Shown here piece after piece: positions 1 to 64,000 of a stretch of 64,000 nucleotides of DNA; the stretch's first letter is position 1; the number at the start of each line of letters is the position of its first letter. This DNA is from Actinacidiphila acidipaludis. GTDB taxonomy: Bacteria > Actinomycetota > Actinomycetes > Streptomycetales > Streptomycetaceae. The notes beneath the pieces are model-generated. The model was given only the letters and a program-made list of their open reading frames with translations, was not told where the DNA came from and did no database searches. The stretch spans positions 1 to 64,000 of the forward strand of contig NZ_JAINZZ010000007.1 of NCBI RefSeq assembly GCF_019890725.1. Reading direction: 5' to 3'. The position numbers and the translations under genes are program-made.

Positions 1-138
1 ATGTTCGTCCACAAGCCGTGGCAGCGCGGCACGGAAGACCGGCGACGCGGCGTAACCTTGGACATGCGGTACGGACGACGTGCCGCACCTGTACGCGGCG
101 CGCACGCGCGTCTCGCCGGACACATCACGAGGGACTGA
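1..138 (+). CDS. Possible 3' tail of an upstream gene (left-truncated)
   Basis: Frame 1 is open from the window edge to a TGA 6 nt before the proposed start of the next gene. Its first 15 or so codons (residues like FVHKPWQRGTED) have GC-rich third positions; the rest looks less like coding sequence. In streptomycetes a B12-binding radical SAM protein (TIGR03960 type) usually precedes the DUF2344 gene, so this could be its C-terminus, but no domain is left to confirm it. A competing reading in frame 2 ends at a TAA at 53-55. Confidence 0.3.
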   Translation: MFVHKPWQRGTEDRRRGVTLDMRYGRRAAPVRGAHARLAGHITRD

Positions 139-144
139 ACGACT

Positions 145-939
145 CTGGGCAAGCGACAGCCCGAAGGCCCGCCGCCCGCACCCGCGGTGCAGCGCATCCG
201 ACTGCGCTACACCAAGCGCGGCCGCCTCCGGTTCACCAGCCACCGCGACTTCCAGCGTGCCTTCGAGCGGGCGCTGCGCCGCGCCGACGTGCCCATGGCG
301 TACTCGGCCGGCTTCACCCCGCACCCGAAGGTGTCGTACGCGGGCGCCGCACCCACCGGCGTCGGCAGCGAAGCGGAGTACCTGGAGATCGCCCTCGCCC
401 AGTCCCGTGACCCCGAGCAGCTCCGGCTGGTCCTCGACGAGTCGCTGCCCCCCGGCCTCGACGTCGTCGAGGCGGTCGAGGCCCACACCTCCGGCCTCGC
501 CGAGCGCCTCGAGGCCTCGGTCTGGCAGCTGCGGCTCGACGGCGTCGAGCCCGAAACGGCCCGCAGGGCCGTCGCGGCGTTCCTCGCCGCGGACAGCGTG
601 GAAGTACAGCGCAACACCAAGAACGGCATCCGCACCTTCGACTGCCGGGCCGCGGTCACGCGACTCGACGTCGTGGACACGGACGCCACCCGACAGGGTG
701 CCGATGGGCCGGACGACCATGCTTGTGCGATACTGCGGCTGGTTGTGCGGCACCTGACACCTGCCGTACGACCCGACGACGTACTGTCCGGCCTCCATGC
801 GACGGCCGACCTCGCGCCGCCGGTCCCCGCAGCGGTGACCAGGCTGGCACAGGGGCCGCTCGACGAGGAGACCGGCACGGTCACCGACCCGCTCGCGCCT
901 GATCGCGACGCTGTGGCGGTACCTGCCGGTTCAGCCTAA
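145..939 (+). CDS. DUF2344 / TIGR03936 radical SAM-associated protein
   Basis: A protein of about 264 residues. The core begins IRLRYTKRGRLRFTSHRDF and continues with MAYSAGFTPHPKVSYA, which is the TIGR03936/DUF2344 signature. Members sit beside, or are fused to, a B12-binding radical SAM enzyme; their biochemical role is not established. The first standard start is GTG at 187, which has no ribosome-binding site at a useful distance. The reading frame continues upstream as LGKRQPEGPPPAPA to a CTG at 145 that has a GAGGGA Shine-Dalgarno about 10 nt ahead. As I recall, streptomycete homologues begin MGKRQPEGPPPAPAVQ, so CTG 145 is preferred; the alternative is GTG 187 (250 residues). It precedes rne, as is usual in this group. 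Confidence 0.85.
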   Translation: MGKRQPEGPPPAPAVQRIRLRYTKRGRLRFTSHRDFQRAFERALRRADVPMAYSAGFTPHPKVSYAGAAPTGVGSEAEYLEIALAQSRDPEQLRLVLDESLPPGLDVVEAVEAHTSGLAERLEASVWQLRLDGVEPETARRAVAAFLAADSVEVQRNTKNGIRTFDCRAAVTRLDVVDTDATRQGADGPDDHACAILRLVVRHLTPAVRPDDVLSGLHATADLAPPVPAAVTRLAQGPLDEETGTVTDPLAPDRDAVAVPAGSA

Positions 940-1154
940 GTACGCCGTCACGCGTCGCCGACGCACCAGGGAGCCACCCGGGTCCGGCGGCGCTGACCAC
1001 ACGAGACTTTCGTCAGTCCGCCGAGGAGGCGGGCCGACGAGCGACACAGCAGCTCCCGTGCGGCGCCCACGCCCCGGAGGCCGGCCCCCGACCAGGCGGC
1101 CACCGGCCCCGAACACGGCGCGGCGCCCGGGAGCATGACGGGAGCACTGCCCGA

Positions 1155-4100
1155 ATGCCCGACCAGACCGACCCGACCACGCCCTCCACCTCCCAGGAAC
1201 CCGCGGAAGCCGCGCCCAAGCGCCGCCGTCGCGCGGCCTCCCGCCCGGCGGGCTCGCCGGGTTCCGCCGCCGACGCGGCCGCGCCGGCCCCGGCCGACGA
1301 GAGCGCCTCCGGCGCCGGCGCCGAGGAGACCCCGGCCCCCGCCCGCACACGGCGCAGGGCCACCCGCAAGACCGCGGCCGCCGCGGAGACCACCGAGACG
1401 ACCCCCGAGGCCGCGCCCGCTGAGGCCGAGGCTGCTCCGGCGCCTGCTCGTACGCGTCGCCGTGCGGCGTCCCGCCCGGCGGGTTCGCCGACTGCCGCCG
1501 AGACGCCGGCCGCCGAGCCCGAGGCCGCGCCCGCTGAGGCCGAGGCTGCTCCGGCGCCTGCTCGTACGCGTCGCCGTGCGGCGTCCCGCCCGGCGGGCTC
1601 TCCCGCCGCCGCGGAAACCCCGGCTGCCGAGCCCGAGGCCGCGCCCGCTGACGCCGAGGCCGCTCCGGCCCCTGCCCGTACGCGTCGCCGTGCGGCGTCC
1701 CGCCCGGCGGGTTCGCCGACTGCCGCCGAGACGCCGGCTGCCGAGCCCGAGGCCGCGCCCGCCGAGGCCGAGGCCGCTCCGGCCCCTGCCCGTACGCGTC
1801 GCCGCGCCGCGTCCCGCCCGGCGGGCTCTCCCGCCGCCGCGGAAACCCCGGCTGCCGAGCCCGAGGCCGCGCCCGCTGAGGCCGCCGCCGAGGCCGAGGC
1901 TGCTCCGGCGCCTGCTCGTACGCGTCGCCGCGCCGCGTCCCGCCCGGCGGGTTCGCCCGCCGCTGCGGAGACCACCGAGGCGACCCCCGAGGCCGCCGCC
2001 GAGCCCGAGGCCGCGCCTGCCCCCGCTCGTACCCGTCGCCGCGCCGCGTCCCGCCCCGCGGGTTCCCCGGCCGCCGCCGAGGGCGTCGAGGAGACGTCCG
2101 CCGGCGTCGAGGCGGTTGCCGAGGCCGCGGCCGACGTCGCGGAGGGCGAGGAGACGGCCGCCCCCGCGCGCACCCGCCGTCGCGCCACCCGCAAGAGCGC
2201 CGCGCCCGCCCCCGCCGAGCCGGCCGGGACGACCGCCGCTGCCCCGGCCGAGCCGACCAGGACCGAGCCCGCCGAGACCCCGGCCGAGCCCCGCCGCCGT
2301 GGCGGCCGGAGCCGCAGGGGCGAGGTCGCCGCGACCTTCTCCGCCGCGGACGGCTCGCGCCGCCTGAAGCCCGGAGCGCTCGCGCCCAAGGAGTCCAAGG
2401 ACTCCAAGGAGCCCAAGGAGGGGGCCGCCGATCAGGCCGCCGCCGGGACCGCCTCGGCCGCCTACACCGGCCAGGCCCAGCGCGAAGGTGACGGATGGGT
2501 CGTCGAGATCGACGACGCCTACGAGATCCGCGGCTACGGCGAGACCCTCGAGGAGGCCACCGCCGAGGCGGCCGGCCACCTCGCCGAGGCCTTCGACCTC
2601 GCCGCCGGCACCGTGACCATCGACGTCCGCACCGAGGAGCCCGCCGAGCCCGCCCGCGGCGGCCGTCGCCGTGCCACGCGCCCGGCCGTGGCCGTCTTCC
2701 AGCAGCCGGTGTTCCAGGCCCCGCAGGCGACGCCCGCCGTCGCCGAGCCGGCCGAGGAGGAGACGGCAGCGGAGGAGGAGGGCGACGAGCGCACCTCGCG
2801 TCGCCGCCGTCGCCGCCGTGGCGCCGCCGCCGAACAGGCCACGGTGACCGTGGCCGACGAGCCCGAGGTCGAGTCCGCGGAGGACGCCGAGGGCGACGAG
2901 GAGGCCGAATCGGCCGCCGACGAGGGCGACGAGCGCCCGTCGCGCCGCCGCCGTCGCGGTGGCCGCCGCCGTCGCCGGGGCGAGTCCGCCGAGCACGAGG
3001 ACGGCGGGTCCGACGAGGACGCCGAGTCCCACGACGAGGACGAGGACGAGGAAGGCGCCGAGGCCGACGAGCACGGCGACGAGGGCCCGGCGTCCAGCGC
3101 CGGCAGCCGTCGCCGTCGCCGTCGCCGCCGTCGCGGTTCCGACGGGGCCGGTGACGAGGGCGCGGCCGACGACCCGGAGCGGACCGTCGTCAAGGTGCGC
3201 GAGCCGCGTCCCCGGACCGAGGGCGGCACGGGCGCCGACGAGGTGCAGTCCATCAAGGGCTCGACCCGTCTGGAGGCCAAGAAGCAGCGCCGCCGCGAGG
3301 GGCGCGAGCAGGGCCGCCGTCGCGTGCCGATCATCACCGAGGCCGAGTTCCTGGCCCGCCGTGAGGCCGTCGAGCGCGTCATGGTCGTCCGGCAGAACGG
3401 CGACCGCACGCAGATCGGCGTGCTGGAGGACAACGTCCTCGTCGAGCACTACGTCAACAAGGAGCAGGCCACCAGCTACGTCGGCAACGTGTACCTGGGC
3501 AAGGTCCAGAACGTGCTGCCGTCGATGGAGGCCGCGTTCGTCGACATCGGCAAGGGGCGCAACGCCGTCCTGTACGCCGGTGAGGTCAACTTCGAGGCGC
3601 TCGGCCTGTCCAACGGGCCGCGCCGCATCGAGTCGGCGCTCAAGTCCGGCCAGTCCGTGCTGGTGCAGGTCACCAAGGACCCGATCGGCCACAAGGGCGC
3701 CCGCCTGACCAGCCAGGTCTCGCTGCCCGGCCGCTACCTGGTCTACGTGCCCGAGGGCTCGATGACCGGCATCAGCCGCAAGCTGCCGGACACCGAGCGG
3801 GCCCGGCTGAAGACCATCCTGAAGAAGATCGTCCCCGAGGACGCCGGTGTCATCGTGCGCACCGCCGCCGAGGGCGCCAGCGAGGACGAGCTGCGCCGCG
3901 ACGTCGAGCGGCTGCAGTCGCAGTGGGAGGACATCCAGAAGAAGGCGAAGAGCGGTGGCGGCGGCAACGCGCCGACGCTCCTCTACGGCGAGCCGGACAT
4001 GACCGTCCGCGTGGTCCGCGACATCTTCAACGAGGACTTCTCCAAGGTCATCGTGAGCGGTGACGAAGGGTGGGAGACGATCCACGACTACGTCACCAAC

Positions 4101-5474
4101 GTCGCCCCCGACCTCGCCGACCGGCTGTCGCGGTGGACCTCCGAGGTGGACGTCTTCGCGACGTACCGCATCGACGAGCAGCTGCTGAAGGCGCTGGACC
4201 GCAAGGTGTGGCTGCCGTCCGGCGGCTCGCTGGTGATCGACAAGACCGAGGCCATGGTGGTCATCGACGTCAACACCGGCAAGTTCACCGGGCAGGGCGG
4301 CAACCTCGAGGAGACCGTCACCCGCAACAACCTGGAGGCGGCCGAGGAGATCGTCCGTCAGCTGCGGCTGCGGGACCTCGGCGGCATCGTGGTGATCGAC
4401 TTCATCGACATGGTGCTGGAGTCCAACCGCGACCTGGTCATGCGGCGGCTGCTGGAGTGCCTGGGCCGGGACCGGACCAAGCACCAGGTCGCCGAGGTGA
4501 CCTCGCTGGGCCTGGTGCAGATGACCCGCAAGCGGGTCGGCCAGGGCCTGCTGGAGTCGTTCTCCGAGACCTGCGTGCACTGCAACGGCCGCGGCGTCAT
4601 CGTCCACATGGACCAGGCGACGACGTCCGGCGGCGGTGGCAAGCGCAAGCGCCGCGGTGGCCGCGGCGCCGGTGCCGGCGAGCACGAGCACGTGCACGAG
4701 GTGGAGCCCGCCGCCGGGGCAGAGGCCGAGGAGGCCGTCGCGGAGGCGGAGGAGCTGCCCGAGCTGGAGCCGATCGAGGTCGGCGAGTCGGACCTGGTGC
4801 CGGCCGTGGGCGACCCCGAGGAGGAGTGGTTCGGCAGCGCCGCCGAGGCCGAGGCCGCCGCGAGCGCCTCTCGGGGCCGCGGCCGCCGCCGGGGGAGCCG
4901 CAAGGCCACCGCGCCCGAGGGCGCGCCGGCCGCCGCGGCCGCCGAGCCGGAGCCGGCCGTCGTGGTCGTGCCGGTCAGCGAGCCGGTCGTGGAGCCGGTG
5001 GCCGAGCCCGTCCCGGTCCCGGAGGTCTCCACCGAGCCCCCGGCCCGTACCCGGCGCCGTGCCACCCGCAAGGTGACGGCCCCGGCCGGCTCGCCGGCCG
5101 CCGCCGAGGACGCGATCGTCGTCGTCGCGACGGAGCCGCACACCGGTTCCGCCGAGACCGAGCCGGTCCCGGTCCCGGAGGTCTCCACCGAGCCCCCGGC
5201 CCGCACCCGGCGGCGCGCCACCCGCAAGGTGACGGCCCCGGCCGGCTCGCCGGACTCCGCGGGCGCGGAGGACGCGGCGGTCGTGGTCGTGCCCGCCGGC
5301 GGCGCCGCCGGCGCGGACGAGCCCGACGGCGCGGAGCCCGCGGCGAAGCGCACGGCTCGCAAGACGGCCAAGAAGGCGGCCGCGAAGAAGACCGCGAAGA
5401 AGGCGGCGGCCAAGAAGGCCACCACCAAGAAGGCGGCCTCGGCCGCCAAGAAGTCGGCCGCCGCGGCGGAGTGA
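1155..5474 (+). CDS. rne: Ribonuclease E/G family endoribonuclease with expanded disordered arms
   Basis: Endoribonuclease for mRNA decay and rRNA/tRNA processing; 1439 residues, longer than most relatives. Residues 1-330 are Ala/Pro/Glu/Arg-rich and include six tandem copies of a 38-residue unit with an ARTRRRAASRPAGS core. Acidic and Arg-rich blocks (repeated SRRRRRR-type runs) follow to about 720. The S1 domain starts near 745 (IGVLEDNVLVEHYV, VGNVYLGKVQNVLPSMEAAF). The DNase I-like catalytic core carries VVIDVNTGKF (about 1035) and VVIDFIDM (about 1080), with the two metal-binding aspartates expected for the family. The Zn-link CVHC lies near 1140. The C-terminus has two copies of a TEPPARTRRRATRK unit and a histone-H1-like AKK tail. 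ATG at 1155 follows CGGGAG by 10 nt. A strong terminator follows. Confidence 0.95.
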   Translation: MPDQTDPTTPSTSQEPAEAAPKRRRRAASRPAGSPGSAADAAAPAPADESASGAGAEETPAPARTRRRATRKTAAAAETTETTPEAAPAEAEAAPAPARTRRRAASRPAGSPTAAETPAAEPEAAPAEAEAAPAPARTRRRAASRPAGSPAAAETPAAEPEAAPADAEAAPAPARTRRRAASRPAGSPTAAETPAAEPEAAPAEAEAAPAPARTRRRAASRPAGSPAAAETPAAEPEAAPAEAAAEAEAAPAPARTRRRAASRPAGSPAAAETTEATPEAAAEPEAAPAPARTRRRAASRPAGSPAAAEGVEETSAGVEAVAEAAADVAEGEETAAPARTRRRATRKSAAPAPAEPAGTTAAAPAEPTRTEPAETPAEPRRRGGRSRRGEVAATFSAADGSRRLKPGALAPKESKDSKEPKEGAADQAAAGTASAAYTGQAQREGDGWVVEIDDAYEIRGYGETLEEATAEAAGHLAEAFDLAAGTVTIDVRTEEPAEPARGGRRRATRPAVAVFQQPVFQAPQATPAVAEPAEEETAAEEEGDERTSRRRRRRRGAAAEQATVTVADEPEVESAEDAEGDEEAESAADEGDERPSRRRRRGGRRRRRGESAEHEDGGSDEDAESHDEDEDEEGAEADEHGDEGPASSAGSRRRRRRRRRGSDGAGDEGAADDPERTVVKVREPRPRTEGGTGADEVQSIKGSTRLEAKKQRRREGREQGRRRVPIITEAEFLARREAVERVMVVRQNGDRTQIGVLEDNVLVEHYVNKEQATSYVGNVYLGKVQNVLPSMEAAFVDIGKGRNAVLYAGEVNFEALGLSNGPRRIESALKSGQSVLVQVTKDPIGHKGARLTSQVSLPGRYLVYVPEGSMTGISRKLPDTERARLKTILKKIVPEDAGVIVRTAAEGASEDELRRDVERLQSQWEDIQKKAKSGGGGNAPTLLYGEPDMTVRVVRDIFNEDFSKVIVSGDEGWETIHDYVTNVAPDLADRLSRWTSEVDVFATYRIDEQLLKALDRKVWLPSGGSLVIDKTEAMVVIDVNTGKFTGQGGNLEETVTRNNLEAAEEIVRQLRLRDLGGIVVIDFIDMVLESNRDLVMRRLLECLGRDRTKHQVAEVTSLGLVQMTRKRVGQGLLESFSETCVHCNGRGVIVHMDQATTSGGGGKRKRRGGRGAGAGEHEHVHEVEPAAGAEAEEAVAEAEELPELEPIEVGESDLVPAVGDPEEEWFGSAAEAEAAASASRGRGRRRGSRKATAPEGAPAAAAAEPEPAVVVVPVSEPVVEPVAEPVPVPEVSTEPPARTRRRATRKVTAPAGSPAAAEDAIVVVATEPHTGSAETEPVPVPEVSTEPPARTRRRATRKVTAPAGSPDSAGAEDAAVVVVPAGGAAGADEPDGAEPAAKRTARKTAKKAAAKKTAKKAAAKKATTKKAASAAKKSAAAAE
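1451..2069 (+). repeat. Coding tandem repeat, 114-bp unit, in the 5' part of rne
   Basis: The string TACGCGTCGCCG (or TACCCGTCGCCG) recurs at 1451, 1565, 1679, 1793, 1919 and 2030. The spacings are 114, 114, 114, 126 and 111 bp, all multiples of three. Each unit encodes about 38 residues: an Arg-rich cluster (RTRRRAASRPAGS) followed by an Ala/Glu/Pro stretch. Neighbouring copies are close to identical at the nucleotide level, so copy number may vary between strains. Confidence 0.95.
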
Positions 5475-5483
5475 CCGCCCCCG

Positions 5484-5522
5484 GACCGAGCGACCGGACC
5501 CATCCGGTCCGGTCGCTCGGTC
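5484..5522 (+). terminator. Terminator hairpin after rne
   Basis: A 17-bp perfect stem (left arm 5484-5500, right arm 5506-5522) with a 5-nt loop starts 10 nt after the rne stop. It has no long T tract, as is common in streptomycetes. It separates rne from the rplU transcript. Confidence 0.85.
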
Positions 5523-5548
5523 TCGCCCATCGGGCGATCGCCGCCTTC

Positions 5549-5582
5549 CCGGGGCGCCCTCTCCACCGAGCGGGCGCCCCGG
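5549..5582. terminator. Second hairpin in the rne-rplU gap
   Basis: Arms CCGGGGCGCCC (5549-5559) and GGGCGCCCCGG (5572-5582) are perfect complements around a 12-nt loop. It lies in the 309-base gene-free stretch between rne and rplU. The rest of that stretch holds a TTGACC hexamer at 5645-5650, a possible -35 for rplU without a convincing -10, and nothing else I can support. Confidence 0.5.
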
Positions 5583-5783
5583 AACCGTGTGCGGTTCGTC
5601 CCGGCCCGGGGCGGATTTGACCCGGCCGGAGGCACTCCGTAACCTTGACCTTCGGCGTTTCTGCGCCCATTCCTGAGCAACTTCCTCTCCGAAGGTCCGT
5701 CGGGCCCAGGGGAGAGGCCGCCCGGCGCACCATGGGGACGGCTGGCATCAGGGGTCCGAATCGAGCGAGAGAGTGAGTTCCGC

Positions 5784-6104
5784 GTGTACGCGATCGTGCG
5801 TAGCGGTGGCCGCCAGCACAAGGTTGCTGTCGGCGACATCGTCGAGGTTGACAAGATTTCCACCGGCAAGGTGGGCGACGCGGTCGAGCTCTCGACGCTG
5901 CTCGTCGTGGACGGCGACGCCGTCACCAGCGACCCGTGGGTGCTGGCCGGGATCAAGGTCGAGGCCGAGATCGTGGACCACCACAAGGGCCAGAAGATCG
6001 ACATTCTGCGCTACAAGAACAAGACCGGTTACCGCCGGCGTCAGGGTCACCGCCAGCAGTACACGGCGCTGAAGATCACCGGCATCCCCACGGCTGCGAA
6101 GTAA
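5784..6104 (+). CDS. rplU: 50S ribosomal protein L21
   Basis: 106 residues, the usual L21 length. It begins [18 protein letters not shown] and contains the family signature near the end ([17 protein letters not shown]). It binds 23S rRNA in the large subunit. The start is GTG at 5784 behind a GAGAGAG purine run. rpmA follows after 14 nt, the standard L21-L27 operon. Confidence 0.98.
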
Positions 6105-6118
6105 GGGACTGAGAACAC

Positions 6119-6373
6119 ATGGCACACAAGAAGGGCGCATCGTCCACCCGGAACGGTCGCGACTCCAACGCTCAGCGGCTCGGCGTCAAGCGCTTCGGCG
6201 GCCAGGTCGTCAACGCCGGTGAGATCATCGTCCGCCAGCGCGGCACCCACTTCCACCCGGGCGCGGGCGTCGGCATCGGCAAGGACGACACGCTGTTCGC
6301 CCTCGCCGCCGGCGCGGTCGAGTTCGGCACGAAGCGCGGTCGTCGCGTCGTGAACATCGTTCCGGCCGCCTGA
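6119..6373 (+). CDS. rpmA: 50S ribosomal protein L27
   Basis: 84 residues starting [20 protein letters not shown], the characteristic L27 N-terminus that reaches the peptidyl-transferase centre, followed by [20 protein letters not shown]. It needs no Firmicute-style N-terminal cleavage, since the mature MAHKKG end is encoded directly. It is co-transcribed with rplU and lies upstream of obg. Confidence 0.98.
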
Positions 6374-6404
6374 GTCCCGCAAGGGACCCGGCAGCCGAGC
6401 ACTT

Positions 6405-6450
6405 CGAGGGCGGACTTCGCTCCCGGCAACGGGACGCGGGGCCGCCCTCG
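6405..6450 (+). terminator. Branched hairpin between rpmA and obg
   Basis: Outer arms CGAGGGCGG (6405-6413) and CCGCCCTCG (6442-6450) enclose a smaller TCCCG/CGGGA hairpin. A GTGTTTGTC run follows. It could act as a partial terminator that reduces read-through from the abundant ribosomal-protein mRNA into obg. Confidence 0.6.
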
Positions 6451-6523
6451 GTGTTTGTCACCACCCCCGGACACCGGTCGGACCGGTCCGGGGACATCCC
6501 GTCAGCAACTGGAGGAAGCACCG

Positions 6524-7963
6524 ATGACCACCTTCGTGGACCGCGTCGAGCTGCACGTCGCCGCGGGTAACGGAGGCCACGGCTGTGCCTCCGTGCACCG
6601 GGAGAAGTTCAAGCCGCTGGGCGGCCCGGACGGCGGCAACGGCGGCCGTGGCGGTGACGTGATCCTGGTCGTGGACCAGAGCGTCACCACGCTGCTGGAG
6701 TACCACCACAGCCCGCACCGCAAGGCCACCAACGGCAAGCCCGGCGAGGGCGGCAACCGGTCCGGCAAGGACGGCACCGACCTGGTGCTGACGGTGCCGG
6801 ACGGCACGGTGGTGCTCGACAGGCACGGCAACGTGCTCGCCGACCTCGTCGGCCAGGGCACCACCTTCGTCGCGGCCCAGGGCGGCCGCGGCGGCCTGGG
6901 CAACGCCGCGCTGGCCTCGGCCCGCCGCAAGGCCCCCGGCTTCGCGCTGCTCGGCGTGCCCGGCGTCGACCGGGACGTCGTGCTGGAGCTGAAGACCGTC
7001 GCCGACGTGGCGCTGGTCGGCTACCCCAGCGCCGGCAAGTCCTCGCTGATCTCGGTGCTGTCGGCCGCCAAGCCGAAGATCGCCGACTACCCGTTCACCA
7101 CACTGGTGCCCAACCTCGGTGTGGTGACGGCCGGTTCGACCGTCTACACGATCGCGGACGTGCCCGGGCTGATCCCGGGGGCGAGCGAGGGCCGCGGCCT
7201 GGGCCTGGAGTTCCTGAGGCACGTCGAGCGCTGCAAGGTGCTGGTGCACGTGCTGGACACCGCGACGCTGGAGTCGGACCGGGACCCGGTGAGCGACCTC
7301 GACGTCATCGAGGCGGAGCTGCGGGCGTACGGCGCCGGTCTGGAGGACCGGCCGCGGCTGGTGGCCCTCAACAAGGTCGACGTGCCCGACGGCCGGGACC
7401 TGGCCGAGATGATCCGCCCGGAGCTCGAGGCGCGCGGCTACCAGGTGTTCGAGGTGTCCGCGGTCGCCCACGAGGGCCTGCGGGAGCTGTCGTTCGCGCT
7501 GGCGAAGATCGTCGCGGAGACCCGGGCCGCCGAGCCGGTCCAGGAGTCCACGCGGGTCGTCATCCGGCCGCAGGCGGTCGACGACGCCGGTTTCACCGTC
7601 ACCCACGAGGGCGACCTCTTCCGGGTCCGCGGCGAGAAGCCCGAGCGCTGGGTCCGGCAGACCGACTTCGCCAACGACGAGGCCGTCGGCTACCTCGCCG
7701 ACCGGCTCAACCGCCTCGGCGTCGAGGACCAGCTGGTCAAGGCAGGCGCCAAGGCCGGCGACGGCGTGGCGATCGGCCCGGACGAGGACGCGGTCGTCTT
7801 CGACTGGGAGCCCAGCATGGCGGCCGGCGCCGAGATGCTCGGCCGGCGCGGCGAGGACCACCGCTTCGACGCCCCGCGTCCCGCCGCCTCGCGCCGCCGT
7901 GACCGGCAGGCCGAGCGCGACGACGCCGACGAGGAGTTCCGGGGCTTCGACCCCTTCGCCTGA
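6524..7963 (+). CDS. obg: Obg family GTPase (ObgE/CgtA)
   Basis: An essential GTPase tied to late 50S assembly, the stringent response and, in streptomycetes, the onset of aerial development. 479 residues. The glycine-rich Obg fold (1-160) includes [18 protein letters not shown]. The G domain has the P-loop GYPSAGKSS (about 166), [12 protein letters not shown] (about 211) and NKVD (about 282). A C-terminal OCT domain (about 345-425) includes [16 protein letters not shown], and an acidic tail ends [14 protein letters not shown] at 6524 sits behind a strong GGAGGAAG. An in-frame upstream extension to 6455 lacks such a site and was rejected. Confidence 0.97.
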
Positions 7964-8008
7964 CCGTCCCCTGCCTGATCCCCTGGCTCAGGCGTGCCCC
8001 ACGTTCCC

Positions 8009-8035
8009 GGCCCGGCGCGATGATCGCGCCGGGCC
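8009..8035. terminator. Bidirectional terminator between obg and gtrA
   Basis: A 12-bp perfect stem, GGCCCGGCGCGA (8009-8020) with TCGCGCCGGGCC (8024-8035), has a 3-nt loop. It lies in the 109-bp gap between the convergent genes and could serve both. Confidence 0.8.
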
Positions 8036-8072
8036 GCGGTGTTCCCCGGGCCGTGGACGGGGCGGGCCGCCG

Positions 8073-8534
8073 TCAGCCGCGACCGGCGGGAGCGGCGTAG
8101 TCCTGGGCCGGCGCGGAGGGCTGCTCCGGGAGCACGGCCTCGTCCTGCGCCCCGCCGCGGGTGAGGATGCGGCGGGAGAGCAGGTAGGTGAAGGGGATGG
8201 CCGCGGCGGCGGCGACCAAGGGTGCGATCTTGTCGTTCATGTGCGCCCACTCGACGAAGACGTAGACGCCGACGCTGGTCACCACGTAGTTGGTGAGGTT
8301 GGTCAGCGGGAAGAGCAGGAACTTCCGCCAGGTGGGCCGCGTGCGGTAGGTGAAGTACGTGTTGAGGAAGAACGAGCCGATCATGCTCAGCACGAACGCG
8401 ACCGTGTAGGCGAGGAAGTACGGCATCCACGGGTGCAGGGCGAGGTAGAAGCCGTAGAAGGTGCCGGTGTTGACCACGCCGACCAGGGCGAACCGCACGA
8501 TCTGCCGGAGCTGGGAGGAGCGGAGCAGGGTCAA
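8073..8534 (-). CDS. GtrA-family membrane protein
   Basis: 153 residues with four predicted membrane segments. The N-terminus (LRQIVRFALVGVVNTGTFYG) and the phrase FLLFPLTNLTNYVVTSV are typical of GtrA/DPMS_synth proteins, thought to help move polyprenyl-phosphate sugars across the membrane. The most likely start is a TTG that overlaps the TGA of the preceding glycosyltransferase (TTGA), with GGAG 5 nt upstream, implying translational coupling. The two genes form a typical GtrA/GtrB pair. Confidence 0.88.
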   Translation of the reverse strand: MTLLRSSQLRQIVRFALVGVVNTGTFYGFYLALHPWMPYFLAYTVAFVLSMIGSFFLNTYFTYRTRPTWRKFLLFPLTNLTNYVVTSVGVYVFVEWAHMNDKIAPLVAAAAAIPFTYLLSRRILTRGGAQDEAVLPEQPSAPAQDYAAPAGRG

Positions 8535-9529
8535 CGCATCTCCAGCCGGGACGGCACGGGGTGGTCGCCGGCGCTCGCGGTGGCCTGCACGCCGACCCCG
8601 AACGAGCGTGGGGTGTTGGTCTCCTTGACGAGGAAGTGGGGGCGCTGCTTGGTCTCGTAGTAGATGCGGCCGATGTACTCGCCGATGAGGCCGAGCATGA
8701 GCATCTGGAGTCCGCCGAGGCCGACGATGGCGACGAGGAGGGTGACATAGCCGGGGACGTCGGGGCCTTCGATCATGGCGAGGGCGGTGACGACGACGGC
8801 GTAGGCGGCCGCTATGGCGGCCATGAGCATGCCGAGGTAGATGGCCAGGCGCAGGGGGCGGTTGTTGAAGGAGATCAGGCCGTCCATGCCGTAGTTGACC
8901 AGCGCGCCGAAGCGCCACTTGGTCTCGCCTGCTTCGCGGGCGGCGTTGCGGTAGTCGAAGGTGACCGTGTCGAAGCCGATCCAGGAGAACAGGCCCTTGG
9001 AGAAGCGGTTGTACTCGGGCATGGACAGCAGGGCGTCGACGGCGCGGCGGGAGAGCAGACGGAAGTCGCCGACGCCGTCGGTGAGTTCGACGTCGACGAA
9101 GTTGTTGATGAGGCGGTAGTACAGGCGGCTGACGGCTGAGCGGAGGGGTTTGTCGCCTTCGCGGGTGCGGCGGGCGATGATCTGGTCGTGGCCGTTGCGG
9201 TGGAGGTCCAGCATGGTGCCGATGAGCTCGGGGGGGTGCTGGAGGTCGGCGTCCATGATGACGACGGCGTCGCCGGTGGTCTCGCGCAGGCCGGCCAGGA
9301 TCCCGGCTTCCTTGCCGAAGTTGCGGCTGAAGGAGACGTAGCGCGTGCTGGCTTCGCGGCCGGTGGCCAGTGCCCGGAGCTTGTCCAGGGTGGCGTCCTT
9401 GCTGCCGTCGTCGACGTAGCAGAGTTCGTAGTCGACGTTCAGGGCGTCCAGGGTCTCGCGAATGCGCACGTCGAAGAGGTCGATGACCGCTTCTTCGTTG
9501 TAGCAGGGAACCACGATCGACAGTCGCAT
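8531..9529 (-). CDS. GT2 polyprenyl-phosphate glycosyltransferase (GtrB/DPM1-like)
   Basis: 332 residues. An N-terminal GT-A fold starts RLSIVVPCYNEE, with VDDGSKDAT and the catalytic DADLQHPPE motif. Two C-terminal membrane helices (around AIYLGMLMAAIAAAYAV and LLVAIVGLGGLQMLMLGLI) precede GEYIGRIYYETKQRP, the hallmark of enzymes that load a sugar from a nucleotide donor onto polyprenyl phosphate. ATG at 9529 has GGAAAG 8 nt upstream; an in-frame GTG at 9538 overlaps that purine run and is less likely. It overlaps the downstream gtrA by 4 nt and probably supplies that protein's substrate. Confidence 0.92.
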   Translation of the reverse strand: MRLSIVVPCYNEEAVIDLFDVRIRETLDALNVDYELCYVDDGSKDATLDKLRALATGREASTRYVSFSRNFGKEAGILAGLRETTGDAVVIMDADLQHPPELIGTMLDLHRNGHDQIIARRTREGDKPLRSAVSRLYYRLINNFVDVELTDGVGDFRLLSRRAVDALLSMPEYNRFSKGLFSWIGFDTVTFDYRNAAREAGETKWRFGALVNYGMDGLISFNNRPLRLAIYLGMLMAAIAAAYAVVVTALAMIEGPDVPGYVTLLVAIVGLGGLQMLMLGLIGEYIGRIYYETKQRPHFLVKETNTPRSFGVGVQATASAGDHPVPSRLEMR

Positions 9530-9660
9530 GAAAGTCACTTTCCGCGCAGGTGGCCACGATGGCCGAGTGCTCCGGCGGCGAGGCTAGGAGCCGTGGATGA
9601 ACGGGCTGAAAACCTCGTTTCGTCTAGGGGGATAACGTTCGATGGCCATGAGTTGTCTGA

Positions 9661-9676
9661 TGTGACACAGATCACA
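9661..9676. promoter_or_regulatory. CRP-type operator palindrome
   Basis: TGTGACACAGATCACA matches the CRP/FNR-family consensus TGTGA-N6-TCACA at all ten defined positions. It lies between two divergent glycosyltransferase genes, about 130 bp upstream of the minus-strand start and 140 bp upstream of the plus-strand start. Streptomyces Crp binds a related GTGA-type site, so it could bind Crp here. The remainder of the 288-bp gap shows no other feature except the -10 listed next. Confidence 0.6.
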
Positions 9677-9770
9677 GTGGGGAGATGGCGGGCCTCCCGG
9701 GGTCATCCTGCTGCCGAATGTCCGGTTCCGGGGCGATGACCTGGCGGGATGCCCCGGGGCGCCCGCCGGA

Positions 9771-9776
9771 TATGAT
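9771..9776 (+). promoter_or_regulatory. Candidate -10 element upstream of the first GT2 gene
   Basis: TATGAT is one base from the TATAAT consensus, and about 40 nt upstream of ATG 9818. I see no matching -35 at 16-18 nt. It lies about 95 bp downstream of the CRP-type palindrome, so that site could act as an upstream activator site. Confidence 0.45.
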
Positions 9777-9817
9777 CCGAAAGGCGGATTCGAGGGCATC
9801 ACGGGAATGAGGACCGC

Positions 9818-11428
9818 ATGGCACGCGTCACCGTCGTGGTGATCGTCTTCAACGACGCGGACCGGCTGCCGGTCGCGGTGCGCTCCGTGCTCGCGCAGTC
9901 ACTGGCGGACGTCGACGTGGTGATCGTCGACGACCACAGCCCGGACCGCAGTTACGAGGTGGCCCGGGAGCTGGCCGCCGCGCATCCGGGACGCGTCCGC
10001 GCGGTGCGGCTGGACGAGAACAGCGGCTCGGGCGGCGAGCCGCGCAACCGCGGCATCGCCGAGGCCACCGGTGAGTTCGTGATGTTCCTGGACAGCGACG
10101 ACGTGCTGGAGCCCGACGCCGCCGAACTGCTCGTGGCCGCCGCCCGCCGGCACGACGCCGACGTGGCCAGCGGCACCTGCCTGCGGGTGGAACTGCCCGG
10201 CGGCCGCACCAGCGTGTGGGCCCCGCAGCTGTACGACGTGGCCGCCGGCGCCAAACTGCCCGGCACCGTCCTGGACGGCATCGGCGGCCACCCGGAGATG
10301 CTCTGGGACACCCTGGTGGTCAACAAGCTCTACCGGCGTGACTTCCTCACCCGCACCGGCCTGCGCTTCCCCAGCGGACTGCTCTACGAGGACTTCGTGT
10401 TCACCGGCCGGCTCTACGCCGCGCGCCCGCGGATCGCGGTCATCGGCGCGCCCGTCTACCGGTGGCACGTACGCCGCGACGCGGCCAGCCTGTCGGTGTC
10501 GCTGCACCGCTCGGTGGTGGAGAACTGGCAGGACCGGGTCACCGCCCACAGCATGGTGGTCTCCGACCTCACCGACGCGGGCCTGACCCGGCTCGCCGAC
10601 CAGGCCCGGGCGAAGTTCCTCGACTACGACCTGCCGATGTACCTGCGGGAGCTGCCGCAGCGCAGCGCCTCCTACCGGGCCGCCTGGTGGCAGATCACCC
10701 GCACCCACCTCGCCGGCTTCCCCGCCGCGGCCGTCGAGCGCGCCCGCCCGGTCTCCCGCTGGCTGGCCGCGGCGGTCGGGCAGTTGTCCGCCGTGCCCTC
10801 GGGACCGGAGCTGGGGCGGCTGGTGGAGCTGTCCGCGGTGCCGCCGCGGCTCGTCCCGCCCTACCAGGGCGACGCCCAGGCGCCCGTGCTGGAGGTGGGA
10901 ACCGCCTCCGTCCCGCTGGACGGTCTCACGGACCTGCCCGCCGATCTGCTGCCGGTCGCCGTCGAGGGCACCGTCACCGTCGGCTCGACGGTCCGCGTCA
11001 CGGTGCTGGTACGCGAGTTGTACGGCCGGCTGGCCGCGTTCGGGCCGCAGAGCGTGCGGCTGGAGCTCGCCGAACGGTCGGGCCTGCGCCCGTCCATCAC
11101 CGCCGAGGGCGACCTGCGGCAGGTGCCCGGCGGCTGGGCGGCGCACGTGTCGTTCGCCGCACGGGACCTGTCGATGCCCGGGCGGCTCACCTCGTGGTCG
11201 GTGTGGGCCCGCGTCGCCTACGCCGACGGCTCCGCGACCGAGACCGAGGTGCGCGCCGGCGCGGGCCAGCGCACCCGGCGCGACGCGGTGTTGCTGCGCC
11301 CCGGGCGGGTACTCCTGGTACAGACGCACGTCACACCCCGCCGGGCGCTGCTCTTCCGCGGCGCCAGCGGTATGGACGGGGTGCGCCGGGCGGTCGGGTC
11401 CGCGCGGCGGAGGCTGATAAGCCGCTGA
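9818..11428 (+). CDS. GT2 glycosyltransferase, probable cell-wall glycopolymer synthesis
   Basis: 536 residues. The GT-A domain (1-230) starts RVTVVVIVFNDADRLPVA and carries VIVDDHSPDRS, the glycine-rich NSGSGGEPRNRG and the metal-binding MFLDSDDVLE. A second half of about 300 residues has no motif I recognise; it aligns only loosely with the middle of the next protein and lacks its TagF domain. The N-terminal 150 residues are clearly paralogous to those of the next gene. ATG at 9818 follows GAGGA by 7 nt. Related GT2 proteins add sugar units to teichoic-acid-like polymers, and the neighbouring TagF fusion supports that role. Confidence 0.88.
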   Translation: MARVTVVVIVFNDADRLPVAVRSVLAQSLADVDVVIVDDHSPDRSYEVARELAAAHPGRVRAVRLDENSGSGGEPRNRGIAEATGEFVMFLDSDDVLEPDAAELLVAAARRHDADVASGTCLRVELPGGRTSVWAPQLYDVAAGAKLPGTVLDGIGGHPEMLWDTLVVNKLYRRDFLTRTGLRFPSGLLYEDFVFTGRLYAARPRIAVIGAPVYRWHVRRDAASLSVSLHRSVVENWQDRVTAHSMVVSDLTDAGLTRLADQARAKFLDYDLPMYLRELPQRSASYRAAWWQITRTHLAGFPAAAVERARPVSRWLAAAVGQLSAVPSGPELGRLVELSAVPPRLVPPYQGDAQAPVLEVGTASVPLDGLTDLPADLLPVAVEGTVTVGSTVRVTVLVRELYGRLAAFGPQSVRLELAERSGLRPSITAEGDLRQVPGGWAAHVSFAARDLSMPGRLTSWSVWARVAYADGSATETEVRAGAGQRTRRDAVLLRPGRVLLVQTHVTPRRALLFRGASGMDGVRRAVGSARRRLISR

Positions 11429-11460
11429 TCCGGCGGGTGATCCGGCGGGTGATCCGGGGG
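11426..11460 (+). repeat. 12-bp tandem repeat over a stop codon
   Basis: TGATCCGGCGGG occurs at 11426 and 11438, with a third imperfect copy (TGATCCGGGGG) at 11450. The first copy contains the TGA stop of the preceding glycosyltransferase gene. Confidence 0.9.
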
Positions 11461-11553
11461 TGATCGCCCGCTGTCCTTCGGGCCCGGAAGCACCTGTCGA
11501 ACATGGGTCCGACGGGTTGACAGTGGGCAAACAGTGGGGCAACGCCGCTCTTG

Positions 11554-11559
11554 TAGGAT
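11554..11559 (+). promoter_or_regulatory. Candidate -10 for near-leaderless expression of the TagF fusion gene
   Basis: TAGGAT lies 8 nt before ATG 11568, so transcription would begin at or next to the start codon. A TTGACA at 11517-11522 is too far upstream (31 nt) to be its -35. Confidence 0.4.
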
Positions 11560-11567
11560 GACGCCTG

Positions 11568-14441
11568 ATGAGCGAGAACATTGATCCTGTCGTCAGCGTC
11601 GTGGTCATCGTCTACAACGATGCCGAGCGCCTTCCGACCGCGGTGCAGTCCGTCCTGGACCAGACCCTGCACAGCGTCGAAGTGGTGATCGTCGACGACC
11701 ACAGCCCCGACCGCAGTTTCGAGGTCGCCCAGGAACTGGCGGCGGCGCACCCCGGCAGGGTCCGCGCCTACCAGCTGCCCGAGAACAGCGGCGCCGGCGG
11801 TGAGCCCCGCAACCTCGGCATCACCAAGTGCGCCGGCCGGTACGTGATGTTCCTCGACAGCGACGACGTCCTGGAGCTGAACGCCTGCCGCAACATGCTG
11901 GAGGCCGCGCAGCGCACCGGCGCCGACATGGTGTCCGGGCTGTGCGTGCGCACCTTCCTCGACAGCCGCAACGGCAAGATCGACAAGTGGTACGAGTGGC
12001 TGTACCGCAGCACCCGGGTGCTGGACTCCGTTCTGGAGCTGCCCGACCTGTTCGTGTTCGACACCCTGTCCACGAACAAGTGCTACCGGCTGGAGTTCCT
12101 GCGCGAGAACGATCTGCGCTTCCCCAAGGGCCTGCTCTACGAGGACCTGTTGTTCGCGGCGCGCGCCTACCTGGCGGCGCAGCGGATCACGCTCATCCCC
12201 AACGAGGTCTACTACTGGCACGTCCGGGAGAAGGCCAAGGAGAAGTCGGTCACCAACCGCCGCCACGAGCTGACCAACTTCACCGACCGGATCGAGATCC
12301 ACCGGCGGATCGACGGCCTGCTGCGCGACGGCGGCCACGACGAGCTGCGGCTCGCCAAGGACATCAAGTTCCTCAAGCACGACCTGGTCCTGCACCTGCG
12401 CGACCTGCCGTTCCGCGACCAGGGCTTCCGGCACCAGTTCGCCGAACTGGCCCGCGCCTACATGTCCGGCATGGACGACGCGGCCTACGACGCGCTGCTG
12501 CCGATCCACCGCATCTGCGCCTACCTGCTGATGCAGGAGGACTGGCCGAACCTGATCACCGCGGTCGACACGCTCATCAACCGCAGCAAGGTCTCCTCCA
12601 CGCTCACCGAGCGCGACGGCCGCGTCTACTGGTGCGCCGAGCACCTGGACGACCCGCGCGCCCGGGAGATCCTGGACGTCACCGAACTCGGCTACCACGC
12701 CGCGACCGTCGACGCGATGGTGCTGCGCAACGCCCTCACCGCGTACGACCAGGACGCCAAGGGCATCCGGCTGGCCGGGCGGATCGTCAACCCGCTGGGC
12801 GTCATCCCGCCCGACGCGCGGCTCAGCGCCCAGCTGGAGTTCAAGGCGCGGCGCAAGTCGCTGCAGCAGTTCTCCTTCCCGGTGGACACGCTGCAGCACG
12901 AGGGCGACTTCATCGGCTGGTCCGCCCAGGCGGAACTCGCCAGCAAGCTGCGGCCGCTCGGCTTCATCGACGCCGTGTGGGACGTCCGTCTGGTGCTCAG
13001 CGTCAACGGCAAGAAGACCACCACGCGGCTCACCGTCGGCGACACCTCGCTGGAGGGCCGCGACCGCCTGCGGTCCCGGCCGCGGCTGACCCGGCTGGTG
13101 TCCGACACCCTGGAGCCGGAGATCTCGGCCAAGGGGCACCTGGCGTTCCAGCTCGTCGCGGCCGGTTCGATGAGCCGCCGCAGCCGCAAGGCCATCGACC
13201 AGGCGCTGCAGGGCGCGCCGGGCGCGGTGGCGCGGGCCGGCCTGCGCAAGGCCAAGCAGGTCCGCAAGGACCTGAAGTCCGGCGTCACCAAGATCCGCGC
13301 CTACCACGAGGTGTTCCTCAAGCTCCCGGTCCGCAAGGGCACGGTGGTCTTCGAGAGCCACCTGGGCAAGCAGTACAGCGACAGCCCGCGCGCGATCTAC
13401 GAGGAGATGCGCCGCCAGGGCATCAAGTTCACCCCGATCTGGTCCTACGCGGGCAAGCCCGACGACTTCCCCAAGGACGCCGAACTCGTCAAGCGCTGGT
13501 CCTGGCAGTACCTGCGGGCCCTGGCCCAGGCCGAGTTCTGGGTGGACAACCAGAGCTACCCGATCAAGCTCGCCAAGCGTCCGGAGACCACGTACATCCA
13601 GACCTGGCACGGCTCGGCGCTGAAGAAGATGGGCTTCGACAGCCCCGAGTTCCGGACCAAGACCAAGGACCAGCAGGCGTCGCAGCAGGAGATCCTGGAC
13701 CGCTTCGACCACTTCCTGGTCCGCACCGAGCACGACGTGCGCACCCTGGTCCCGGCGTTCCGGCTGCCGGAGTCCAAGGTCGTGCGCACCGGCTACCCGC
13801 GCAACGACGCACTGGTCGCCGCCTGGAAGGCGGAGACCGAGGGCGGCTCCCGGGTGCGCGGGCCGCTCGCCGAGGAACTCGGCATCCCCGAGGACCGCAA
13901 GGTGCTGCTCTACGCGCCGACCTTCCGCAGCGGCCCCGACGGACGGGTGCGGCGCTTCGAACCGCCCTTCGACGTCGAGGAGTTCGCCGACCGCTTCGGC
14001 GACCGGTACGTGCTGCTGATGCGGTCGCACTACCTCAACAACGTGGTACTGCCGCCGTCCGTCCGCGGCCGCGTGATCGACGTCAGCCGCATACACGACG
14101 TGACCCCGCTCTACCTGATGGCCGACGCGCTGATCACGGACTACTCGTCGGTGATGTTCGACTACGCGCTGCTCGACCGGCCGATACTGTTCTTCGCCTA
14201 CGACCTCGACGAGTACGTCAACAGCCTGCGCGGCACGTACTTCGACCTGACGAAACACGCGCCCGGTCCGGTGCTGCAGGAGAAGGACGAGCTGTACGCG
14301 GCGCTGGACGACCTGTCCGGGACCGACATCGCCTGGGCGGACGCCCGCAAGCGCTTCGTCGCCGAGTACGGCGAGTACGACCGCGGCGACGCCGCGCGCC
14401 AGATCGTCGACCAGTTCTTCCGCCGCGGGAGCAAGAAGTGA
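11568..14441 (+). CDS. Bifunctional GT2 glycosyltransferase / TagF-like CDP-glycerol glycerophosphotransferase
   Basis: 957 residues joining two enzymes. The N-terminal GT-A domain (1-240) has VVSVVVIVYNDAERLPTA, VIVDDHSPDRS and MFLDSDDVLE. A middle region (about 240-570) is of unknown fold. The C-terminal Glyphos_transf domain (about 575-950) includes GTVVFESHLGKQYSDSPRAI, YIQTWHGSALKKMG, LYAPTFR, RSHYLN and LITDYSSVMFDYALL. It would build a polymer of sugars and polyol-phosphate on a lipid carrier at the inner membrane. In S. coelicolor the SCO2589-SCO2590 region is linked to polydiglycosylphosphate synthesis; equivalence here is inferred from synteny. The stop overlaps the next gene's GTG (GTGA). 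Confidence 0.92.
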   Translation: MSENIDPVVSVVVIVYNDAERLPTAVQSVLDQTLHSVEVVIVDDHSPDRSFEVAQELAAAHPGRVRAYQLPENSGAGGEPRNLGITKCAGRYVMFLDSDDVLELNACRNMLEAAQRTGADMVSGLCVRTFLDSRNGKIDKWYEWLYRSTRVLDSVLELPDLFVFDTLSTNKCYRLEFLRENDLRFPKGLLYEDLLFAARAYLAAQRITLIPNEVYYWHVREKAKEKSVTNRRHELTNFTDRIEIHRRIDGLLRDGGHDELRLAKDIKFLKHDLVLHLRDLPFRDQGFRHQFAELARAYMSGMDDAAYDALLPIHRICAYLLMQEDWPNLITAVDTLINRSKVSSTLTERDGRVYWCAEHLDDPRAREILDVTELGYHAATVDAMVLRNALTAYDQDAKGIRLAGRIVNPLGVIPPDARLSAQLEFKARRKSLQQFSFPVDTLQHEGDFIGWSAQAELASKLRPLGFIDAVWDVRLVLSVNGKKTTTRLTVGDTSLEGRDRLRSRPRLTRLVSDTLEPEISAKGHLAFQLVAAGSMSRRSRKAIDQALQGAPGAVARAGLRKAKQVRKDLKSGVTKIRAYHEVFLKLPVRKGTVVFESHLGKQYSDSPRAIYEEMRRQGIKFTPIWSYAGKPDDFPKDAELVKRWSWQYLRALAQAEFWVDNQSYPIKLAKRPETTYIQTWHGSALKKMGFDSPEFRTKTKDQQASQQEILDRFDHFLVRTEHDVRTLVPAFRLPESKVVRTGYPRNDALVAAWKAETEGGSRVRGPLAEELGIPEDRKVLLYAPTFRSGPDGRVRRFEPPFDVEEFADRFGDRYVLLMRSHYLNNVVLPPSVRGRVIDVSRIHDVTPLYLMADALITDYSSVMFDYALLDRPILFFAYDLDEYVNSLRGTYFDLTKHAPGPVLQEKDELYAALDDLSGTDIAWADARKRFVAEYGEYDRGDAARQIVDQFFRRGSKK

Positions 14442-15580
14442 ACCGGGACATCTTCATCGTCTGCAACAGCGTGGACGAACTCGGCGGCATCACCACCTGG
14501 TCGCACCAGATGGCGGGGCTCTTCGCGGCCCGCGGCCACCGGGTGCACCTGGTCGGGATCACGCCGTCGACCGTGCGCCACAAGCTCGCCGACGACCTGC
14601 CGTACGACACCACCACGCTCTACGACGAGCACCCGCCGCAGGCGTGGTCGCCGCGGACCTTCAAGGACAAGGCCAACGTCAAGGCCCGCCGGATGCAGCA
14701 GAAGCGCCGGCAGGGCATGCAGGAGCAGGCCGACAAGATGTCGGCGATGTTCCGGGGCGCGGGTCAGGGCGCCGTCGTCATCGTCACCCAGGTCTGGGCG
14801 ATGGAGTGGGTCAACCTCTCCGACACCTCCGGCCTGAAGGTGATCGGCATGAGCCACGAGTCGTTCGAGGCGTGCCGGCAGTCGTCGCGTTTCGCGCGCG
14901 TGCAGCGGCACTACAAGGACGTCGACCGTCTGCTGCCGCTGACCGCCGAGGACGCGGACCTGTGGATCCGGCAGGGCATGAACAACGTGGACTTCATGCC
15001 CAACCCGCTGCCGTGGGTGCCCGAGCGCACCTCGCCGCGCAGCGAGAAGGTCGTCACCACGGTGGCCCGGCTCGCGCAGGAGAAGGGCATCGACATGCTG
15101 CTCGACGCCTGGGCGATGGTCTCCCCGAAGCACCCCGGCTGGACGCTGCGGATCTACGGCGCCGGTGAGGACGAGCAGCTGCTGAAGCAGCAGGCGCACC
15201 GGCTCGACATCGACGGCACGGTGGAGTGGATGGGACGTACCGGCGACGTCCCCGGCGCGCTCTACGGCGCGTCCGTGTTCGCCCAGCCGTCCCGTGCCGA
15301 GGGCTTCCCGCTGACGCTGCTGGAGGCCATGGTCACCGGGCTGCCCTGTGTGGCCTTCGACGTCGCCCCCGGCGTCCGGGAGATCATCCAGGACGGCGAG
15401 GACGGCCTGCTCGCCCAGCCCGGCAACATCCAGGCGTTCGCCCGGCAGCTGGGCGTCCTGATGGGCGACCAGCAGCTGCGGGACACCATGGGCGAGCGTG
15501 CCGTCGTCAACATTCAGCGGTTCTCGGCGGACACCATCGTCAACCGCTGGGAAGAGCTCTTCGCCTTCCTGGAGCTCTGA
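14438..15580 (+). CDS. GT4-family glycosyltransferase
   Basis: 380 residues with a GT-B fold. The N-terminal half begins IFIVCNSVDELGGITTWSHQ, a glycine-rich opening typical of GT4. The C-terminal half has VTTVARLAQEKGIDMLLDAW and the nucleotide-sugar-binding PSRAEGFPLTLLEAM with the E-x7-E pair. GTG at 14438 overlaps the previous stop as GTGA and has GGAG 6 nt upstream, so translation is coupled. It likely adds a sugar to the same polymer or its linkage unit. Its last 67 bp overlap the convergent gene on the other strand. Confidence 0.92.
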   Translation: MNRDIFIVCNSVDELGGITTWSHQMAGLFAARGHRVHLVGITPSTVRHKLADDLPYDTTTLYDEHPPQAWSPRTFKDKANVKARRMQQKRRQGMQEQADKMSAMFRGAGQGAVVIVTQVWAMEWVNLSDTSGLKVIGMSHESFEACRQSSRFARVQRHYKDVDRLLPLTAEDADLWIRQGMNNVDFMPNPLPWVPERTSPRSEKVVTTVARLAQEKGIDMLLDAWAMVSPKHPGWTLRIYGAGEDEQLLKQQAHRLDIDGTVEWMGRTGDVPGALYGASVFAQPSRAEGFPLTLLEAMVTGLPCVAFDVAPGVREIIQDGEDGLLAQPGNIQAFARQLGVLMGDQQLRDTMGERAVVNIQRFSADTIVNRWEELFAFLEL

Positions 15581-18132
15581 ACCCGGGTCCACACCGGGCG
15601 GCCCGCCACCCCGAGCAGTGCCAGCAGCCCCACCCCGCCGAGCGCCAGTCCCCTGGACAGGCCCGGCGGGGTGAAGCCGCACGAGACACGGGAGGCCCCG
15701 GCGCCGAGCGGCACCCCGATCAGCCCGCCGTAGGACACCGGCCGGTGGGCCCGGCCGCCGTCCGCGGAACAGCTCCAGCCGTCCACCGCCGGGGTGGTGA
15801 TCACCGCGAACCCCCGGCTGCCGCGCGGCAGTTCGGCGCCGACCTGGTGCCCGCCGACGTGGATCGAGGTGGCGGCGGCGGCCCGGAGACGAGCGACCGC
15901 CGTGGCCAGTCGTGAGGTGCTGAGGCAGCCGAGCGCCTGCCGGGGGATCTCCTGCGGGCCGAGCCGTCCGGCCACCGCGATGTCGATGCGACCGCCTGCC
16001 GGGGTCACCCCGAGCGGCATCAGCGCGCTGCTGGTCACCGGACGGATGGCGTGCGAGGTGAGCTGCCGGCCCAGTCCCAGCACCCACCCGCGCAGCCACG
16101 GCGTGCTCACCCACACCTGGGTGCCCGGGGCGCAGGTCGCGGAGAAGTGCGTCCACGGCTGGCCCTTGCGGGCCTGCGGGACCAGCCAGGTCGAGCCGTC
16201 CGCGACCGGTGGGGCGCCGGCGGCCGGACGCAGGACCGGCACCTGGTAGACGCGTGAGCCCAGCAGTCGCTCCTGCCGGGCGAAGACGGAGTCGCCGGGC
16301 GATCCGCCGGCGGCCGGCAGCGCCGGGCGGACGGTGACCAGGGGTGCGGCGCCGCCGGTGGAGCGCACGGCGTTCGTGGTGCTCGGCAGGTAGGAGCCGA
16401 TGCTCATCACGGCCCTGCTCACCGGGTCGCCGGGACTGATGGTGTGGCGGCCCTGGATGTACCAGCCCATGCCGAGCGACTGCATCAGCCGTGCGGTGAC
16501 GGCGGGCACGTAACTGCTGTAGTAGGCGCCGCCCTCGGCGTCCACCAGCATGGGGTCGTTGTTCGCGAAGCGCTGCTGCCCGGGGTCGGTACGTGCGACC
16601 GGCCACGTGGCAGCCGTCCGCAACTGCCGGTACTCCGCCGCCGCCTGGGCGTTCATGGTGAGCTTCGGGGTGAACCAGGGGCTCTTGTCGCGGATGACGG
16701 TCGAGGCCCACACCGACTGCACCGAGCCGAGCAGGACGCCCGCCGCCAGCGCGGCCCCCAGCGTCCGGCGGACCCAGGGGGAGTGCCGGCGTCCGCGCAC
16801 CCGCGTCAGCAGCAGCAGACCGGCGAGGAAGAACAGTCCGCCGCCGGCGACCGCCGGCCAGGTCTGGCCGTGCACCGCGGGCCGGCCGTGGACCAGCAGC
16901 ACCAGGACGGCGAGCAGTCCGGCGCCGGGCAGCAGCGCGCGCGCTCCCGGCCGGGCGGCCAGGCACACCCACGCGGCCATCACGAGGATCCCGCTGAGCA
17001 CGAACGCCGCCCGGTAGGGGCTGCCGTTGGGGACGGCCATGCCGTGCCAGAGCAGCACCGTCGGCTTCCAGACGAACGACAGCGCCACCAGCGCGGCCAG
17101 CACGTACCAGCCGACGCGTTCGCGCAGGGCCACCGCGCGGTGGAAGGGCAGCGCGGCGACCAGCAGCAGCACGAGCATGCCCGCGGCGATGTTCGGGGCG
17201 TTGAACGGCGCGCGCCCGGCGGGCAGGAGCTGCGCCAGGTAGTCCAGCGGCCCGAACGCCCGGGTGTACGGCATCGTCGGCGCGGGCTGCGCCGACCGGG
17301 TCGCCGCCAGGCTCACCGTCAGGACGGGCGCGGCGAGCAGGACGCCCACCCCTGCCATCGTGGCAGCCCGCAGCAGGACCCGCCCGGCCACCCGCGGGGG
17401 AGCGGCCGCGACGGTCAGCCGCAGCACCAGGACGAGCGCGGCGGCGAGCGTGGCCATCGCGCCGGTGTAGAAGTTGCCCACCCACACCGCCGCCACCAGC
17501 AGCACGCCGACCGCCCAGCGGCGCTCGCGCAGGCACCAGTCGGAGGCGATCACCAGCAGCGGCAGCCCGACCAGCCCCCACATCCACATCGGGTCCGGCG
17601 AGGCGTCGTTCACCGCCCAGGCGCACAGCGCGTACCCCACCGACAGCAGCGCCCGCAGCCACGGCGAGCCCGGGCGCAGGCAGCGCAGCGCCGCCGTCAT
17701 GACGGCGGCGGCGAGCCCGGCGCTCAGCAGGGTCACCAGGAACACCGGGAAGTCGACCATGTGCCGGGGGAACAGGCCGGTCAGCCAGGAGAACGGGTTG
17801 CACAGGTAGGCGAAGAAGTCGGGCAGGAACGGCGTGCCGAACGCGCTGTTCCAGTTGAAGAACAGGTCGCCCGAGCCGGTGCCGTGCTGGAGGTCCCACA
17901 GGTGCGCGTGGAACGGCACGAACTGGTTGCCCAGGTCGTTGACCGCCCGCGAGCGCGGCCCGAAGGGGTACATGCCGTGCACGGCCATCGCCAGGCAGTA
18001 CGCCGCCATGGTGAGCACGGCCGAGCCGAGCGCCGCCGCGGTCTCCGAGGTGCGCAGCGGCCGCAGGCCGATCCGCGGGACGCCGCGCGGGCGCGTGGTC
18101 ACGGGGTGGGCCGTCGCCTCGGCGATCGCCAT
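15514..18132 (-). CDS. YfhO-like multi-spanning membrane protein
   Basis: 872 residues with about 12-13 predicted membrane helices in the first 520 and one near the C-terminus; a large extracytoplasmic stretch lies between. Features such as FVPFHAHLWDLQHGTGSGDL, the NW pair in FFNWNSAFGTPFLP and VFLVTLLSAGLAAA resemble YfhO (DUF2079-like GT-C) proteins implicated in glycosylating lipoteichoic acids or related polymers outside the membrane. ATG at 18132 overlaps the upstream stop (TGATG) with AAGGA 7 nt ahead. The last 22 codons are antisense to the end of the GT4 gene. The function is assigned at family level only. Confidence 0.82.
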   Translation of the reverse strand: MAIAEATAHPVTTRPRGVPRIGLRPLRTSETAAALGSAVLTMAAYCLAMAVHGMYPFGPRSRAVNDLGNQFVPFHAHLWDLQHGTGSGDLFFNWNSAFGTPFLPDFFAYLCNPFSWLTGLFPRHMVDFPVFLVTLLSAGLAAAVMTAALRCLRPGSPWLRALLSVGYALCAWAVNDASPDPMWMWGLVGLPLLVIASDWCLRERRWAVGVLLVAAVWVGNFYTGAMATLAAALVLVLRLTVAAAPPRVAGRVLLRAATMAGVGVLLAAPVLTVSLAATRSAQPAPTMPYTRAFGPLDYLAQLLPAGRAPFNAPNIAAGMLVLLLVAALPFHRAVALRERVGWYVLAALVALSFVWKPTVLLWHGMAVPNGSPYRAAFVLSGILVMAAWVCLAARPGARALLPGAGLLAVLVLLVHGRPAVHGQTWPAVAGGGLFFLAGLLLLTRVRGRRHSPWVRRTLGAALAAGVLLGSVQSVWASTVIRDKSPWFTPKLTMNAQAAAEYRQLRTAATWPVARTDPGQQRFANNDPMLVDAEGGAYYSSYVPAVTARLMQSLGMGWYIQGRHTISPGDPVSRAVMSIGSYLPSTTNAVRSTGGAAPLVTVRPALPAAGGSPGDSVFARQERLLGSRVYQVPVLRPAAGAPPVADGSTWLVPQARKGQPWTHFSATCAPGTQVWVSTPWLRGWVLGLGRQLTSHAIRPVTSSALMPLGVTPAGGRIDIAVAGRLGPQEIPRQALGCLSTSRLATAVARLRAAAATSIHVGGHQVGAELPRGSRGFAVITTPAVDGWSCSADGGRAHRPVSYGGLIGVPLGAGASRVSCGFTPPGLSRGLALGGVGLLALLGVAGRPVWTRVQSSRKAKSSSQRLTMVSAENR

Positions 18133-20402
18133 CACGCCGTCCTTCCGGTGCTGTGCGGTCCGGACGAGCCGGCCGCCCTGGTGACCGCGGTGCCGCCGCG
18201 GGCGTTCGGGACGGCCGGGGCCCAGCGGGCGGTGCCGCCCCCGGTGCCGCCGTCGTCGGGGCGCACCGTCCACAGCGCGCCGTCCGCGCCGACGGCCAGG
18301 GCAACCATGCGCCCCTGGGCGTCCTCGGCCAGCGCGGGTGCGTGGACGTGCGGGGCCGAACCGTGGGACCACGGGCCGAGCGCGGGTCCCGCGGTGGCGA
18401 CCGAGACGCAGCCCGCCGAGTTGCGGGTGGCCAGCGCCACCGCGCCGGGCGCGGCCTGAGCCGGTCCGGAGTGCGCCATCGCCACCCGCCCGAAGCCGCC
18501 GCCCGGCTCGCTGAGGGCCAGCGGCCGCGCGGTGCCGCCGGACGCGGGCAGTTCGGCGAGCGTCACCAGGGCCGAGCGTGGCTCGCGGTAGGCCAGCCGC
18601 ACCGAACCGTCGTGCATCGCCAGAGCGCTTATCGGACCGGAGGAACCGGACAGCCCGGTGGGCCGGGCGAGCGCGAACGGCCGCCCCCGGCCCGGGGAGG
18701 TCCAGTGCAGGATGCTGCGCTGGCCGGGCGCGAACACATGGGCCCGGCCGGCCGAGTCCACGGCCACCCCCAGCCCGTCCAGCACCCGCACGCCCGACTC
18801 GGCGGCCTTCGGCAGCCGCGCCCAGTGCGACCACACGCCGTGCGGTGACTGGACGCGCACGCTGACGCCGCCCGCCTGGTCGCGGACGGCCAGATACACC
18901 GAACCGTCGGGGCCGGCGGCCGCCTCGGGGAAGCCCATCTCCATGGAGGCCACCGGGTTCACCTCGCTGGTGCCCAGGCTCACCCAGGCCGAGAACAGCG
19001 GCCGGCCGTCCCGGGCGGTGCCGGTCTGCACCGCGGTGACCACCTCGCGGTGGTGGACACCCGTCCCGCGGGTGTCGGGCAGATGGGTCCTGACAGAGAA
19101 GAGCTGCAGTGCGCCGCCCTCGCGGACGACCACCGAGACCTGGCCCTCCAGGCCCCGGCCCTCCAGCGGGACCGGCCCGGCCCACTGCCCGCCGCCCGCC
19201 GTCGTCTCGTACCAGACCACGGCCTGGCCGCTGAGCAGCGCGAAGCCGGCGAGCCTGCCGTCGGTGGTGCGGGCGGCCCACGAGGAGGCGCCGGGCGCGC
19301 GGTAGCGGGTGCTCTGCACCCACGCGCCGTGCAGCGCGCCGCCGCCCACCTTCAGGTCGCCGCACCCCGACGGGTCGCCGCAGCTTCCGTGGTCGCTCCA
19401 GCCGTAGACGTCCAGCAGACGGGCCTTGTGGCGGACGGCCGTGCCGTCGAGGTTCCACGGCAGGTGGGCGTTGACGTACCCCAGGTAGTGCTCGACCGAC
19501 ATCTGCGGCCGGGCCTGCGTCGCCCAGTGGGCGGCGAGCGCCTGCTGCACGAAGTAGGTGGCGTGGGTGTGGTCCTGGTGGTCGTAGTACGCCAGGCCGT
19601 GACCGGGCGCGTAGCCGCGGTGGCCGGTGTGCACCGGGTCGTGCTCCGGGTTGGGGTCGAGGGTGCGGACCACAGTCGGCCGGTACTCGCGCAGTATGGC
19701 CTGCAGGCACGCCACCAGCCGGGTCCGGGTGACGTGGGTCGCCTGCCGCATCGGCGAGTGCGCGGGCAGCAGTTGGGGGAGTGAGAGCACCGCGTTCTGC
19801 CACAGGCCCTTGAGGCTCTGCGGCCGCCAGGCCGCCACCCCGCGGGCCTCGACCAGCGCCAGGAACAGCAGCTGGACGTGCGGCGCCGCGCGCAGGCTGT
19901 GGAGTTCGGCCTCCCAGCCGCTTATCGGCCGGACGACCCGCACGTCCCAGGGGCTCGTCTCGTCGCCGGTGGCCATCACCGCGTGCGCGCGCCGCAGCCC
20001 GTTCATCCGGGCGCGGACGAAGCCCGGACGGTCGGGCCTGGCGTGGCGGGCACGCGGGTCGTGCGGGGCGAAGTTGCGGCCGTCGGCCTCGCCGCCGGTC
20101 AGACAGACCGTCAGCACCGTGTGCCCGGCGGCGATCTCCTGCTCGGCGTCGGGGTTCATGAAGTACAGCCCGTCGTCCGGGTGGGCGACGAACTGCACGA
20201 CCGTGACCGGCGACCCGCCGGTGGCCACGGGGAGCTGGACACCCTCACCCGGCACCGGGACGATCCGGCCGCCACCGCTTCCCGTGCCACCGCCGCTCCA
20301 GCGGTGCAGAGTGGCCACGGCGGCTCCTGACATCCCGGCGACTCCTGCGGCGAGCACCCCCCGCCTGGCGATCCGCGAGGATCGCCCCCCATGCCGCGAC
20401 AT
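18132..20402 (-). CDS. Secreted PIG-L family deacetylase with C-terminal propeller-like repeats
   Basis: 756 residues. The N-terminus (SSRIARRGVLAAGVAG) has an RR pair before a hydrophobic run, like a Tat signal without a perfect consensus. The PIG-L domain has the zinc/catalytic AHPDD (residues 73-77) and a second histidine cluster in EHDPVHTGHRG. From about residue 400 the sequence consists of repeated short blades (DGRLAGFALLSGQAVVWYET, DGSVYLAVRDQAGGVSVRVQ, DGSVRLAYREPRSALVTLAE) resembling PLL-type sugar-binding propellers. It probably deacetylates an N-acetyl sugar in an extracellular glycan. ATG at 20402 has GGAGG 10 nt upstream. Confidence 0.87.
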   Translation of the reverse strand: MSRHGGRSSRIARRGVLAAGVAGMSGAAVATLHRWSGGGTGSGGGRIVPVPGEGVQLPVATGGSPVTVVQFVAHPDDGLYFMNPDAEQEIAAGHTVLTVCLTGGEADGRNFAPHDPRARHARPDRPGFVRARMNGLRRAHAVMATGDETSPWDVRVVRPISGWEAELHSLRAAPHVQLLFLALVEARGVAAWRPQSLKGLWQNAVLSLPQLLPAHSPMRQATHVTRTRLVACLQAILREYRPTVVRTLDPNPEHDPVHTGHRGYAPGHGLAYYDHQDHTHATYFVQQALAAHWATQARPQMSVEHYLGYVNAHLPWNLDGTAVRHKARLLDVYGWSDHGSCGDPSGCGDLKVGGGALHGAWVQSTRYRAPGASSWAARTTDGRLAGFALLSGQAVVWYETTAGGGQWAGPVPLEGRGLEGQVSVVVREGGALQLFSVRTHLPDTRGTGVHHREVVTAVQTGTARDGRPLFSAWVSLGTSEVNPVASMEMGFPEAAAGPDGSVYLAVRDQAGGVSVRVQSPHGVWSHWARLPKAAESGVRVLDGLGVAVDSAGRAHVFAPGQRSILHWTSPGRGRPFALARPTGLSGSSGPISALAMHDGSVRLAYREPRSALVTLAELPASGGTARPLALSEPGGGFGRVAMAHSGPAQAAPGAVALATRNSAGCVSVATAGPALGPWSHGSAPHVHAPALAEDAQGRMVALAVGADGALWTVRPDDGGTGGGTARWAPAVPNARGGTAVTRAAGSSGPHSTGRTA

Positions 20403-20430
20403 GCTCTCATGACCTCCGATAAGGCGCATA

Positions 20431-20486
20431 CATCCCTGTTCACGACATGCGCCACGATGAGTGATCATTCGCCGGAACAGGGGATG
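20431..20486. promoter_or_regulatory. Inverted repeat in the PIG-L/galE divergent region
   Basis: CATCCCTGTTC (20431-20441) and GAACAGGGGATG (20475-20486) are complementary apart from one extra G. They are separated by 33 bp of relatively AT-rich DNA upstream of the minus-strand PIG-L gene. This could be an operator pair or a 5'-leader stem. Confidence 0.45.
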
Positions 20487-20623
20487 TCGACCGTTCACAC
20501 ACGACTTCCGATCTGTTTGACGGACATTCACTGAGGCGCGTTGTCCGGAGGTGGGTCATGGTTCGGTAACGGCCGTCACGCCAGCCCCAGCAGGCGCCAG
20601 GGAGGGCGGTCCGGGGCGGCGGA

Positions 20624-20629
20624 TAGACT
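20624..20629 (+). promoter_or_regulatory. -10 element of a probable leaderless galE promoter
   Basis: TAGACT ends 6 nt before ATG 20636, and no Shine-Dalgarno is present, so the transcript probably starts at the A of the ATG. Confidence 0.6.
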
Positions 20630-20635
20630 GGCCGA

Positions 20636-21607
20636 ATGACCTGGATGATCACTGGCGGCGCCGGCTACATCGGCTCGCACGTCGCGAAGGCACTGGCCGA
20701 CAGCGGACACCGGGTCGTCGTGTTCGACGACCTGAGCACCGGCGACCCGGCGCGGCTGCCCGAGGGCGTGCCGCTGGAGCGCGGGAGCGTCCTCGACCGC
20801 GCCGCGCTGGACCGCGTGCTGCGCGAGCACGAGGTCGAGGGCGTGGTGCACGTCGCGGCCAAGAAGCAGGTCGGCGAGTCCGTCGAGCGTCCCCTCTGGT
20901 ACTACCGGGAGAACGTCGAGGGGCTGCGCACCGTCCTGGAGGCCGCCGCCGACGCCGGGGTGCGCCGGTTCGTGTTCTCCTCGTCCGCGGCCGTCTACGG
21001 GATGCCGGACGTGGACCTGGTGACCGAGCAGACCCCGTGCGAGCCGATGAGCCCGTACGGCGAGACCAAGCTCGCGGGGGAGTGGCTGGTCGGCGCGACC
21101 GGCCGGGCCCACGGCATGGCCACCGCGAGCCTGCGCTACTTCAACGTGGCCGGCGCCGCCCGCCCCGAACTCGGCGACCCCGGCGTGTTCAACCTGGTCC
21201 CGATGGTCTTCGAGCGGCTCACCCAGGGGAAGGCGCCGCTGATCTTCGGCACCGACTACCCGACCCCCGACGGCACCTGCGTGCGCGACTACATCCACGT
21301 CGAGGACGTCGCCGCCGCCCATGTCGCCGCCGTCCGCCGGCTCACCGAGGACCCGCAGGCCCGCCTGGTGCTGAACATCGGCACCGGCCAGGGCGTCTCG
21401 GTTGCCGAGATGGTCGCGCTCATCGCGGAGGTTTCCGGCCACACTGATCTCGAACCCGAGGTGGCGCCGCGCCGCCCCGGCGACCCGGCCCGGGTCGTCG
21501 CCTCGGCCGAGGCGATCACCAAGGAACTCGACTGGACGGCACAGCACGACGTCCGCTCGATGGTGACCTCGGCCTGGGCGGGCTGGCGGCTGCGGCACCC
21601 CGCGTAG
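20636..21607 (+). CDS. galE: UDP-glucose 4-epimerase
   Basis: Interconverts UDP-glucose and UDP-galactose with bound NAD. 323 residues, extended SDR fold: GGAGYIGSHV (nucleotide binding) near the start, SSSAAVYG (catalytic Ser region), and the active-site YGETK with Tyr near 141. RYFNVAGA and CVRDYIHVEDVAAAH are typical of GalE. It could supply UDP-galactose for the glycan block upstream. No Shine-Dalgarno precedes the ATG, but a -10 lies 6 nt away. A related 4-epimerase specificity (UDP-GlcNAc) cannot be excluded. Confidence 0.92.
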   Translation: MTWMITGGAGYIGSHVAKALADSGHRVVVFDDLSTGDPARLPEGVPLERGSVLDRAALDRVLREHEVEGVVHVAAKKQVGESVERPLWYYRENVEGLRTVLEAAADAGVRRFVFSSSAAVYGMPDVDLVTEQTPCEPMSPYGETKLAGEWLVGATGRAHGMATASLRYFNVAGAARPELGDPGVFNLVPMVFERLTQGKAPLIFGTDYPTPDGTCVRDYIHVEDVAAAHVAAVRRLTEDPQARLVLNIGTGQGVSVAEMVALIAEVSGHTDLEPEVAPRRPGDPARVVASAEAITKELDWTAQHDVRSMVTSAWAGWRLRHPA

Positions 21608-21650
21608 GGCGGAGGTCGGGGCGGCAGACGGCGACACGAGGACGGCGCAG

Positions 21651-22784
21651 GTGACACCGGCGGCACGGCAGGACGTGGCGGAGGCCCGCAGGATTGTGGT
21701 GAAGGTCGGGTCGTCGTCACTGACTACGGCCTCCGGCGGGCTCGACGCCGACCGGGTGGACGCCCTGGTCGACGTGCTGGCCAAGGCCCGCGACGGCCGG
21801 GAGGTGGTGCTGGTCTCCTCCGGGGCCATCGCCGCCGGCCTCGCGCCGCTGGGCCTCGACCGCCGGCCGCGCGACCTCGCCCGGCAGCAGGCCGCGGCCA
21901 GCGTCGGCCAGGGACTGCTCGTCGCCCGCTACACCGCCTCCTTCGCCCGCTACGGGCTGCGCGTCGGCCAGGTGCTGCTCACCTCCGACGACGTCAGCCG
22001 CCGCACCCACTACCGCAACGCCTTCCGCACCCTGGAACAACTGCTGAGCATGGGCGCGCTGCCGGTCGTCAACGAGAACGACACGGTCGCCACCGACGAG
22101 ATCCGCTTCGGCGACAACGACCGGCTCGCCGCGCTCGTCGCCCACCTCGTCCGCGCCGACCTCCTGGTCCTGCTCTCCGACGTCGACGGCCTGTACGACG
22201 GCGACCCCAGCACCCCGGGCACCAGCCGCATCGACGAGGTCACCGGTCCCGCGGACCTCGAAGGGATCTCCATCGGCAGCGCCGGCCGCGCGGGCGTCGG
22301 CACCGGCGGGATGGTCACCAAGGTCGAGGCGGCCGGGATCGCCACCGGCGCCGGGGTGCCCGTCGTGCTCACCTCGGCGGTGCACGCCGCCGACGCGCTG
22401 GCCGGGCGTCCCACCGGCACCTACTTCCACCCCACCGGCAAGCGCTCGGCCGGCCGCCTGCTCTGGCTGGCGCACGCCTCCGCACCGCGCGGTGCGCTGC
22501 GCCTGGACGCGGGTGCGGTCCGCGCGGTGACCGAACGCGGCAGTTCGCTGCTGCCGGCCGGACTGACCGCGGTCGAGGGCGAGTTCACCGCGGGCGACCC
22601 GGTCGACCTGCTCGACGAGACGGGCCGCGCGGTCGCCCGCGGGCTGGTCAACTTCGACGCCAGGGAACTGCCGCGGCTGCTCGGGCGCTCGACCCGGGAC
22701 CTCGCCAGAGAACTCGGTCCCGCGTACGAACGCGAGGTCGTGCACCGCGACGACCTGGTGCTCCTGCGGGCCGCGCGCCGCTGA
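21651..22784 (+). CDS. proB: Glutamate 5-kinase
   Basis: First step of proline synthesis, phosphorylating glutamate with ATP. 377 residues: amino-acid-kinase domain (IVVKVGSSSLT, VLVSSGAIAAG, VNENDTVATDEIRFGDNDRL, and GTGGMVTKVEAA) followed by a C-terminal PUA domain (from about 285). GTG at 21651 has GAGGA about 9 nt upstream. It sits 43 bp after galE and shares the region with proA, with one unknown gene between them. Confidence 0.97.
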   Translation: MTPAARQDVAEARRIVVKVGSSSLTTASGGLDADRVDALVDVLAKARDGREVVLVSSGAIAAGLAPLGLDRRPRDLARQQAAASVGQGLLVARYTASFARYGLRVGQVLLTSDDVSRRTHYRNAFRTLEQLLSMGALPVVNENDTVATDEIRFGDNDRLAALVAHLVRADLLVLLSDVDGLYDGDPSTPGTSRIDEVTGPADLEGISIGSAGRAGVGTGGMVTKVEAAGIATGAGVPVVLTSAVHAADALAGRPTGTYFHPTGKRSAGRLLWLAHASAPRGALRLDAGAVRAVTERGSSLLPAGLTAVEGEFTAGDPVDLLDETGRAVARGLVNFDARELPRLLGRSTRDLARELGPAYEREVVHRDDLVLLRAARR

Positions 22785-22939
22785 TCGCCGGAGCCGGGCG
22801 CTCCTTCGGGGCTTCTTGGGGAAAACCGCCCCGCGGCCCCCGTGGGCCTGGTCAACTGGGGGGTGGATTCGATGCGCAGGGGCCGCCCGCACCGCCAGGC
22901 GGACGGTCCCGGGAACGTCACCCCCCAGGGAGGCCGCCG

Positions 22940-23434
22940 GTGAAACGAGGGCGTCCAGGGCCGTCGTCCAGGAGTGCCGCGGAGCGGGCGCTGGTCAGCG
23001 TCGACAGCGGTATCCCGGCACAGACGCGGCACGCACAGCACGGGCAGCAGGGGAACCACGAACCCTCCGGGCAGCAGGAGCCGGAGCAGCCGGCCACCCG
23101 GCTGTGGCACGTCACCCTCAGCGTCTCGGGCCCGATGGCGCCGCTGCCCGAGGTCAGACGGGGGCTGGAACAGCTCGCCCACGACCACCCCTTCCTGCTG
23201 ACCAGCCGCTACGCCGGCGACCACGCCGAGATCCGGTACTGGGAAGAGGCCCGCGACCTGCACGACGCCGCCGCGCTGGCCCTGCGCCTGTGGGGCGAGC
23301 ACCGGTCCACCGCGGGTCTGCCGCCGTGGGAGACGGTCGGCCTGGAGGTGATCGACCGCGAGACCTACCACCAGCGCCTCGCGGAGGGCTACGGTCCCGC
23401 GCCGGCCGTCCCGGTGGGCGTCCACCCGTTCTGA
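22940..23434 (+). CDS. Conserved hypothetical protein between proB and proA
   Basis: 164 residues, cytoplasmic, no signal peptide. The first 55 residues are Gln/Ser/Glu-rich and probably disordered. The remaining 110 residues form a compact domain that begins WHVTLSVSGPMAPLPEVRRG and includes RYWEEARDLHDAAALALRLW, WETVGLEVIDRETYHQR. I recall homologues in the same place in streptomycetes, without a known function. GTG at 22940 follows GGAGG by 7 nt. The placement suggests co-regulation with proline synthesis, but nothing in the sequence shows a metabolic role. Confidence 0.75.
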   Translation: MKRGRPGPSSRSAAERALVSVDSGIPAQTRHAQHGQQGNHEPSGQQEPEQPATRLWHVTLSVSGPMAPLPEVRRGLEQLAHDHPFLLTSRYAGDHAEIRYWEEARDLHDAAALALRLWGEHRSTAGLPPWETVGLEVIDRETYHQRLAEGYGPAPAVPVGVHPF

Positions 23435-23497
23435 GCCGGGCCCCGGCAGGCCCGTCCCCCTGGTGGACAGCGGCGGCACGGCGGTCCGCCCACGCAC

Positions 23498-23503
23498 TAC
23501 CCT
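23498..23503 (+). promoter_or_regulatory. -10 element of a probable leaderless proA promoter
   Basis: TACCCT ends exactly 6 nt before ATG 23510, and no Shine-Dalgarno is visible between. A promoter of its own would make proA at least partly independent of proB. Confidence 0.6.
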
Positions 23504-23509
23504 GCACTC

Positions 23510-24796
23510 ATGGACCTGCCCTCGCCGCTGCCGAAGTCCCCCGTGATGCTCGCCGCCTACCGCGCCCGTGCCGCCGCGGGCGAGCTCGGGCCGCTGCCGC
23601 GGTCGGCCAAGGACGACGCCCTGGAGGCCATCGCCGACGCCCTGATCGTCCGCACCCAGGAGATCGTGGCCGCCAACGCCGAGGACGTGGCGCGCGGCGA
23701 GGAGGCCGGCACCAGCCCGGCGATCATCGACCGGCTGACGCTCACCCGCGAGCGGATCGCCGCCATCGCCGCCGACGTGCGGCACGTGGCGACGCTGCCC
23801 GACCCGGTCGGCGAGGTGCTGCGCGGCTCCACCCTGCCCAACGGCCTGGACCTGCGCCAGGTGCGGGTCCCGCTCGGCGTCGTCGGCATCATCTACGAGG
23901 CGCGGCCCAACGTGACGGTGGACGCCGCCGCGCTGTGCCTGAAATCGGGCAACGCGGTGCTGCTCCGCGGCTCCTCCTCGGCGTACTCCTCCAACACCGC
24001 CCTGGTGACGGTGCTGCGCGACGCGGTGGGCGGCGCCGGCCTGCCCGCCGACGCGGTGCAGCTGGTGCCGGGCGAGGGCCGTGAGTCGGTCACCGAGCTG
24101 ATGCGGGCCCGCGGCATGGTCGACGTGCTCATCCCGCGCGGCGGCGCCTCGCTGATCCGGACCGTGGTCGAGGGTTCCACCGTCCCGGTGATCGAGACCG
24201 GCACCGGCAACTGCCACGTGTACGTGGACGCCGCGGCCGACATCGACATGGCCGTGGAGATCCTCGTCAACTCCAAGGCCCAGCGGCCCAGCGTCTGCAA
24301 CGCCGCGGAGACCCTGCTGGTGCACCGCGACATCGCCGAGAGCTTCCTGCCGCGCGCCCTGGACGCCCTGGCCGACGCCGGGGTGACGGTGCACGGCGAC
24401 GCCCGGATCGCGGCCGTCGCCGAGGCCTGCGGCAGCAAGGCCACCGTGGTCCCGGTCACCGCCGAGGACTGGGAGACCGAGTACCTGTCGTACGACATCG
24501 CGGCCGGGGTGGTGGACTCGCTGGACGAGGCCGTCGCGCACATCCGGCTGTGGTCGTCCGGGCACACCGAGGCCATCGTCACCGGCTCCCAGCCCGCCGC
24601 CCGCCGGTTCAGCCAGCAGGTGGACGCCGCCGCGGTCATGGTCAACGCCTCCACCCGGTTCACCGACGGCGGCCAGTTCGGCTTCGGCGCCGAGATCGGC
24701 ATCTCCACCCAGAAGCTGCACGCCCGCGGGCCCATGGGACTGCCGGAACTGACCTCCACCAAGTACGTCGTCACCGGCGACGGTCACATCCGCTGA
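23510..24796 (+). CDS. proA: Gamma-glutamyl phosphate reductase
   Basis: NADPH-dependent reduction of glutamyl 5-phosphate to glutamate semialdehyde, the second step of proline synthesis. 428 residues, aldehyde-dehydrogenase fold. Visible signatures are [31 protein letters not shown], the catalytic cysteine in [12 protein letters not shown] (Cys about 263) and the C-terminal [20 protein letters not shown]. The start has no Shine-Dalgarno but follows a -10 by 6 nt. Confidence 0.98.
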
Positions 24797-24890
24797 CCGG
24801 CGGCTCGTCCCGTCCCACCCGCCCCACGGCCCTCGGTCGGGACCTGCGCGGGAGCTGGAATTCCCCTGCCCAAACAGCCAACTTCGGCAC

Positions 24891-24896
24891 TACTCT
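24891..24896 (+). promoter_or_regulatory. -10 element of a probable leaderless promoter
   Basis: TACTCT ends 6 nt before ATG 24903; no Shine-Dalgarno is present. Confidence 0.6.
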
Positions 24897-24902
24897 GGAC
24901 AG

Positions 24903-25322
24903 ATGCCGGACGATGACGAGTTCGCCTCCGTAGTCCTCGACGAAGAATTCGTACGGTCTGCGCTGTTCCACGAGCCCACGGCCAGGGAACGGATGCTCGC
25001 CGTCGCCGAAGGTCCAGCGCTACCGCCCGCCAGGCCGGGACGGCACAGAAGCGAGTCCCGTCTCGTCCCGGAACTGGACGACACGGTGACCGGGACCGAT
25101 GAGCTGTACGCCGCCGGTCATCCGTACCGGGGGAGCTCCACCCGGTGGCACCGGCCGGTCGCCTGGGCTCTGGCGGTCGTCATGGGCATCGGGGTGGTCG
25201 CACTCACCTTCGCCGCGGTCTACCGCGGGGCGGGCGGCACCCGGCAGCCCAGCGCGCCCTCCACGACCAGCCCGGTGGGCACCAGGACCATGCCGCCGGT
25301 GGCCACCACGCCACTGCCCTGA
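24903..25322 (+). CDS. Single-pass membrane protein, first of a motif-sharing pair
   Basis: 139 residues. The N-terminal 30 residues contain DDEFASVVLDEEFVRSA then EPTARER. This is followed by a Pro/Arg-rich linker, one membrane helix at about 86-106 (VAWALAVVMGIGVVALTFAA) and a short Thr/Ser/Pro tail. The positive residues before the helix predict an inside N-terminus. The motif is repeated in the next gene. No enzyme motif is seen. Proteins at this location in S. coelicolor (SCO2584/SCO2583) are, as I recall, linked to spore-wall synthesis; that is unverified here. Confidence 0.8.
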   Translation: MPDDDEFASVVLDEEFVRSALFHEPTARERMLAVAEGPALPPARPGRHRSESRLVPELDDTVTGTDELYAAGHPYRGSSTRWHRPVAWALAVVMGIGVVALTFAAVYRGAGGTRQPSAPSTTSPVGTRTMPPVATTPLP

Positions 25323-25374
25323 TCCGGTGTCAAGTTGACCGGTACCGAGGCGTTTATTCGCACGCTCAGAGACT

Positions 25375-25380
25375 TAACCT
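25375..25380 (+). promoter_or_regulatory. -10 element of a probable leaderless promoter
   Basis: TAACCT ends 6 nt before ATG 25387. The preceding 45 bp are AT-rich for this genome, and no Shine-Dalgarno is present. Confidence 0.6.
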
Positions 25381-25386
25381 TGTGAT

Positions 25387-26526
25387 ATGAGCGGGCCCGG
25401 AAATCCTCCCGAGGGCGCCCCCGAGGGCGCTCCGGGCGGCGACGACGAGTACAGATCCGTCGTGTTCGACGAGTCGTTCGTCCGGGCTGCCCGGATCCAG
25501 GAGTACTCCGCCCGTGAGCGGCTGGACGGCGCGGCCCGTGCGGTGCGGATCCGGCACGCGCTCCCGCGCTCGCTCGCCCGGCAGGCGTTCGCGCTGATCC
25601 TGCTGCTCGCGGTCGCCTTCGGCTTCGCCATCTACATGGGCGTCCGCCACCCCTACCACGCCGACTCCGGCGGCCCGCCCCCGCCGCTCGCGGTCTCCGT
25701 CACCCCGCTTGTCCCGGCCGGCACGGTGGCGGCGGTGTCCGCCGCCGATCCGTTCGCGGGGAGCCCGGCCGCGGCGTACCGCGTGGGGACGGACGGCATC
25801 CAGTTCCAGGGGGCCGAGCGGGTGGGCGGTTTCGCGGAGAGCGAGGTCATGCAGGCCTTCGCGACCATCAAGGACTACATCGGTGAGTCGTCGCTCGACC
25901 CCAAGGCGGTCACCGGCGGCGACGTGGGCGCGGTGCGCAACCTGCTCGACCCCGGGCAGCTCGACCAGTTCGAGGCCAGCGTCACCCGGCCGAGCGGTGA
26001 CGGCAGCCATGAGGCCACCGGCTGGCTGGTGCGCTTCGACCCGGCCGAGCACCTCCAGCTCGTCGGCGGCGAGAACGGCGTGCGGGTCGACGGCTATGTG
26101 ACCACCGGCCAGGTCAAGGACAGCGCGCTCGAGATCACCGCCGACCACACCTTCGTCTACGCGCTGCGCGGCCCGGGCAAGCCCGCGACGCCCGTCTCGC
26201 TGTTCACCGTGCGGCGGCGGATGCTGTTCCGGTTCAGCCACCAGGACCTGCAGCAGCGGCACATCCAGGTGGTCGACGCGCAGGTGGCCGCCGGGCCGCT
26301 GTCCTGCGGGGAGGGCGCGGAGGGCTACTTCCGTCCGATCCTGGCCGGCGGGCACGCCGTCGGCGGCATCGGCGGCGTGAACCCCTTCGCCAAGGACAGC
26401 CCGGTCGGGCCGGTGTGCGCGCCGCTGACCACCGCGGGCAGCGCGAGCCTCAGCCCGCAGGATCCGGCTCGGGCGACGGCCCTGACCCCGCCTCCGACGG
26501 CCCCTGGTTCCCGTTCGAGCCTGTGA
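25387..26526 (+). CDS. Membrane-anchored extracytoplasmic protein, second of the pair
   Basis: 379 residues. The cytoplasmic N-terminus repeats the motif of the preceding gene (DDEYRSVVFDESFVRAA then EYSARER). One membrane helix lies at about 62-80 (AFALILLLAVAFGFAIYMG), then a large external domain of about 290 residues with no motif I know (FQGAERVGGFAESEVMQAFA, HEATGWLVRFDPAEHLQLVG). The last 77 bp overlap the convergent M48 peptidase gene. The arrangement suggests a shared cytoplasmic partner for the two proteins, with different periplasmic functions. Confidence 0.82.
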   Translation: MSGPGNPPEGAPEGAPGGDDEYRSVVFDESFVRAARIQEYSARERLDGAARAVRIRHALPRSLARQAFALILLLAVAFGFAIYMGVRHPYHADSGGPPPPLAVSVTPLVPAGTVAAVSAADPFAGSPAAAYRVGTDGIQFQGAERVGGFAESEVMQAFATIKDYIGESSLDPKAVTGGDVGAVRNLLDPGQLDQFEASVTRPSGDGSHEATGWLVRFDPAEHLQLVGGENGVRVDGYVTTGQVKDSALEITADHTFVYALRGPGKPATPVSLFTVRRRMLFRFSHQDLQQRHIQVVDAQVAAGPLSCGEGAEGYFRPILAGGHAVGGIGGVNPFAKDSPVGPVCAPLTTAGSASLSPQDPARATALTPPPTAPGSRSSL

Positions 26527-27559
26527 ACCGGTCGCGCAGCTTGCCGCCGAACTCGCCGGCGCCGTTCGACAAGTCGCGGATCAGTCCCATCAGCGGGTCC
26601 TTGCTCTGCTTCACCGTGTCGGCGTAGTGGGCCGCGGACTCCTTGAAGGCGTCGGAGACCGAGGTGTCCTTGTCCTCGGTGCGGCGGGCGTAGTGGCCGT
26701 CCATCAGCCGCTGGTAGTCGCGGGAGGCGGCCCACGTGCGCAGCTCGGCCGCGCGCACGGTGGTGAACGGGTGGCTGCGCGGCAGCACGTTGAGGATCTT
26801 CAGCACCGAGTCGCGCAGATCGCCCGCGGCCTCGTACTCGTCGGCCTGCTTGAGGAAGGCGTCCACGTTCATCTCGTGGAGGTGGTTGCCGCCGGCGATC
26901 TTCATCAGGCCGCGCATGGACGCCTGCAGGTCCTGGCCGACCAGCAGGCCCGCCCGGTCGGCGGACAGTTCGGACTTGCGGAACCACTCGCGCAGGGCGG
27001 TCACCAGGGCCAGCACCGCCAGGTTCCCCAGCGGGATCCAGGCGACGCGCAGCGCCAGGTTGGTCAGGAAGAGCAGTATCGTCCGGTAGACCGAGTGGCC
27101 GGACAACGCGTGGCCCACCTCGTGGCCGACGACCGCCCGCATCTCCTCCTCGTCCAGCAGCTCGACGAGGCCGGTGGTCACCACGATGATCGGCTCGTCC
27201 ATGCCGATGCACATCGCGTTCGGCTTCGGGTCCTGAGTGACGTACATCAGCGGGACCTTCTCCAGGTCCAGGATGTAACAGGCGTCCCGCAGCATCGCGT
27301 TGAGGTGGGCGAACTGCTCGTCACTGACCCGCACGGAGTCGGAGAGGAAGAGCAGCCGCAGGCTCCGCTCGGGGAGCAGGCCGCTCAACGCCTTGAAGAC
27401 GGTGTCGAATCCGCTGAGCTTGCGCAGCGCGACGAGCGCCGAGCGGTCGGCGGGGTGTTCGTACGCCCGTGAGGAGATGTCGGGGAACCGCCTGCGGGTG
27501 CGTCCAGGCAGCTTCTCGGTGCTGACCCGCCGCTCGTTCCGTTCGTTCGGCTCGGACAT
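26450..27559 (-). CDS. M48 family metalloprotease
   Basis: 369 residues. The zinc motif HEVGH is at 146-150 and the third ligand Glu in SELSADRAG at about 197, as in HtpX/Ste24-type proteases. One or two membrane segments follow the zinc site (ILLFLTNLALRVAWIPLGNLAV split over 161-190). The C-terminal 60 residues are Gly/Ser/Pro-rich. It probably degrades or trims membrane or envelope proteins. ATG at 27559 follows an AGGGGG run by 10 nt. Its end overlaps the preceding membrane-protein gene tail to tail. Confidence 0.92.
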   Translation of the reverse strand: MSEPNERNERRVSTEKLPGRTRRRFPDISSRAYEHPADRSALVALRKLSGFDTVFKALSGLLPERSLRLLFLSDSVRVSDEQFAHLNAMLRDACYILDLEKVPLMYVTQDPKPNAMCIGMDEPIIVVTTGLVELLDEEEMRAVVGHEVGHALSGHSVYRTILLFLTNLALRVAWIPLGNLAVLALVTALREWFRKSELSADRAGLLVGQDLQASMRGLMKIAGGNHLHEMNVDAFLKQADEYEAAGDLRDSVLKILNVLPRSHPFTTVRAAELRTWAASRDYQRLMDGHYARRTEDKDTSVSDAFKESAAHYADTVKQSKDPLMGLIRDLSNGAGEFGGKLRDRFTGSNGNQGPSEAGSGPSPEPDPAG

Positions 27560-27699
27560 ACTGGCCCAACCCCCTGATAGCCAACCGGTACATACTCTGG
27601 ACGCGCGGTGCCGACGCGAAGTTCCCCCGGCGCCGCCCGTACGATGTGCCGAAGAGTGTCCCCCGTCCGTCCCCGAGTCCGCAAAGGGTCCCGTCGATC

Positions 27700-27852
27700 A
27701 TGTCGAACGTCGCAGCCACCGCCCTGACCCCCCTGACCACCCTCGCGGAGGGCGGGCAGCACAACAGCCTCAGCCCCTACCTGACCGGGTTCGGCGCACT
27801 GGGTGTCCTGCTGATCCTCCTGTGGATCACCACCCGCTTCAACCGGGACTGA
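27700..27852 (+). CDS. Small single-pass membrane protein (50 aa)
   Basis: 50 residues: a short N-terminus with [19 protein letters not shown], one membrane helix ([17 protein letters not shown]) and a basic end NRD. ATG at 27700 has AAAGGG about 12 nt upstream. A TACGAT -10 candidate lies at 27640-27645. Its TGA is one base before the nadD start, so the two are translated together. I recall similar small proteins next to nadD in streptomycetes; the role is unknown. Confidence 0.75.
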
Positions 27853-27853
27853 C

Positions 27854-28456
27854 ATGCCCCCCGGCAAGAAGCGCATCGGTGTGATGGGCGGTACCTTCGA
27901 CCCCATCCATCACGGGCACCTGGTGGCCGCGAGCGAGGTCGTCAGCCTTTTCCACCTCGACGAGGTGGTGTTCGTGCCCACCGGGCAGCCCTGGCAGAAG
28001 GACGACCGCAAGGTGTCGCCGGCCGAGGACCGCTACCTGATGACGGTGATCGCCACCGCGTCCAACCCCCAGTTCTCGGTCAGCCGCAGCGACATCGAGC
28101 GCGGCGGCAACACGTACACCATCGACACCCTGCGTGACCTGCGGGCCGAGCACCCTGATGCCGACCTCTTCTTCATCACGGGCGCCGACGCGCTGTCGCA
28201 GATCTTCTCCTGGCGGAACGCCGAGGAACTGTTCTCTCTGGCACATTTCATCGGCGTCACACGTCCAGGGCATACGCTGTCGGACCCGGGCTTCCCCGAG
28301 GGGGGAGTGTCCCTGGTGGAAGTCCCGGCGCTGGCGATCTCCTCGACGGACTGCCGCCAGCGGGTGGCCAAGGGGGATCCGGTCTGGTACTTGGTTCCGG
28401 ACGGTGTGGTGCGCTACATCGACAAACGCGCGCTGTACCGGGACGCGACCGGGTAG
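27854..28456 (+). CDS. nadD: Nicotinate-nucleotide adenylyltransferase
   Basis: Converts nicotinate mononucleotide and ATP to deamido-NAD, a required step of NAD synthesis. 200 residues with the nucleotidyltransferase signatures [17 protein letters not shown] at the start and [10 protein letters not shown] near the end. The start ATG is one base after the stop of the small membrane-protein gene, and the LCP gene follows after 29 bp. Confidence 0.97.
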
Positions 28457-28485
28457 CGGCGACGAAACACACGAAGGGGTTCCTC

Positions 28486-30369
28486 GTGAACGACGCAAAC
28501 CCCCACTGGCAACCTGCCGAGGGCGGTCCCGACGACGAGAGAGACCCTTACGCGCGAGAGCGTTACTACCAGCAGCAGCACTACGGTTACGACGCGTACG
28601 GACGCCCCCTCCAGGCCCCCCCGCAGCAGCAGGGCCAGGCGCCGCAGGGCAGGCAGCAGACCCAGCAGCCCCCGCAGACGTACAACGACCCGTACCAGGA
28701 TCCGTCACCGTCCTCCTACGGCGGCCGCCAGCAGGGCTGGATCCCGCAGCAGCCCCAGCAGCCCTACTACGAGCAGCCCCAGCAGCAGGGGTACGACACC
28801 GGACAGCAGCCGGTGTACCCGCCCGGCGGGCAGCCCGGATACGACACCGGCCAGCACGCCGTTTACGACACCGGTCAGCACGCGGTCTACGACACCGGCC
28901 AGCAGCAGCTCTACGACACCGGGCAGCAGCCGGCGTACGACACGGGCGCGCACCCGGTGTACGACACCGGCCGGCAGGCGGCCTACGACACCGGGCAGCA
29001 GCCGGTGTACGACACCGGCCAGCACGCCGTGTACGAGACCGGACAGCACCAGGTGCCGCTCCAGGAGACCCGCGGCGGGCCCGCGCAGCACGAGCGGGAG
29101 GACTACCACACCGGGCAGTTCGCCTTCGTCGACGAGGAGTCGGACGACTCCGAGGAAGTCATCGACTGGCTGAAGTTCTCCGAGTCGCGCACCGAACGCC
29201 GCGAAGAGGCCCGCAGGCGCGGCCGCAACCGCAAGGTCGGCCTGGTGCTCGTGCTGGTGCTCGCCCTGCTGGGCGGCGCCGGCTACCTGTGGAAGGCCGG
29301 GAAGATCCCGGGCCTGGCCAAGGACAGGACCACCGCGGCGGCCCCCGGCGGCGCCCAGAAACGCGACGTCATCGTGGTCCACCTGCTGCCGGTCAACGGC
29401 GGCCCCAGCGACACCGCGCTGCTCGTCGACAACACCACCAAGGGCCGCGGCACCACCGTGCTCATCCCCAACTCCCTCCAGCTCACCGGGGACGACGGTT
29501 CCGGCACCACCCTCGACAAGTCCGTCGCGGACGGCGTCGGCCCGACCAGGGACTCGCTGAACGCCCTGCTCGGCACCGACATCAAGGGCAGCTGGCGGCT
29601 GGACTCGCCCTATCTGGAACTGCTGGTCGACTCCCTCGGCGACGTGTTCGTCGACACCAACGCCACCGTGAAGGGCACCGGCAAGGACAGCGGCCGCACG
29701 CTGGTCCAGCAGGGCAAGCAGACCGAGCTCACCGGCCAGGCCGCGGTGGCGTACGCCACCTACAAGGGTCCCGGTGAGTCGCAGACCGACCAGCTCAGCC
29801 GGTTCGGCCAGGTCATGCAGGCGGTGCTGAAGAAGATGCCGAGCGACGCCGCGGACGCCACCAAGACGATCCAGGGGCTCGCCCAGATCCTCGACCCGTC
29901 GCTGTCCGACCGGGAGCTCGGCGCCTCGCTCGCCGGTCTCGCGGAGCTGGCCAAGACGGGTGCCTACGACACGGCGATGCTGCCGGTGCAGAAGGACGGC
30001 TCGCTCAGCTCGCAGGCCACCGAGAGCGTCGTGAAGGACGTGCTCGGCGGCACGGTCAAGGAGTCCTCCGGCAGCTCGGCCCAGCCGCGCGTGCTGATCA
30101 GGGACGCCACCGGCACCTCCAAGTCCGCGCCGCTGGCCCAGGCCGCCATCGTCAACGGCGGCACCTACGCCTACGTGCCCGGCGGCAAGGCGAGCAGCTC
30201 GCAGGCCGCGTCGCAGGTGCTGTACGCCGACCCGGCCCGGCTCGCCGCGGCGAAGGACGTGGCGTCCACCCTCGGGCTGCCGGCCGGAGCGGTGAAGAAG
30301 GGCGCGGTCCCGTCGAACGCGGACGTCGTGGTGGTGCTGGGCAAGGACTACAAGCCCAGCGCGGACTGA
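28486..30369 (+). CDS. LCP / LytR_C domain protein with N-terminal YDTG repeats (PdtA-like)
   Basis: 627 residues. Residues 1-245 are cytoplasmic and Gln/Tyr/Pro-rich, with about ten 8-residue YDTGQxxx units at 100-190. One membrane helix lies at about 250-270 (VGLVLVLVLALLGGAGYLW). An LCP domain (about 285-470) keeps SDTALLVDNT but has IPNS where the family usually has IPRD. A LytR_C domain (about 520-625) ends VVVVLGKDY. LCP enzymes attach glycopolymers to peptidoglycan. PdtA (SCO2578) of S. coelicolor, placed the same way, is reported to do this for polydiglycosylphosphate. GTG at 28486 follows AAGGGG. Catalytic competence is uncertain. Confidence 0.85.
   Translation: MNDANPHWQPAEGGPDDERDPYARERYYQQQHYGYDAYGRPLQAPPQQQGQAPQGRQQTQQPPQTYNDPYQDPSPSSYGGRQQGWIPQQPQQPYYEQPQQQGYDTGQQPVYPPGGQPGYDTGQHAVYDTGQHAVYDTGQQQLYDTGQQPAYDTGAHPVYDTGRQAAYDTGQQPVYDTGQHAVYETGQHQVPLQETRGGPAQHEREDYHTGQFAFVDEESDDSEEVIDWLKFSESRTERREEARRRGRNRKVGLVLVLVLALLGGAGYLWKAGKIPGLAKDRTTAAAPGGAQKRDVIVVHLLPVNGGPSDTALLVDNTTKGRGTTVLIPNSLQLTGDDGSGTTLDKSVADGVGPTRDSLNALLGTDIKGSWRLDSPYLELLVDSLGDVFVDTNATVKGTGKDSGRTLVQQGKQTELTGQAAVAYATYKGPGESQTDQLSRFGQVMQAVLKKMPSDAADATKTIQGLAQILDPSLSDRELGASLAGLAELAKTGAYDTAMLPVQKDGSLSSQATESVVKDVLGGTVKESSGSSAQPRVLIRDATGTSKSAPLAQAAIVNGGTYAYVPGGKASSSQAASQVLYADPARLAAAKDVASTLGLPAGAVKKGAVPSNADVVVVLGKDYKPSAD
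28795..29050 (+). repeat. 24-bp coding tandem repeat (YDTGQxxx)
   Basis: About ten copies of TACGACACCGGxCAGCAx in tandem encode 8-residue units with consensus YDTGQ(Q/H)xV. All are in phase. The last copy reads YETG. Confidence 0.92.
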
Positions 30370-30396
30370 GCGGACCCGGCCGCCGGCCGGGACGAG

Positions 30397-30433
30397 GCCC
30401 GCGGCACCCCTCCTCGGGGGGTGTGCCGCGGGC
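30397..30433 (+). terminator. Terminator after the LCP gene
   Basis: GCCCGCGGCAC (30397-30407) pairs with GTGCCGCGGGC (30423-30433), with a CCC/GGG extension inside. It lies 28 bp after the LCP stop and separates it from rsfS. Confidence 0.8.
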
Positions 30434-30517
30434 ATATCCGTCCGGAAACCGGTCGGGCACTGTCCGAGGGGCGTGAGACCCTGGAAATGACGAGTCCCCG
30501 ACCGGAAAGCCGCACCT

Positions 30518-30952
30518 GTGACCGCCACTGACCGTTCCATCGAGCTGACCCGCGCCGCAGCGCAGGCCGCGGCCGACAAGCTCGCGCACGACATCATCGC
30601 CTACGACGTCAGCGACGTGCTCTCCATCACCGACGCGTTCCTGGTCGCCTCGGCGCCCAACGACCGGCAGGTCAGGGCCATTGTCGACGCGATCGAGGAC
30701 TATCTGCTCAAGGAGCTCGGCGCCAAACCGGTACGGCGTGAGGGCGAGCGGGACGGCCGCTGGGTGCTGCTGGACTACGTCGACATCGTCGTGCACGTCC
30801 AGCACTCCGAGGAGCGGGTGTTCTACGCCCTGGAGCGCCTGTGGAAGGACTGCCCGGAGATCGAGCTGCCGCCGGACGCGGTCGCCACCCGGGGCAAGGC
30901 CGCCGAGCACGCCCAGGCGATGGCGGCCGACGCCGAAGGGGACCTGCGCTGA
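30518..30952 (+). CDS. rsfS: Ribosome silencing factor RsfS
   Basis: 144 residues of the Iojap/RsfS family. It binds L14 and blocks subunit joining when nutrients are scarce. Signatures are KLAHDIIAYDVSDVLSITDA, FLVASAPNDRQVRAIVDAIE and WVLLDYVDIVVHVQHSEERV. GTG at 30518 has GGAAAG 9 nt upstream. The stop overlaps the next gene's proposed CTG start (CTGA). Confidence 0.96.
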   Translation: MTATDRSIELTRAAAQAAADKLAHDIIAYDVSDVLSITDAFLVASAPNDRQVRAIVDAIEDYLLKELGAKPVRREGERDGRWVLLDYVDIVVHVQHSEERVFYALERLWKDCPEIELPPDAVATRGKAAEHAQAMAADAEGDLR

Positions 30953-31602
30953 ACGCGGCCAGGACCGGCCGGGGCCGCCGCATCGTCCTGTGGCGGCACG
31001 GCCAGACCCAGTGGAACCTGGAGCAGCGCTTCCAGGGCACCACGGACATCGCGCTCACCGAGACCGGCATCGCCCAGGCGCGGCGTGCGGCCCGGCTGCT
31101 GGCCGCGCTGAACCCCGACGCGATCGTCTCGTCCGACCTCAGCCGGGCGGCGAGCACCGCCGCCGAACTGGCCGCAATCACCGGCCTTCCGGTCACCCAC
31201 TACGAGGGCCTGCGGGAGACCTACGCGGGCGTGTGGCAGGGCCTGACCCACACCGAGATCAACGAACGCTACGGCGACCAGTACGCGGCCTGGAAGCGCG
31301 GGGAGCCGGTGCGGCGCGGCGGCGGGGAGCTGGAGACCGAGGTCGCCGACCGGGCCGCTCCGGTGGTCCTGGCGGCCGTGGACAAGCTGTCCGACGACGG
31401 GGTGCTGGTCGTGGTCAGCCACGGCGGCACGATCCGCACCACCATCGGCCGGCTCATCGGCCTGGACCCGGTCAGCTGGGAGTCCCTCGGCGGGCTCTCG
31501 AACTGCTGCTGGTCGGTGCTCGGCGAGGGCGTCCGCGGCTGGCGGCTGACCGAGCACAATGCGGGCACGCTGCCCGAGCCGGTCCTCGGCGACGACACCT
31601 GA
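30949..31602 (+). CDS. Histidine phosphatase (phosphoglycerate-mutase-like), CTG start
   Basis: 217 residues. The catalytic RHG lies in IVLWRHGQTQWN (His about 17). ETYAGVWQGLTHTEI and the second catalytic His in VVVSHGGTIRTT complete the family pattern. The substrate is unknown; relatives include broad phosphatases such as GpgP and CobC. No ATG, GTG or TTG occurs in frame between rsfS's coding end and the essential RHG segment. The CTG at 30949 overlaps the rsfS stop as CTGA and has AAGGGG 8 nt upstream. This is the pattern of a coupled start with C replacing A or G. Confidence 0.9.
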   Translation: MNAARTGRGRRIVLWRHGQTQWNLEQRFQGTTDIALTETGIAQARRAARLLAALNPDAIVSSDLSRAASTAAELAAITGLPVTHYEGLRETYAGVWQGLTHTEINERYGDQYAAWKRGEPVRRGGGELETEVADRAAPVVLAAVDKLSDDGVLVVVSHGGTIRTTIGRLIGLDPVSWESLGGLSNCCWSVLGEGVRGWRLTEHNAGTLPEPVLGDDT

Positions 31603-31711
31603 TCCCTCGCGAACGGTCCGGCACGGGCGCCGGACCGCTCGCGGCCGGGTGCCGGGAGGCTCCCCCGACCGGCCGGAGCGGGCCGATTTCGTTTCCGGTC
31701 CGTGCACCGGC

Positions 31712-31717
31712 TATGCT
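31712..31717 (+). promoter_or_regulatory. Candidate -10 for the first tRNA-Ala gene
   Basis: TATGCT lies 32 nt upstream of the tRNA 5' end, a normal distance for a short tRNA leader. No good -35 is seen at 17-18 nt. Confidence 0.35.
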
Positions 31718-31749
31718 TCTTCCCGTCGCCCGGGGAACGGGATCGGCAA

Positions 31750-31822
<73 letters not shown>

Positions 31823-31830
31823 CAATCATC

Positions 31831-31858
31831 ACGGCGTCACCCGAACGGGTGGCGCCGT
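31831..31858 (+). terminator. Terminator after tRNA-Ala copy 1
   Basis: ACGGCG-T-CACCC pairs with GGGTG-G-CGCCGT across a GAAC loop, 9 nt after the tRNA, followed by TCTCGTTGT. Confidence 0.75.
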
Positions 31859-31948
31859 TCTCGTTGTGCGGGGCGTGTGGCCGTCGGCCCGCCCCGCTCC
31901 TCCCAGCCTCCCAGGCGTATGGCGCAGGTCACATCGGACGCGTGAAAT

Positions 31949-32016
31949 ATCCGGGGACTGCTTCCCCGTTACATGCACGTGAATGAAAATCCGGGGGCTT
32001 CGTCCCCGGTTACCTG
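31949..32016. promoter_or_regulatory. Two 40-bp-spaced hairpin repeats before the TetR gene
   Basis: ATCCGGGGACTGCTTCCCCG starting at 31949 and ATCCGGGGGCTTCGTCCCCG starting at 31989 are near-copies. Both are followed by a GTTAC word, and each is itself an inverted repeat (CCGGGG...CCCCG). They lie 43-110 bp upstream of the TetR start and could be its operators; a dispersed repeat is the alternative. Confidence 0.5.
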
Positions 32017-32058
32017 ACCAACCACCACCGCACCACCCTGTCGAGAGGAGGACCCGCC

Positions 32059-32697
32059 ATGACCATCACCGCCGACACGACGGAGACGGCACCGCGCCGG
32101 GCCCCTCGTATGCGTACGGACGCGGCGCGCAACCGGGAGCGGATCCTGGCCGCGGCCCGCGAGATGCTCGTGGAGCAGGGACCGGACGTCCCCTTCGACG
32201 ACATCGCGCGTCGGGCCGGCGTCGGCAACGCGACGCTCTACCGGCACTTCCCCGACCGGCACGCACTGCTGCGCGCCGTGCTCCTCTTCGTCATGAGCCG
32301 GACGGCGGACACGGCCGAGGCCGTCGCCGCCCGGGAGACCGACCCCTTCACCGCGCTGAGCGGCTTCGCCCACGCGGCGGTCGACGAGCGCGCCGCGGCG
32401 TTCTGCGGCATGTTCCCCGCCGGGGAGCGCCCGGAGGTCACGCCCGAGATGTACGCCGAGTACGCACGGTTCCAGACCGCCCTGGAAGGGCTGATGGAAC
32501 GGGCCCGCGAGGCGGGGCGTCTGCGCCCGGACATCACCCAGACCGACTTCATGATCGCCGTGTCGCAGCTCAGCCGCCCGCTGCCGGGCCTGGAATGCGA
32601 GGGCGCCGACTGCCACCGGCGTCTGGACCTGTTCCTGGACGGACTGCGCCCGCGGTCCGCCGACTCCGGATCCGGCCCCTCGAACCCCTCCTCGTAG
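32059..32697 (+). CDS. TetR family transcriptional regulator
   Basis: 212 residues. The N-terminal DNA-binding domain reads RNRERILAAAREMLVEQG, then FDDIARRAGVGNATLYRHFP, the TetR helix-turn-helix. The C-terminal ligand-binding half has CGMFPAGERPEV and is about 130 residues long. ATG at 32059 has GAGAGGAGG upstream. It precedes an efflux-type MFS gene on the same strand by 105 bp, the usual arrangement of a drug-responsive repressor with its pump. Confidence 0.93.
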   Translation: MTITADTTETAPRRAPRMRTDAARNRERILAAAREMLVEQGPDVPFDDIARRAGVGNATLYRHFPDRHALLRAVLLFVMSRTADTAEAVAARETDPFTALSGFAHAAVDERAAAFCGMFPAGERPEVTPEMYAEYARFQTALEGLMERAREAGRLRPDITQTDFMIAVSQLSRPLPGLECEGADCHRRLDLFLDGLRPRSADSGSGPSNPSS

Positions 32698-32741
32698 ACC
32701 ACCCGCGGCCCCTGGCCGCGCGGCGTCGCCCCTTGACCTTG

Positions 32742-32763
32742 AACGACCGAATAACGACCGAAC
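32742..32763 (+). promoter_or_regulatory. Tandem 11-bp repeat in the MFS promoter region
   Basis: AACGACCGAAT (32742-32752) is followed directly by AACGACCGAAC (32753-32763). It lies just after TTGACCTTGAAC, about 40 bp before the MFS start. The one-helical-turn spacing suits side-by-side binding of a regulator, probably the adjacent TetR protein. Confidence 0.5.
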
Positions 32764-32802
32764 CTCACCCGTGCCCGCGGGCACACCTAGGTGGATATCC
32801 CC

Positions 32803-34356
32803 ATGTCTCAAACCGCCGCACACCGGCTTCAGGGCGCCGGCGCCAACAACCGCTGGAAAGCCCTGGTCTTCATCTCCCTCGCCCAGTTGATGGTCGTCCT
32901 CGACTCGACGATCGTGAACATCGCCCTGCCGAGCGCCCAGCACGCGCTGGGCATCTCCGACGCCAACAAGCAGTGGGTCATCACCGCCTACGCACTGGCC
33001 TTCGGCGGGCTCCTGCTCTTCGGCGGCCGGCTCGCCGACCTGTGGGGGCGCAAGCGCACCTTCGTGGTCGGCCTGACCGGCTTCGCCCTCGCGTCCGCCG
33101 TCGGCGGCGCCGCGGCCAACGAGGCGATGCTGCTCAGCTCGCGTGCCGCGCAGGGCCTGTTCGGCGCGCTGCTCGCGCCCTCCGCGCTCTCGCTGCTCGC
33201 GGTGACCTTCACCGACGCCAAGGAACGCGCCAAGGCGTTCGGCATCTTCGGCGCGATCGCGGGCGGCGGCGGCGCCGTCGGCCTGCTGCTCGGCGGCGTG
33301 CTCACCGAGTACCTCAACTGGCGCTGGACCTTCTTCGTCAACGTGCCCTTCGCGGTGATCGCCGCCCTCGGCGCGTACTTCGTGATCCGTGAGCCCGAGG
33401 GCACCCGGAACCGGTCCTCGCTCGACATCCCCGGTGTCGTGCTGGCCACCCTGGGCCTGGTCTCGCTGGTCTACGGCTTCACCCGCGCCGAGACGGCCGG
33501 CTGGTCCGCGACCTCGACCATCGGCCTGTTCGTCGCGGCCGGCGTCCTGCTGGTCTCCTTCGCCCTGGTCGAGTCCCGGGTCAAGGCGCCGCTGCTGCCG
33601 CTGCGCGTGGTCAGCGAGCGCAACCGCGGCGGCACGTACCTGTCGCTCGGCCTGGCCATCATCGGCCTGTTCGGCGTGTTCCTGTTCCTGACCTACTACC
33701 TGCAGGTCGTCCAGGGATACTCGGCGATCAAGACCGGCTTCGCCTTCCTGCCGATGGTGGTGGCCTTCGTGGTCGGCTCCACGCAGATCGGCGCCCGGCT
33801 GGTCACCCGCCTTCCGGCACGCGCGCTGATGGCGCCCGGCTTCGCGCTCGCCGCGGTGGCCATGCTGCTGCTGACGCGCCTCCAGGTCGGCTCGTCCTAC
33901 CCGGGCGTGATCCTGCCGGGTCTGGTGCTGCTGGGCCTGGGCATGGGCTCGGCCTTCATGCCGGCCATGTCCCTGGCCACGCAGGGCGTCCAGCCGCGTG
34001 ACGCGGGTGTCGCCTCCGCGATGGTGAACACCTCGCAGCAGGTCGGCGGGGCCATCGGCACTGCGCTGCTCAACACGGTCGCCGCCTCGGCGACGACCAC
34101 GTACCTGGCCGCCCACGCTACGCACGCGGCGGGCTCGGCGGGCGCCCAGCGGCTGCTGCAGTCGCAGTCCCTGGTGCACGGATACACCCACGCGATCTGG
34201 TGGGCCGTCGCCATCGAGGCCGTGGCCTCGCTCATCGCGCTGACCTTCGTCAACGCCCCCCGCCCCAGCACCACGATCGTGGCGTCCAGCAGCGGGACCG
34301 GCACCGGCGCCAAGGACGCGCAGGACGAGGTGCAGCTCCCGGCGGCGATGCACTGA
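32803..34356 (+). CDS. MFS drug-efflux transporter, DHA2 (14-TMS) type
   Basis: 517 residues with about 14 membrane helices. The DHA2 signatures are LMVVLDSTIVNIALPS in helix 1, GGRLADLWGRKRTF after helix 2 and the helix-5 motif GGGGAVGLLLGGVL with NWRWTFFVNVPFA. It is probably a proton-driven exporter of hydrophobic toxins or antibiotics. ATG at 32803 has AGGTGG 8 nt upstream; a GTG at 32791 is in frame but lies before that site. The TetR gene immediately upstream is the likely repressor. Confidence 0.93.
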   Translation: MSQTAAHRLQGAGANNRWKALVFISLAQLMVVLDSTIVNIALPSAQHALGISDANKQWVITAYALAFGGLLLFGGRLADLWGRKRTFVVGLTGFALASAVGGAAANEAMLLSSRAAQGLFGALLAPSALSLLAVTFTDAKERAKAFGIFGAIAGGGGAVGLLLGGVLTEYLNWRWTFFVNVPFAVIAALGAYFVIREPEGTRNRSSLDIPGVVLATLGLVSLVYGFTRAETAGWSATSTIGLFVAAGVLLVSFALVESRVKAPLLPLRVVSERNRGGTYLSLGLAIIGLFGVFLFLTYYLQVVQGYSAIKTGFAFLPMVVAFVVGSTQIGARLVTRLPARALMAPGFALAAVAMLLLTRLQVGSSYPGVILPGLVLLGLGMGSAFMPAMSLATQGVQPRDAGVASAMVNTSQQVGGAIGTALLNTVAASATTTYLAAHATHAAGSAGAQRLLQSQSLVHGYTHAIWWAVAIEAVASLIALTFVNAPRPSTTIVASSSGTGTGAKDAQDEVQLPAAMH

Positions 34357-34523
34357 ACCGCCCGGCCCGGCCGTCTGCGGACGGCCGGGGCGACGACGAC
34401 GCGGGTGGGGCAGGAGCCGAGCGGCTCCCGCCCCACCCGCGTCCTCGTGCGGTGTGCGTGGCGGTCCGGCGGCGGTCCGGCGGGGACAGTCCCAGGAAAG
34501 GACCGGCCCGGGAGGAGGCCGGG

Positions 34524-35480
34524 TCAGGACGACGCGGTGACCGGCGCCGCCCCGGCGCCCCGCTGCTCGCGGGCGGCCTTCTCGGCCAGGACCACCGACA
34601 GCGGGCGGCCGTGCACCGAGCAGCCGATGACCGGGTCGTCGATGGCCCGCAGGCGCTCGATCCTCTCGCGGTCCTCCTCGCCGACCGGCGTGTAGGCGAT
34701 GATGCGGTGCTCGGCCATCCCGTCGATGGACAGCGAGTTCGACGACAGGTGGATCAGACCCACGGCGTCGTGCCGGAACAGCTTCACCCGGCTTCCCGGC
34801 GCCGCCACGTCCCCGCTCGCCCAGAGCTGGGCGAACCGCGGGCTCTCCTCGACCATCATCGCGATGAACCCCTCCCAGGCCGGCTCGCCGACGTGGCGTC
34901 CGTAGGAGTGCCGCAGCTGCGCCACCATCCACGGCAGCTCCACGCCGCTGTTGACGAAGGTCGAGCAGCACTCGGGGATGACGCACAGCTTGTAGAGGAC
35001 GTTGCGCTCCCGCCGCGCCACCAGGCTCGTCATCGGCCACATCACCCGGTAGGCGGCGTTGGACGCCTGCACGTCGTAGCGCGCGTTGTAGACGGCCGCC
35101 GGCAGCGGGTCCAGCGCGTCCAGGATCGCCAGGACCTCCTTGCCGACGACCTCCTCGTCGGAGACCGGCTCGCGTACGAAGGGGATGCCGGCCAGCCGGT
35201 ACAGGTGCTCGCGCTCGGTCGCGTCGAACTGCAGCACCCGGGCCACCGCGTCCAGCACCTGCACACTGGCGTTGATGGGACGGCCCTGTTCCAGCCACGT
35301 GTACCAGGTCACCCCGACCCCGGCGAGCTGGGCCACCTCCTCCCGGCGCAGGCCCGGGGTGCGGCGCCGCAGGCCGGGCGGCATGCCGACGTCCTCCGGC
35401 GAGATCCGGGCACGGCGGCTGCGCAGGAACCCGGCGAGCTCGGTCCGGCGGGCTGTCTGGGAATGCGGCATGTGTTCCAT
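34524..35480 (-). CDS. Helix-turn-helix regulator with MmyB-like ligand-binding domain
   Basis: 318 residues. The XRE-type helix-turn-helix includes TPGLRREEVAQLAGVGVTWY and TWLEQGR. The rest is an MmyB-like PAS domain (LPAAVYNARYDVQASNAAYR, RHDAVGLIHLSSNSLS), which in relatives binds fatty acids or similar ligands. It is divergent from the next MFS gene over a 93-bp gap, and regulators of this family often control a neighbouring oxidoreductase or transporter. ATG at 35480 is used; an in-frame ATG at 35471 is possible, and neither has a strong Shine-Dalgarno. An imperfect dyad (GTACC at 35518, GGTAC at 35546, flanked by GCTGGC/GCCAGC) lies in the gap. Confidence 0.9.
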   Translation of the reverse strand: MEHMPHSQTARRTELAGFLRSRRARISPEDVGMPPGLRRRTPGLRREEVAQLAGVGVTWYTWLEQGRPINASVQVLDAVARVLQFDATEREHLYRLAGIPFVREPVSDEEVVGKEVLAILDALDPLPAAVYNARYDVQASNAAYRVMWPMTSLVARRERNVLYKLCVIPECCSTFVNSGVELPWMVAQLRHSYGRHVGEPAWEGFIAMMVEESPRFAQLWASGDVAAPGSRVKLFRHDAVGLIHLSSNSLSIDGMAEHRIIAYTPVGEEDRERIERLRAIDDPVIGCSVHGRPLSVVLAEKAAREQRGAGAAPVTASS

Positions 35481-35573
35481 GGTCGCCGGGCGGGCGGTCC
35501 CGTGCCAGGTGCTGGCAGTACCAGGATCAGTGGGCTCTCGTTACCGGTACTCGGCCGCCAGCACGCTGGTCCC

Positions 35574-37058
35574 ATGACCGACACCGCAGTGACCGCAGCA
35601 CCGTCCACCCGGAGGGCGGCCGTCCCCGGCGGGCCCGCCGCCGGCCGGTCCGGGCCGCGGCCCGGACTGCTGCTCGCCATCATCCTCGCGGGGCAGTTCA
35701 TGGCCCTGCTCGACGTCTTCATCGTCAACGTCGCCGCTCCCACCATCCGCACCGATCTGCACGCCTCGGGCGCCGGGCTGCAACTGGTGATCGCCGGCTA
35801 CACCATCGCCTACGCCGTGCTGCTGATCACCGGGGCGCGGCTGGGCGACCTGCTCGGCCACCGGCGGCTGTTCCTCGCCGGGCTGGCCCTGTTCACCGTC
35901 TCCTCGCTGGCCTGCGGTCTCGCGCAGAACACCGGCGAGCTGATCGGCTTCCGGTTCGCGCAGGGCACCGGCTCGGCACTGATGATCCCGCAGGTGCTGA
36001 GCCTGCTCCAGATCACGTTCGTCGGCGAGGCGCGGACCCGCGCGATGAGCGTGTACTCCGCCGTGCTGGCCTCCGGCGCCGCGCTCGGCCAGTCGCTCGG
36101 CGGCGTGCTGGTCAGCGCGGACCTGTTCGGCACCGGCTGGCGGCCGGTGTTCCTGGTCAACGTCCCGATCGGCGTGCTGATGCTGGTGGTGGCGCCGCGC
36201 GTGCTGCCCCGCGACACCCGCAGCGCCCCGGAGCGGCGGCGCGGCCTCGACCTGCCGGGCCTGCTGGTGCTGGCCGCCGCGGTGACGTTGTTCACCGTGC
36301 CGCTGGTGCTCGGCCAGGAGGAGGGCTGGCCGGCCTGGGGCTGGGTGTGCCTGGCCCTGAGCGTGGTGCTCTTCGCGGTCTTCACCGTGCTGGAGACGCG
36401 GCTGGCCCGGCGCGGCGGCGCCCCGCTGGTGTCGGTGCGGGTGCTGCGCGCCCCGGGCATGACGCGGCTCATCGCCGTCGTCGTGCTGACGATGGCGGTC
36501 AACGCGGGCTTCCTGTTCGCGGTGGCCCTGCACCTGCAGTCCGGCCTCGGCTTCAGCGCGCTGCGCACCGGCCTGACCTTCGCCACCTGCGCGGTGACCT
36601 TCGGCGGCATCGGCCTCACCTGGCGCCGCCTGCCCGTCGGCTGGCGGCGGTGGATGGGCGCGGCCGGCATGGCCGTCGCGGCGGTCTGCCTGGCCGTGCT
36701 GGGACTGGCCCTGCGCGGCGGCGGCGACGGCGGCCCCTGGCTGTACGTGGCGCTGCTGGGCCTGGGGCTCGGCCTGGGGCTGAGCTTCAGCCCCAGCTTC
36801 ACCCTGGCGCTGGCCACCGTGGCGCCGCAGGACGCGGCCGACGCCAGCGGTCTGCTGGCCACCATGACGCAGCTCGGCCAGCTGATCGGCGTCGCGACCC
36901 TGGGCACCCTGTTCCTGAACCGGCTGCAGGGGCCCGGCGTGCACGCCTCGGCCCACGCCTTCGCGGTCACCTCGGTGGCGCTGGTGGCGGTGTGCGCGGC
37001 CGGTGTGCTGGTCGCGGCGCTCCGGCGGCGTCCGGGTCAGGCGCCGAGCGCCGGATAG
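35574..37058 (+). CDS. MFS transporter, DHA2-like
   Basis: 494 residues with about 13-14 membrane helices. FMALLDVFIVNVAAPTI, GARLGDLLGHRRLF and the helix-5 motif GAALGQSLGGVLVS with WRPVFLVNVPIG place it in the DHA2 group. It probably exports a toxic compound. Control by the divergent MmyB-like regulator is likely. The last 22 bp overlap the convergent Old Yellow Enzyme gene. Confidence 0.92.
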   Translation: MTDTAVTAAPSTRRAAVPGGPAAGRSGPRPGLLLAIILAGQFMALLDVFIVNVAAPTIRTDLHASGAGLQLVIAGYTIAYAVLLITGARLGDLLGHRRLFLAGLALFTVSSLACGLAQNTGELIGFRFAQGTGSALMIPQVLSLLQITFVGEARTRAMSVYSAVLASGAALGQSLGGVLVSADLFGTGWRPVFLVNVPIGVLMLVVAPRVLPRDTRSAPERRRGLDLPGLLVLAAAVTLFTVPLVLGQEEGWPAWGWVCLALSVVLFAVFTVLETRLARRGGAPLVSVRVLRAPGMTRLIAVVVLTMAVNAGFLFAVALHLQSGLGFSALRTGLTFATCAVTFGGIGLTWRRLPVGWRRWMGAAGMAVAAVCLAVLGLALRGGGDGGPWLYVALLGLGLGLGLSFSPSFTLALATVAPQDAADASGLLATMTQLGQLIGVATLGTLFLNRLQGPGVHASAHAFAVTSVALVAVCAAGVLVAALRRRPGQAPSAG

Positions 37059-38107
37059 TCGGTGTAGCCGCGCTCGCCGCCGCCGTAGTAGGTGGCGCGG
37101 TCGGGGGTGTTGAACGGCCCCCCGGCCCGCAGCCGGCGCGGCAGGTCGGGGTTGGCCAGGAACAGCGTGCCGTAGGACACCAGGTCGGCGGTGCCGTCCT
37201 CGACGAGTGCCAGCTCCTGCGGGCCCGAAGGGCGGCCCACTGTGCGGGCGTTGAGGATCAGCACCCCGCCGAACCGCTTGCGCAGCTCCAGGGTCAGGTT
37301 CCGCTCCCCGGTCTCCATGATGTGCAGGTAGGCGGGACCGACCGGCTCCAGCGCGCGCAGCAGCGCCAGATACGTGGGCGCGGGGTCCGGCTCGTCGATG
37401 TCGCCCAGGGTGTTGCCGGGGGACAGCCGCAGACCCGTGCGATGGGCGCCGACGGCGGCGGCCACGGCCGTCACCACCTCGGCGGCGAAGCGGGCCCGGG
37501 ACTCGGGGTCCCCGCCCCAGGCGTCGGTGCGGGTGTTGGCGTTGGGGGCGAGGAACTGGTGGAGGAGATAGCCGTTGGCGCCGTGCACCTCCACCCCGTC
37601 GAAGCCGGCCGCGATCGCGTTGCGGGCGGCGCTGACGTGGTCGGCGACGGTCTGCCGGATGCCGTCCTCGTCGAGCGGTTCGGGCACCACGAACTGCCGC
37701 GGCCCGTCCGCGGTGTACACCTGCCCGCGGGCGGCCACGGCGGAGGGACCGACCGGGGTGAGGCCGCCGGGCAGCAGCGAGGGGTGGCCGATCCGGCCGG
37801 TGTGCATGAGCTGGGCGAAGATCCGGCCGCCCGCGGCGTGCACCGCCTCGGTGACCGCCCGCCAGGCGGCGACCTGGCCGTCGCTGTGCAGGCCAGGGGT
37901 GTCGGGGTAGCCCTGCCCGACGGCCGAGGGCTGGATCCCCTCGGTGACGATCAGCCCGGCCGAGGCCCGCTGGGCGTAGTACACGGCGGTGGCCGCGGTC
38001 GGGCTGAGGCCGGGGCCGTGCGCGCGGCTGCGGGTCATCGGCGCCATGGCTATCCGGTTGGCCAGACGCAGGCCGCCCAGGTCGATCGGGTCGAACGCGG
38101 TGGTCAC
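37037..38107 (-). CDS. Old Yellow Enzyme family alkene reductase
   Basis: 356 residues, FMN-dependent TIM barrel. IAMAPMTRSRA is the FMN-phosphate region. GVEVHGANGYLLHQFLAP carries the substrate-binding His/Asn pair (H-x2-N), followed by NTRTDAWGG. IFAQLMHTGRIGHPS and VSYGTLFLANPDL are family-typical. It reduces activated C=C bonds of enals, enones or nitro compounds with NAD(P)H. GTG at 38107 has GGAG 8 nt upstream; an in-frame extension to 38218 has no such signal. With the efflux pump and regulator next to it, a xenobiotic or electrophile response is plausible. Confidence 0.93.
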   Translation of the reverse strand: MTTAFDPIDLGGLRLANRIAMAPMTRSRAHGPGLSPTAATAVYYAQRASAGLIVTEGIQPSAVGQGYPDTPGLHSDGQVAAWRAVTEAVHAAGGRIFAQLMHTGRIGHPSLLPGGLTPVGPSAVAARGQVYTADGPRQFVVPEPLDEDGIRQTVADHVSAARNAIAAGFDGVEVHGANGYLLHQFLAPNANTRTDAWGGDPESRARFAAEVVTAVAAAVGAHRTGLRLSPGNTLGDIDEPDPAPTYLALLRALEPVGPAYLHIMETGERNLTLELRKRFGGVLILNARTVGRPSGPQELALVEDGTADLVSYGTLFLANPDLPRRLRAGGPFNTPDRATYYGGGERGYTDYPALGA

Positions 38108-38225
38108 GGCGGTCTCCAGGCTCGTCCGGCGGCCGGCCGGGCCGGCTCCGGTGCGGGTGTTCCTCGGGCCGTTCGCCACCGTAACCCGGCCGCGGCTCCG
38201 CAACGCCGCCCGGATCATTGAGAGT

Positions 38226-39473
38226 TCATGAACTCCGCACCCGGCGGACCGGCCGGCCGCTGCCGCGGTCGTGTGCGGGGGTGCGCAGCGCGCGGGCGGC
38301 CACCACGCCCGTCAGCGCCAGGAAGGCCAGCCCGCCCAGCGGGTAGGCGGCCGCGACCAGCATCTCCCCGGCGTTCTCGTGCAGTTCCGGCCGGGTGGAG
38401 TCATGCGGGACGTACCAGACCACATAGCTGCAGAAGACCAGGACGGCCGCCAGCGCGGCGCACGCCCAGCGCCCGTCACGCCGGCGCAGCGTCTCGGAGA
38501 CGAGCAGCACGATCATCGGCACCGCCCAGACCCAGTGGTGCGTCCAGGACACCGGGCTGATCAGCAGTGCCGTCACCCCGACGGCCACCGCCGCCCAGGC
38601 CGCCGAGAGCGGCAGCCGGTCCGCGGCGCGCGCCGCCGCCACGGCCACGGCCAGGCCGAGCACCCCGGCGGCCAGTGCGGCCAGCACCCAGGCCGGGCCG
38701 GGGGTGCCCGTGTGCTCCAGCCGCGCGACGACCCCGCGCACCGACTGGTTCGCCGCGTTCTCCGCGCGGCCCGGCCGGTCCGGGGTGAAGACCACCCGGG
38801 TCCAGAAGGCGCGGGAGTCGTGCGGCAGCGCGGCCACCCCGACCAGTACCGTCGCCACGAAGGTGGCCGCGGCCGTCAGGGCGCGCCGCAGGTACCGGGC
38901 GCGGTCGGTGGCGACCAGCACGGTCGCCAGGGCGAGGAAGACCACGAAGAGCGCCGGGGTCAGCTTGATCCCCGCGGCGATCCCGATGCCGACGCCCGCC
39001 CACCGGCTCTCCGCGCGGCGGGTCACGTCCCACAGCACCAGGACCGCGACCAGCAGGTTCACCTGTCCGTACCGCAGGGTCGCCCAGACCGGTTCGGACC
39101 ACACGGCCAGGCCCGCGATCAGTATCACCGCGGGCACCCGGACCGGCCGGGCGACCAGTCGCAGCGACAGCGCCGCCAGCACGACCGTGAGCAGCAGATT
39201 GAGCGCGGTGACCGCCGTACGCATGGTGCCGACGGCCACCCACGTCAACGGGACGAAGAGCAGCCCGGCGAACGGCGGATAGGTCATCGGCAGCCGGGCG
39301 TCCCCGAACCGCATCGCGTACAGGTCGCCTCCCGTGCGCACGGTCCAGCCGGCCGCGCGGTAGACCATCACGTCGACCATCGACACGTGGACCGCCCGCT
39401 GTGCGACCCAGACGCCGGCGAAGGACACGGCGCACCCCAGTACGGCCCAGGCGGCCAGCCGCCGATCGCCCAC
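38226..39473 (-). CDS. GT87-like membrane glycosyltransferase
   Basis: 415 residues with about 10-11 membrane helices. VDVMVYRAAGWTVRTGGDLY in the first loop holds the acidic residue expected of polyprenyl-dependent GT-C mannosyltransferases. MTYPPFAGLLFVPL, LRYGQVNLLVAVLVLWDV and IAAGIKLTPALFVVFLAL match the GT87 (PimE/alpha-1,2-mannosyltransferase) pattern. GTG at 39473 has GGAGGA 9 nt upstream, which decides the start over upstream alternatives. It would transfer a mannose or related sugar on the outer face of the membrane. Confidence 0.88.
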   Translation of the reverse strand: MGDRRLAAWAVLGCAVSFAGVWVAQRAVHVSMVDVMVYRAAGWTVRTGGDLYAMRFGDARLPMTYPPFAGLLFVPLTWVAVGTMRTAVTALNLLLTVVLAALSLRLVARPVRVPAVILIAGLAVWSEPVWATLRYGQVNLLVAVLVLWDVTRRAESRWAGVGIGIAAGIKLTPALFVVFLALATVLVATDRARYLRRALTAAATFVATVLVGVAALPHDSRAFWTRVVFTPDRPGRAENAANQSVRGVVARLEHTGTPGPAWVLAALAAGVLGLAVAVAAARAADRLPLSAAWAAVAVGVTALLISPVSWTHHWVWAVPMIVLLVSETLRRRDGRWACAALAAVLVFCSYVVWYVPHDSTRPELHENAGEMLVAAAYPLGGLAFLALTGVVAARALRTPAHDRGSGRPVRRVRSS

Positions 39474-39535
39474 GCGTGCGACTCCTCCCGACGCGGAACC
39501 CCGAGGTCGGAGCCCCTGGCACCCGGGAAATCGAT

Positions 39536-39564
39536 TTGGCGGAGCAGGCCCGGGGCCGTGTAAT
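39536..39564 (+). promoter_or_regulatory. Candidate promoter of the second tRNA-Ala gene
   Basis: TTGGCG (39536-39541) and TGTAAT (39559-39564) are 17 bp apart, with the tRNA 5' end 37 nt downstream. Confidence 0.5.
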
Positions 39565-39601
39565 GTATCCCGAGTCGCCGGGCCTTCCGCCCGGTACACG
39601 C

Positions 39602-39674
<73 letters not shown>

Positions 39675-39707
39675 CTCCCGACGGCCGCAGGGCCGTCCGT
39701 CCGCCAG

Positions 39708-39734
39708 GCGCCGCGCATCCCCGATGCGCGGCGC
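39708..39734 (+). terminator. Terminator after tRNA-Ala copy 2
   Basis: GCGCCGCGCATC and GATGCGCGGCGC form a 12-bp perfect stem around a CCC loop, followed by TTTCGC. The 430 bp from here to the S53 peptidase start hold no gene I can support. They contain a TTGACC at 40014 without a clear -10 and a short GGCCGT/ACGGCC stem at 40085-40103. Confidence 0.85.
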
Positions 39735-40164
39735 TTTCGCGTGCGGAGGTGCGGACCGGTGCAAGGTCCGGCCGTGATCACGCGTCGCCCACCACTGTCA
39801 CTCCTGTGACGGGTGCGCTTCACACGCGTGGCCCGCGCCGCCACCCGCTCGCCGCGGCCGCCGGCACCCGCCCGGCGGAAAGCGCTGGTCCGGGCGACGG
39901 ACCGTCATGGGCCGTTCGCGCGAAGGTGCTTGGGAGCCGGGCGCGGCCCCCTGTCCGGGGCGGTGGCCCGCTGCTAGCCTGCGGCCCGCTGTGCAACAGG
40001 ATCTGACGGTTCCTTGACCTGCTCTTGGGGAAACCTTGTCCCTGGCATGAACGGATCAGCGAAAGAGTATCGCTCTGCGGTGCCGGCCGTACGCATAACG
40101 GCCATCGCTGCGACACATGAGCGACTCACCGCACCAAGCGACAACTCGCTTCTATGGGGGTTCC

Positions 40165-42105
40165 ATGAGATTTGAGCGCAGAAGGACGCGCGCCGGACTG
40201 GCGGCCGCCGCGGCGCTGCCCCTGGTCGTCAGCGCACTCGCGCTCGGCGCCCAGTCCGCCACGGCCGACCAGCCCGGTGGACGGCAGCTTCTGAGCGGCA
40301 CCAAGCCGGCCTGGGCGACCGCCCACGCCGACAAGGGCGCCACCGCGGACTCCAGCCGGCTGACCCTGCGGGTCTACCTGGCGGGCCGGGACGCGAAGGG
40401 CCTGGCCGCGTACGCGCAGGCCGTGTCCGACCCGAAGTCCTCGCTCTACGCGCACTACCTGACGGCCGGTCAGACCCAGGCCCGCTTCGGCGCCACCAAG
40501 GCGCAGATCGCGGCCGTCACCGCGTGGCTGAAGTCCTCCGGGCTCAAGGTCACCGCCAGCAACCAGCACTACGTCACCGTCACCGGTGATGTGGCCGCCG
40601 CCGAGAAGGCGTTCGGCACCCAGCTGCACAACTACACCAGCGACGGCAAGACCTACCACGCCCCGACGACGACGGCCTCCGCGCCGGCGTCGCTGAACGG
40701 CGCGGTGCTCACCGTCACCGGTCTGGACAACGCGCCGAAGAAGGCGACCCACGACGACACGCTGCCGCCCCCCGGAGCCGCGTTCGTCAACGCCGGCCCC
40801 TTCTCGTCGTACTACGGCTCGAACACCAACCGCAGCCTGCCGTCGGCGTTCGGCATCCAGGCGCCGTACGCGATCAAGGGCTACACCGGCGAGCAGCTGC
40901 GCGCCGCATACGGTGCGGGCAAGTACACCGGCAAGGGCGTGACGGTGGCCATCACCGACGCCTACGCCTCGCCGACCATCGCGGGCGACGCGGCCACCTA
41001 CGCCGGCCGCAACGGCGACAAGAACTACAAGAAGGGCCAGCTCACCCAGGTCCTGCCCGGCGACTACAACTCCACCGAGGACTGCGACGCCTCCGGCTGG
41101 TACGGCGAGGAGACCCTCGACGTCGAGGCCGTGCACGCGGTCGCCCCGGACGCGAACATCGTGTACGTGGCCGGCGCCTCCTGCAACGACGACGACCTGC
41201 TCGACGCGCTCAACAAGGTCGTCGACCACCACCTCGCCGACATCGTCTCCAACTCGTGGGGCGACATCGAGGAGCACGAGACCCCGGACATCGCGGCCGC
41301 CTACGACCAGGTCTTCCTGAGCGGCGCCGTGCAGGGCATCGGCTTCTACTTCTCCTCCGGCGACAACGGCGACAACGTCGCCTCGTCCGGGAAGAAGCAG
41401 GTCGACACCCCCGGGAACTCGCCGTGGGCCACCTCCGTCGGCGGCACGTCGCTGGCGGTCGGCAAGCACGACAGCTACCAGTTCGAGACCGGCTGGGGCA
41501 CCGAGAAGGGCGTGCTGTCCGCGGACGGCAAGTCCTGGAACACCCCGGCGTACACCTCGGGCGCGGGCGGCGGCACCAGCAGCCTGTACGGGCAGCCGTT
41601 CTACCAGCGCGGCGTCGTTCCCAACGCGCTCTCGCAGGCCAATGGCGGCAGCGCCAAGATGCGGGTCGAGCCGGACATCGCGGCCGTCGCCGACCCGAAC
41701 ACCGGCTTCCTGGTCGGCCAGACCCAGACGTTCCTCGACGGCTCGGTGAAGTACGGCGAGTACCGCATCGGCGGCACCTCGCTGGCCGCACCGGTCATCG
41801 CCGGCGTCCAGGCCCTGACCACCCAGGCCCGCCACGGGATCCCGATCGGCTTCGCGAACCCGCTGATCTACTCCCTGTACGGCACGTCCGCCTACCACGA
41901 CGTGACCGACCACCCGTTCGGCCCGCAGACGCTGTCCGAGGTCCGGGTGGACTTCGCCAACGGTGAGAACGCCTCCGACGGCACGATCACCTCGCTGCGC
42001 GTGCTCGGCCGTGACGCGTCGCTGGCCGCCACCCGCGGCTACGACGACGTCACCGGCGTCGGCACGCCGACGAGCCACTACGTGGACGTCTTCGGCCGCC
42101 ACTGA
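40165..42105 (+). CDS. Secreted S53 family serine-carboxyl peptidase (sedolisin/kumamolisin-like)
   Basis: 646 residues. A signal peptide (RRRTRAG then a hydrophobic run ending SATA) precedes an activation propeptide (about 50-185: LRVYLAGRDAKGLAAYAQAV, LTAGQTQARFG). The catalytic domain starts near 210. Glu and Asp of the triad lie in YGEETLDVEAVHA (about 314-322), and the nucleophile in GGTSLAAPV (about 540). DDVTGVGTP near the C-terminus is the calcium site. It is an acid-active endopeptidase that would act outside the cell. ATG at 40165 follows GGGGG closely and gives a normal signal peptide; an in-frame ATG at 40117 does not. Confidence 0.93.
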   Translation: MRFERRRTRAGLAAAAALPLVVSALALGAQSATADQPGGRQLLSGTKPAWATAHADKGATADSSRLTLRVYLAGRDAKGLAAYAQAVSDPKSSLYAHYLTAGQTQARFGATKAQIAAVTAWLKSSGLKVTASNQHYVTVTGDVAAAEKAFGTQLHNYTSDGKTYHAPTTTASAPASLNGAVLTVTGLDNAPKKATHDDTLPPPGAAFVNAGPFSSYYGSNTNRSLPSAFGIQAPYAIKGYTGEQLRAAYGAGKYTGKGVTVAITDAYASPTIAGDAATYAGRNGDKNYKKGQLTQVLPGDYNSTEDCDASGWYGEETLDVEAVHAVAPDANIVYVAGASCNDDDLLDALNKVVDHHLADIVSNSWGDIEEHETPDIAAAYDQVFLSGAVQGIGFYFSSGDNGDNVASSGKKQVDTPGNSPWATSVGGTSLAVGKHDSYQFETGWGTEKGVLSADGKSWNTPAYTSGAGGGTSSLYGQPFYQRGVVPNALSQANGGSAKMRVEPDIAAVADPNTGFLVGQTQTFLDGSVKYGEYRIGGTSLAAPVIAGVQALTTQARHGIPIGFANPLIYSLYGTSAYHDVTDHPFGPQTLSEVRVDFANGENASDGTITSLRVLGRDASLAATRGYDDVTGVGTPTSHYVDVFGRH

Positions 42106-42134
42106 CACGGCAGCCTGGGCACCCGAGTGACAAC

Positions 42135-42170
42135 GGGGCCCGCACCGGGGGCAACCTCGGTGCGGGCCCC
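42135..42170 (+). terminator. Terminator after the S53 peptidase gene
   Basis: A 13-bp perfect stem GGGGCCCGCACCG / CGGTGCGGGCCCC, 30 bp after the stop codon. It ends the peptidase transcript just upstream of the leuS leader promoter. Confidence 0.85.
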
Positions 42171-42183
42171 GCGCCCGCTGCGG

Positions 42184-42189
42184 TAACCT
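42184..42189 (+). promoter_or_regulatory. -10 element of the leuS leader transcript
   Basis: TAACCT ends 6 nt before the ATG of the leader peptide at 42196, so the leader peptide is probably translated from a leaderless 5' end. Confidence 0.6.
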
Positions 42190-42195
42190 GAGGCC

Positions 42196-42234
42196 ATGCG
42201 AGCTGTGAGCCTCCTGCTTAGCGAGCCGCGCTGA
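42196..42234 (+). CDS. Leucine leader peptide of the leuS attenuator
   Basis: A 12-codon frame, MRAVSLLLSEPR, with three consecutive leucine codons (CTC CTG CTT) followed by TGA. It lies 24 bp before a T-tailed terminator and 125 bp before leuS. Leucine shortage would stall the ribosome at the three codons, as in classic amino-acid attenuation. The CTT codon is rare in this genome, which would increase stalling. The start is leaderless. Confidence 0.75.
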   Translation: MRAVSLLLSEPR

Positions 42235-42257
42235 CCACGAACCACGTCAGTGCGGCA

Positions 42258-42283
42258 CCCCTCCTGCGTGAGGGGCTTTTTTG
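42258..42283 (+). terminator. Attenuator terminator in the leuS leader
   Basis: CCCCTC (42258-42263) pairs with GAGGGG (42270-42275), followed by CTTTTTTG, one of very few T-runs in the window. A weaker upstream stem (CTGAC at 42231, GTCAG at 42246) can form a competing or pausing hairpin next to the leader stop. Confidence 0.8.
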
Positions 42284-42358
42284 TTTCCGCCGCCGGCAGA
42301 GACGGGCAGCAGGCTCCACGGCCGCAGCCGTCAAGACTTCGATGGAGTACCGAGGACG

Positions 42359-45241
<2,883 letters not shown>

Positions 45242-45295
45242 GCGGGTCGGGCAACCGGCCCGGGGGACTTTCGCGGGTCGGGCGACCGGCCCGGG
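45242..45295 (+). repeat. 31-bp direct repeat after leuS
   Basis: GCGGGTCGGGCAACCGGCCC at 45242 recurs with one change (GCGGGTCGGGCGACCGGCCC) at 45273, 31 bp apart, directly after the leuS stop. Confidence 0.85.
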
Positions 45296-45328
45296 ACGTT
45301 CGCGGGCGGGTCCCCTAAGGGGCGCGCG

Positions 45329-45372
45329 GGGCAGGTTCGGGGATCCACCGGATCCCGGGACCTGCCCTTTCC
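45329..45372 (+). terminator. Terminator after leuS
   Basis: GGGCAGG pairs with CCTGCCC and, further in, GGGATCC with GGATCCC around ACC, giving a long interrupted stem followed by TTTCCC. Confidence 0.75.
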
Positions 45373-45444
45373 CGTTACGGTGGAGACGGGCCGGTACCAG
45401 GCCCCCGCGGCCATGCCGCGGCACCAGGCCGGGAGGAGTGACCG

Positions 45445-46041
45445 GTGGAGACCGCAGGCATCATCGCCCTCCTGTTCTTCCTGATCTTCGCGACCCTCGC
45501 GACCGTGGCGACGGTCCGCACCGTCCGCGCGGTCAAACGCCAGGTCGCCAGGAGCACCACGCAGGCCCGGCGGGTCGTCGAGGACAGCCGTATCCGGGCC
45601 CGCCGCTACACCATGACCGGCACCGCCGGCGAGCTGGCCAAGCTGCGCCTGCAACTGCGCACCTCCCTCGACAGCACGACCCGCGCCCTGGAGGAGGGCC
45701 GGGCGAGCGACGCGTCGCTGTCGGAGGCCGCGGCCCTGCTCAAGCGCCTGGACGAGCACGCCCGCATCCTCGACGGCGAACTGCGGATGCTGGAACGCGA
45801 ACCCGACCGCGACCGGGTGGCCGCGCGCCTCCCCGACCTCGCCGAGCGCACCCACCGCGTCGCGCACTCCGCGGACACCCTGCGCTGGGCGGCCCAGGAC
45901 CGCGCCCGCCACTTCGCCGACGACGAGCTCGCCGCGCTCGGCCGTGACATCGCCCTGGAAGCCGGGGCCCTGCGCCACTGGGAGGAGCCCGAGAGCAAGC
46001 CCGGGTGGGGACGCGCCCGGCTGGGCACGACCGGGGAGTGA
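45445..46041 (+). CDS. Membrane-anchored coiled-coil protein of unknown function
   Basis: 198 residues. One N-terminal membrane helix (IIALLFFLIFATLATVATV) is followed by a basic stretch and a long, mostly helical domain rich in Leu/Glu/Arg/Ala with heptad-like patterns (LAKLRLQLRTSLDSTTRALE, LLKRLDEHARILDGELRMLE). The end is Trp/Gly-containing and less ordered. GTG at 45445 has GGGAGGAG 6 nt upstream. No catalytic motif is seen. It stands between leuS and degV. Confidence 0.82.
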   Translation: METAGIIALLFFLIFATLATVATVRTVRAVKRQVARSTTQARRVVEDSRIRARRYTMTGTAGELAKLRLQLRTSLDSTTRALEEGRASDASLSEAAALLKRLDEHARILDGELRMLEREPDRDRVAARLPDLAERTHRVAHSADTLRWAAQDRARHFADDELAALGRDIALEAGALRHWEEPESKPGWGRARLGTTGE

Positions 46042-46085
46042 GCGGGACGGGGGCGGGTGACGGGCTGTGCGGGGGAGGGGCCGCG

Positions 46086-46241
46086 ATGCGTGGTGGCCGC
46101 GGGTTGTGCAGCGGAGTGCCCGCGGTGGGCGGCGGTCACGGGGCGTGCGGCGGAGTGCCGGTGATGCGTGGTGGCCGCGGGTCGTGCTGCGGAGTGCCCG
46201 CGGTGGGCGGCGGTCACGGGGCGTGCGGCGGAGTGCCCGCG
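46086..46241 (+). repeat. 78-bp tandem repeat upstream of degV
   Basis: A unit starting ATGCGTGGTGGCCGCGGG at 46086 is repeated from 46164 with few changes. A partial third copy of its end (GCGGAGTGCCCGCG) follows. The repeats fill most of the 281-bp gap between the coiled-coil protein gene and degV. The unit length is a multiple of three and a frame is open through it, but codon usage does not look coding. Confidence 0.88.
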
Positions 46242-46310
46242 ACAGGCGGTGGCCGGGGCCCGGCGGCGCCCGGTGGCGGAGCCAAACTGTCCTCCTGTGC
46301 GGCACCCCGG

Positions 46311-46316
46311 TAATCT
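46311..46316 (+). promoter_or_regulatory. -10 element of a probable leaderless degV promoter
   Basis: TAATCT ends 6 nt before ATG 46323; no Shine-Dalgarno is visible. Confidence 0.65.
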
Positions 46317-46322
46317 CCGCAC

Positions 46323-47168
46323 ATGCCCCCGCACGTCGCCATCGTCACGGACTCCACCGCCTACCTGGGCCAGGAGGCGCTGACGCGGCACGGCATCTCG
46401 GTGGTCCCGCTCACGGTGGTGATCGGCGACGAGGCCTTCGAGGAGGGCACCGAGATCTCCGCCCCGGCCGTCGCCCGGGCCCTGCAGCGGCGCCACCCCG
46501 TCACCACTTCGCGGCCCTCGCCCGCCGAGTTCGCCACGACCTACGAGGCCGTGGCCGCCACGGGCGCCGACGCCATCGTCTCGCTGCACCTGTCCGCCGA
46601 CGTCTCGGGGACCTACGACGCGGCGCGGGTCGCCGCGAAGGACGCGCCGGTGCCGGTGCGGGTGGTCGACACCGGCATGGTCGCGATGGCGCTGGGCTTC
46701 ACGGTGCTGGCCGCGGCCGAGGCGGCCGAGGCCGGTGCGACGCCGGACGAAGTGGTGGCCGCGGCTGAGAAGCGGGCCGCCGACACCTCCGCCTACTTCT
46801 ACGTCGACACCCTCGACTATCTGCGGCGCGGCGGCCGGATCGGTGCGGCACAGGCGCTGCTGGGTTCCGCGCTCGCCGTCAAACCCCTGCTGCGGCTGGC
46901 GGACGGCCGGATCGAGCTGCTGGAGAAGGTGCGGACGGCCTCCAAGGCGATCAGCCGGCTGGAGGAGATCGTCGTCGAGCGGGCCGGCAGCCGTCGGGTG
47001 GCGCTGGCCGTCCACCACCTCGCGGCGGGGGACCGGGCCGCGACGCTCGCGGACCGGCTGCGCGAGCGGGTGCCGGGCCTGGATGACCTGGTGGTCAGCG
47101 AGGTGGGCGCGGTGATCGGCGCGCACGCGGGGCCGGGGTTGCTGGGGGTTGTGGTCTCGCCGCGGTGA
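46323..47168 (+). CDS. DegV family fatty-acid-binding protein
   Basis: 281 residues. HVAIVTDSTAYLGQEALTRH near the start, TTSRPSPAEFATTYE and SLHLSADVSGTYDAA form the lipid-binding site typical of DegV (FakB) proteins. DTSAYFYVDTLDYLRRGGRIG is a second signature. FakB-type members present fatty acids to a FakA kinase; no fakA is in this window. Translation is probably leaderless. Confidence 0.94.
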   Translation: MPPHVAIVTDSTAYLGQEALTRHGISVVPLTVVIGDEAFEEGTEISAPAVARALQRRHPVTTSRPSPAEFATTYEAVAATGADAIVSLHLSADVSGTYDAARVAAKDAPVPVRVVDTGMVAMALGFTVLAAAEAAEAGATPDEVVAAAEKRAADTSAYFYVDTLDYLRRGGRIGAAQALLGSALAVKPLLRLADGRIELLEKVRTASKAISRLEEIVVERAGSRRVALAVHHLAAGDRAATLADRLRERVPGLDDLVVSEVGAVIGAHAGPGLLGVVVSPR

Positions 47169-47273
47169 CGGGGGGCCCGTGCGGGCGGCTGAGTGGGGGC
47201 CGGGCGGGCGGCGGGCGGGTCGCGATGAGGAGCGGGCCGGCCTGCGCGTGGGTCGCCCACACGAGTGGCGGAG

Positions 47274-47300
47274 TTTTCCACAAGTGGGGGTTCGTCCACA
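47274..47300. promoter_or_regulatory. Two DnaA-box-like elements upstream of comEA
   Basis: TTTTCCACA (47274-47282) and TCGTCCACA (47292-47300) each differ from DnaA-box variants (TTGTCCACA, TTATCCACA) by one or two bases. They are 18 bp apart in the same direction, inside a short AT-rich patch about 50-80 bp before comEA. Confidence 0.4.
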
Positions 47301-47351
47301 GAAAACGAGCAAGATCATCTTTGGGTGGCGGTTCGGTTCAGCATCAGGTGC

Positions 47352-48227
47352 ATGAACCGACAGAACGTCATCGACGCCCGTGACAAGACGATTTCAGGGC
47401 CGCCGGTACCTGATCCCGCCACGATGACGCGGGAGCGGGCGGCGGCGATGTTCGCCCGGCCGGGCGGGCGCAAGCCCGACCCGGTCGGCAGCTCCGGGGC
47501 TGCCCAACTTCGTCCGGATGGGCAGGACTTCGGGCTCGGCGGGCACGAGCCGCGGCTGGCCGAGCCGCTGCCGGGTGTGCCGGTCTTCGGGGAAGGGCCG
47601 GTCGGCCGGCTGCGTGCGTGGCTCTTCGTGCGGTGCGGGCTGGAGTTCAGAACGGTGCTGGCTCTGGCGGTGGTGCTGCTGGTGGCCCTCGGGCTGGCCG
47701 TCCAGCACTACTGGGCCGGGCGCCCGCATGCCGTGGGGGTCCCGCCTCCGGCCGCGGCGGCGGCCGCCCTTCCGCGGGTGCAGAGCGTCCGCCCGGCCGC
47801 CGCGCCGCCGAAGCTAACGGTCGATGTCGCCGGGAAGGTCGCCCGGCCGGGACTGCGGCAACTGCCCAAGGGGGCACGCGTGGCTGACGCGCTGGCCGCC
47901 GCGGGCGGCCCGCTGCCCGGTGCCGACACCACCGCTCTCAACCTGGCCCGGCCCCTGAGCGACGGCGAACAGATCCTGGTCGGGCTCCCCGCGCCACCCG
48001 CCGCGGCCTCCTCTCCGGGCGACGCGACCGCGACCGCCCCCCTCAGCCTCAACTCCGCCACCCCCGCGCAGCTCGACGCACTCCCGGGCGTGGGCCCGGT
48101 CCTCGCCCAGCACATCATCGACTTCCGCACCCAGCACGGCGGCTTCACCTCCCTCCAGCAGCTCCGCCAGATCCCCGGCATCGGCCCCCGCAAATTCACC
48201 ACCCTCCAGCCCCTGGTCCACCCATGA
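47352..48227 (+). CDS. comEA: ComEA-family DNA-binding protein
   Basis: 291 residues. A cytoplasmic N-terminus of about 95 residues, one membrane helix (FRTVLALAVVLLVALGLAV), a SLBB-like domain (LTVDVAGKVARPGLRQLPKG, VADALAAAGGPLPGAD) and a C-terminal helix-hairpin-helix pair (LNSATPAQLDALPGVGPVLA, LQQLRQIPGIGPRKF) are seen. It would bind DNA on the cell surface and hand it to ComEC. ATG at 47352 is used; it is close to its AGG site, so a later start cannot be excluded. The stop overlaps the comEC ATG (ATGA). Confidence 0.9.
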   Translation: MNRQNVIDARDKTISGPPVPDPATMTRERAAAMFARPGGRKPDPVGSSGAAQLRPDGQDFGLGGHEPRLAEPLPGVPVFGEGPVGRLRAWLFVRCGLEFRTVLALAVVLLVALGLAVQHYWAGRPHAVGVPPPAAAAAALPRVQSVRPAAAPPKLTVDVAGKVARPGLRQLPKGARVADALAAAGGPLPGADTTALNLARPLSDGEQILVGLPAPPAAASSPGDATATAPLSLNSATPAQLDALPGVGPVLAQHIIDFRTQHGGFTSLQQLRQIPGIGPRKFTTLQPLVHP

Positions 48228-51103
48228 ACCGCCCCAAGCCAGCCCGGGTGCGCGATGAGACGGCTGCGGGCGCGGGGACTGGCGCAGGCGGCCGTGGTGG
48301 CGGGTCGGTTCGTCCCCGGGCGGGAGAGCGCGGCCACGCGGTGGCAGCCAAGTCAGCCCGGGTGTTCGGGCAGGGCGCGGGCTATGCAGGGGCCGGGCCC
48401 GTCGGGGGCGCGGGGAACGGCGCGAGAGGCCACGGTGGCGGGTCGGTTCGTCCCCGGGTGGAAGGGGCAGGCGGGGGCGGGCGCGGCCACGCGGAGGCGG
48501 CCAAGTCAGCCCCGGTGTTCGGGCAGGGCGCGGGCCACGCGGTGGAGGTCGAGGCCATTGAAGGCGGGGGGCACGGCAACGACGGCGGGGCAGCCCGTCA
48601 CCGGGCGGAAGGGGCACCAGGGGACGGCGACGGGCATGGGGGCGGCGGTCACGGTGCGGGCCAGGGCGCCTCGCGGGGAGAGCGAGCGGCGGTTCACGCC
48701 GCGGCGGCTTCACCGTTGGGTGCGGCGGAGCCGCGGCAGGAAGGGCCGCCGGACCTGCGGATGGTGGGGCCGGCACTCGCGGCCTGGGGCGCCGCCGCCC
48801 TCGCCCCGGCGGCCGGCGTGGGGTGGACCCTGGCCGCCGTCATCGCCGCGCCGGCCGCCTGCGTGGGCCTCGGCCTGGCCCTCCGCGCACGCCACCGCAG
48901 GGCCCCCCTGGCGATGGCCGCCCTCGCCTGCGCCCTCTGCGCCACCGCCGCGATCGTCACCTCCGCCCTGTCCGCGGCCGACCGCCACCGCGGCCCGATC
49001 CCCGCCCTGGCCAAGGCCCGGGCCACCGCCGAGGTGACCGTGCGGGTGACGGGTGACCCCTTCGTGCCCAAGGCCGCCCTGGCGACCTCGGCCCGCGGCG
49101 CCCCGCCCTTCGTGGTCGTCCCGGCGGTCGCCGAGGAGGTCGCCGGCACCCGGATCCGCACACCGGTCGTGGTGATGGCCGGCGGCTCGGCCGGACCCTG
49201 GCTGCGGCTGATCCCGTCCACCCGGATCACCGTGACGGCTCGGCTCGCCCCGCCGGACGTGCTCCGCGCGCACGGGCCGCCGCGCATCGTCAGCGGGCCC
49301 AGCACGCCGCAGCGCGTCGCCGCCTCGCTGCGCGCCGGGCTGCGCGAGGCCGCCGCGCCGCTGCCCGGGGACGTCCGGGCCCTGCTGCCCGGGCTGGTGG
49401 TGGGGGACACCTCGGGGATCTCGCCGGAGCTGGCCGAGGCGTTCAAGGCCACGGACCTCGCGCATCTCACCGCCGTCTCGGGCGCCAACCTGACCATCGT
49501 GCTGTGCCTGCTGATCGGCCCGCCGGGTGTCGCGATCCGGGCCGAACGGCGTGGCGCGGCGGCCAGACTCGGGCTTCCGCTGCGCTGGACGGCCGGGGTG
49601 GGTGCCGCCCTCACGCTGGCCTTCGTGCTGGTGTGCCGGCCGAGCCCGAGCGTGCTGCGCGCGGCGGTCTGCGGGCTGATCACGTTGCTCGCCATCGGCA
49701 CCGGCCGCCGCCGTTCCCTGCTGCCCGCGCTGGCCACCGCGGTTCTGCTGCTCGTGCTCTACGACCCGGACCTCGCCCGGTCCTACGGCTTCGTCCTGTC
49801 CGTGCTGGCGACCGGTTCGCTGCTGACGCTGGCGCCGCGGTGGACGTCGGCACTGCGGACCCACGGAGTGCCGCCGCGTCCGGCCGCGGCCCTCGGCGCG
49901 GCCGGTGCCGCCCAGGCGGTGTGCGGGCCGGTACTGGTACTGCTCACCAGTCATGTGAGCCTGGTGGCCGTCCCCTGCAACCTGCTCGCCGAGCCGGCGG
50001 TGGGCGCCGCGACCGTCCTCGGGTTCGCCGCGCTCGCCATCCATCCGCTCGCGCCGTCCGCGGCCGTGGCGGTGGCCTGGCTCGCGGGGTGGCCGACCCG
50101 CTGGATCGTCGCGGTCGCCCGGTACGCCGCGGCGCTTCCGGGCGCGGAGATCGCCTGGCCCGAGGGGATGACGGGAGCGGCGCTGCTCGCGGTGGTCACG
50201 GTCGCCGCCGTCTACTGCGGCCGCCCGCTGCTGCGGCGCCCCTGGCTGTGCGCGGCGGGCGCACTCCTGCTGCTGGGTGCCCTGCTGCGCCCGGTTCCGC
50301 TGCCCGGGCAGGTCGCCGCGTGGCCGCCGGCCGACTGGCGGTTCGCGATGTGCGACGTGGGACAGGGCGACGCGCTGGCGCTGGCCGCGGGCCCGGGCAG
50401 CGCGGTCGTCGTCGACACCGGCCCCGACCCGGCACTGGCCGACCGGTGCCTGCGCGCGCTGCGGGTCACCACGATCCCGCTGCTGATCCTCACGCACTTC
50501 CACGCCGACCACGTCGACGGCCTGCCCGGGGTGCTGCGCGGGCGGCGGGTCGGCGCGATCGAGACGAGCATGCTGGACGCCCCCGCCGGGCAGGCCGCCC
50601 GGGTGCGCCGGGAGGCGGCCGCCGCGCATGTGCGGGAGGTCCGGGCGGAGGCGGGGGAGGAGCAGCGCCTCGGTCCGCTGGAGTGGCGGGTGCTGTGGCC
50701 GCCGCCCGTGGCCGCGGACCTGCCGGACGACAACCCGAACGACGCCAGCGTGGCCCTGCTGGTGCGCACCGCCGGACTGACGCTGCTGCTCATGGGCGAC
50801 CTGGAGCCGTCCGCGCAGGAGGAGCTGCTGACGGAGACGCCGGACCTGCCGCGGGTCGACGTGCTGAAGGTCGCGCACCACGGGTCGGCGTACCAGGATC
50901 CGGCGCTGTTCACCCGGGTGCGGCCGCGGCTGGCGCTGATCTCGGTCGGCGCGGGCAATCCCTACGGCCATCCGAGCGTCCGCACGGTCACCGTGCTGCG
51001 GGCCCTCGGCGCGGTGGTGCTGCGCACGGACACCGACGGGCCGGTGGCGGTGAGCGGTGACGGCCCGGCGGACCTGCGAGTCGTCACGGGAAGGGGTAGC
51101 TGA
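48224..51103 (+). CDS. comEC: ComEC/Rec2 competence-type DNA channel protein
   Basis: 959 residues. The first 175 are Gly/Arg/Ala-rich and repetitive and may not all be translated. Membrane helices begin near 180 (VGPALAAWGAAALAPAAGVG). The DUF4131 and Competence domains follow: LPGLVVGDTSGISPELAEAF, then LTAVSGANLTIVLCLL. A C-terminal metallo-beta-lactamase domain (about 705-955) has DVGQGDALAL, THFHADHVDGLPGVL and VAHHGSAYQD. It forms the channel and nuclease-like part of DNA uptake. The ATG overlaps comEA's stop. A start near 48760 would give a more normal N-terminus. Confidence 0.9.
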   Translation: MNRPKPARVRDETAAGAGTGAGGRGGGSVRPRAGERGHAVAAKSARVFGQGAGYAGAGPVGGAGNGARGHGGGSVRPRVEGAGGGGRGHAEAAKSAPVFGQGAGHAVEVEAIEGGGHGNDGGAARHRAEGAPGDGDGHGGGGHGAGQGASRGERAAVHAAAASPLGAAEPRQEGPPDLRMVGPALAAWGAAALAPAAGVGWTLAAVIAAPAACVGLGLALRARHRRAPLAMAALACALCATAAIVTSALSAADRHRGPIPALAKARATAEVTVRVTGDPFVPKAALATSARGAPPFVVVPAVAEEVAGTRIRTPVVVMAGGSAGPWLRLIPSTRITVTARLAPPDVLRAHGPPRIVSGPSTPQRVAASLRAGLREAAAPLPGDVRALLPGLVVGDTSGISPELAEAFKATDLAHLTAVSGANLTIVLCLLIGPPGVAIRAERRGAAARLGLPLRWTAGVGAALTLAFVLVCRPSPSVLRAAVCGLITLLAIGTGRRRSLLPALATAVLLLVLYDPDLARSYGFVLSVLATGSLLTLAPRWTSALRTHGVPPRPAAALGAAGAAQAVCGPVLVLLTSHVSLVAVPCNLLAEPAVGAATVLGFAALAIHPLAPSAAVAVAWLAGWPTRWIVAVARYAAALPGAEIAWPEGMTGAALLAVVTVAAVYCGRPLLRRPWLCAAGALLLLGALLRPVPLPGQVAAWPPADWRFAMCDVGQGDALALAAGPGSAVVVDTGPDPALADRCLRALRVTTIPLLILTHFHADHVDGLPGVLRGRRVGAIETSMLDAPAGQAARVRREAAAAHVREVRAEAGEEQRLGPLEWRVLWPPPVAADLPDDNPNDASVALLVRTAGLTLLLMGDLEPSAQEELLTETPDLPRVDVLKVAHHGSAYQDPALFTRVRPRLALISVGAGNPYGHPSVRTVTVLRALGAVVLRTDTDGPVAVSGDGPADLRVVTGRGS
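48291..48545 (+). repeat. Imperfect duplication in the 5' end of comEC
   Basis: GTGGCGGGTCGGTTCGTCCC recurs 138 bp downstream, and CGGCCACGCGG and GTGTTCGGGCAGGGCGCGGG recur about 150 bp downstream. The translated copies share GGGSVRPR, AAKSA and VFGQGAG words. Confidence 0.85.
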
Positions 51104-51115
51104 CAGCCTGAAGAT

Positions 51116-51169
51116 CAAGGCTTCTTTCTAAAGAAATGCTTGTAAGCACTTCTTTAGAAAGATACCTTG
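51116..51169. promoter_or_regulatory. 54-bp palindromic operator before the ArsR-like gene
   Basis: Left arm 51116-51135 and right arm 51150-51169 match in 18 of 20 positions (each contains TTCTAAAGAA or TTCTTTAGAA). The centre adds a TGCTT/AAGCA stem. The element is strikingly AT-rich against its surroundings and ends at the start codon. It is a strong candidate for autoregulation by the gene it precedes. Confidence 0.85.
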
Positions 51170-51790
51170 ATGAGCATGGCGGAGAAAAAGCAGAGCCGGT
51201 CCAAGGTCGAGCTCACCGATCCCCGGGCGCTGCGCGCCTACGCCCACCCCACCCGGATGACGCTGGCCGGGCTGCTGCGCCGCGAAGGCCCGCTCACCGC
51301 GACCCGCGCCGCCGAACTCACCGGCGAATCGGTCGCGAGCTGCTCGTACCACCTGCGGATCCTGGCCAAGTACGGGCTGGTGGAGGAGGACGACCCGGGC
51401 GGCCCGGGGCGCGAGAAGCCGTGGCGGGCCACCGCCGAGTACACGGGCTGGCCCGGCTACTCCGAGGACCCGGCCGTCGCCGAGGCCGCCAACGCGCTGA
51501 CGCTCGCCGTCGCCGAGAACCACTTCCACCGCATGACCCGCGCGCTGGAGGCGCGCCGGGAGCTGCCCCCGGAGTGGCAGGAGGCGGAGCGGTTCACCGA
51601 CGTCACGCTCTATCTCACCCCGCAGGAACTCACCGAGCTGGGGGAGCGGATCGACGCCCTGGTGGCCCGGTACGCCGACCGCGGGAGCGACCCGTCGCTG
51701 CGGCCGGAGGGGGCCCGCCGCGTGCCCTACCTGCAGATCGCGTACGTCGCCCCCGAACCCGAACCGCCCGCCCGGGAGGAGGAGCCGTGA
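51170..51790 (+). CDS. ArsR-like winged-helix transcriptional regulator
   Basis: 206 residues. Winged helix at about 18-90: DPRALRAYAHPTRMTLAGLL, LTATRAAELTGESVASCSYH and LRILAKYGLVEEDDPG, a DNA-recognition pattern like ArsR family repressors. No metal-binding CxC is present. The C-terminal half (about 90-206) has VTLYLTPQELTELGERIDAL, found in the HTH_20 group. ATG at 51170 is used; TTG 51167 and ATG 51176 are alternatives, and none has a strong Shine-Dalgarno. The TGA overlaps the MFS start (TGATG), so the pair is one unit. Confidence 0.9.
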   Translation: MSMAEKKQSRSKVELTDPRALRAYAHPTRMTLAGLLRREGPLTATRAAELTGESVASCSYHLRILAKYGLVEEDDPGGPGREKPWRATAEYTGWPGYSEDPAVAEAANALTLAVAENHFHRMTRALEARRELPPEWQEAERFTDVTLYLTPQELTELGERIDALVARYADRGSDPSLRPEGARRVPYLQIAYVAPEPEPPAREEEP

Positions 51791-53190
51791 TGAGCGCCGC
51801 CACCGCTGTACGGGGCCTCGGCCGCCGGGTTCCGGCGCTGCTGCACGACCGGCCGTTCCGCCGCTACTGGACCGGGCAGACCGTCTCGTTCCTGGGTGAC
51901 GAGATCACCTTCCTCGCCCTCCCGCTGGCCGCCGTGCTCGTCCTCCACGCCGACCCCGCCCAGATGGGCTGGCTGTCGATGGCCGGGCTGCTGCCCGCGC
52001 TGCTCTTCTCGATGGCGGCCGGAGCCTGGGCGGACCGCCGGGGGCGGCGGCGCGCGGTGATGATCGCCGCGGACCTCGGCCGGGCGGCGCTGATGGTCTC
52101 GGTCCCGGTCGCGTACGCGCTCGGCGTGCTCGGGCTGCCGCAGCTCTACGTGGTGGCCTTCGCGGTGGGCGTGCTGGCCGTGGTCTTCGACGTCTGCAAC
52201 GCCACGCTGTTCGTGTCGCTGGTGAAACCCGAGCAGTACGTCGAGGGGAACGCGCTGGGCAACGGCAGCAGGGCGTTCTCGTTCGTGGCCGGGCCGAGCG
52301 CCGGCGGGCTGCTCGTCCAGGTGCTCGCCGCGCCCCTGGCGCTGCTCGCCGACGCCGTGTCCTACCTGGTCTCGGCGGTCACCCTGAGCCGGATCGCGCC
52401 CGACGAGCCGCCCCCGGCCACCCCGGTCAAGGGCCACTTCTCCGCCGGGCTCCGCTTCATCTTCCGCAGCCCCGTGCTGCGGGCCCTGGTGACGTCCGCG
52501 GCCACGGTGAACTTCTTCAACTTCATCTTCCACACCCTGGTCGTCCTCTACGCCGTCGACCGGCTCGGGCTGAGCGCCGGCACGCTGGGCGTGGTGGTCG
52601 GCGCGGGAGCGGTCGGCGGTCTGGCGGGCGCCGTGCTGACCGGCCGGATCGTGCGCCGGGTCGGCATCGGGCCGACGATCGTCCTCGGCTGCGTCGGCTT
52701 CCCCGCGCCGCTGATGCTGGTGCCGCTGGCCGGCGGGCCCGAGCCCGCCGTGCTGGCGCTGCTGTTCACCTCGGAGTTCCTGTCCGGGATCGGCCTGATG
52801 CTGCTCGACATCGGCAGCGGCTCACTCCAGGCCGCGGTCATACCTGACGCGTTGCGGTCGCGGGTCTCGGGCGCGTTCCGCACGGTCAACTACGGCATGC
52901 GCCCGCTCGGCGCGCTGGTCGGCGGCCTGCTGGGCAGCACCCTCGGCGTGCGGCCGACGCTGTGGATCGCCACGGCGGGCGGCGTGCTCTGCGTGCTGTG
53001 GCTGCTCCCGTCCCCGGTGCCGGGGTTGCGCGAGCTGCCCGAGAAGGCCGTCCTGGCCGACGCCGGCCCGGACTCCGTCACCACCCCGGCCGCAGACTCC
53101 GCCGGGGCCGGGGCCGGGGCCGGGGCCGGGGCCGGGGCCGGGGCACCGCGGGCAGCCGAGGCGTCCCGGGCGGAGGCGACGCGGCGGTAG
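51790..53190 (+). CDS. MFS transporter (MFS_3 / macrolide-efflux-like)
   Basis: 466 residues with 12 predicted helices. The N-terminus FRRYWTGQTVSFLGDEITFL and AGAWADRRGRRRAVMIAADL are typical of the MFS_3 (MefA-like) group. NGSRAFSFVAGPSAGGLLVQ is also conserved. It probably exports a small molecule sensed by the coupled ArsR-like regulator. The C-terminal 35 residues contain an Ala-Gly dipeptide run encoded by a GGGGCC repeat. ATG at 51790 overlaps the preceding stop with GGAGGAGG about 8 nt upstream. Confidence 0.9.
   Translation: MSAATAVRGLGRRVPALLHDRPFRRYWTGQTVSFLGDEITFLALPLAAVLVLHADPAQMGWLSMAGLLPALLFSMAAGAWADRRGRRRAVMIAADLGRAALMVSVPVAYALGVLGLPQLYVVAFAVGVLAVVFDVCNATLFVSLVKPEQYVEGNALGNGSRAFSFVAGPSAGGLLVQVLAAPLALLADAVSYLVSAVTLSRIAPDEPPPATPVKGHFSAGLRFIFRSPVLRALVTSAATVNFFNFIFHTLVVLYAVDRLGLSAGTLGVVVGAGAVGGLAGAVLTGRIVRRVGIGPTIVLGCVGFPAPLMLVPLAGGPEPAVLALLFTSEFLSGIGLMLLDIGSGSLQAAVIPDALRSRVSGAFRTVNYGMRPLGALVGGLLGSTLGVRPTLWIATAGGVLCVLWLLPSPVPGLRELPEKAVLADAGPDSVTTPAADSAGAGAGAGAGAGAGAPRAAEASRAEATRR
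53104..53144 (+). repeat. GGGGCC hexanucleotide microsatellite
   Basis: Six perfect GGGGCC copies and a partial seventh encode an (Ala-Gly)n tail in the MFS transporter. Confidence 0.97.
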
Positions 53191-53193
53191 CCG

Positions 53194-53487
53194 CTACTCC
53201 AGCCAGCCCTCGAACTCCTCGGCCAGGGAGTCCAGTTCGGCGGTGTCCAGCGCTCCCGCCGGGTCCTCGACCACGACCAGCCACTGGGCGTCCTCCGCGT
53301 CGTCCTCCCCGGCGAGCGCGTCCCGGACCAGGCGCGGCTCCGCGGACAGCGCGAAGCGGGAGGTCAGCAGCTCCGCCACCTCCTCGGCGGCGTCGCGGTC
53401 GGGCAGCACGAGAACGTGCGGGCCGTGCGGGCCGTCTGGGTCGTGGGGGCCGTCGGGGCCGCGGTGGTCGGGGGTCTCAGCGCTCAC
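53194..53487 (-). CDS. Small acidic conserved hypothetical protein
   Basis: 97 residues. A Pro/Asp/Gly-rich N-terminus precedes a compact acidic domain: HVLVLPDRDAAEEVAELLTS, RFALSAEPRLVRDALAGEDD, AEDAQWLVVVEDPAGALD, ending EEFEGWLE. No membrane or signal segment. I recall related small proteins beside holA in streptomycetes; no function is known to me. GTG at 53487 has only a weak GGGG upstream. It is divergent from holA and convergent with the MFS gene (3-bp gap). Confidence 0.72.
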   Translation of the reverse strand: MSAETPDHRGPDGPHDPDGPHGPHVLVLPDRDAAEEVAELLTSRFALSAEPRLVRDALAGEDDAEDAQWLVVVEDPAGALDTAELDSLAEEFEGWLE

Positions 53488-53541
53488 CCCGGTATTGTCC
53501 CCGGGCCCGGTTGTCGGCGGGCCGTGGGATGCTGGTCGGCG

Positions 53542-54528
53542 ATGGCCAGGAAGACCGCACCCGACGACGTCCTCGCTCCGCTCACCCTCGCCGTGGGCCA
53601 GGAGGACCTGCTGCTCGACCGCGCCGTGCGCGAGGTGGTGACGGCCGCCCGCGCCGCCGATCCGGACACCGACGTGCGCGACCTGACGTCCGACGCCCTG
53701 CAGCCCGGGACGCTCGCCGAGCTGACCAGCCCGTCGCTGTTCGCCGAGCGCAAGGTCATCGTCGTCAGGAACGCCCAGGACCTCTCGGCCGACAGCGTCA
53801 AGGAGGTCAGGGCCTACATCGGCGCGCCCGTCGAGGAGGTCGTGCTGGTGCTGCTGCACGCCGGCGGCGCCAAGGGCAAGGCGCTGCTCGACGCCGCGCG
53901 CAAGGCCGGCGCCCGCGAGGTGGCCTGCCCGAAGATGACCAAGCCCGCCGACCGGCTGGCGTTCGTCCGCGGCGAGTTCCGCACCCTGGGCCGTTCCGCG
54001 ACGCCCGAGGCCGCCCAGGCGCTGGTCGACGCCCTGGGCAGCGACCTGCGCGAGCTCGCCAGCGCCTGCGCCCAGCTGGTGGCCGACACCGACGGCACGG
54101 TGGACGTCGCGGTGGTCGCCCGGTACTACACCGGCCGCGCGGAGGCGACCGGCTTCGAGGTCGCCGACCTCGCGGTCACCGGCCGGACCGCCGAGGCGCT
54201 GGAGCGCCTGCGCTGGGCGGTGTCCGTCGGCCAGCCGCTGCCCGGCATCACCTTCGCCCTGGCCTCCGGCGTGCGCGCCATCGGCAAGCTCGCCTCCGCC
54301 CCCCGCGGGGCCAACCCCGGCCAGCTCGCCCGTGATCTGGGCATGCCGCCGTGGAAGATCGACCGCGTCCGGCAGCAGATGCGCAGCTGGAGCGCGGACG
54401 GTGTCTCGGTCGCGCTGCGCGCGGTCGCCGAGGCCGACGCCGCCGTCAAGGGCGGGGGTGCCGACCCCGCCTACGCGCTGGAGAAGGCAGTCGTCACCAT
54501 CGCCCGCGCCGCCCGCTCCCGCGGCTAG
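53542..54528 (+). CDS. holA: DNA polymerase III subunit delta
   Basis: 328 residues. Part of the clamp-loader that opens the sliding clamp. Signatures are LAVGQEDLLLDRAVREVVTA at the N-terminus, SLFAERKVIVVRNAQDLS, and in the C-terminal domain LPGITFALASGVRAIGKL and DLGMPPWKIDRVRQQM. The length is normal. rpsT is convergent downstream across a strong terminator, the usual holA-rpsT neighbourhood. Confidence 0.95.
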   Translation: MARKTAPDDVLAPLTLAVGQEDLLLDRAVREVVTAARAADPDTDVRDLTSDALQPGTLAELTSPSLFAERKVIVVRNAQDLSADSVKEVRAYIGAPVEEVVLVLLHAGGAKGKALLDAARKAGAREVACPKMTKPADRLAFVRGEFRTLGRSATPEAAQALVDALGSDLRELASACAQLVADTDGTVDVAVVARYYTGRAEATGFEVADLAVTGRTAEALERLRWAVSVGQPLPGITFALASGVRAIGKLASAPRGANPGQLARDLGMPPWKIDRVRQQMRSWSADGVSVALRAVAEADAAVKGGGADPAYALEKAVVTIARAARSRG

Positions 54529-54645
54529 CGGCACCCGGCGCTCACACCTCGCGGCTCACCAGCGCCTCACACCTCTCGCTCCACCGGTGTGACCGAGTGA
54601 CCGATGCCCTCCGACGGCCTGACCCGACAGCACCCGCCGCACACG

Positions 54646-54686
54646 ACAGCACCGCCCGCCCGGGAAGTCCGGGCGGGCGGTGCTGT
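54646..54686. terminator. Bidirectional terminator between holA and rpsT
   Basis: An 18-bp perfect stem (54646-54663 with 54669-54686) has a GAAGT loop. It lies in the 326-bp gene-free gap between the two convergent genes. The rest of the gap shows nothing I can support as a feature. Confidence 0.9.
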
Positions 54687-54854
54687 GTGCTTCCGATCGG
54701 GTGCGATCAGGCTTCCGCGCCCAGCACCGCAGCAACGTGGCGAACGTCCGAGTGCGGTGCGATGGTCCGAGCGATGCGGGTCCGGGCGGTAGAGGGGCCG
54801 CTGGTTCCGGTTGTCCGCGGTGCCGTGGACCGCTGGGTCGTCGGAAGCCGGTGA

Positions 54855-55121
54855 TCAGCCCTCGAGCGCGGAGACCGACTGAGCCAGCGCCGACTTCTTG
54901 TTGGCGGCCTGGTTCTTGTGGATGACGCCCTTGCTGACGGCCTTGTCGAGCTTGCGGGCGGCGGAGCGCGCGGCCTCGTTGGCCTTCTCCGCGTCACCGG
55001 CGGCCACGGCCTCGCGGGTACGGCGGATCGCGGTCTTCAGCTCGGACTTGACGGCCTTGTTGCGCTGGCGCGCCTTCTCGTTGGTCTTGTTGCGCTTGAT
55101 CTGGGACTTGATGTTCGCCAC
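54855..55121 (-). CDS. rpsT: 30S ribosomal protein S20
   Basis: 88 residues, starting [20 protein letters not shown], the typical S20 N-terminus. The rest is Lys/Ala-rich and helical with [20 protein letters not shown] near the end. It binds 16S rRNA. It is divergent from lepA over 193 bp. Confidence 0.98.
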
Positions 55122-55314
55122 GAAAGAGCCTTCTCAGGTTCGTACTGCTCGGGTACCTACTGGTGAGCGCCTCGGGTAGAGGGCACGAGGCGCAGCGCCC
55201 CAGATTAACAGCAGCCCGCTCCGGCTCCCAAACCGGAGCAGGGCCCGGCTCATGGGACTATGGACAGCAACGTACAGGTAGCAACGTGCCGCGTCTCAAG
55301 AAAATGGACCCTGC

Positions 55315-57198
55315 GTGCCCGCCATCCCTTCCCATGTGCCGCACAACGTGCCGGAGCCCAGCCGTACCGATCCGGCGCTGATCCGCAATTTCTGCATCAT
55401 CGCCCACATCGACCACGGCAAGTCGACGCTGGCCGACCGGATGCTGCAGCTCACCGGCGTCGTCGACCAGCGGCAGATGCGCGCCCAGTACCTCGACCGC
55501 ATGGACATCGAGCGTGAGCGGGGCATCACGATCAAGTCCCAGGCGGTCCGGCTGCCGTGGGCGCCGACCGCCGGGGAGCAGGCGGGCCGGACCCACATCC
55601 TCAACATGATCGACACCCCGGGCCACGTGGACTTCACCTACGAGGTCTCCCGCTCGCTGGCCGCCTGCGAGGGCACGGTCCTGCTGGTGGACGCCGCACA
55701 GGGCATCGAGGCGCAGACGCTGGCCAACCTCTACCTGGCGATGGAGAACGACCTCACCATCGTGCCGGTGCTGAACAAGATCGACCTGCCGGCCGCCCAG
55801 CCGGAGAAGTTCGCCGAGGAGCTGGCCAACCTCATCGGCTGCGACCCCGACGACGTGCTGCGGGTGTCGGCCAAGACCGGCGTCGGCGTGGACGCGCTGC
55901 TGGACCGCGTGGTGCGGGACGTGCCGGCCCCGGTGGGCGTCAAGGACGCCCCCGCCCGCGCGATGATCTTCGACTCGGTCTACGACTCCTACCGGGGCGT
56001 CGTCACCTACGTCCGGGTCGTCGACGGCCAGCTCAACAAGCGCGAGCGGATCCGGATGATGTCCACCGGCGCCACGCACGAGCTGCTGGAGATCGGCACC
56101 AACTCGCCCGAGATGCTCCCGGCCGACGGTCTGGGCGTCGGCGAGGTGGGCTACCTGATCACCGGTGTGAAGGACGTCCGGCAGTCCAAGGTCGGTGACA
56201 CCATCACCAGCCAGAGCGCCGGCGCCACCGTGCCGCTGGGCGGCTACAAGGACCCCAAGCCGATGGTGTTCTCCGGCCTGTACCCGCTGGACGGCTCGGA
56301 CTACCCGGAGCTGCGCGAGGCCCTGGACAAGCTGCAGCTCAACGACGCGGCGCTGGTCTACGAGCCGGAGACGTCCGCCGCGCTCGGCTTCGGCTTCCGC
56401 GTCGGCTTCCTGGGCCTGCTGCACCTGGACGTGATCCGGGAGCGCCTGGAGCGCGAGTTCGGCCTCGACCTGATCGCGACCGCGCCCAACGTGGTCTACC
56501 GGGTGATCATGGAGGACGGCTCGGAGCACGTCGTCACCAACCCCAGCGAGTTCCCCGAGGGCAAGCTCGCCGAGGTGTACGAGCCGGTGGTGCGCGCCAC
56601 CGTCCTGGCGCCCACCGAGTTCATCGGCGCGATCATGGAACTCTGCCAGAACCGGCGCGGCTCGCTGCTCGGCATGGACTACCTGTCCGAGGACCGGGTC
56701 GAGATCCGCTACACCCTGCCGCTGGCCGAGATCGTCTTCGACTTCTTCGACCAGCTGAAGTCCAAGACCCGCGGCTACGCCTCGCTGGACTACGAGCCCA
56801 CCGGCGAGCAGAGCGCCGACCTGGTCAAGGTCGACATCCTGCTGCACGGCGACAAGGTCGACGCGTTCTCCGCGATCACCCACAAGGAGAAGGCGTACGC
56901 CTACGGCGTGCGGCTGGTGGCCAAGCTCCGGGAGCTCATCCCGCGGCAGAACTTCGAGGTGCCCATCCAGGCGGCCATCGGCTCGCGGGTCATCGCCCGT
57001 GAGACGGTGCGCGCCATCCGCAAGGACGTGCTCGCCAAGTGCTATGGCGGAGACATCTCCCGTAAGCGCAAGCTGCTGGAGAAGCAGAAGGAAGGCAAGA
57101 AGCGGATGAAGATGGTGGGCAGCGTGGAGGTCCCGCAGGAGGCGTTCATCGCGGTGCTGTCCACCGACTCGGACGGGGACGGCAAAGCGAAGAAGTGA
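55315..57198 (+). CDS. lepA: Elongation factor 4 (LepA)
   Basis: 627 residues. A translational GTPase that acts on stalled or mis-translocated ribosomes. G domain: [35 protein letters not shown] and NKIDLP. The lepA-specific C-terminal domain includes [20 protein letters not shown] and ends with [17 protein letters not shown] at 55315 is used; the Shine-Dalgarno is weak (ATGGA). Confidence 0.97.
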
Positions 57199-57218
57199 AG
57201 AGAGCTTCACGATTACAA

Positions 57219-57255
57219 GCCGACGGCCTTTTCCCCTTACGCGCAGGCCGTCGGC
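57219..57255 (+). terminator. Terminator after lepA
   Basis: GCCGACGGCC (57219-57228) pairs with GGCCGTCGGC (57246-57255) around a 17-nt loop, 20 bp after the stop codon. Confidence 0.85.
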
Positions 57256-57327
57256 GCTCTACCCTGATCCGACCGACTAGGTTACTGGTGAGTTAACAAG
57301 GCCCGGAACGGCCCGGAGGTAGTAGTC

Positions 57328-59211
<1,884 letters not shown>

Positions 59212-59223
59212 GGGGCGCCGGCC

Positions 59224-59307
59224 GGCTGGAGACGGCGGGCTGGAGTCGGCGGGCTGGAGTCGGCGGGCTGGAGACGGCGGGCTGGAGTCGGCGGGCTGGA
59301 GACGGTC
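59224..59307 (+). repeat. 14-bp minisatellite after the acyl-CoA ligase gene
   Basis: Six tandem copies of GGCTGGAG(T/A)CGGCG start at 59224, 59238, 59252, 59266, 59280 and 59294. The period is not a multiple of three, and the array lies in the 230-bp gap before the phosphatase gene. Confidence 0.93.
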
Positions 59308-59441
59308 GGGCGGCGGGCGGTCGCGCGGAGGGTAGTCGATGACACGCCCCCGCACGGGCGAATGCGCGTCAACGGCGCACGAAGGAGGGAGACGGCCCCG
59401 GCTTCGGGGACCTGACCCCCTTCCGGTGCCAGGCTGAGCGC

Positions 59442-61232
59442 GTGAGCCCCACCGCAGCGGTGGCCCGAGCGCACGGCCGGGCCACCGGCACCAGCCTCCC
59501 GGGCAACGAGCTCGCCGCAGGCGCGGCCCGCAGATTCCTGCGCGCCGCGCTCGCGGAGTGGGCCGACCCGTTCTTCGCCGACCGCGTCGTGGACGACGGC
59601 ACCCTCCTGGTCAGCGAGCTGGTCACGAACGCCGTGGTCCACGCCGGAACCGCCGTGGAGCTCGTCTGCCGGCTCGATCCGGCCGAGTCCGCGCTCGTCC
59701 TGGAGGTCACCGACCACCACCCCGCCCGCGCGCTGCGGGCCGACGCCGACCACGCGGAGCCCGGTCGCGGGAACGAGCGTGCCGAGGCAATCCGCGCCGG
59801 CGCCGACCGGTCCGAGGCGGGCCGCGGGCTCCACCTCGTCGCGGCGCTCTCCGACACCTGGGGCGTCACCTACCGCCGCGACCGCAAGACCGTCTGGTGC
59901 GCCATCGCCCTGACGGCCCCGCCCGAGCCGGCCGTGCGCATCCCCGCGCAGCTTCTCGCGCCCAGCCTGCCGGCCCAGCCGCGGCGGACCGAGCCGGGCT
60001 GGAGCGACCACGGTTCGCTGTCGTTCCTGGCCGAGGCGTCGGACCTGCTCGCCGGGCAGCTCGACGAGGACAACGTCGCCTCGCTCGCCGGGCAGCTGCT
60101 GGTGCCGCGGCTCGCTGACTGGTGCGCGGTCTGGCTCTACCCCGGCGGCGCCGCCCCCCGCCTCGCGCACGTCTGGCACAGCGCGGAGCAGCGCATCGAC
60201 GGCCTGCGGGAGGTCCTGGAGCGGACCCCGGTCCCGCCCGGCGACCGGCCCGGCGCCAGGGTCCACCCCTGGCCCGGAGGCGACGCCACCCCCTGCGGCC
60301 CCGGCACCGCGCTCGCCGTCCCGCTGATCGCCGCCGGCCGCTGCCACGGCACCCTGCTGCTGGGCTCCGCCGCCCCGCGGGGCCTGCCCGACGGCGGGCT
60401 CGGCCTGGTCGAGGACTTCGCCCGCCGGGTCGCCCTCGCCCTCGGCACCGCCCGGCAGTACGCCCGCCAGGCGATGATCAGCACCGTGCTGCAGCGGGGC
60501 CTGCTGCCGCCGGCCTCCGGACGCATCCCCGGCGTCGACCACGCCGTCGTCTACGAGCCGACGGCCGGCGACTGGGTCGGCGGGGACTTCTACGACCTGT
60601 TCCCGGCCGGTGACGGCCGCTGGTGCTTCGCACTGGGCGACGTGTGCGGGAGCGGCCCGGAGGCCGCGTCGCTGGCCGGGATCGCCCGGCCGGTGCTGCG
60701 GCTGCTGGCGCGCGAGGGGTGCGGGGTCGCGGACGTCCTCGACCGCCTCAACAGGGCGCTCGCCGACGAGGCCGCGACGGCGCTGCTCGCGGAGAACACC
60801 GCGTGGGACGGGCACGCGCGGTTCCTCTCCCTGCTGTACGGGGAGATCCGGCCGGGCCGGCCGGGGCGCGGCGCCCGGGTGAACCTGGCCTCGGCCGGCC
60901 ACCCGCTGCCGCTGGTGCTCGCGCCCGACGGCACGGTGCGGCCCGCGGCCACCCCGCAGATGCTGCTGGGGATCTCGGACGACGCCCGCTACACCGGGGA
61001 GAGCTTCGAGCTGGCGCCCGGTGACACCCTGCTGTGCGTGACGGACGGGGTGACCGAGCGGCGGCACGGGGACCGCCAGTTCGACGACGAGGACGGCCTG
61101 GCGGCCGCGCTCAGCCGCTGCACGGGGTTGCCTGCGGCAGGCGTGGCGGAGCGGCTGCGCAAGGCCGTCCACGAGTACGACGAGACGCCGCCCGCGGACG
61201 ACCTCGCCCTCCTCGTCCTCCAAGCCCTCTGA
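59442..61232 (+). CDS. SpoIIE-type PP2C phosphatase with HATPase and GAF-like domains
   Basis: 596 residues. An RsbW-like ATP-binding domain (about 20-155) has LLVSELVTNAVVHAGT (N-box) and EAGRGLHLVAALSDTWG (G-box). A GAF-like sensor follows (about 195-345), including GTALAVPLIAAGRCHGTLLL. The C-terminal SpoIIE phosphatase (about 365-595) has WVGGDFYDLFP, FALGDVCGSGPEAASLAG, LASAGHPLPLVL and DDLALLVL, with the expected metal aspartates. It likely tunes an anti-sigma/anti-anti-sigma switch in stress or development. GTG at 59442 has only a weak AGG site. Confidence 0.93.
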   Translation: MSPTAAVARAHGRATGTSLPGNELAAGAARRFLRAALAEWADPFFADRVVDDGTLLVSELVTNAVVHAGTAVELVCRLDPAESALVLEVTDHHPARALRADADHAEPGRGNERAEAIRAGADRSEAGRGLHLVAALSDTWGVTYRRDRKTVWCAIALTAPPEPAVRIPAQLLAPSLPAQPRRTEPGWSDHGSLSFLAEASDLLAGQLDEDNVASLAGQLLVPRLADWCAVWLYPGGAAPRLAHVWHSAEQRIDGLREVLERTPVPPGDRPGARVHPWPGGDATPCGPGTALAVPLIAAGRCHGTLLLGSAAPRGLPDGGLGLVEDFARRVALALGTARQYARQAMISTVLQRGLLPPASGRIPGVDHAVVYEPTAGDWVGGDFYDLFPAGDGRWCFALGDVCGSGPEAASLAGIARPVLRLLAREGCGVADVLDRLNRALADEAATALLAENTAWDGHARFLSLLYGEIRPGRPGRGARVNLASAGHPLPLVLAPDGTVRPAATPQMLLGISDDARYTGESFELAPGDTLLCVTDGVTERRHGDRQFDDEDGLAAALSRCTGLPAAGVAERLRKAVHEYDETPPADDLALLVLQAL

Positions 61233-61270
61233 CCTCCGGCCCGGTCGCCCGTCCCCGCTCGGGCAGCACT

Positions 61271-61399
61271 AAGCCCTGCGCGGGCCGCGGTCCGCCTGGG
61301 AACGGTGTGCGGTAAGCCCTGCGCGGGCCGCGGTTCGCCTACGAACGGTGTGCGCCAAGCCCTGCGCGGGCTGCGGTCCGCCTGGGAACGGTGTGCGTT
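61271..61399 (+). repeat. 43-bp tandem repeats in the phosphatase-hemW gap
   Basis: AAGCCCTGCGCGGG starts at 61271, 61314 and 61357, giving three units of 43 bp, each ending in a GAACGGTGTGCG word. They open a 696-bp gap without any gene I can support. Confidence 0.9.
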
Positions 61400-61711
61400 G
61401 GGCCCCGACAGGGGCGCGGGGAACTGCGCGGTCAGCCACGACGCGTGCCGCAGTCCGTCACCGTCCTGGAGGGGCTGTTCGGTCCGTTCCGGACCACCGG
61501 CCGGCGGCCGGTTGCCCTGCGCGGGCTGGGTCCGCCTGCGTACGGTGTGCGGTAAGCCCTGCGCGGGCCGCGGTCCGCCTGGGAACGGTGTGCGTTGGGC
61601 CCCGGCAGGGGCGCGGGGAACTGCGCGACCGGCCACGACGCGTGCCGCAGTCCGTCACCGTCCTGGAGGGGCTGTTCGGTCCGTTCCGGACCACCGGCCG
61701 GCGGCCGGTTG
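61360..61711 (+). repeat. Long direct duplication with a streptomycete-type dispersed repeat
   Basis: A stretch of about 155 bp (61360-61514) recurs at 61557-61711, offset 197 bp, nearly identical. Each copy contains GGGGCGCGGGGAACTGCGCG followed by a CAGCCACGACG-like word, a sequence I recall as frequent between genes in Streptomyces, and a CGGTCCG/CGGACC hairpin. The remaining bases up to hemW hold nothing further that I can identify. Confidence 0.88.
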
Positions 61712-61928
61712 CTCGCGCTGGGGGCGCCTCCCGGGCGAAGAATGGGGGACCTCGCACCCCCTGATGGTTGCCGTTCGCCCGCACAGGGCGAGCCGCTCTC
61801 CTCGCGCGGGAGAGACCCCTTGCCCGGGAGAGGGCGAACCCGGGTCAGGGCGGGCCCTGGAGTGGGGCGAGGTGGGGGGCGCGGGCCGCACAGGGCGCGT
61901 ACCGTGCAGGCGGGGGATACTGGAGGGC

Positions 61929-63161
61929 ATGCCTTCCGTACTCCCCGAGGGGGAACCCGTGCCGGCGGACGGCGCCCTACCGCGCCACGCCCTGGACGGG
62001 GCCGCCACCCGCCCCCTCGGCTTCTACCTGCACGTGCCCTACTGCGCGACCCGCTGCGGCTACTGCGACTTCAACACCTACACCGCCTCCGAGCTTCGCG
62101 GCTCCGGCGGCGCCCTGGCCTCCCGCGAGAACTACGCGGACGTGCTGATCGAGGAGGTCCGCCGGGCCCGCAAGGTGCTGGGCGACGACCCGCGCCAGGT
62201 CGAGACCGTCTTCGTGGGGGGCGGCACCCCCACCCTGCTGCCCGCCGCCGACCTCGGCCGGATGCTCGCCGCGATCCGCGACGAGTTCGGCCTCGCGCCG
62301 GGCGCGGAGGTGACCACCGAGGCCAACCCCGAGTCCGTCGACCCGGCCTACCTGGCCGGACTGCGGGAGAGCGGCTTCACCCGGATGTCGTTCGGGATGC
62401 AGAGCGCCCGGCAGCACGTCCTGAAGGTGCTCGACCGCACCCACACCCCCGGCCGGCCCGAGGCCTGCGTGGCCGAGGCCCGCGCGGCCGGGTTCGACCA
62501 CGTCAACCTCGACCTGATCTACGGCACCCCGGGCGAGACCGACGCGGACTGGCTGGCCTCCCTGGACGCGGCGATCGGCGCCGGCCCCGACCACGTCTCG
62601 GCCTACGCCCTGATCGTGGAGGAGGGCACCCAGCTCGCCCGGCGGATCCGCCGCGGCGAGGTGCCGATGACCGACGACGACGTGCACGCCGACCGCTACC
62701 TGCTGGCCGAGGAGCGCCTCGCCGCGGCCGGTTTCTCCTGGTACGAGGTCTCCAACTGGGCGACCACCGAGGCCGGGCGCTGCCGGCACAACGAGCTGTA
62801 CTGGACGGGTGCGGACTGGTGGGGCGCGGGCCCGGGGGCGCACAGCCACGTCGGCGGCGTGCGCTGGTGGAACGTCAAGCACCCCGGCGCGTACGCGCAG
62901 GCTCTGGCGGAGGGCCGTACGCCCGGCGCGGGGCGCGAGGTGCTGAGCGACGAGGACCGGCGGGTCGAGCGGATCCTGCTGGAACTGCGGCTGTCGCAGG
63001 GCTGCCCGCTGGACCTGCTCGCCGAGCGGGGCGCGGCCGCGGCGGCCCGTGCCGTTACGGACGGCCTCCTGGAGCCCGGCCCCTACGGCGACGGCCGGGC
63101 CGTCCTCACTCTGCGCGGCCGGCTGCTGGCCGACGCCGTCGTCCGGGACCTGGTCGACTGA
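61929..63161 (+). CDS. hemW: Radical SAM heme chaperone HemW
   Basis: 410 residues. The Fe-S motif is CATRCGYCDF, i.e. C-x3-C-x2-C-x-F, which separates HemW from true HemN (where the last residue is Cys). It is followed by VFVGGGTPTLLPAADLGRM, TTEANPESVD and the C-terminal HemN_C domain. HemW binds heme and delivers it to target proteins. GATACT lies 7 nt before the ATG at 61929, and GGAGGG is too close to act as a normal Shine-Dalgarno, so initiation may be leaderless. Confidence 0.94.
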   Translation: MPSVLPEGEPVPADGALPRHALDGAATRPLGFYLHVPYCATRCGYCDFNTYTASELRGSGGALASRENYADVLIEEVRRARKVLGDDPRQVETVFVGGGTPTLLPAADLGRMLAAIRDEFGLAPGAEVTTEANPESVDPAYLAGLRESGFTRMSFGMQSARQHVLKVLDRTHTPGRPEACVAEARAAGFDHVNLDLIYGTPGETDADWLASLDAAIGAGPDHVSAYALIVEEGTQLARRIRRGEVPMTDDDVHADRYLLAEERLAAAGFSWYEVSNWATTEAGRCRHNELYWTGADWWGAGPGAHSHVGGVRWWNVKHPGAYAQALAEGRTPGAGREVLSDEDRRVERILLELRLSQGCPLDLLAERGAAAAARAVTDGLLEPGPYGDGRAVLTLRGRLLADAVVRDLVD

Positions 63162-63226
63162 GGAAGGCGCCCCCCGTCCGGCGGACTGCCCTCCCGGCGG
63201 ACCGACCGCCGGGTCGGCGCCCCACG

Positions 63227-64000
63227 TCAGGCGTCCGGCCCGGCCGGCTCCGTCACGAAGTCGATGAGGTGCTCGACGGAGCCGAGGAGCTCCGGCTGCA
63301 GGTCGCGGTAGGAGGAGACGGACGCCAGGATCCGCTGCCACGCCTCGCCCGTCGTCATCCGCCACCCGAGGGCCCGGCACACGCCCGTCTTCCAGTCCTC
63401 GCCGCGCGGCACCCGCGGCCACCCCGGGATGCCCACCGAGGACGGCTTCACGGCCTCCCAGACGTCGATGAAGGGGTGGCCGACGACCAGCACGTCCGAG
63501 CCGGTCACGGACGCGGCGATCCGCGACTCCTTCGAGCCGGGCACCAGGTGGTCGACCAGCACGCCGAGCCGTGCGCCGGGAGCGGGGGAGAAGGCCGCGA
63601 CGATGGCGGGAAGGTCGTCCACGCCCTCCAGGTACTCCACGGCCACGCCCTCGACCCGCAGGTCGTGGCCCCACACCCGTTCCACCAGCTCGGCGTCGTG
63701 GCGGCCCTCGACGTAGATCCGGCCCGCCCTGGCCACCCGCGCCTTCGCCCCGGTGACCGCGATCGAGCCGGACGCCGAGAGCAGCGGGCCGCGGGGCCGG
63801 GGCGCGGCCTGCGGCCGGACCAGGGTGACGGGACGGCCGTCGATCAGGAAGCCGCCCGGCGTCATGGGGAAGACCCGGTGCTTGCCGAACCGGTCCTCCA
63901 GGGTGACGGTCAGGCCCTCCGCGGTCTTCTCCACGCGCACCACCGCGCCGCAGAAGCCCGTCGCGGGGTCCTCGACGACCAGGTCCGGCTCCGCCGGGAC
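63227..64000 (-). CDS. DUF3097 family protein (cut by the right edge)
   Basis: At least 258 residues; the 5' end lies beyond the window. TVTLEDRFGKHRVFPMTPGG, FLIDGRPVTLVRP, the segment IYVEGRHDAELVERVWGHDL and LGVLVDHLVPGSKESRIA match DUF3097 as I know it. The last two resemble a TOPRIM-like arrangement (Glu in VEG, later Asp), but that is a guess. The function is not known. It is convergent with hemW over 65 bp. The frame continues through the window edge (residues VEDPATGFCGAVVR). Confidence 0.88.
   Translation of the reverse strand, partial: VPAEPDLVVEDPATGFCGAVVRVEKTAEGLTVTLEDRFGKHRVFPMTPGGFLIDGRPVTLVRPQAAPRPRGPLLSASGSIAVTGAKARVARAGRIYVEGRHDAELVERVWGHDLRVEGVAVEYLEGVDDLPAIVAAFSPAPGARLGVLVDHLVPGSKESRIAASVTGSDVLVVGHPFIDVWEAVKPSSVGIPGWPRVPRGEDWKTGVCRALGWRMTTGEAWQRILASVSSYRDLQPELLGSVEHLIDFVTEPAGPDA

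Follow-up and report, generated by a model that had tools for sequence, protein, structure and literature searches.

A 14-bp tandem dyad array on a predicted leaderless promoter before an HTH_20 regulator and MFS transporter operon of Actinacidiphila acidipaludis

The window, a 64-kb stretch (64,000 nucleotides) of Actinacidiphila acidipaludis DNA, carries a ComEC-like gene followed by an operon for an HTH_20 regulator and an MFS transporter (Table 1). An imperfect inverted repeat begins 10 nt past the comEC stop (51103), before the operon. The G+C content of its array is 33%, against 73% in the window. The MFS gene stands next to the regulator in 45/46 loci (L003-L048) and in all 30 loci of an overlapping set (L060-L089). 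At more distant loci, relatives of this transporter were found in one of eight (L049-L059; three more gave no match at the threshold), 18 in 40 (L097-L136) and nine in 58 covered by short stretches (L137-L196); the pump partnership is therefore firm for orthologues only. A plasmid search with the MFS gene stretch returned 45 records, each with a DNA identity of 60-80%. The transporter contains an MFS_1 domain (131.8 bits, cut-off 33.4), while its score for the H+ antiporter subfamily TIGR00900 (182.2 bits) stays under the cut-off of 319.6. Of the MFS pump in the initial annotation, the family has been confirmed and drug pumping is putative only. Translation of the pump is predicted to be coupled to that of the regulator, because the stop and start codons overlap. 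An Ala-Gly tail is encoded within the terminal 3′ part of the transporter gene (53104-53145), where GGGGCC occurs six times unaltered and once more with a single change.

Table 1. Features of the regulator-transporter locus (positions in the window)
Feature	Position	Strand	Basis or remark
ComEC-like upstream neighbour, Competence and beta-lactamase-like domains	48224..51103	+	same strand in 41/46 orthologue loci
Entire imperfect inverted repeat, candidate tandem array of 14-bp operator units flanked by outer half-sites	51114..51171	.	28-nt arms (51114-51141 and 51144-51171), 89% complementary, 2-nt gap
Outer half-site ATCAAG, upstream end	51114..51119	.	sequence
Candidate operator unit 1, CTTTCTAAAG	51124..51133	.	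phase of orthologue position -39 (33/65)
Candidate operator unit 2, GCTTGTAAGC, contains the -35	51138..51147	.	orthologue position -25 (59/65 at >=7/8; the window's own unit scores 6)
Predicted -35 hexamer TTGTAA	51140..51145	+	TTGTAA in 59/65 orthologues, 17 bp before the -10
Candidate operator unit 3, CTTTAGAAAG, within the promoter spacer	51152..51161	.	orthologue position -11 (62/65)
Predicted -10 hexamer TACCTT, TANNNT type	51163..51168	+	TANNNT in 64/65 orthologues
Outer half-site CTTGAT, its CTT forming the second half of the -10	51166..51171	.	CTT here in 60/65 orthologues
HTH_20 (ArsR-like) regulator, 204 aa	51176..51790	+	predicted leaderless start ATG 51176, stop 51788-51790
MFS transporter	51790..53190	+	start overlapping the regulator stop (TGATG), GGGAGGAGGAG before it

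The repeat forms 25 of 28 possible pairs. Its inner 20-nt arms (51116-51135 and 51150-51169) are complementary at 18 of 20 positions, in full agreement with the first annotation, and the symmetry extends beyond them to the 28-nt arms. The same number of 25/28 pairs is reached at one other place in the window, a G+C-rich inverted repeat (34390-34450, centre 34420) with the appearance of an ordinary terminator-type hairpin. From 57 and 30 loci, 76 distinct upstream stretches were obtained. Those from proteins with at least 50% identity, 65 in number, are called orthologues here. They were aligned on the -10 hexamer, taken as TANNNT followed by ATG or GTG within 5-9 nt and chosen by the -35 match; three of the 65 were anchored by hand.

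In the orthologues, the recurring unit is a dyad of the type CTTT-NN-AAAG, repeated head-to-tail with a 14-bp period and in phase with the promoter. Units matching at least seven of eight positions lie at -11 (62), -25 (59), -39 (33), -53 (8), -67 (3) and -81 (2) relative to the -10 of the 65 orthologues; only three were off-phase, singly at -37, -51 and -64. With the threshold lowered to 6/8, contiguous units number one in two orthologues, two in 26, three in 26, four in eight, five in one and six in two. The array of the window has three full units besides its outer half-sites. The strongest short dyad axes are found at +1, -6, -13 and -20, in steps of 7 bp. With ties shared, a spacing of 14 was the best in 50.1 of 71 close, 23.8 of 46 distant and 20.5 of 60 freshly drawn relatives, the next-best spacings in the two latter groups being 13 and 28. 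Strong pairs at spacing 14 occurred in 69/71, 24/46 and 15/60 sequences, respectively, against no more than 0.015 sequences for any one spacing after shuffling. Comparison of sequences shows the array, its phase, the promoter geometry, the co-occurrence with the regulator and, at the thresholds used, a single genomic site. It also supports the initial assignment of an operator-like element to the ArsR-like regulator and MFS operon. A literature search of openly licensed articles, by titles and abstract openings, yielded no description of such an array, weak evidence of its being undescribed.

The promoter call rests on conservation, and a simple sigma-70 scan gave no promoter at the array. The distance from the -10 to the start codon is 6 nt in 40 and 7 nt in 24 of the 65 orthologues, the codon being ATG in 62 and GTG in two. 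A leaderless geometry (TANNNT -10, 5′ UTR below 9 nt) was found in 64/65 orthologues, a count partly built in through the anchoring rule, which itself allowed 5-9 nt; the phases of the upstream units are not built in. In a study of Streptomyces coelicolor, the -10 consensus is TANNNT, and 5′ leaders shorter than 9 nt are given for 21.0% of primary starts (PMC4895711). The closing triplet of the -10 is CTT more often than TANNNT requires (Table 1), as expected if the -10 doubles as a half-site. The regulator mRNA is predicted to be leaderless and to begin at ATG 51176 instead of ATG 51170, on account of the promoter geometry, which amends the first codon to be read. The element had been described as abutting the start codon; ATG 51170 does overlap the edge of the repeat, but the geometry favors the later ATG as the start. 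In one orthologue (L004), ACG replaces the leaderless start codon, and a GTG is located further on, behind a ribosome-binding-like GGGAGG.

With the centre counted as a pair, the symmetry of the window amounts to 24/28. The array is the most symmetric among the 65 orthologues, the other 64 of which reach 4-20 pairs. Composition-preserving shuffles of the 65 stretches (3,250 in total) averaged 7.2 pairs and reached 16 at most, and 5,000 chimeras of orthologue blocks had a maximum of 22 pairs. As the window surpasses all orthologues and chimeras, part of its perfection is particular to its own species, perhaps by chance. This symmetry, together with an RNA fold of -32.2 kcal/mol (z -6.2), is what commends a single large palindromic operator, occupied by two cooperating dimers, whose RNA hairpin would also block translation of the regulator. 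Neither property is conserved, however. The pairs vary as given above, and the fold has a median z of -0.9 in the other 64 orthologues, falling below -3 in five and below -2 in ten. A conserved translational hairpin was rejected on this basis. Since the predicted mRNA is leaderless, beginning at or next to ATG 51176, the hairpin would lie upstream of the RNA start and could form only in transcripts begun further upstream, e.g. by read-through from comEC. The translational block of the initial annotation is therefore unsupported, and the single palindrome with its hairpin is very improbable as a whole. The presence of more than one dyad is supported by comparison, but the organization follows 14-bp tandem units over the -35 and -10 and not two arms. 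The 54-bp palindrome largely results from the stacking of symmetric units.

Read-through RNA bears on another explanation, a terminator or processing hairpin that ends the comEC message and is unrelated to the regulator. The repeat starts close behind the comEC stop, it would form a strong hairpin in such RNA, and one weak terminator-like match was located at 51105-51122. The stem is A/T-rich, though, the full hairpin lacks a T run, and the number of units varies between orthologues. Moreover, the array is kept with the regulator in seven orthologues (57-60% identity) in which no comEC was detected within 500 bp upstream. The comEC terminator was rejected on these grounds, and this function is regarded as highly improbable.

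The pattern TTTCTTTAGAAA, allowing one mismatch, matched the 8.48-Mb genome twice, both times in the element (control 0). A two-unit pattern with up to three mismatches gave five matches, four of them in the element (two with two mismatches, two with three); the reversed control gave four, so only the two-mismatch matches, both in the element, stand out. The one match elsewhere (G000:C116:92339, corresponding to L094 1500-1525), AGATACCTTCATGAAGGTAT, precedes a TetR-type gene. Its neighbor gene is taken to be AfsA-like from the translation, and AGATACCTTCATGAAGGTAT presumably resembles a butyrolactone-receptor site, not a unit pair. Of the 43 matches to a related pattern in 35 genus genomes, 40 directly precede the regulator gene and three lie elsewhere; the reversed control also had three. 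The site is present in 23 of the 24 genus genomes with an orthologue (E <1e-79); the one missed (G039) harbors a more diverged array (L073). Among the 11 genomes without an orthologue, two showed a stray three-mismatch match. A regulon search had been suggested with the first annotation. As carried out here, it revealed no second such site in the 8.48-Mb genome at the thresholds used, and a wider regulon was rejected, matches elsewhere in the genome and genus being at control level.

The array might also be bound by another regulator, or serve as an activator site for its own. The genome does encode same-family regulators (L090 and L091). Within the genus, however, the site is found at the regulator gene and follows its orthologue, and three relatives from Arthrobacter (39-41% identity) share the recognition-helix core SVASCSYHLR and keep the same operator class. 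The units overlap the -35, the spacer and the -10, an arrangement suiting exclusion of the polymerase. Both variants are accordingly judged very improbable.

The regulator matches Pfam HTH_20 (PF12840; 43.4 bits, cut-off 27), and its designation as ArsR-like is right at the level of the fold. An AlphaFold2 model from 39 sequences (pLDDT 91.4) has a winged helix, in which residues 53-55 open helix 53-65, and an extra C-terminal domain. The winged-helix fold of the model matches CadC, CzrA and SmtB at VIA Z 10.2-11.0, CadC (3f72) with Z 11.0 over 77 residues (rmsd 2.3). CadC, SmtB, CzrA and NmtR are encoded in self-controlled regulator-exporter operons with the operator over the promoter, and the locus described here, with its putative exporter and candidate operator, resembles them in its layout. 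It differs by the length of the regulator (204 aa with the C-terminal domain), the single cysteine and the MFS exporter. The Cys-rich metal-binding motif of ArsR/SmtB proteins, of the ELCVCD type, is not present in the DNA-recognition region; the only cysteine is at position 56. The score for ArsR/SmtB metalloregulators (NF033788) is 36.3 bits, under the cut-off of 55. Both results argue against metal sensing, and sensing through cysteine pairs was rejected. Among the matches listed, no solved structure other than Kfla_6221 from Kribbella flavida (PDB 4g6q) aligns with most of the regulator (profile E 0.0012 over residues 12-163; Foldseek E 9.5e-6; VIA 174 residues, Z 10.6, rmsd 4.9). The two share about 18-20% identity, and the structure is titled as functionally unknown.

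The operators also differ. ArsR/SmtB operators consist of one or two 12-2-12 sites, in contrast to several 14-bp units here, and a distance of 6 or 8 bp between half-site centres has no obvious fit to a classical ArsR dimer. Variable numbers of short units bound by neighboring dimers are known from MetJ (8-bp met boxes) and the pSM19035 omega repressor (heptad repeats). The array may share this working principle, although MetJ and omega have a ribbon-helix-helix fold and the period here is 14 bp.

Taken together, the element very probably represents the autoregulatory operator of the regulator-MFS operon, an array of 14-bp dyads on a leaderless promoter from which dimers exclude the polymerase until a ligand releases them. 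This model is built on sequence comparison. The CTTT and AAAG half-sites of the 14-bp units alternate, placing a dyad axis every 7 bp, and the predicted -35, spacer and -10 each contain half-sites. Winged-helix dimers would bind neighboring units, possibly cooperatively, each recognizing either CTTT-NN-AAAG or AAAG-N4-CTTT as its dyad. Because 14 bp correspond to 4/3 of a turn at 10.5 bp per turn, successive dimers would be placed about 120° apart, every third one on the same face, and three units would span about four helical turns. From the positions of the half-sites, bound dimers would be expected to exclude RNA polymerase, i.e. to repress rather than activate. A ligand of the C-terminal domain, probably a substrate of the pump, would release them and so allow joint production of the regulator and its translationally coupled pump.

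A wider sample of the family comprised 40 more distant loci and 60 fresh loci from a phylum-wide draw. The latter represent 60 of 68 match rows, three rows being already present in earlier sets and five left out; some of the genomes are shared with the genus search, the DNA of these loci being new to the analysis. Many distant relatives keep the spacing of about 14 bp with a changed central dinucleotide. It contains A/T in the class of the window and is CG or GC elsewhere, in step with residues 53-55, which open the recognition helix. A helix-operator rule with Gly (to GC), Asn and Ala-Ser clauses was fixed before the fresh sample was drawn. In the training loci, it matched 73/76 of the A/T class, 12/16 of the Asn class and 16/18 of the Gly class, the rest being uncallable apart from two off-register; seven further loci outside the rule were uncallable. 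The 36 fresh loci under the Gly clause comprised 23 with GC, 12 uncallable and one off-register, i.e. 23 of 24 callable. Four fresh loci belonged to the Asn class, three uncallable and one a tie read as A/T type, which was counted against the clause. The Ala-Ser clause failed in the single callable fresh locus to which it applied (L140), which has CG. Another 19 fresh loci outside the rule included four with CG and 15 uncallable. In total, 30 of the 60 fresh relatives had no callable unit pair or array. Of the rule, only the Gly clause held in the fresh sample.

A tree of 114 rows (relatives of at least 50% identity thinned to every sixth, short-match rows dropped) requires five changes of operator class. 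The link between helix and operator amounts to one independent contrast on well-supported branches and three on all. L136, which lies outside the main GC clade, has a GC core together with a Gly helix. The second family member in the same genome, L091, has a GC-type array with 13-14 bp spacing and a GTG 6 nt after TACGCT. L090, another paralogue in this genome, is preceded by an ordinary inverted repeat in place of an array, which is therefore not universal. In the relatives L104 and L105, the recognition helix has HLG where HLR is otherwise present, and the upstream units are of the CTTGATTAAG type; the flanking half-site seems to be changed in them as well.

A stacked-dimer leaderless architecture with a 14-bp step might be shared by a large actinobacterial branch of HTH_20 regulators, a tentative proposal with somewhat less than even chances. 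Repression would then evolve through the number of units (1-6), as on a dial, and the recognition helix would, by its first residues, select which central dinucleotide is bound (A/T-containing, CG or GC), so that paralogues within one genome do not cross-talk. If the pairing of helix and operator holds, Streptomyces engineering could gain sets of repressors that may not interfere with one another. Naturally occurring promoters with one to six units allow a direct test of how unit number affects repression and cooperativity. What appeared as a one-off curiosity turns out to be an architecture that is conserved and countable in Streptomycetaceae and has relatives in Arthrobacter, Microbacterium and Bifidobacterium.
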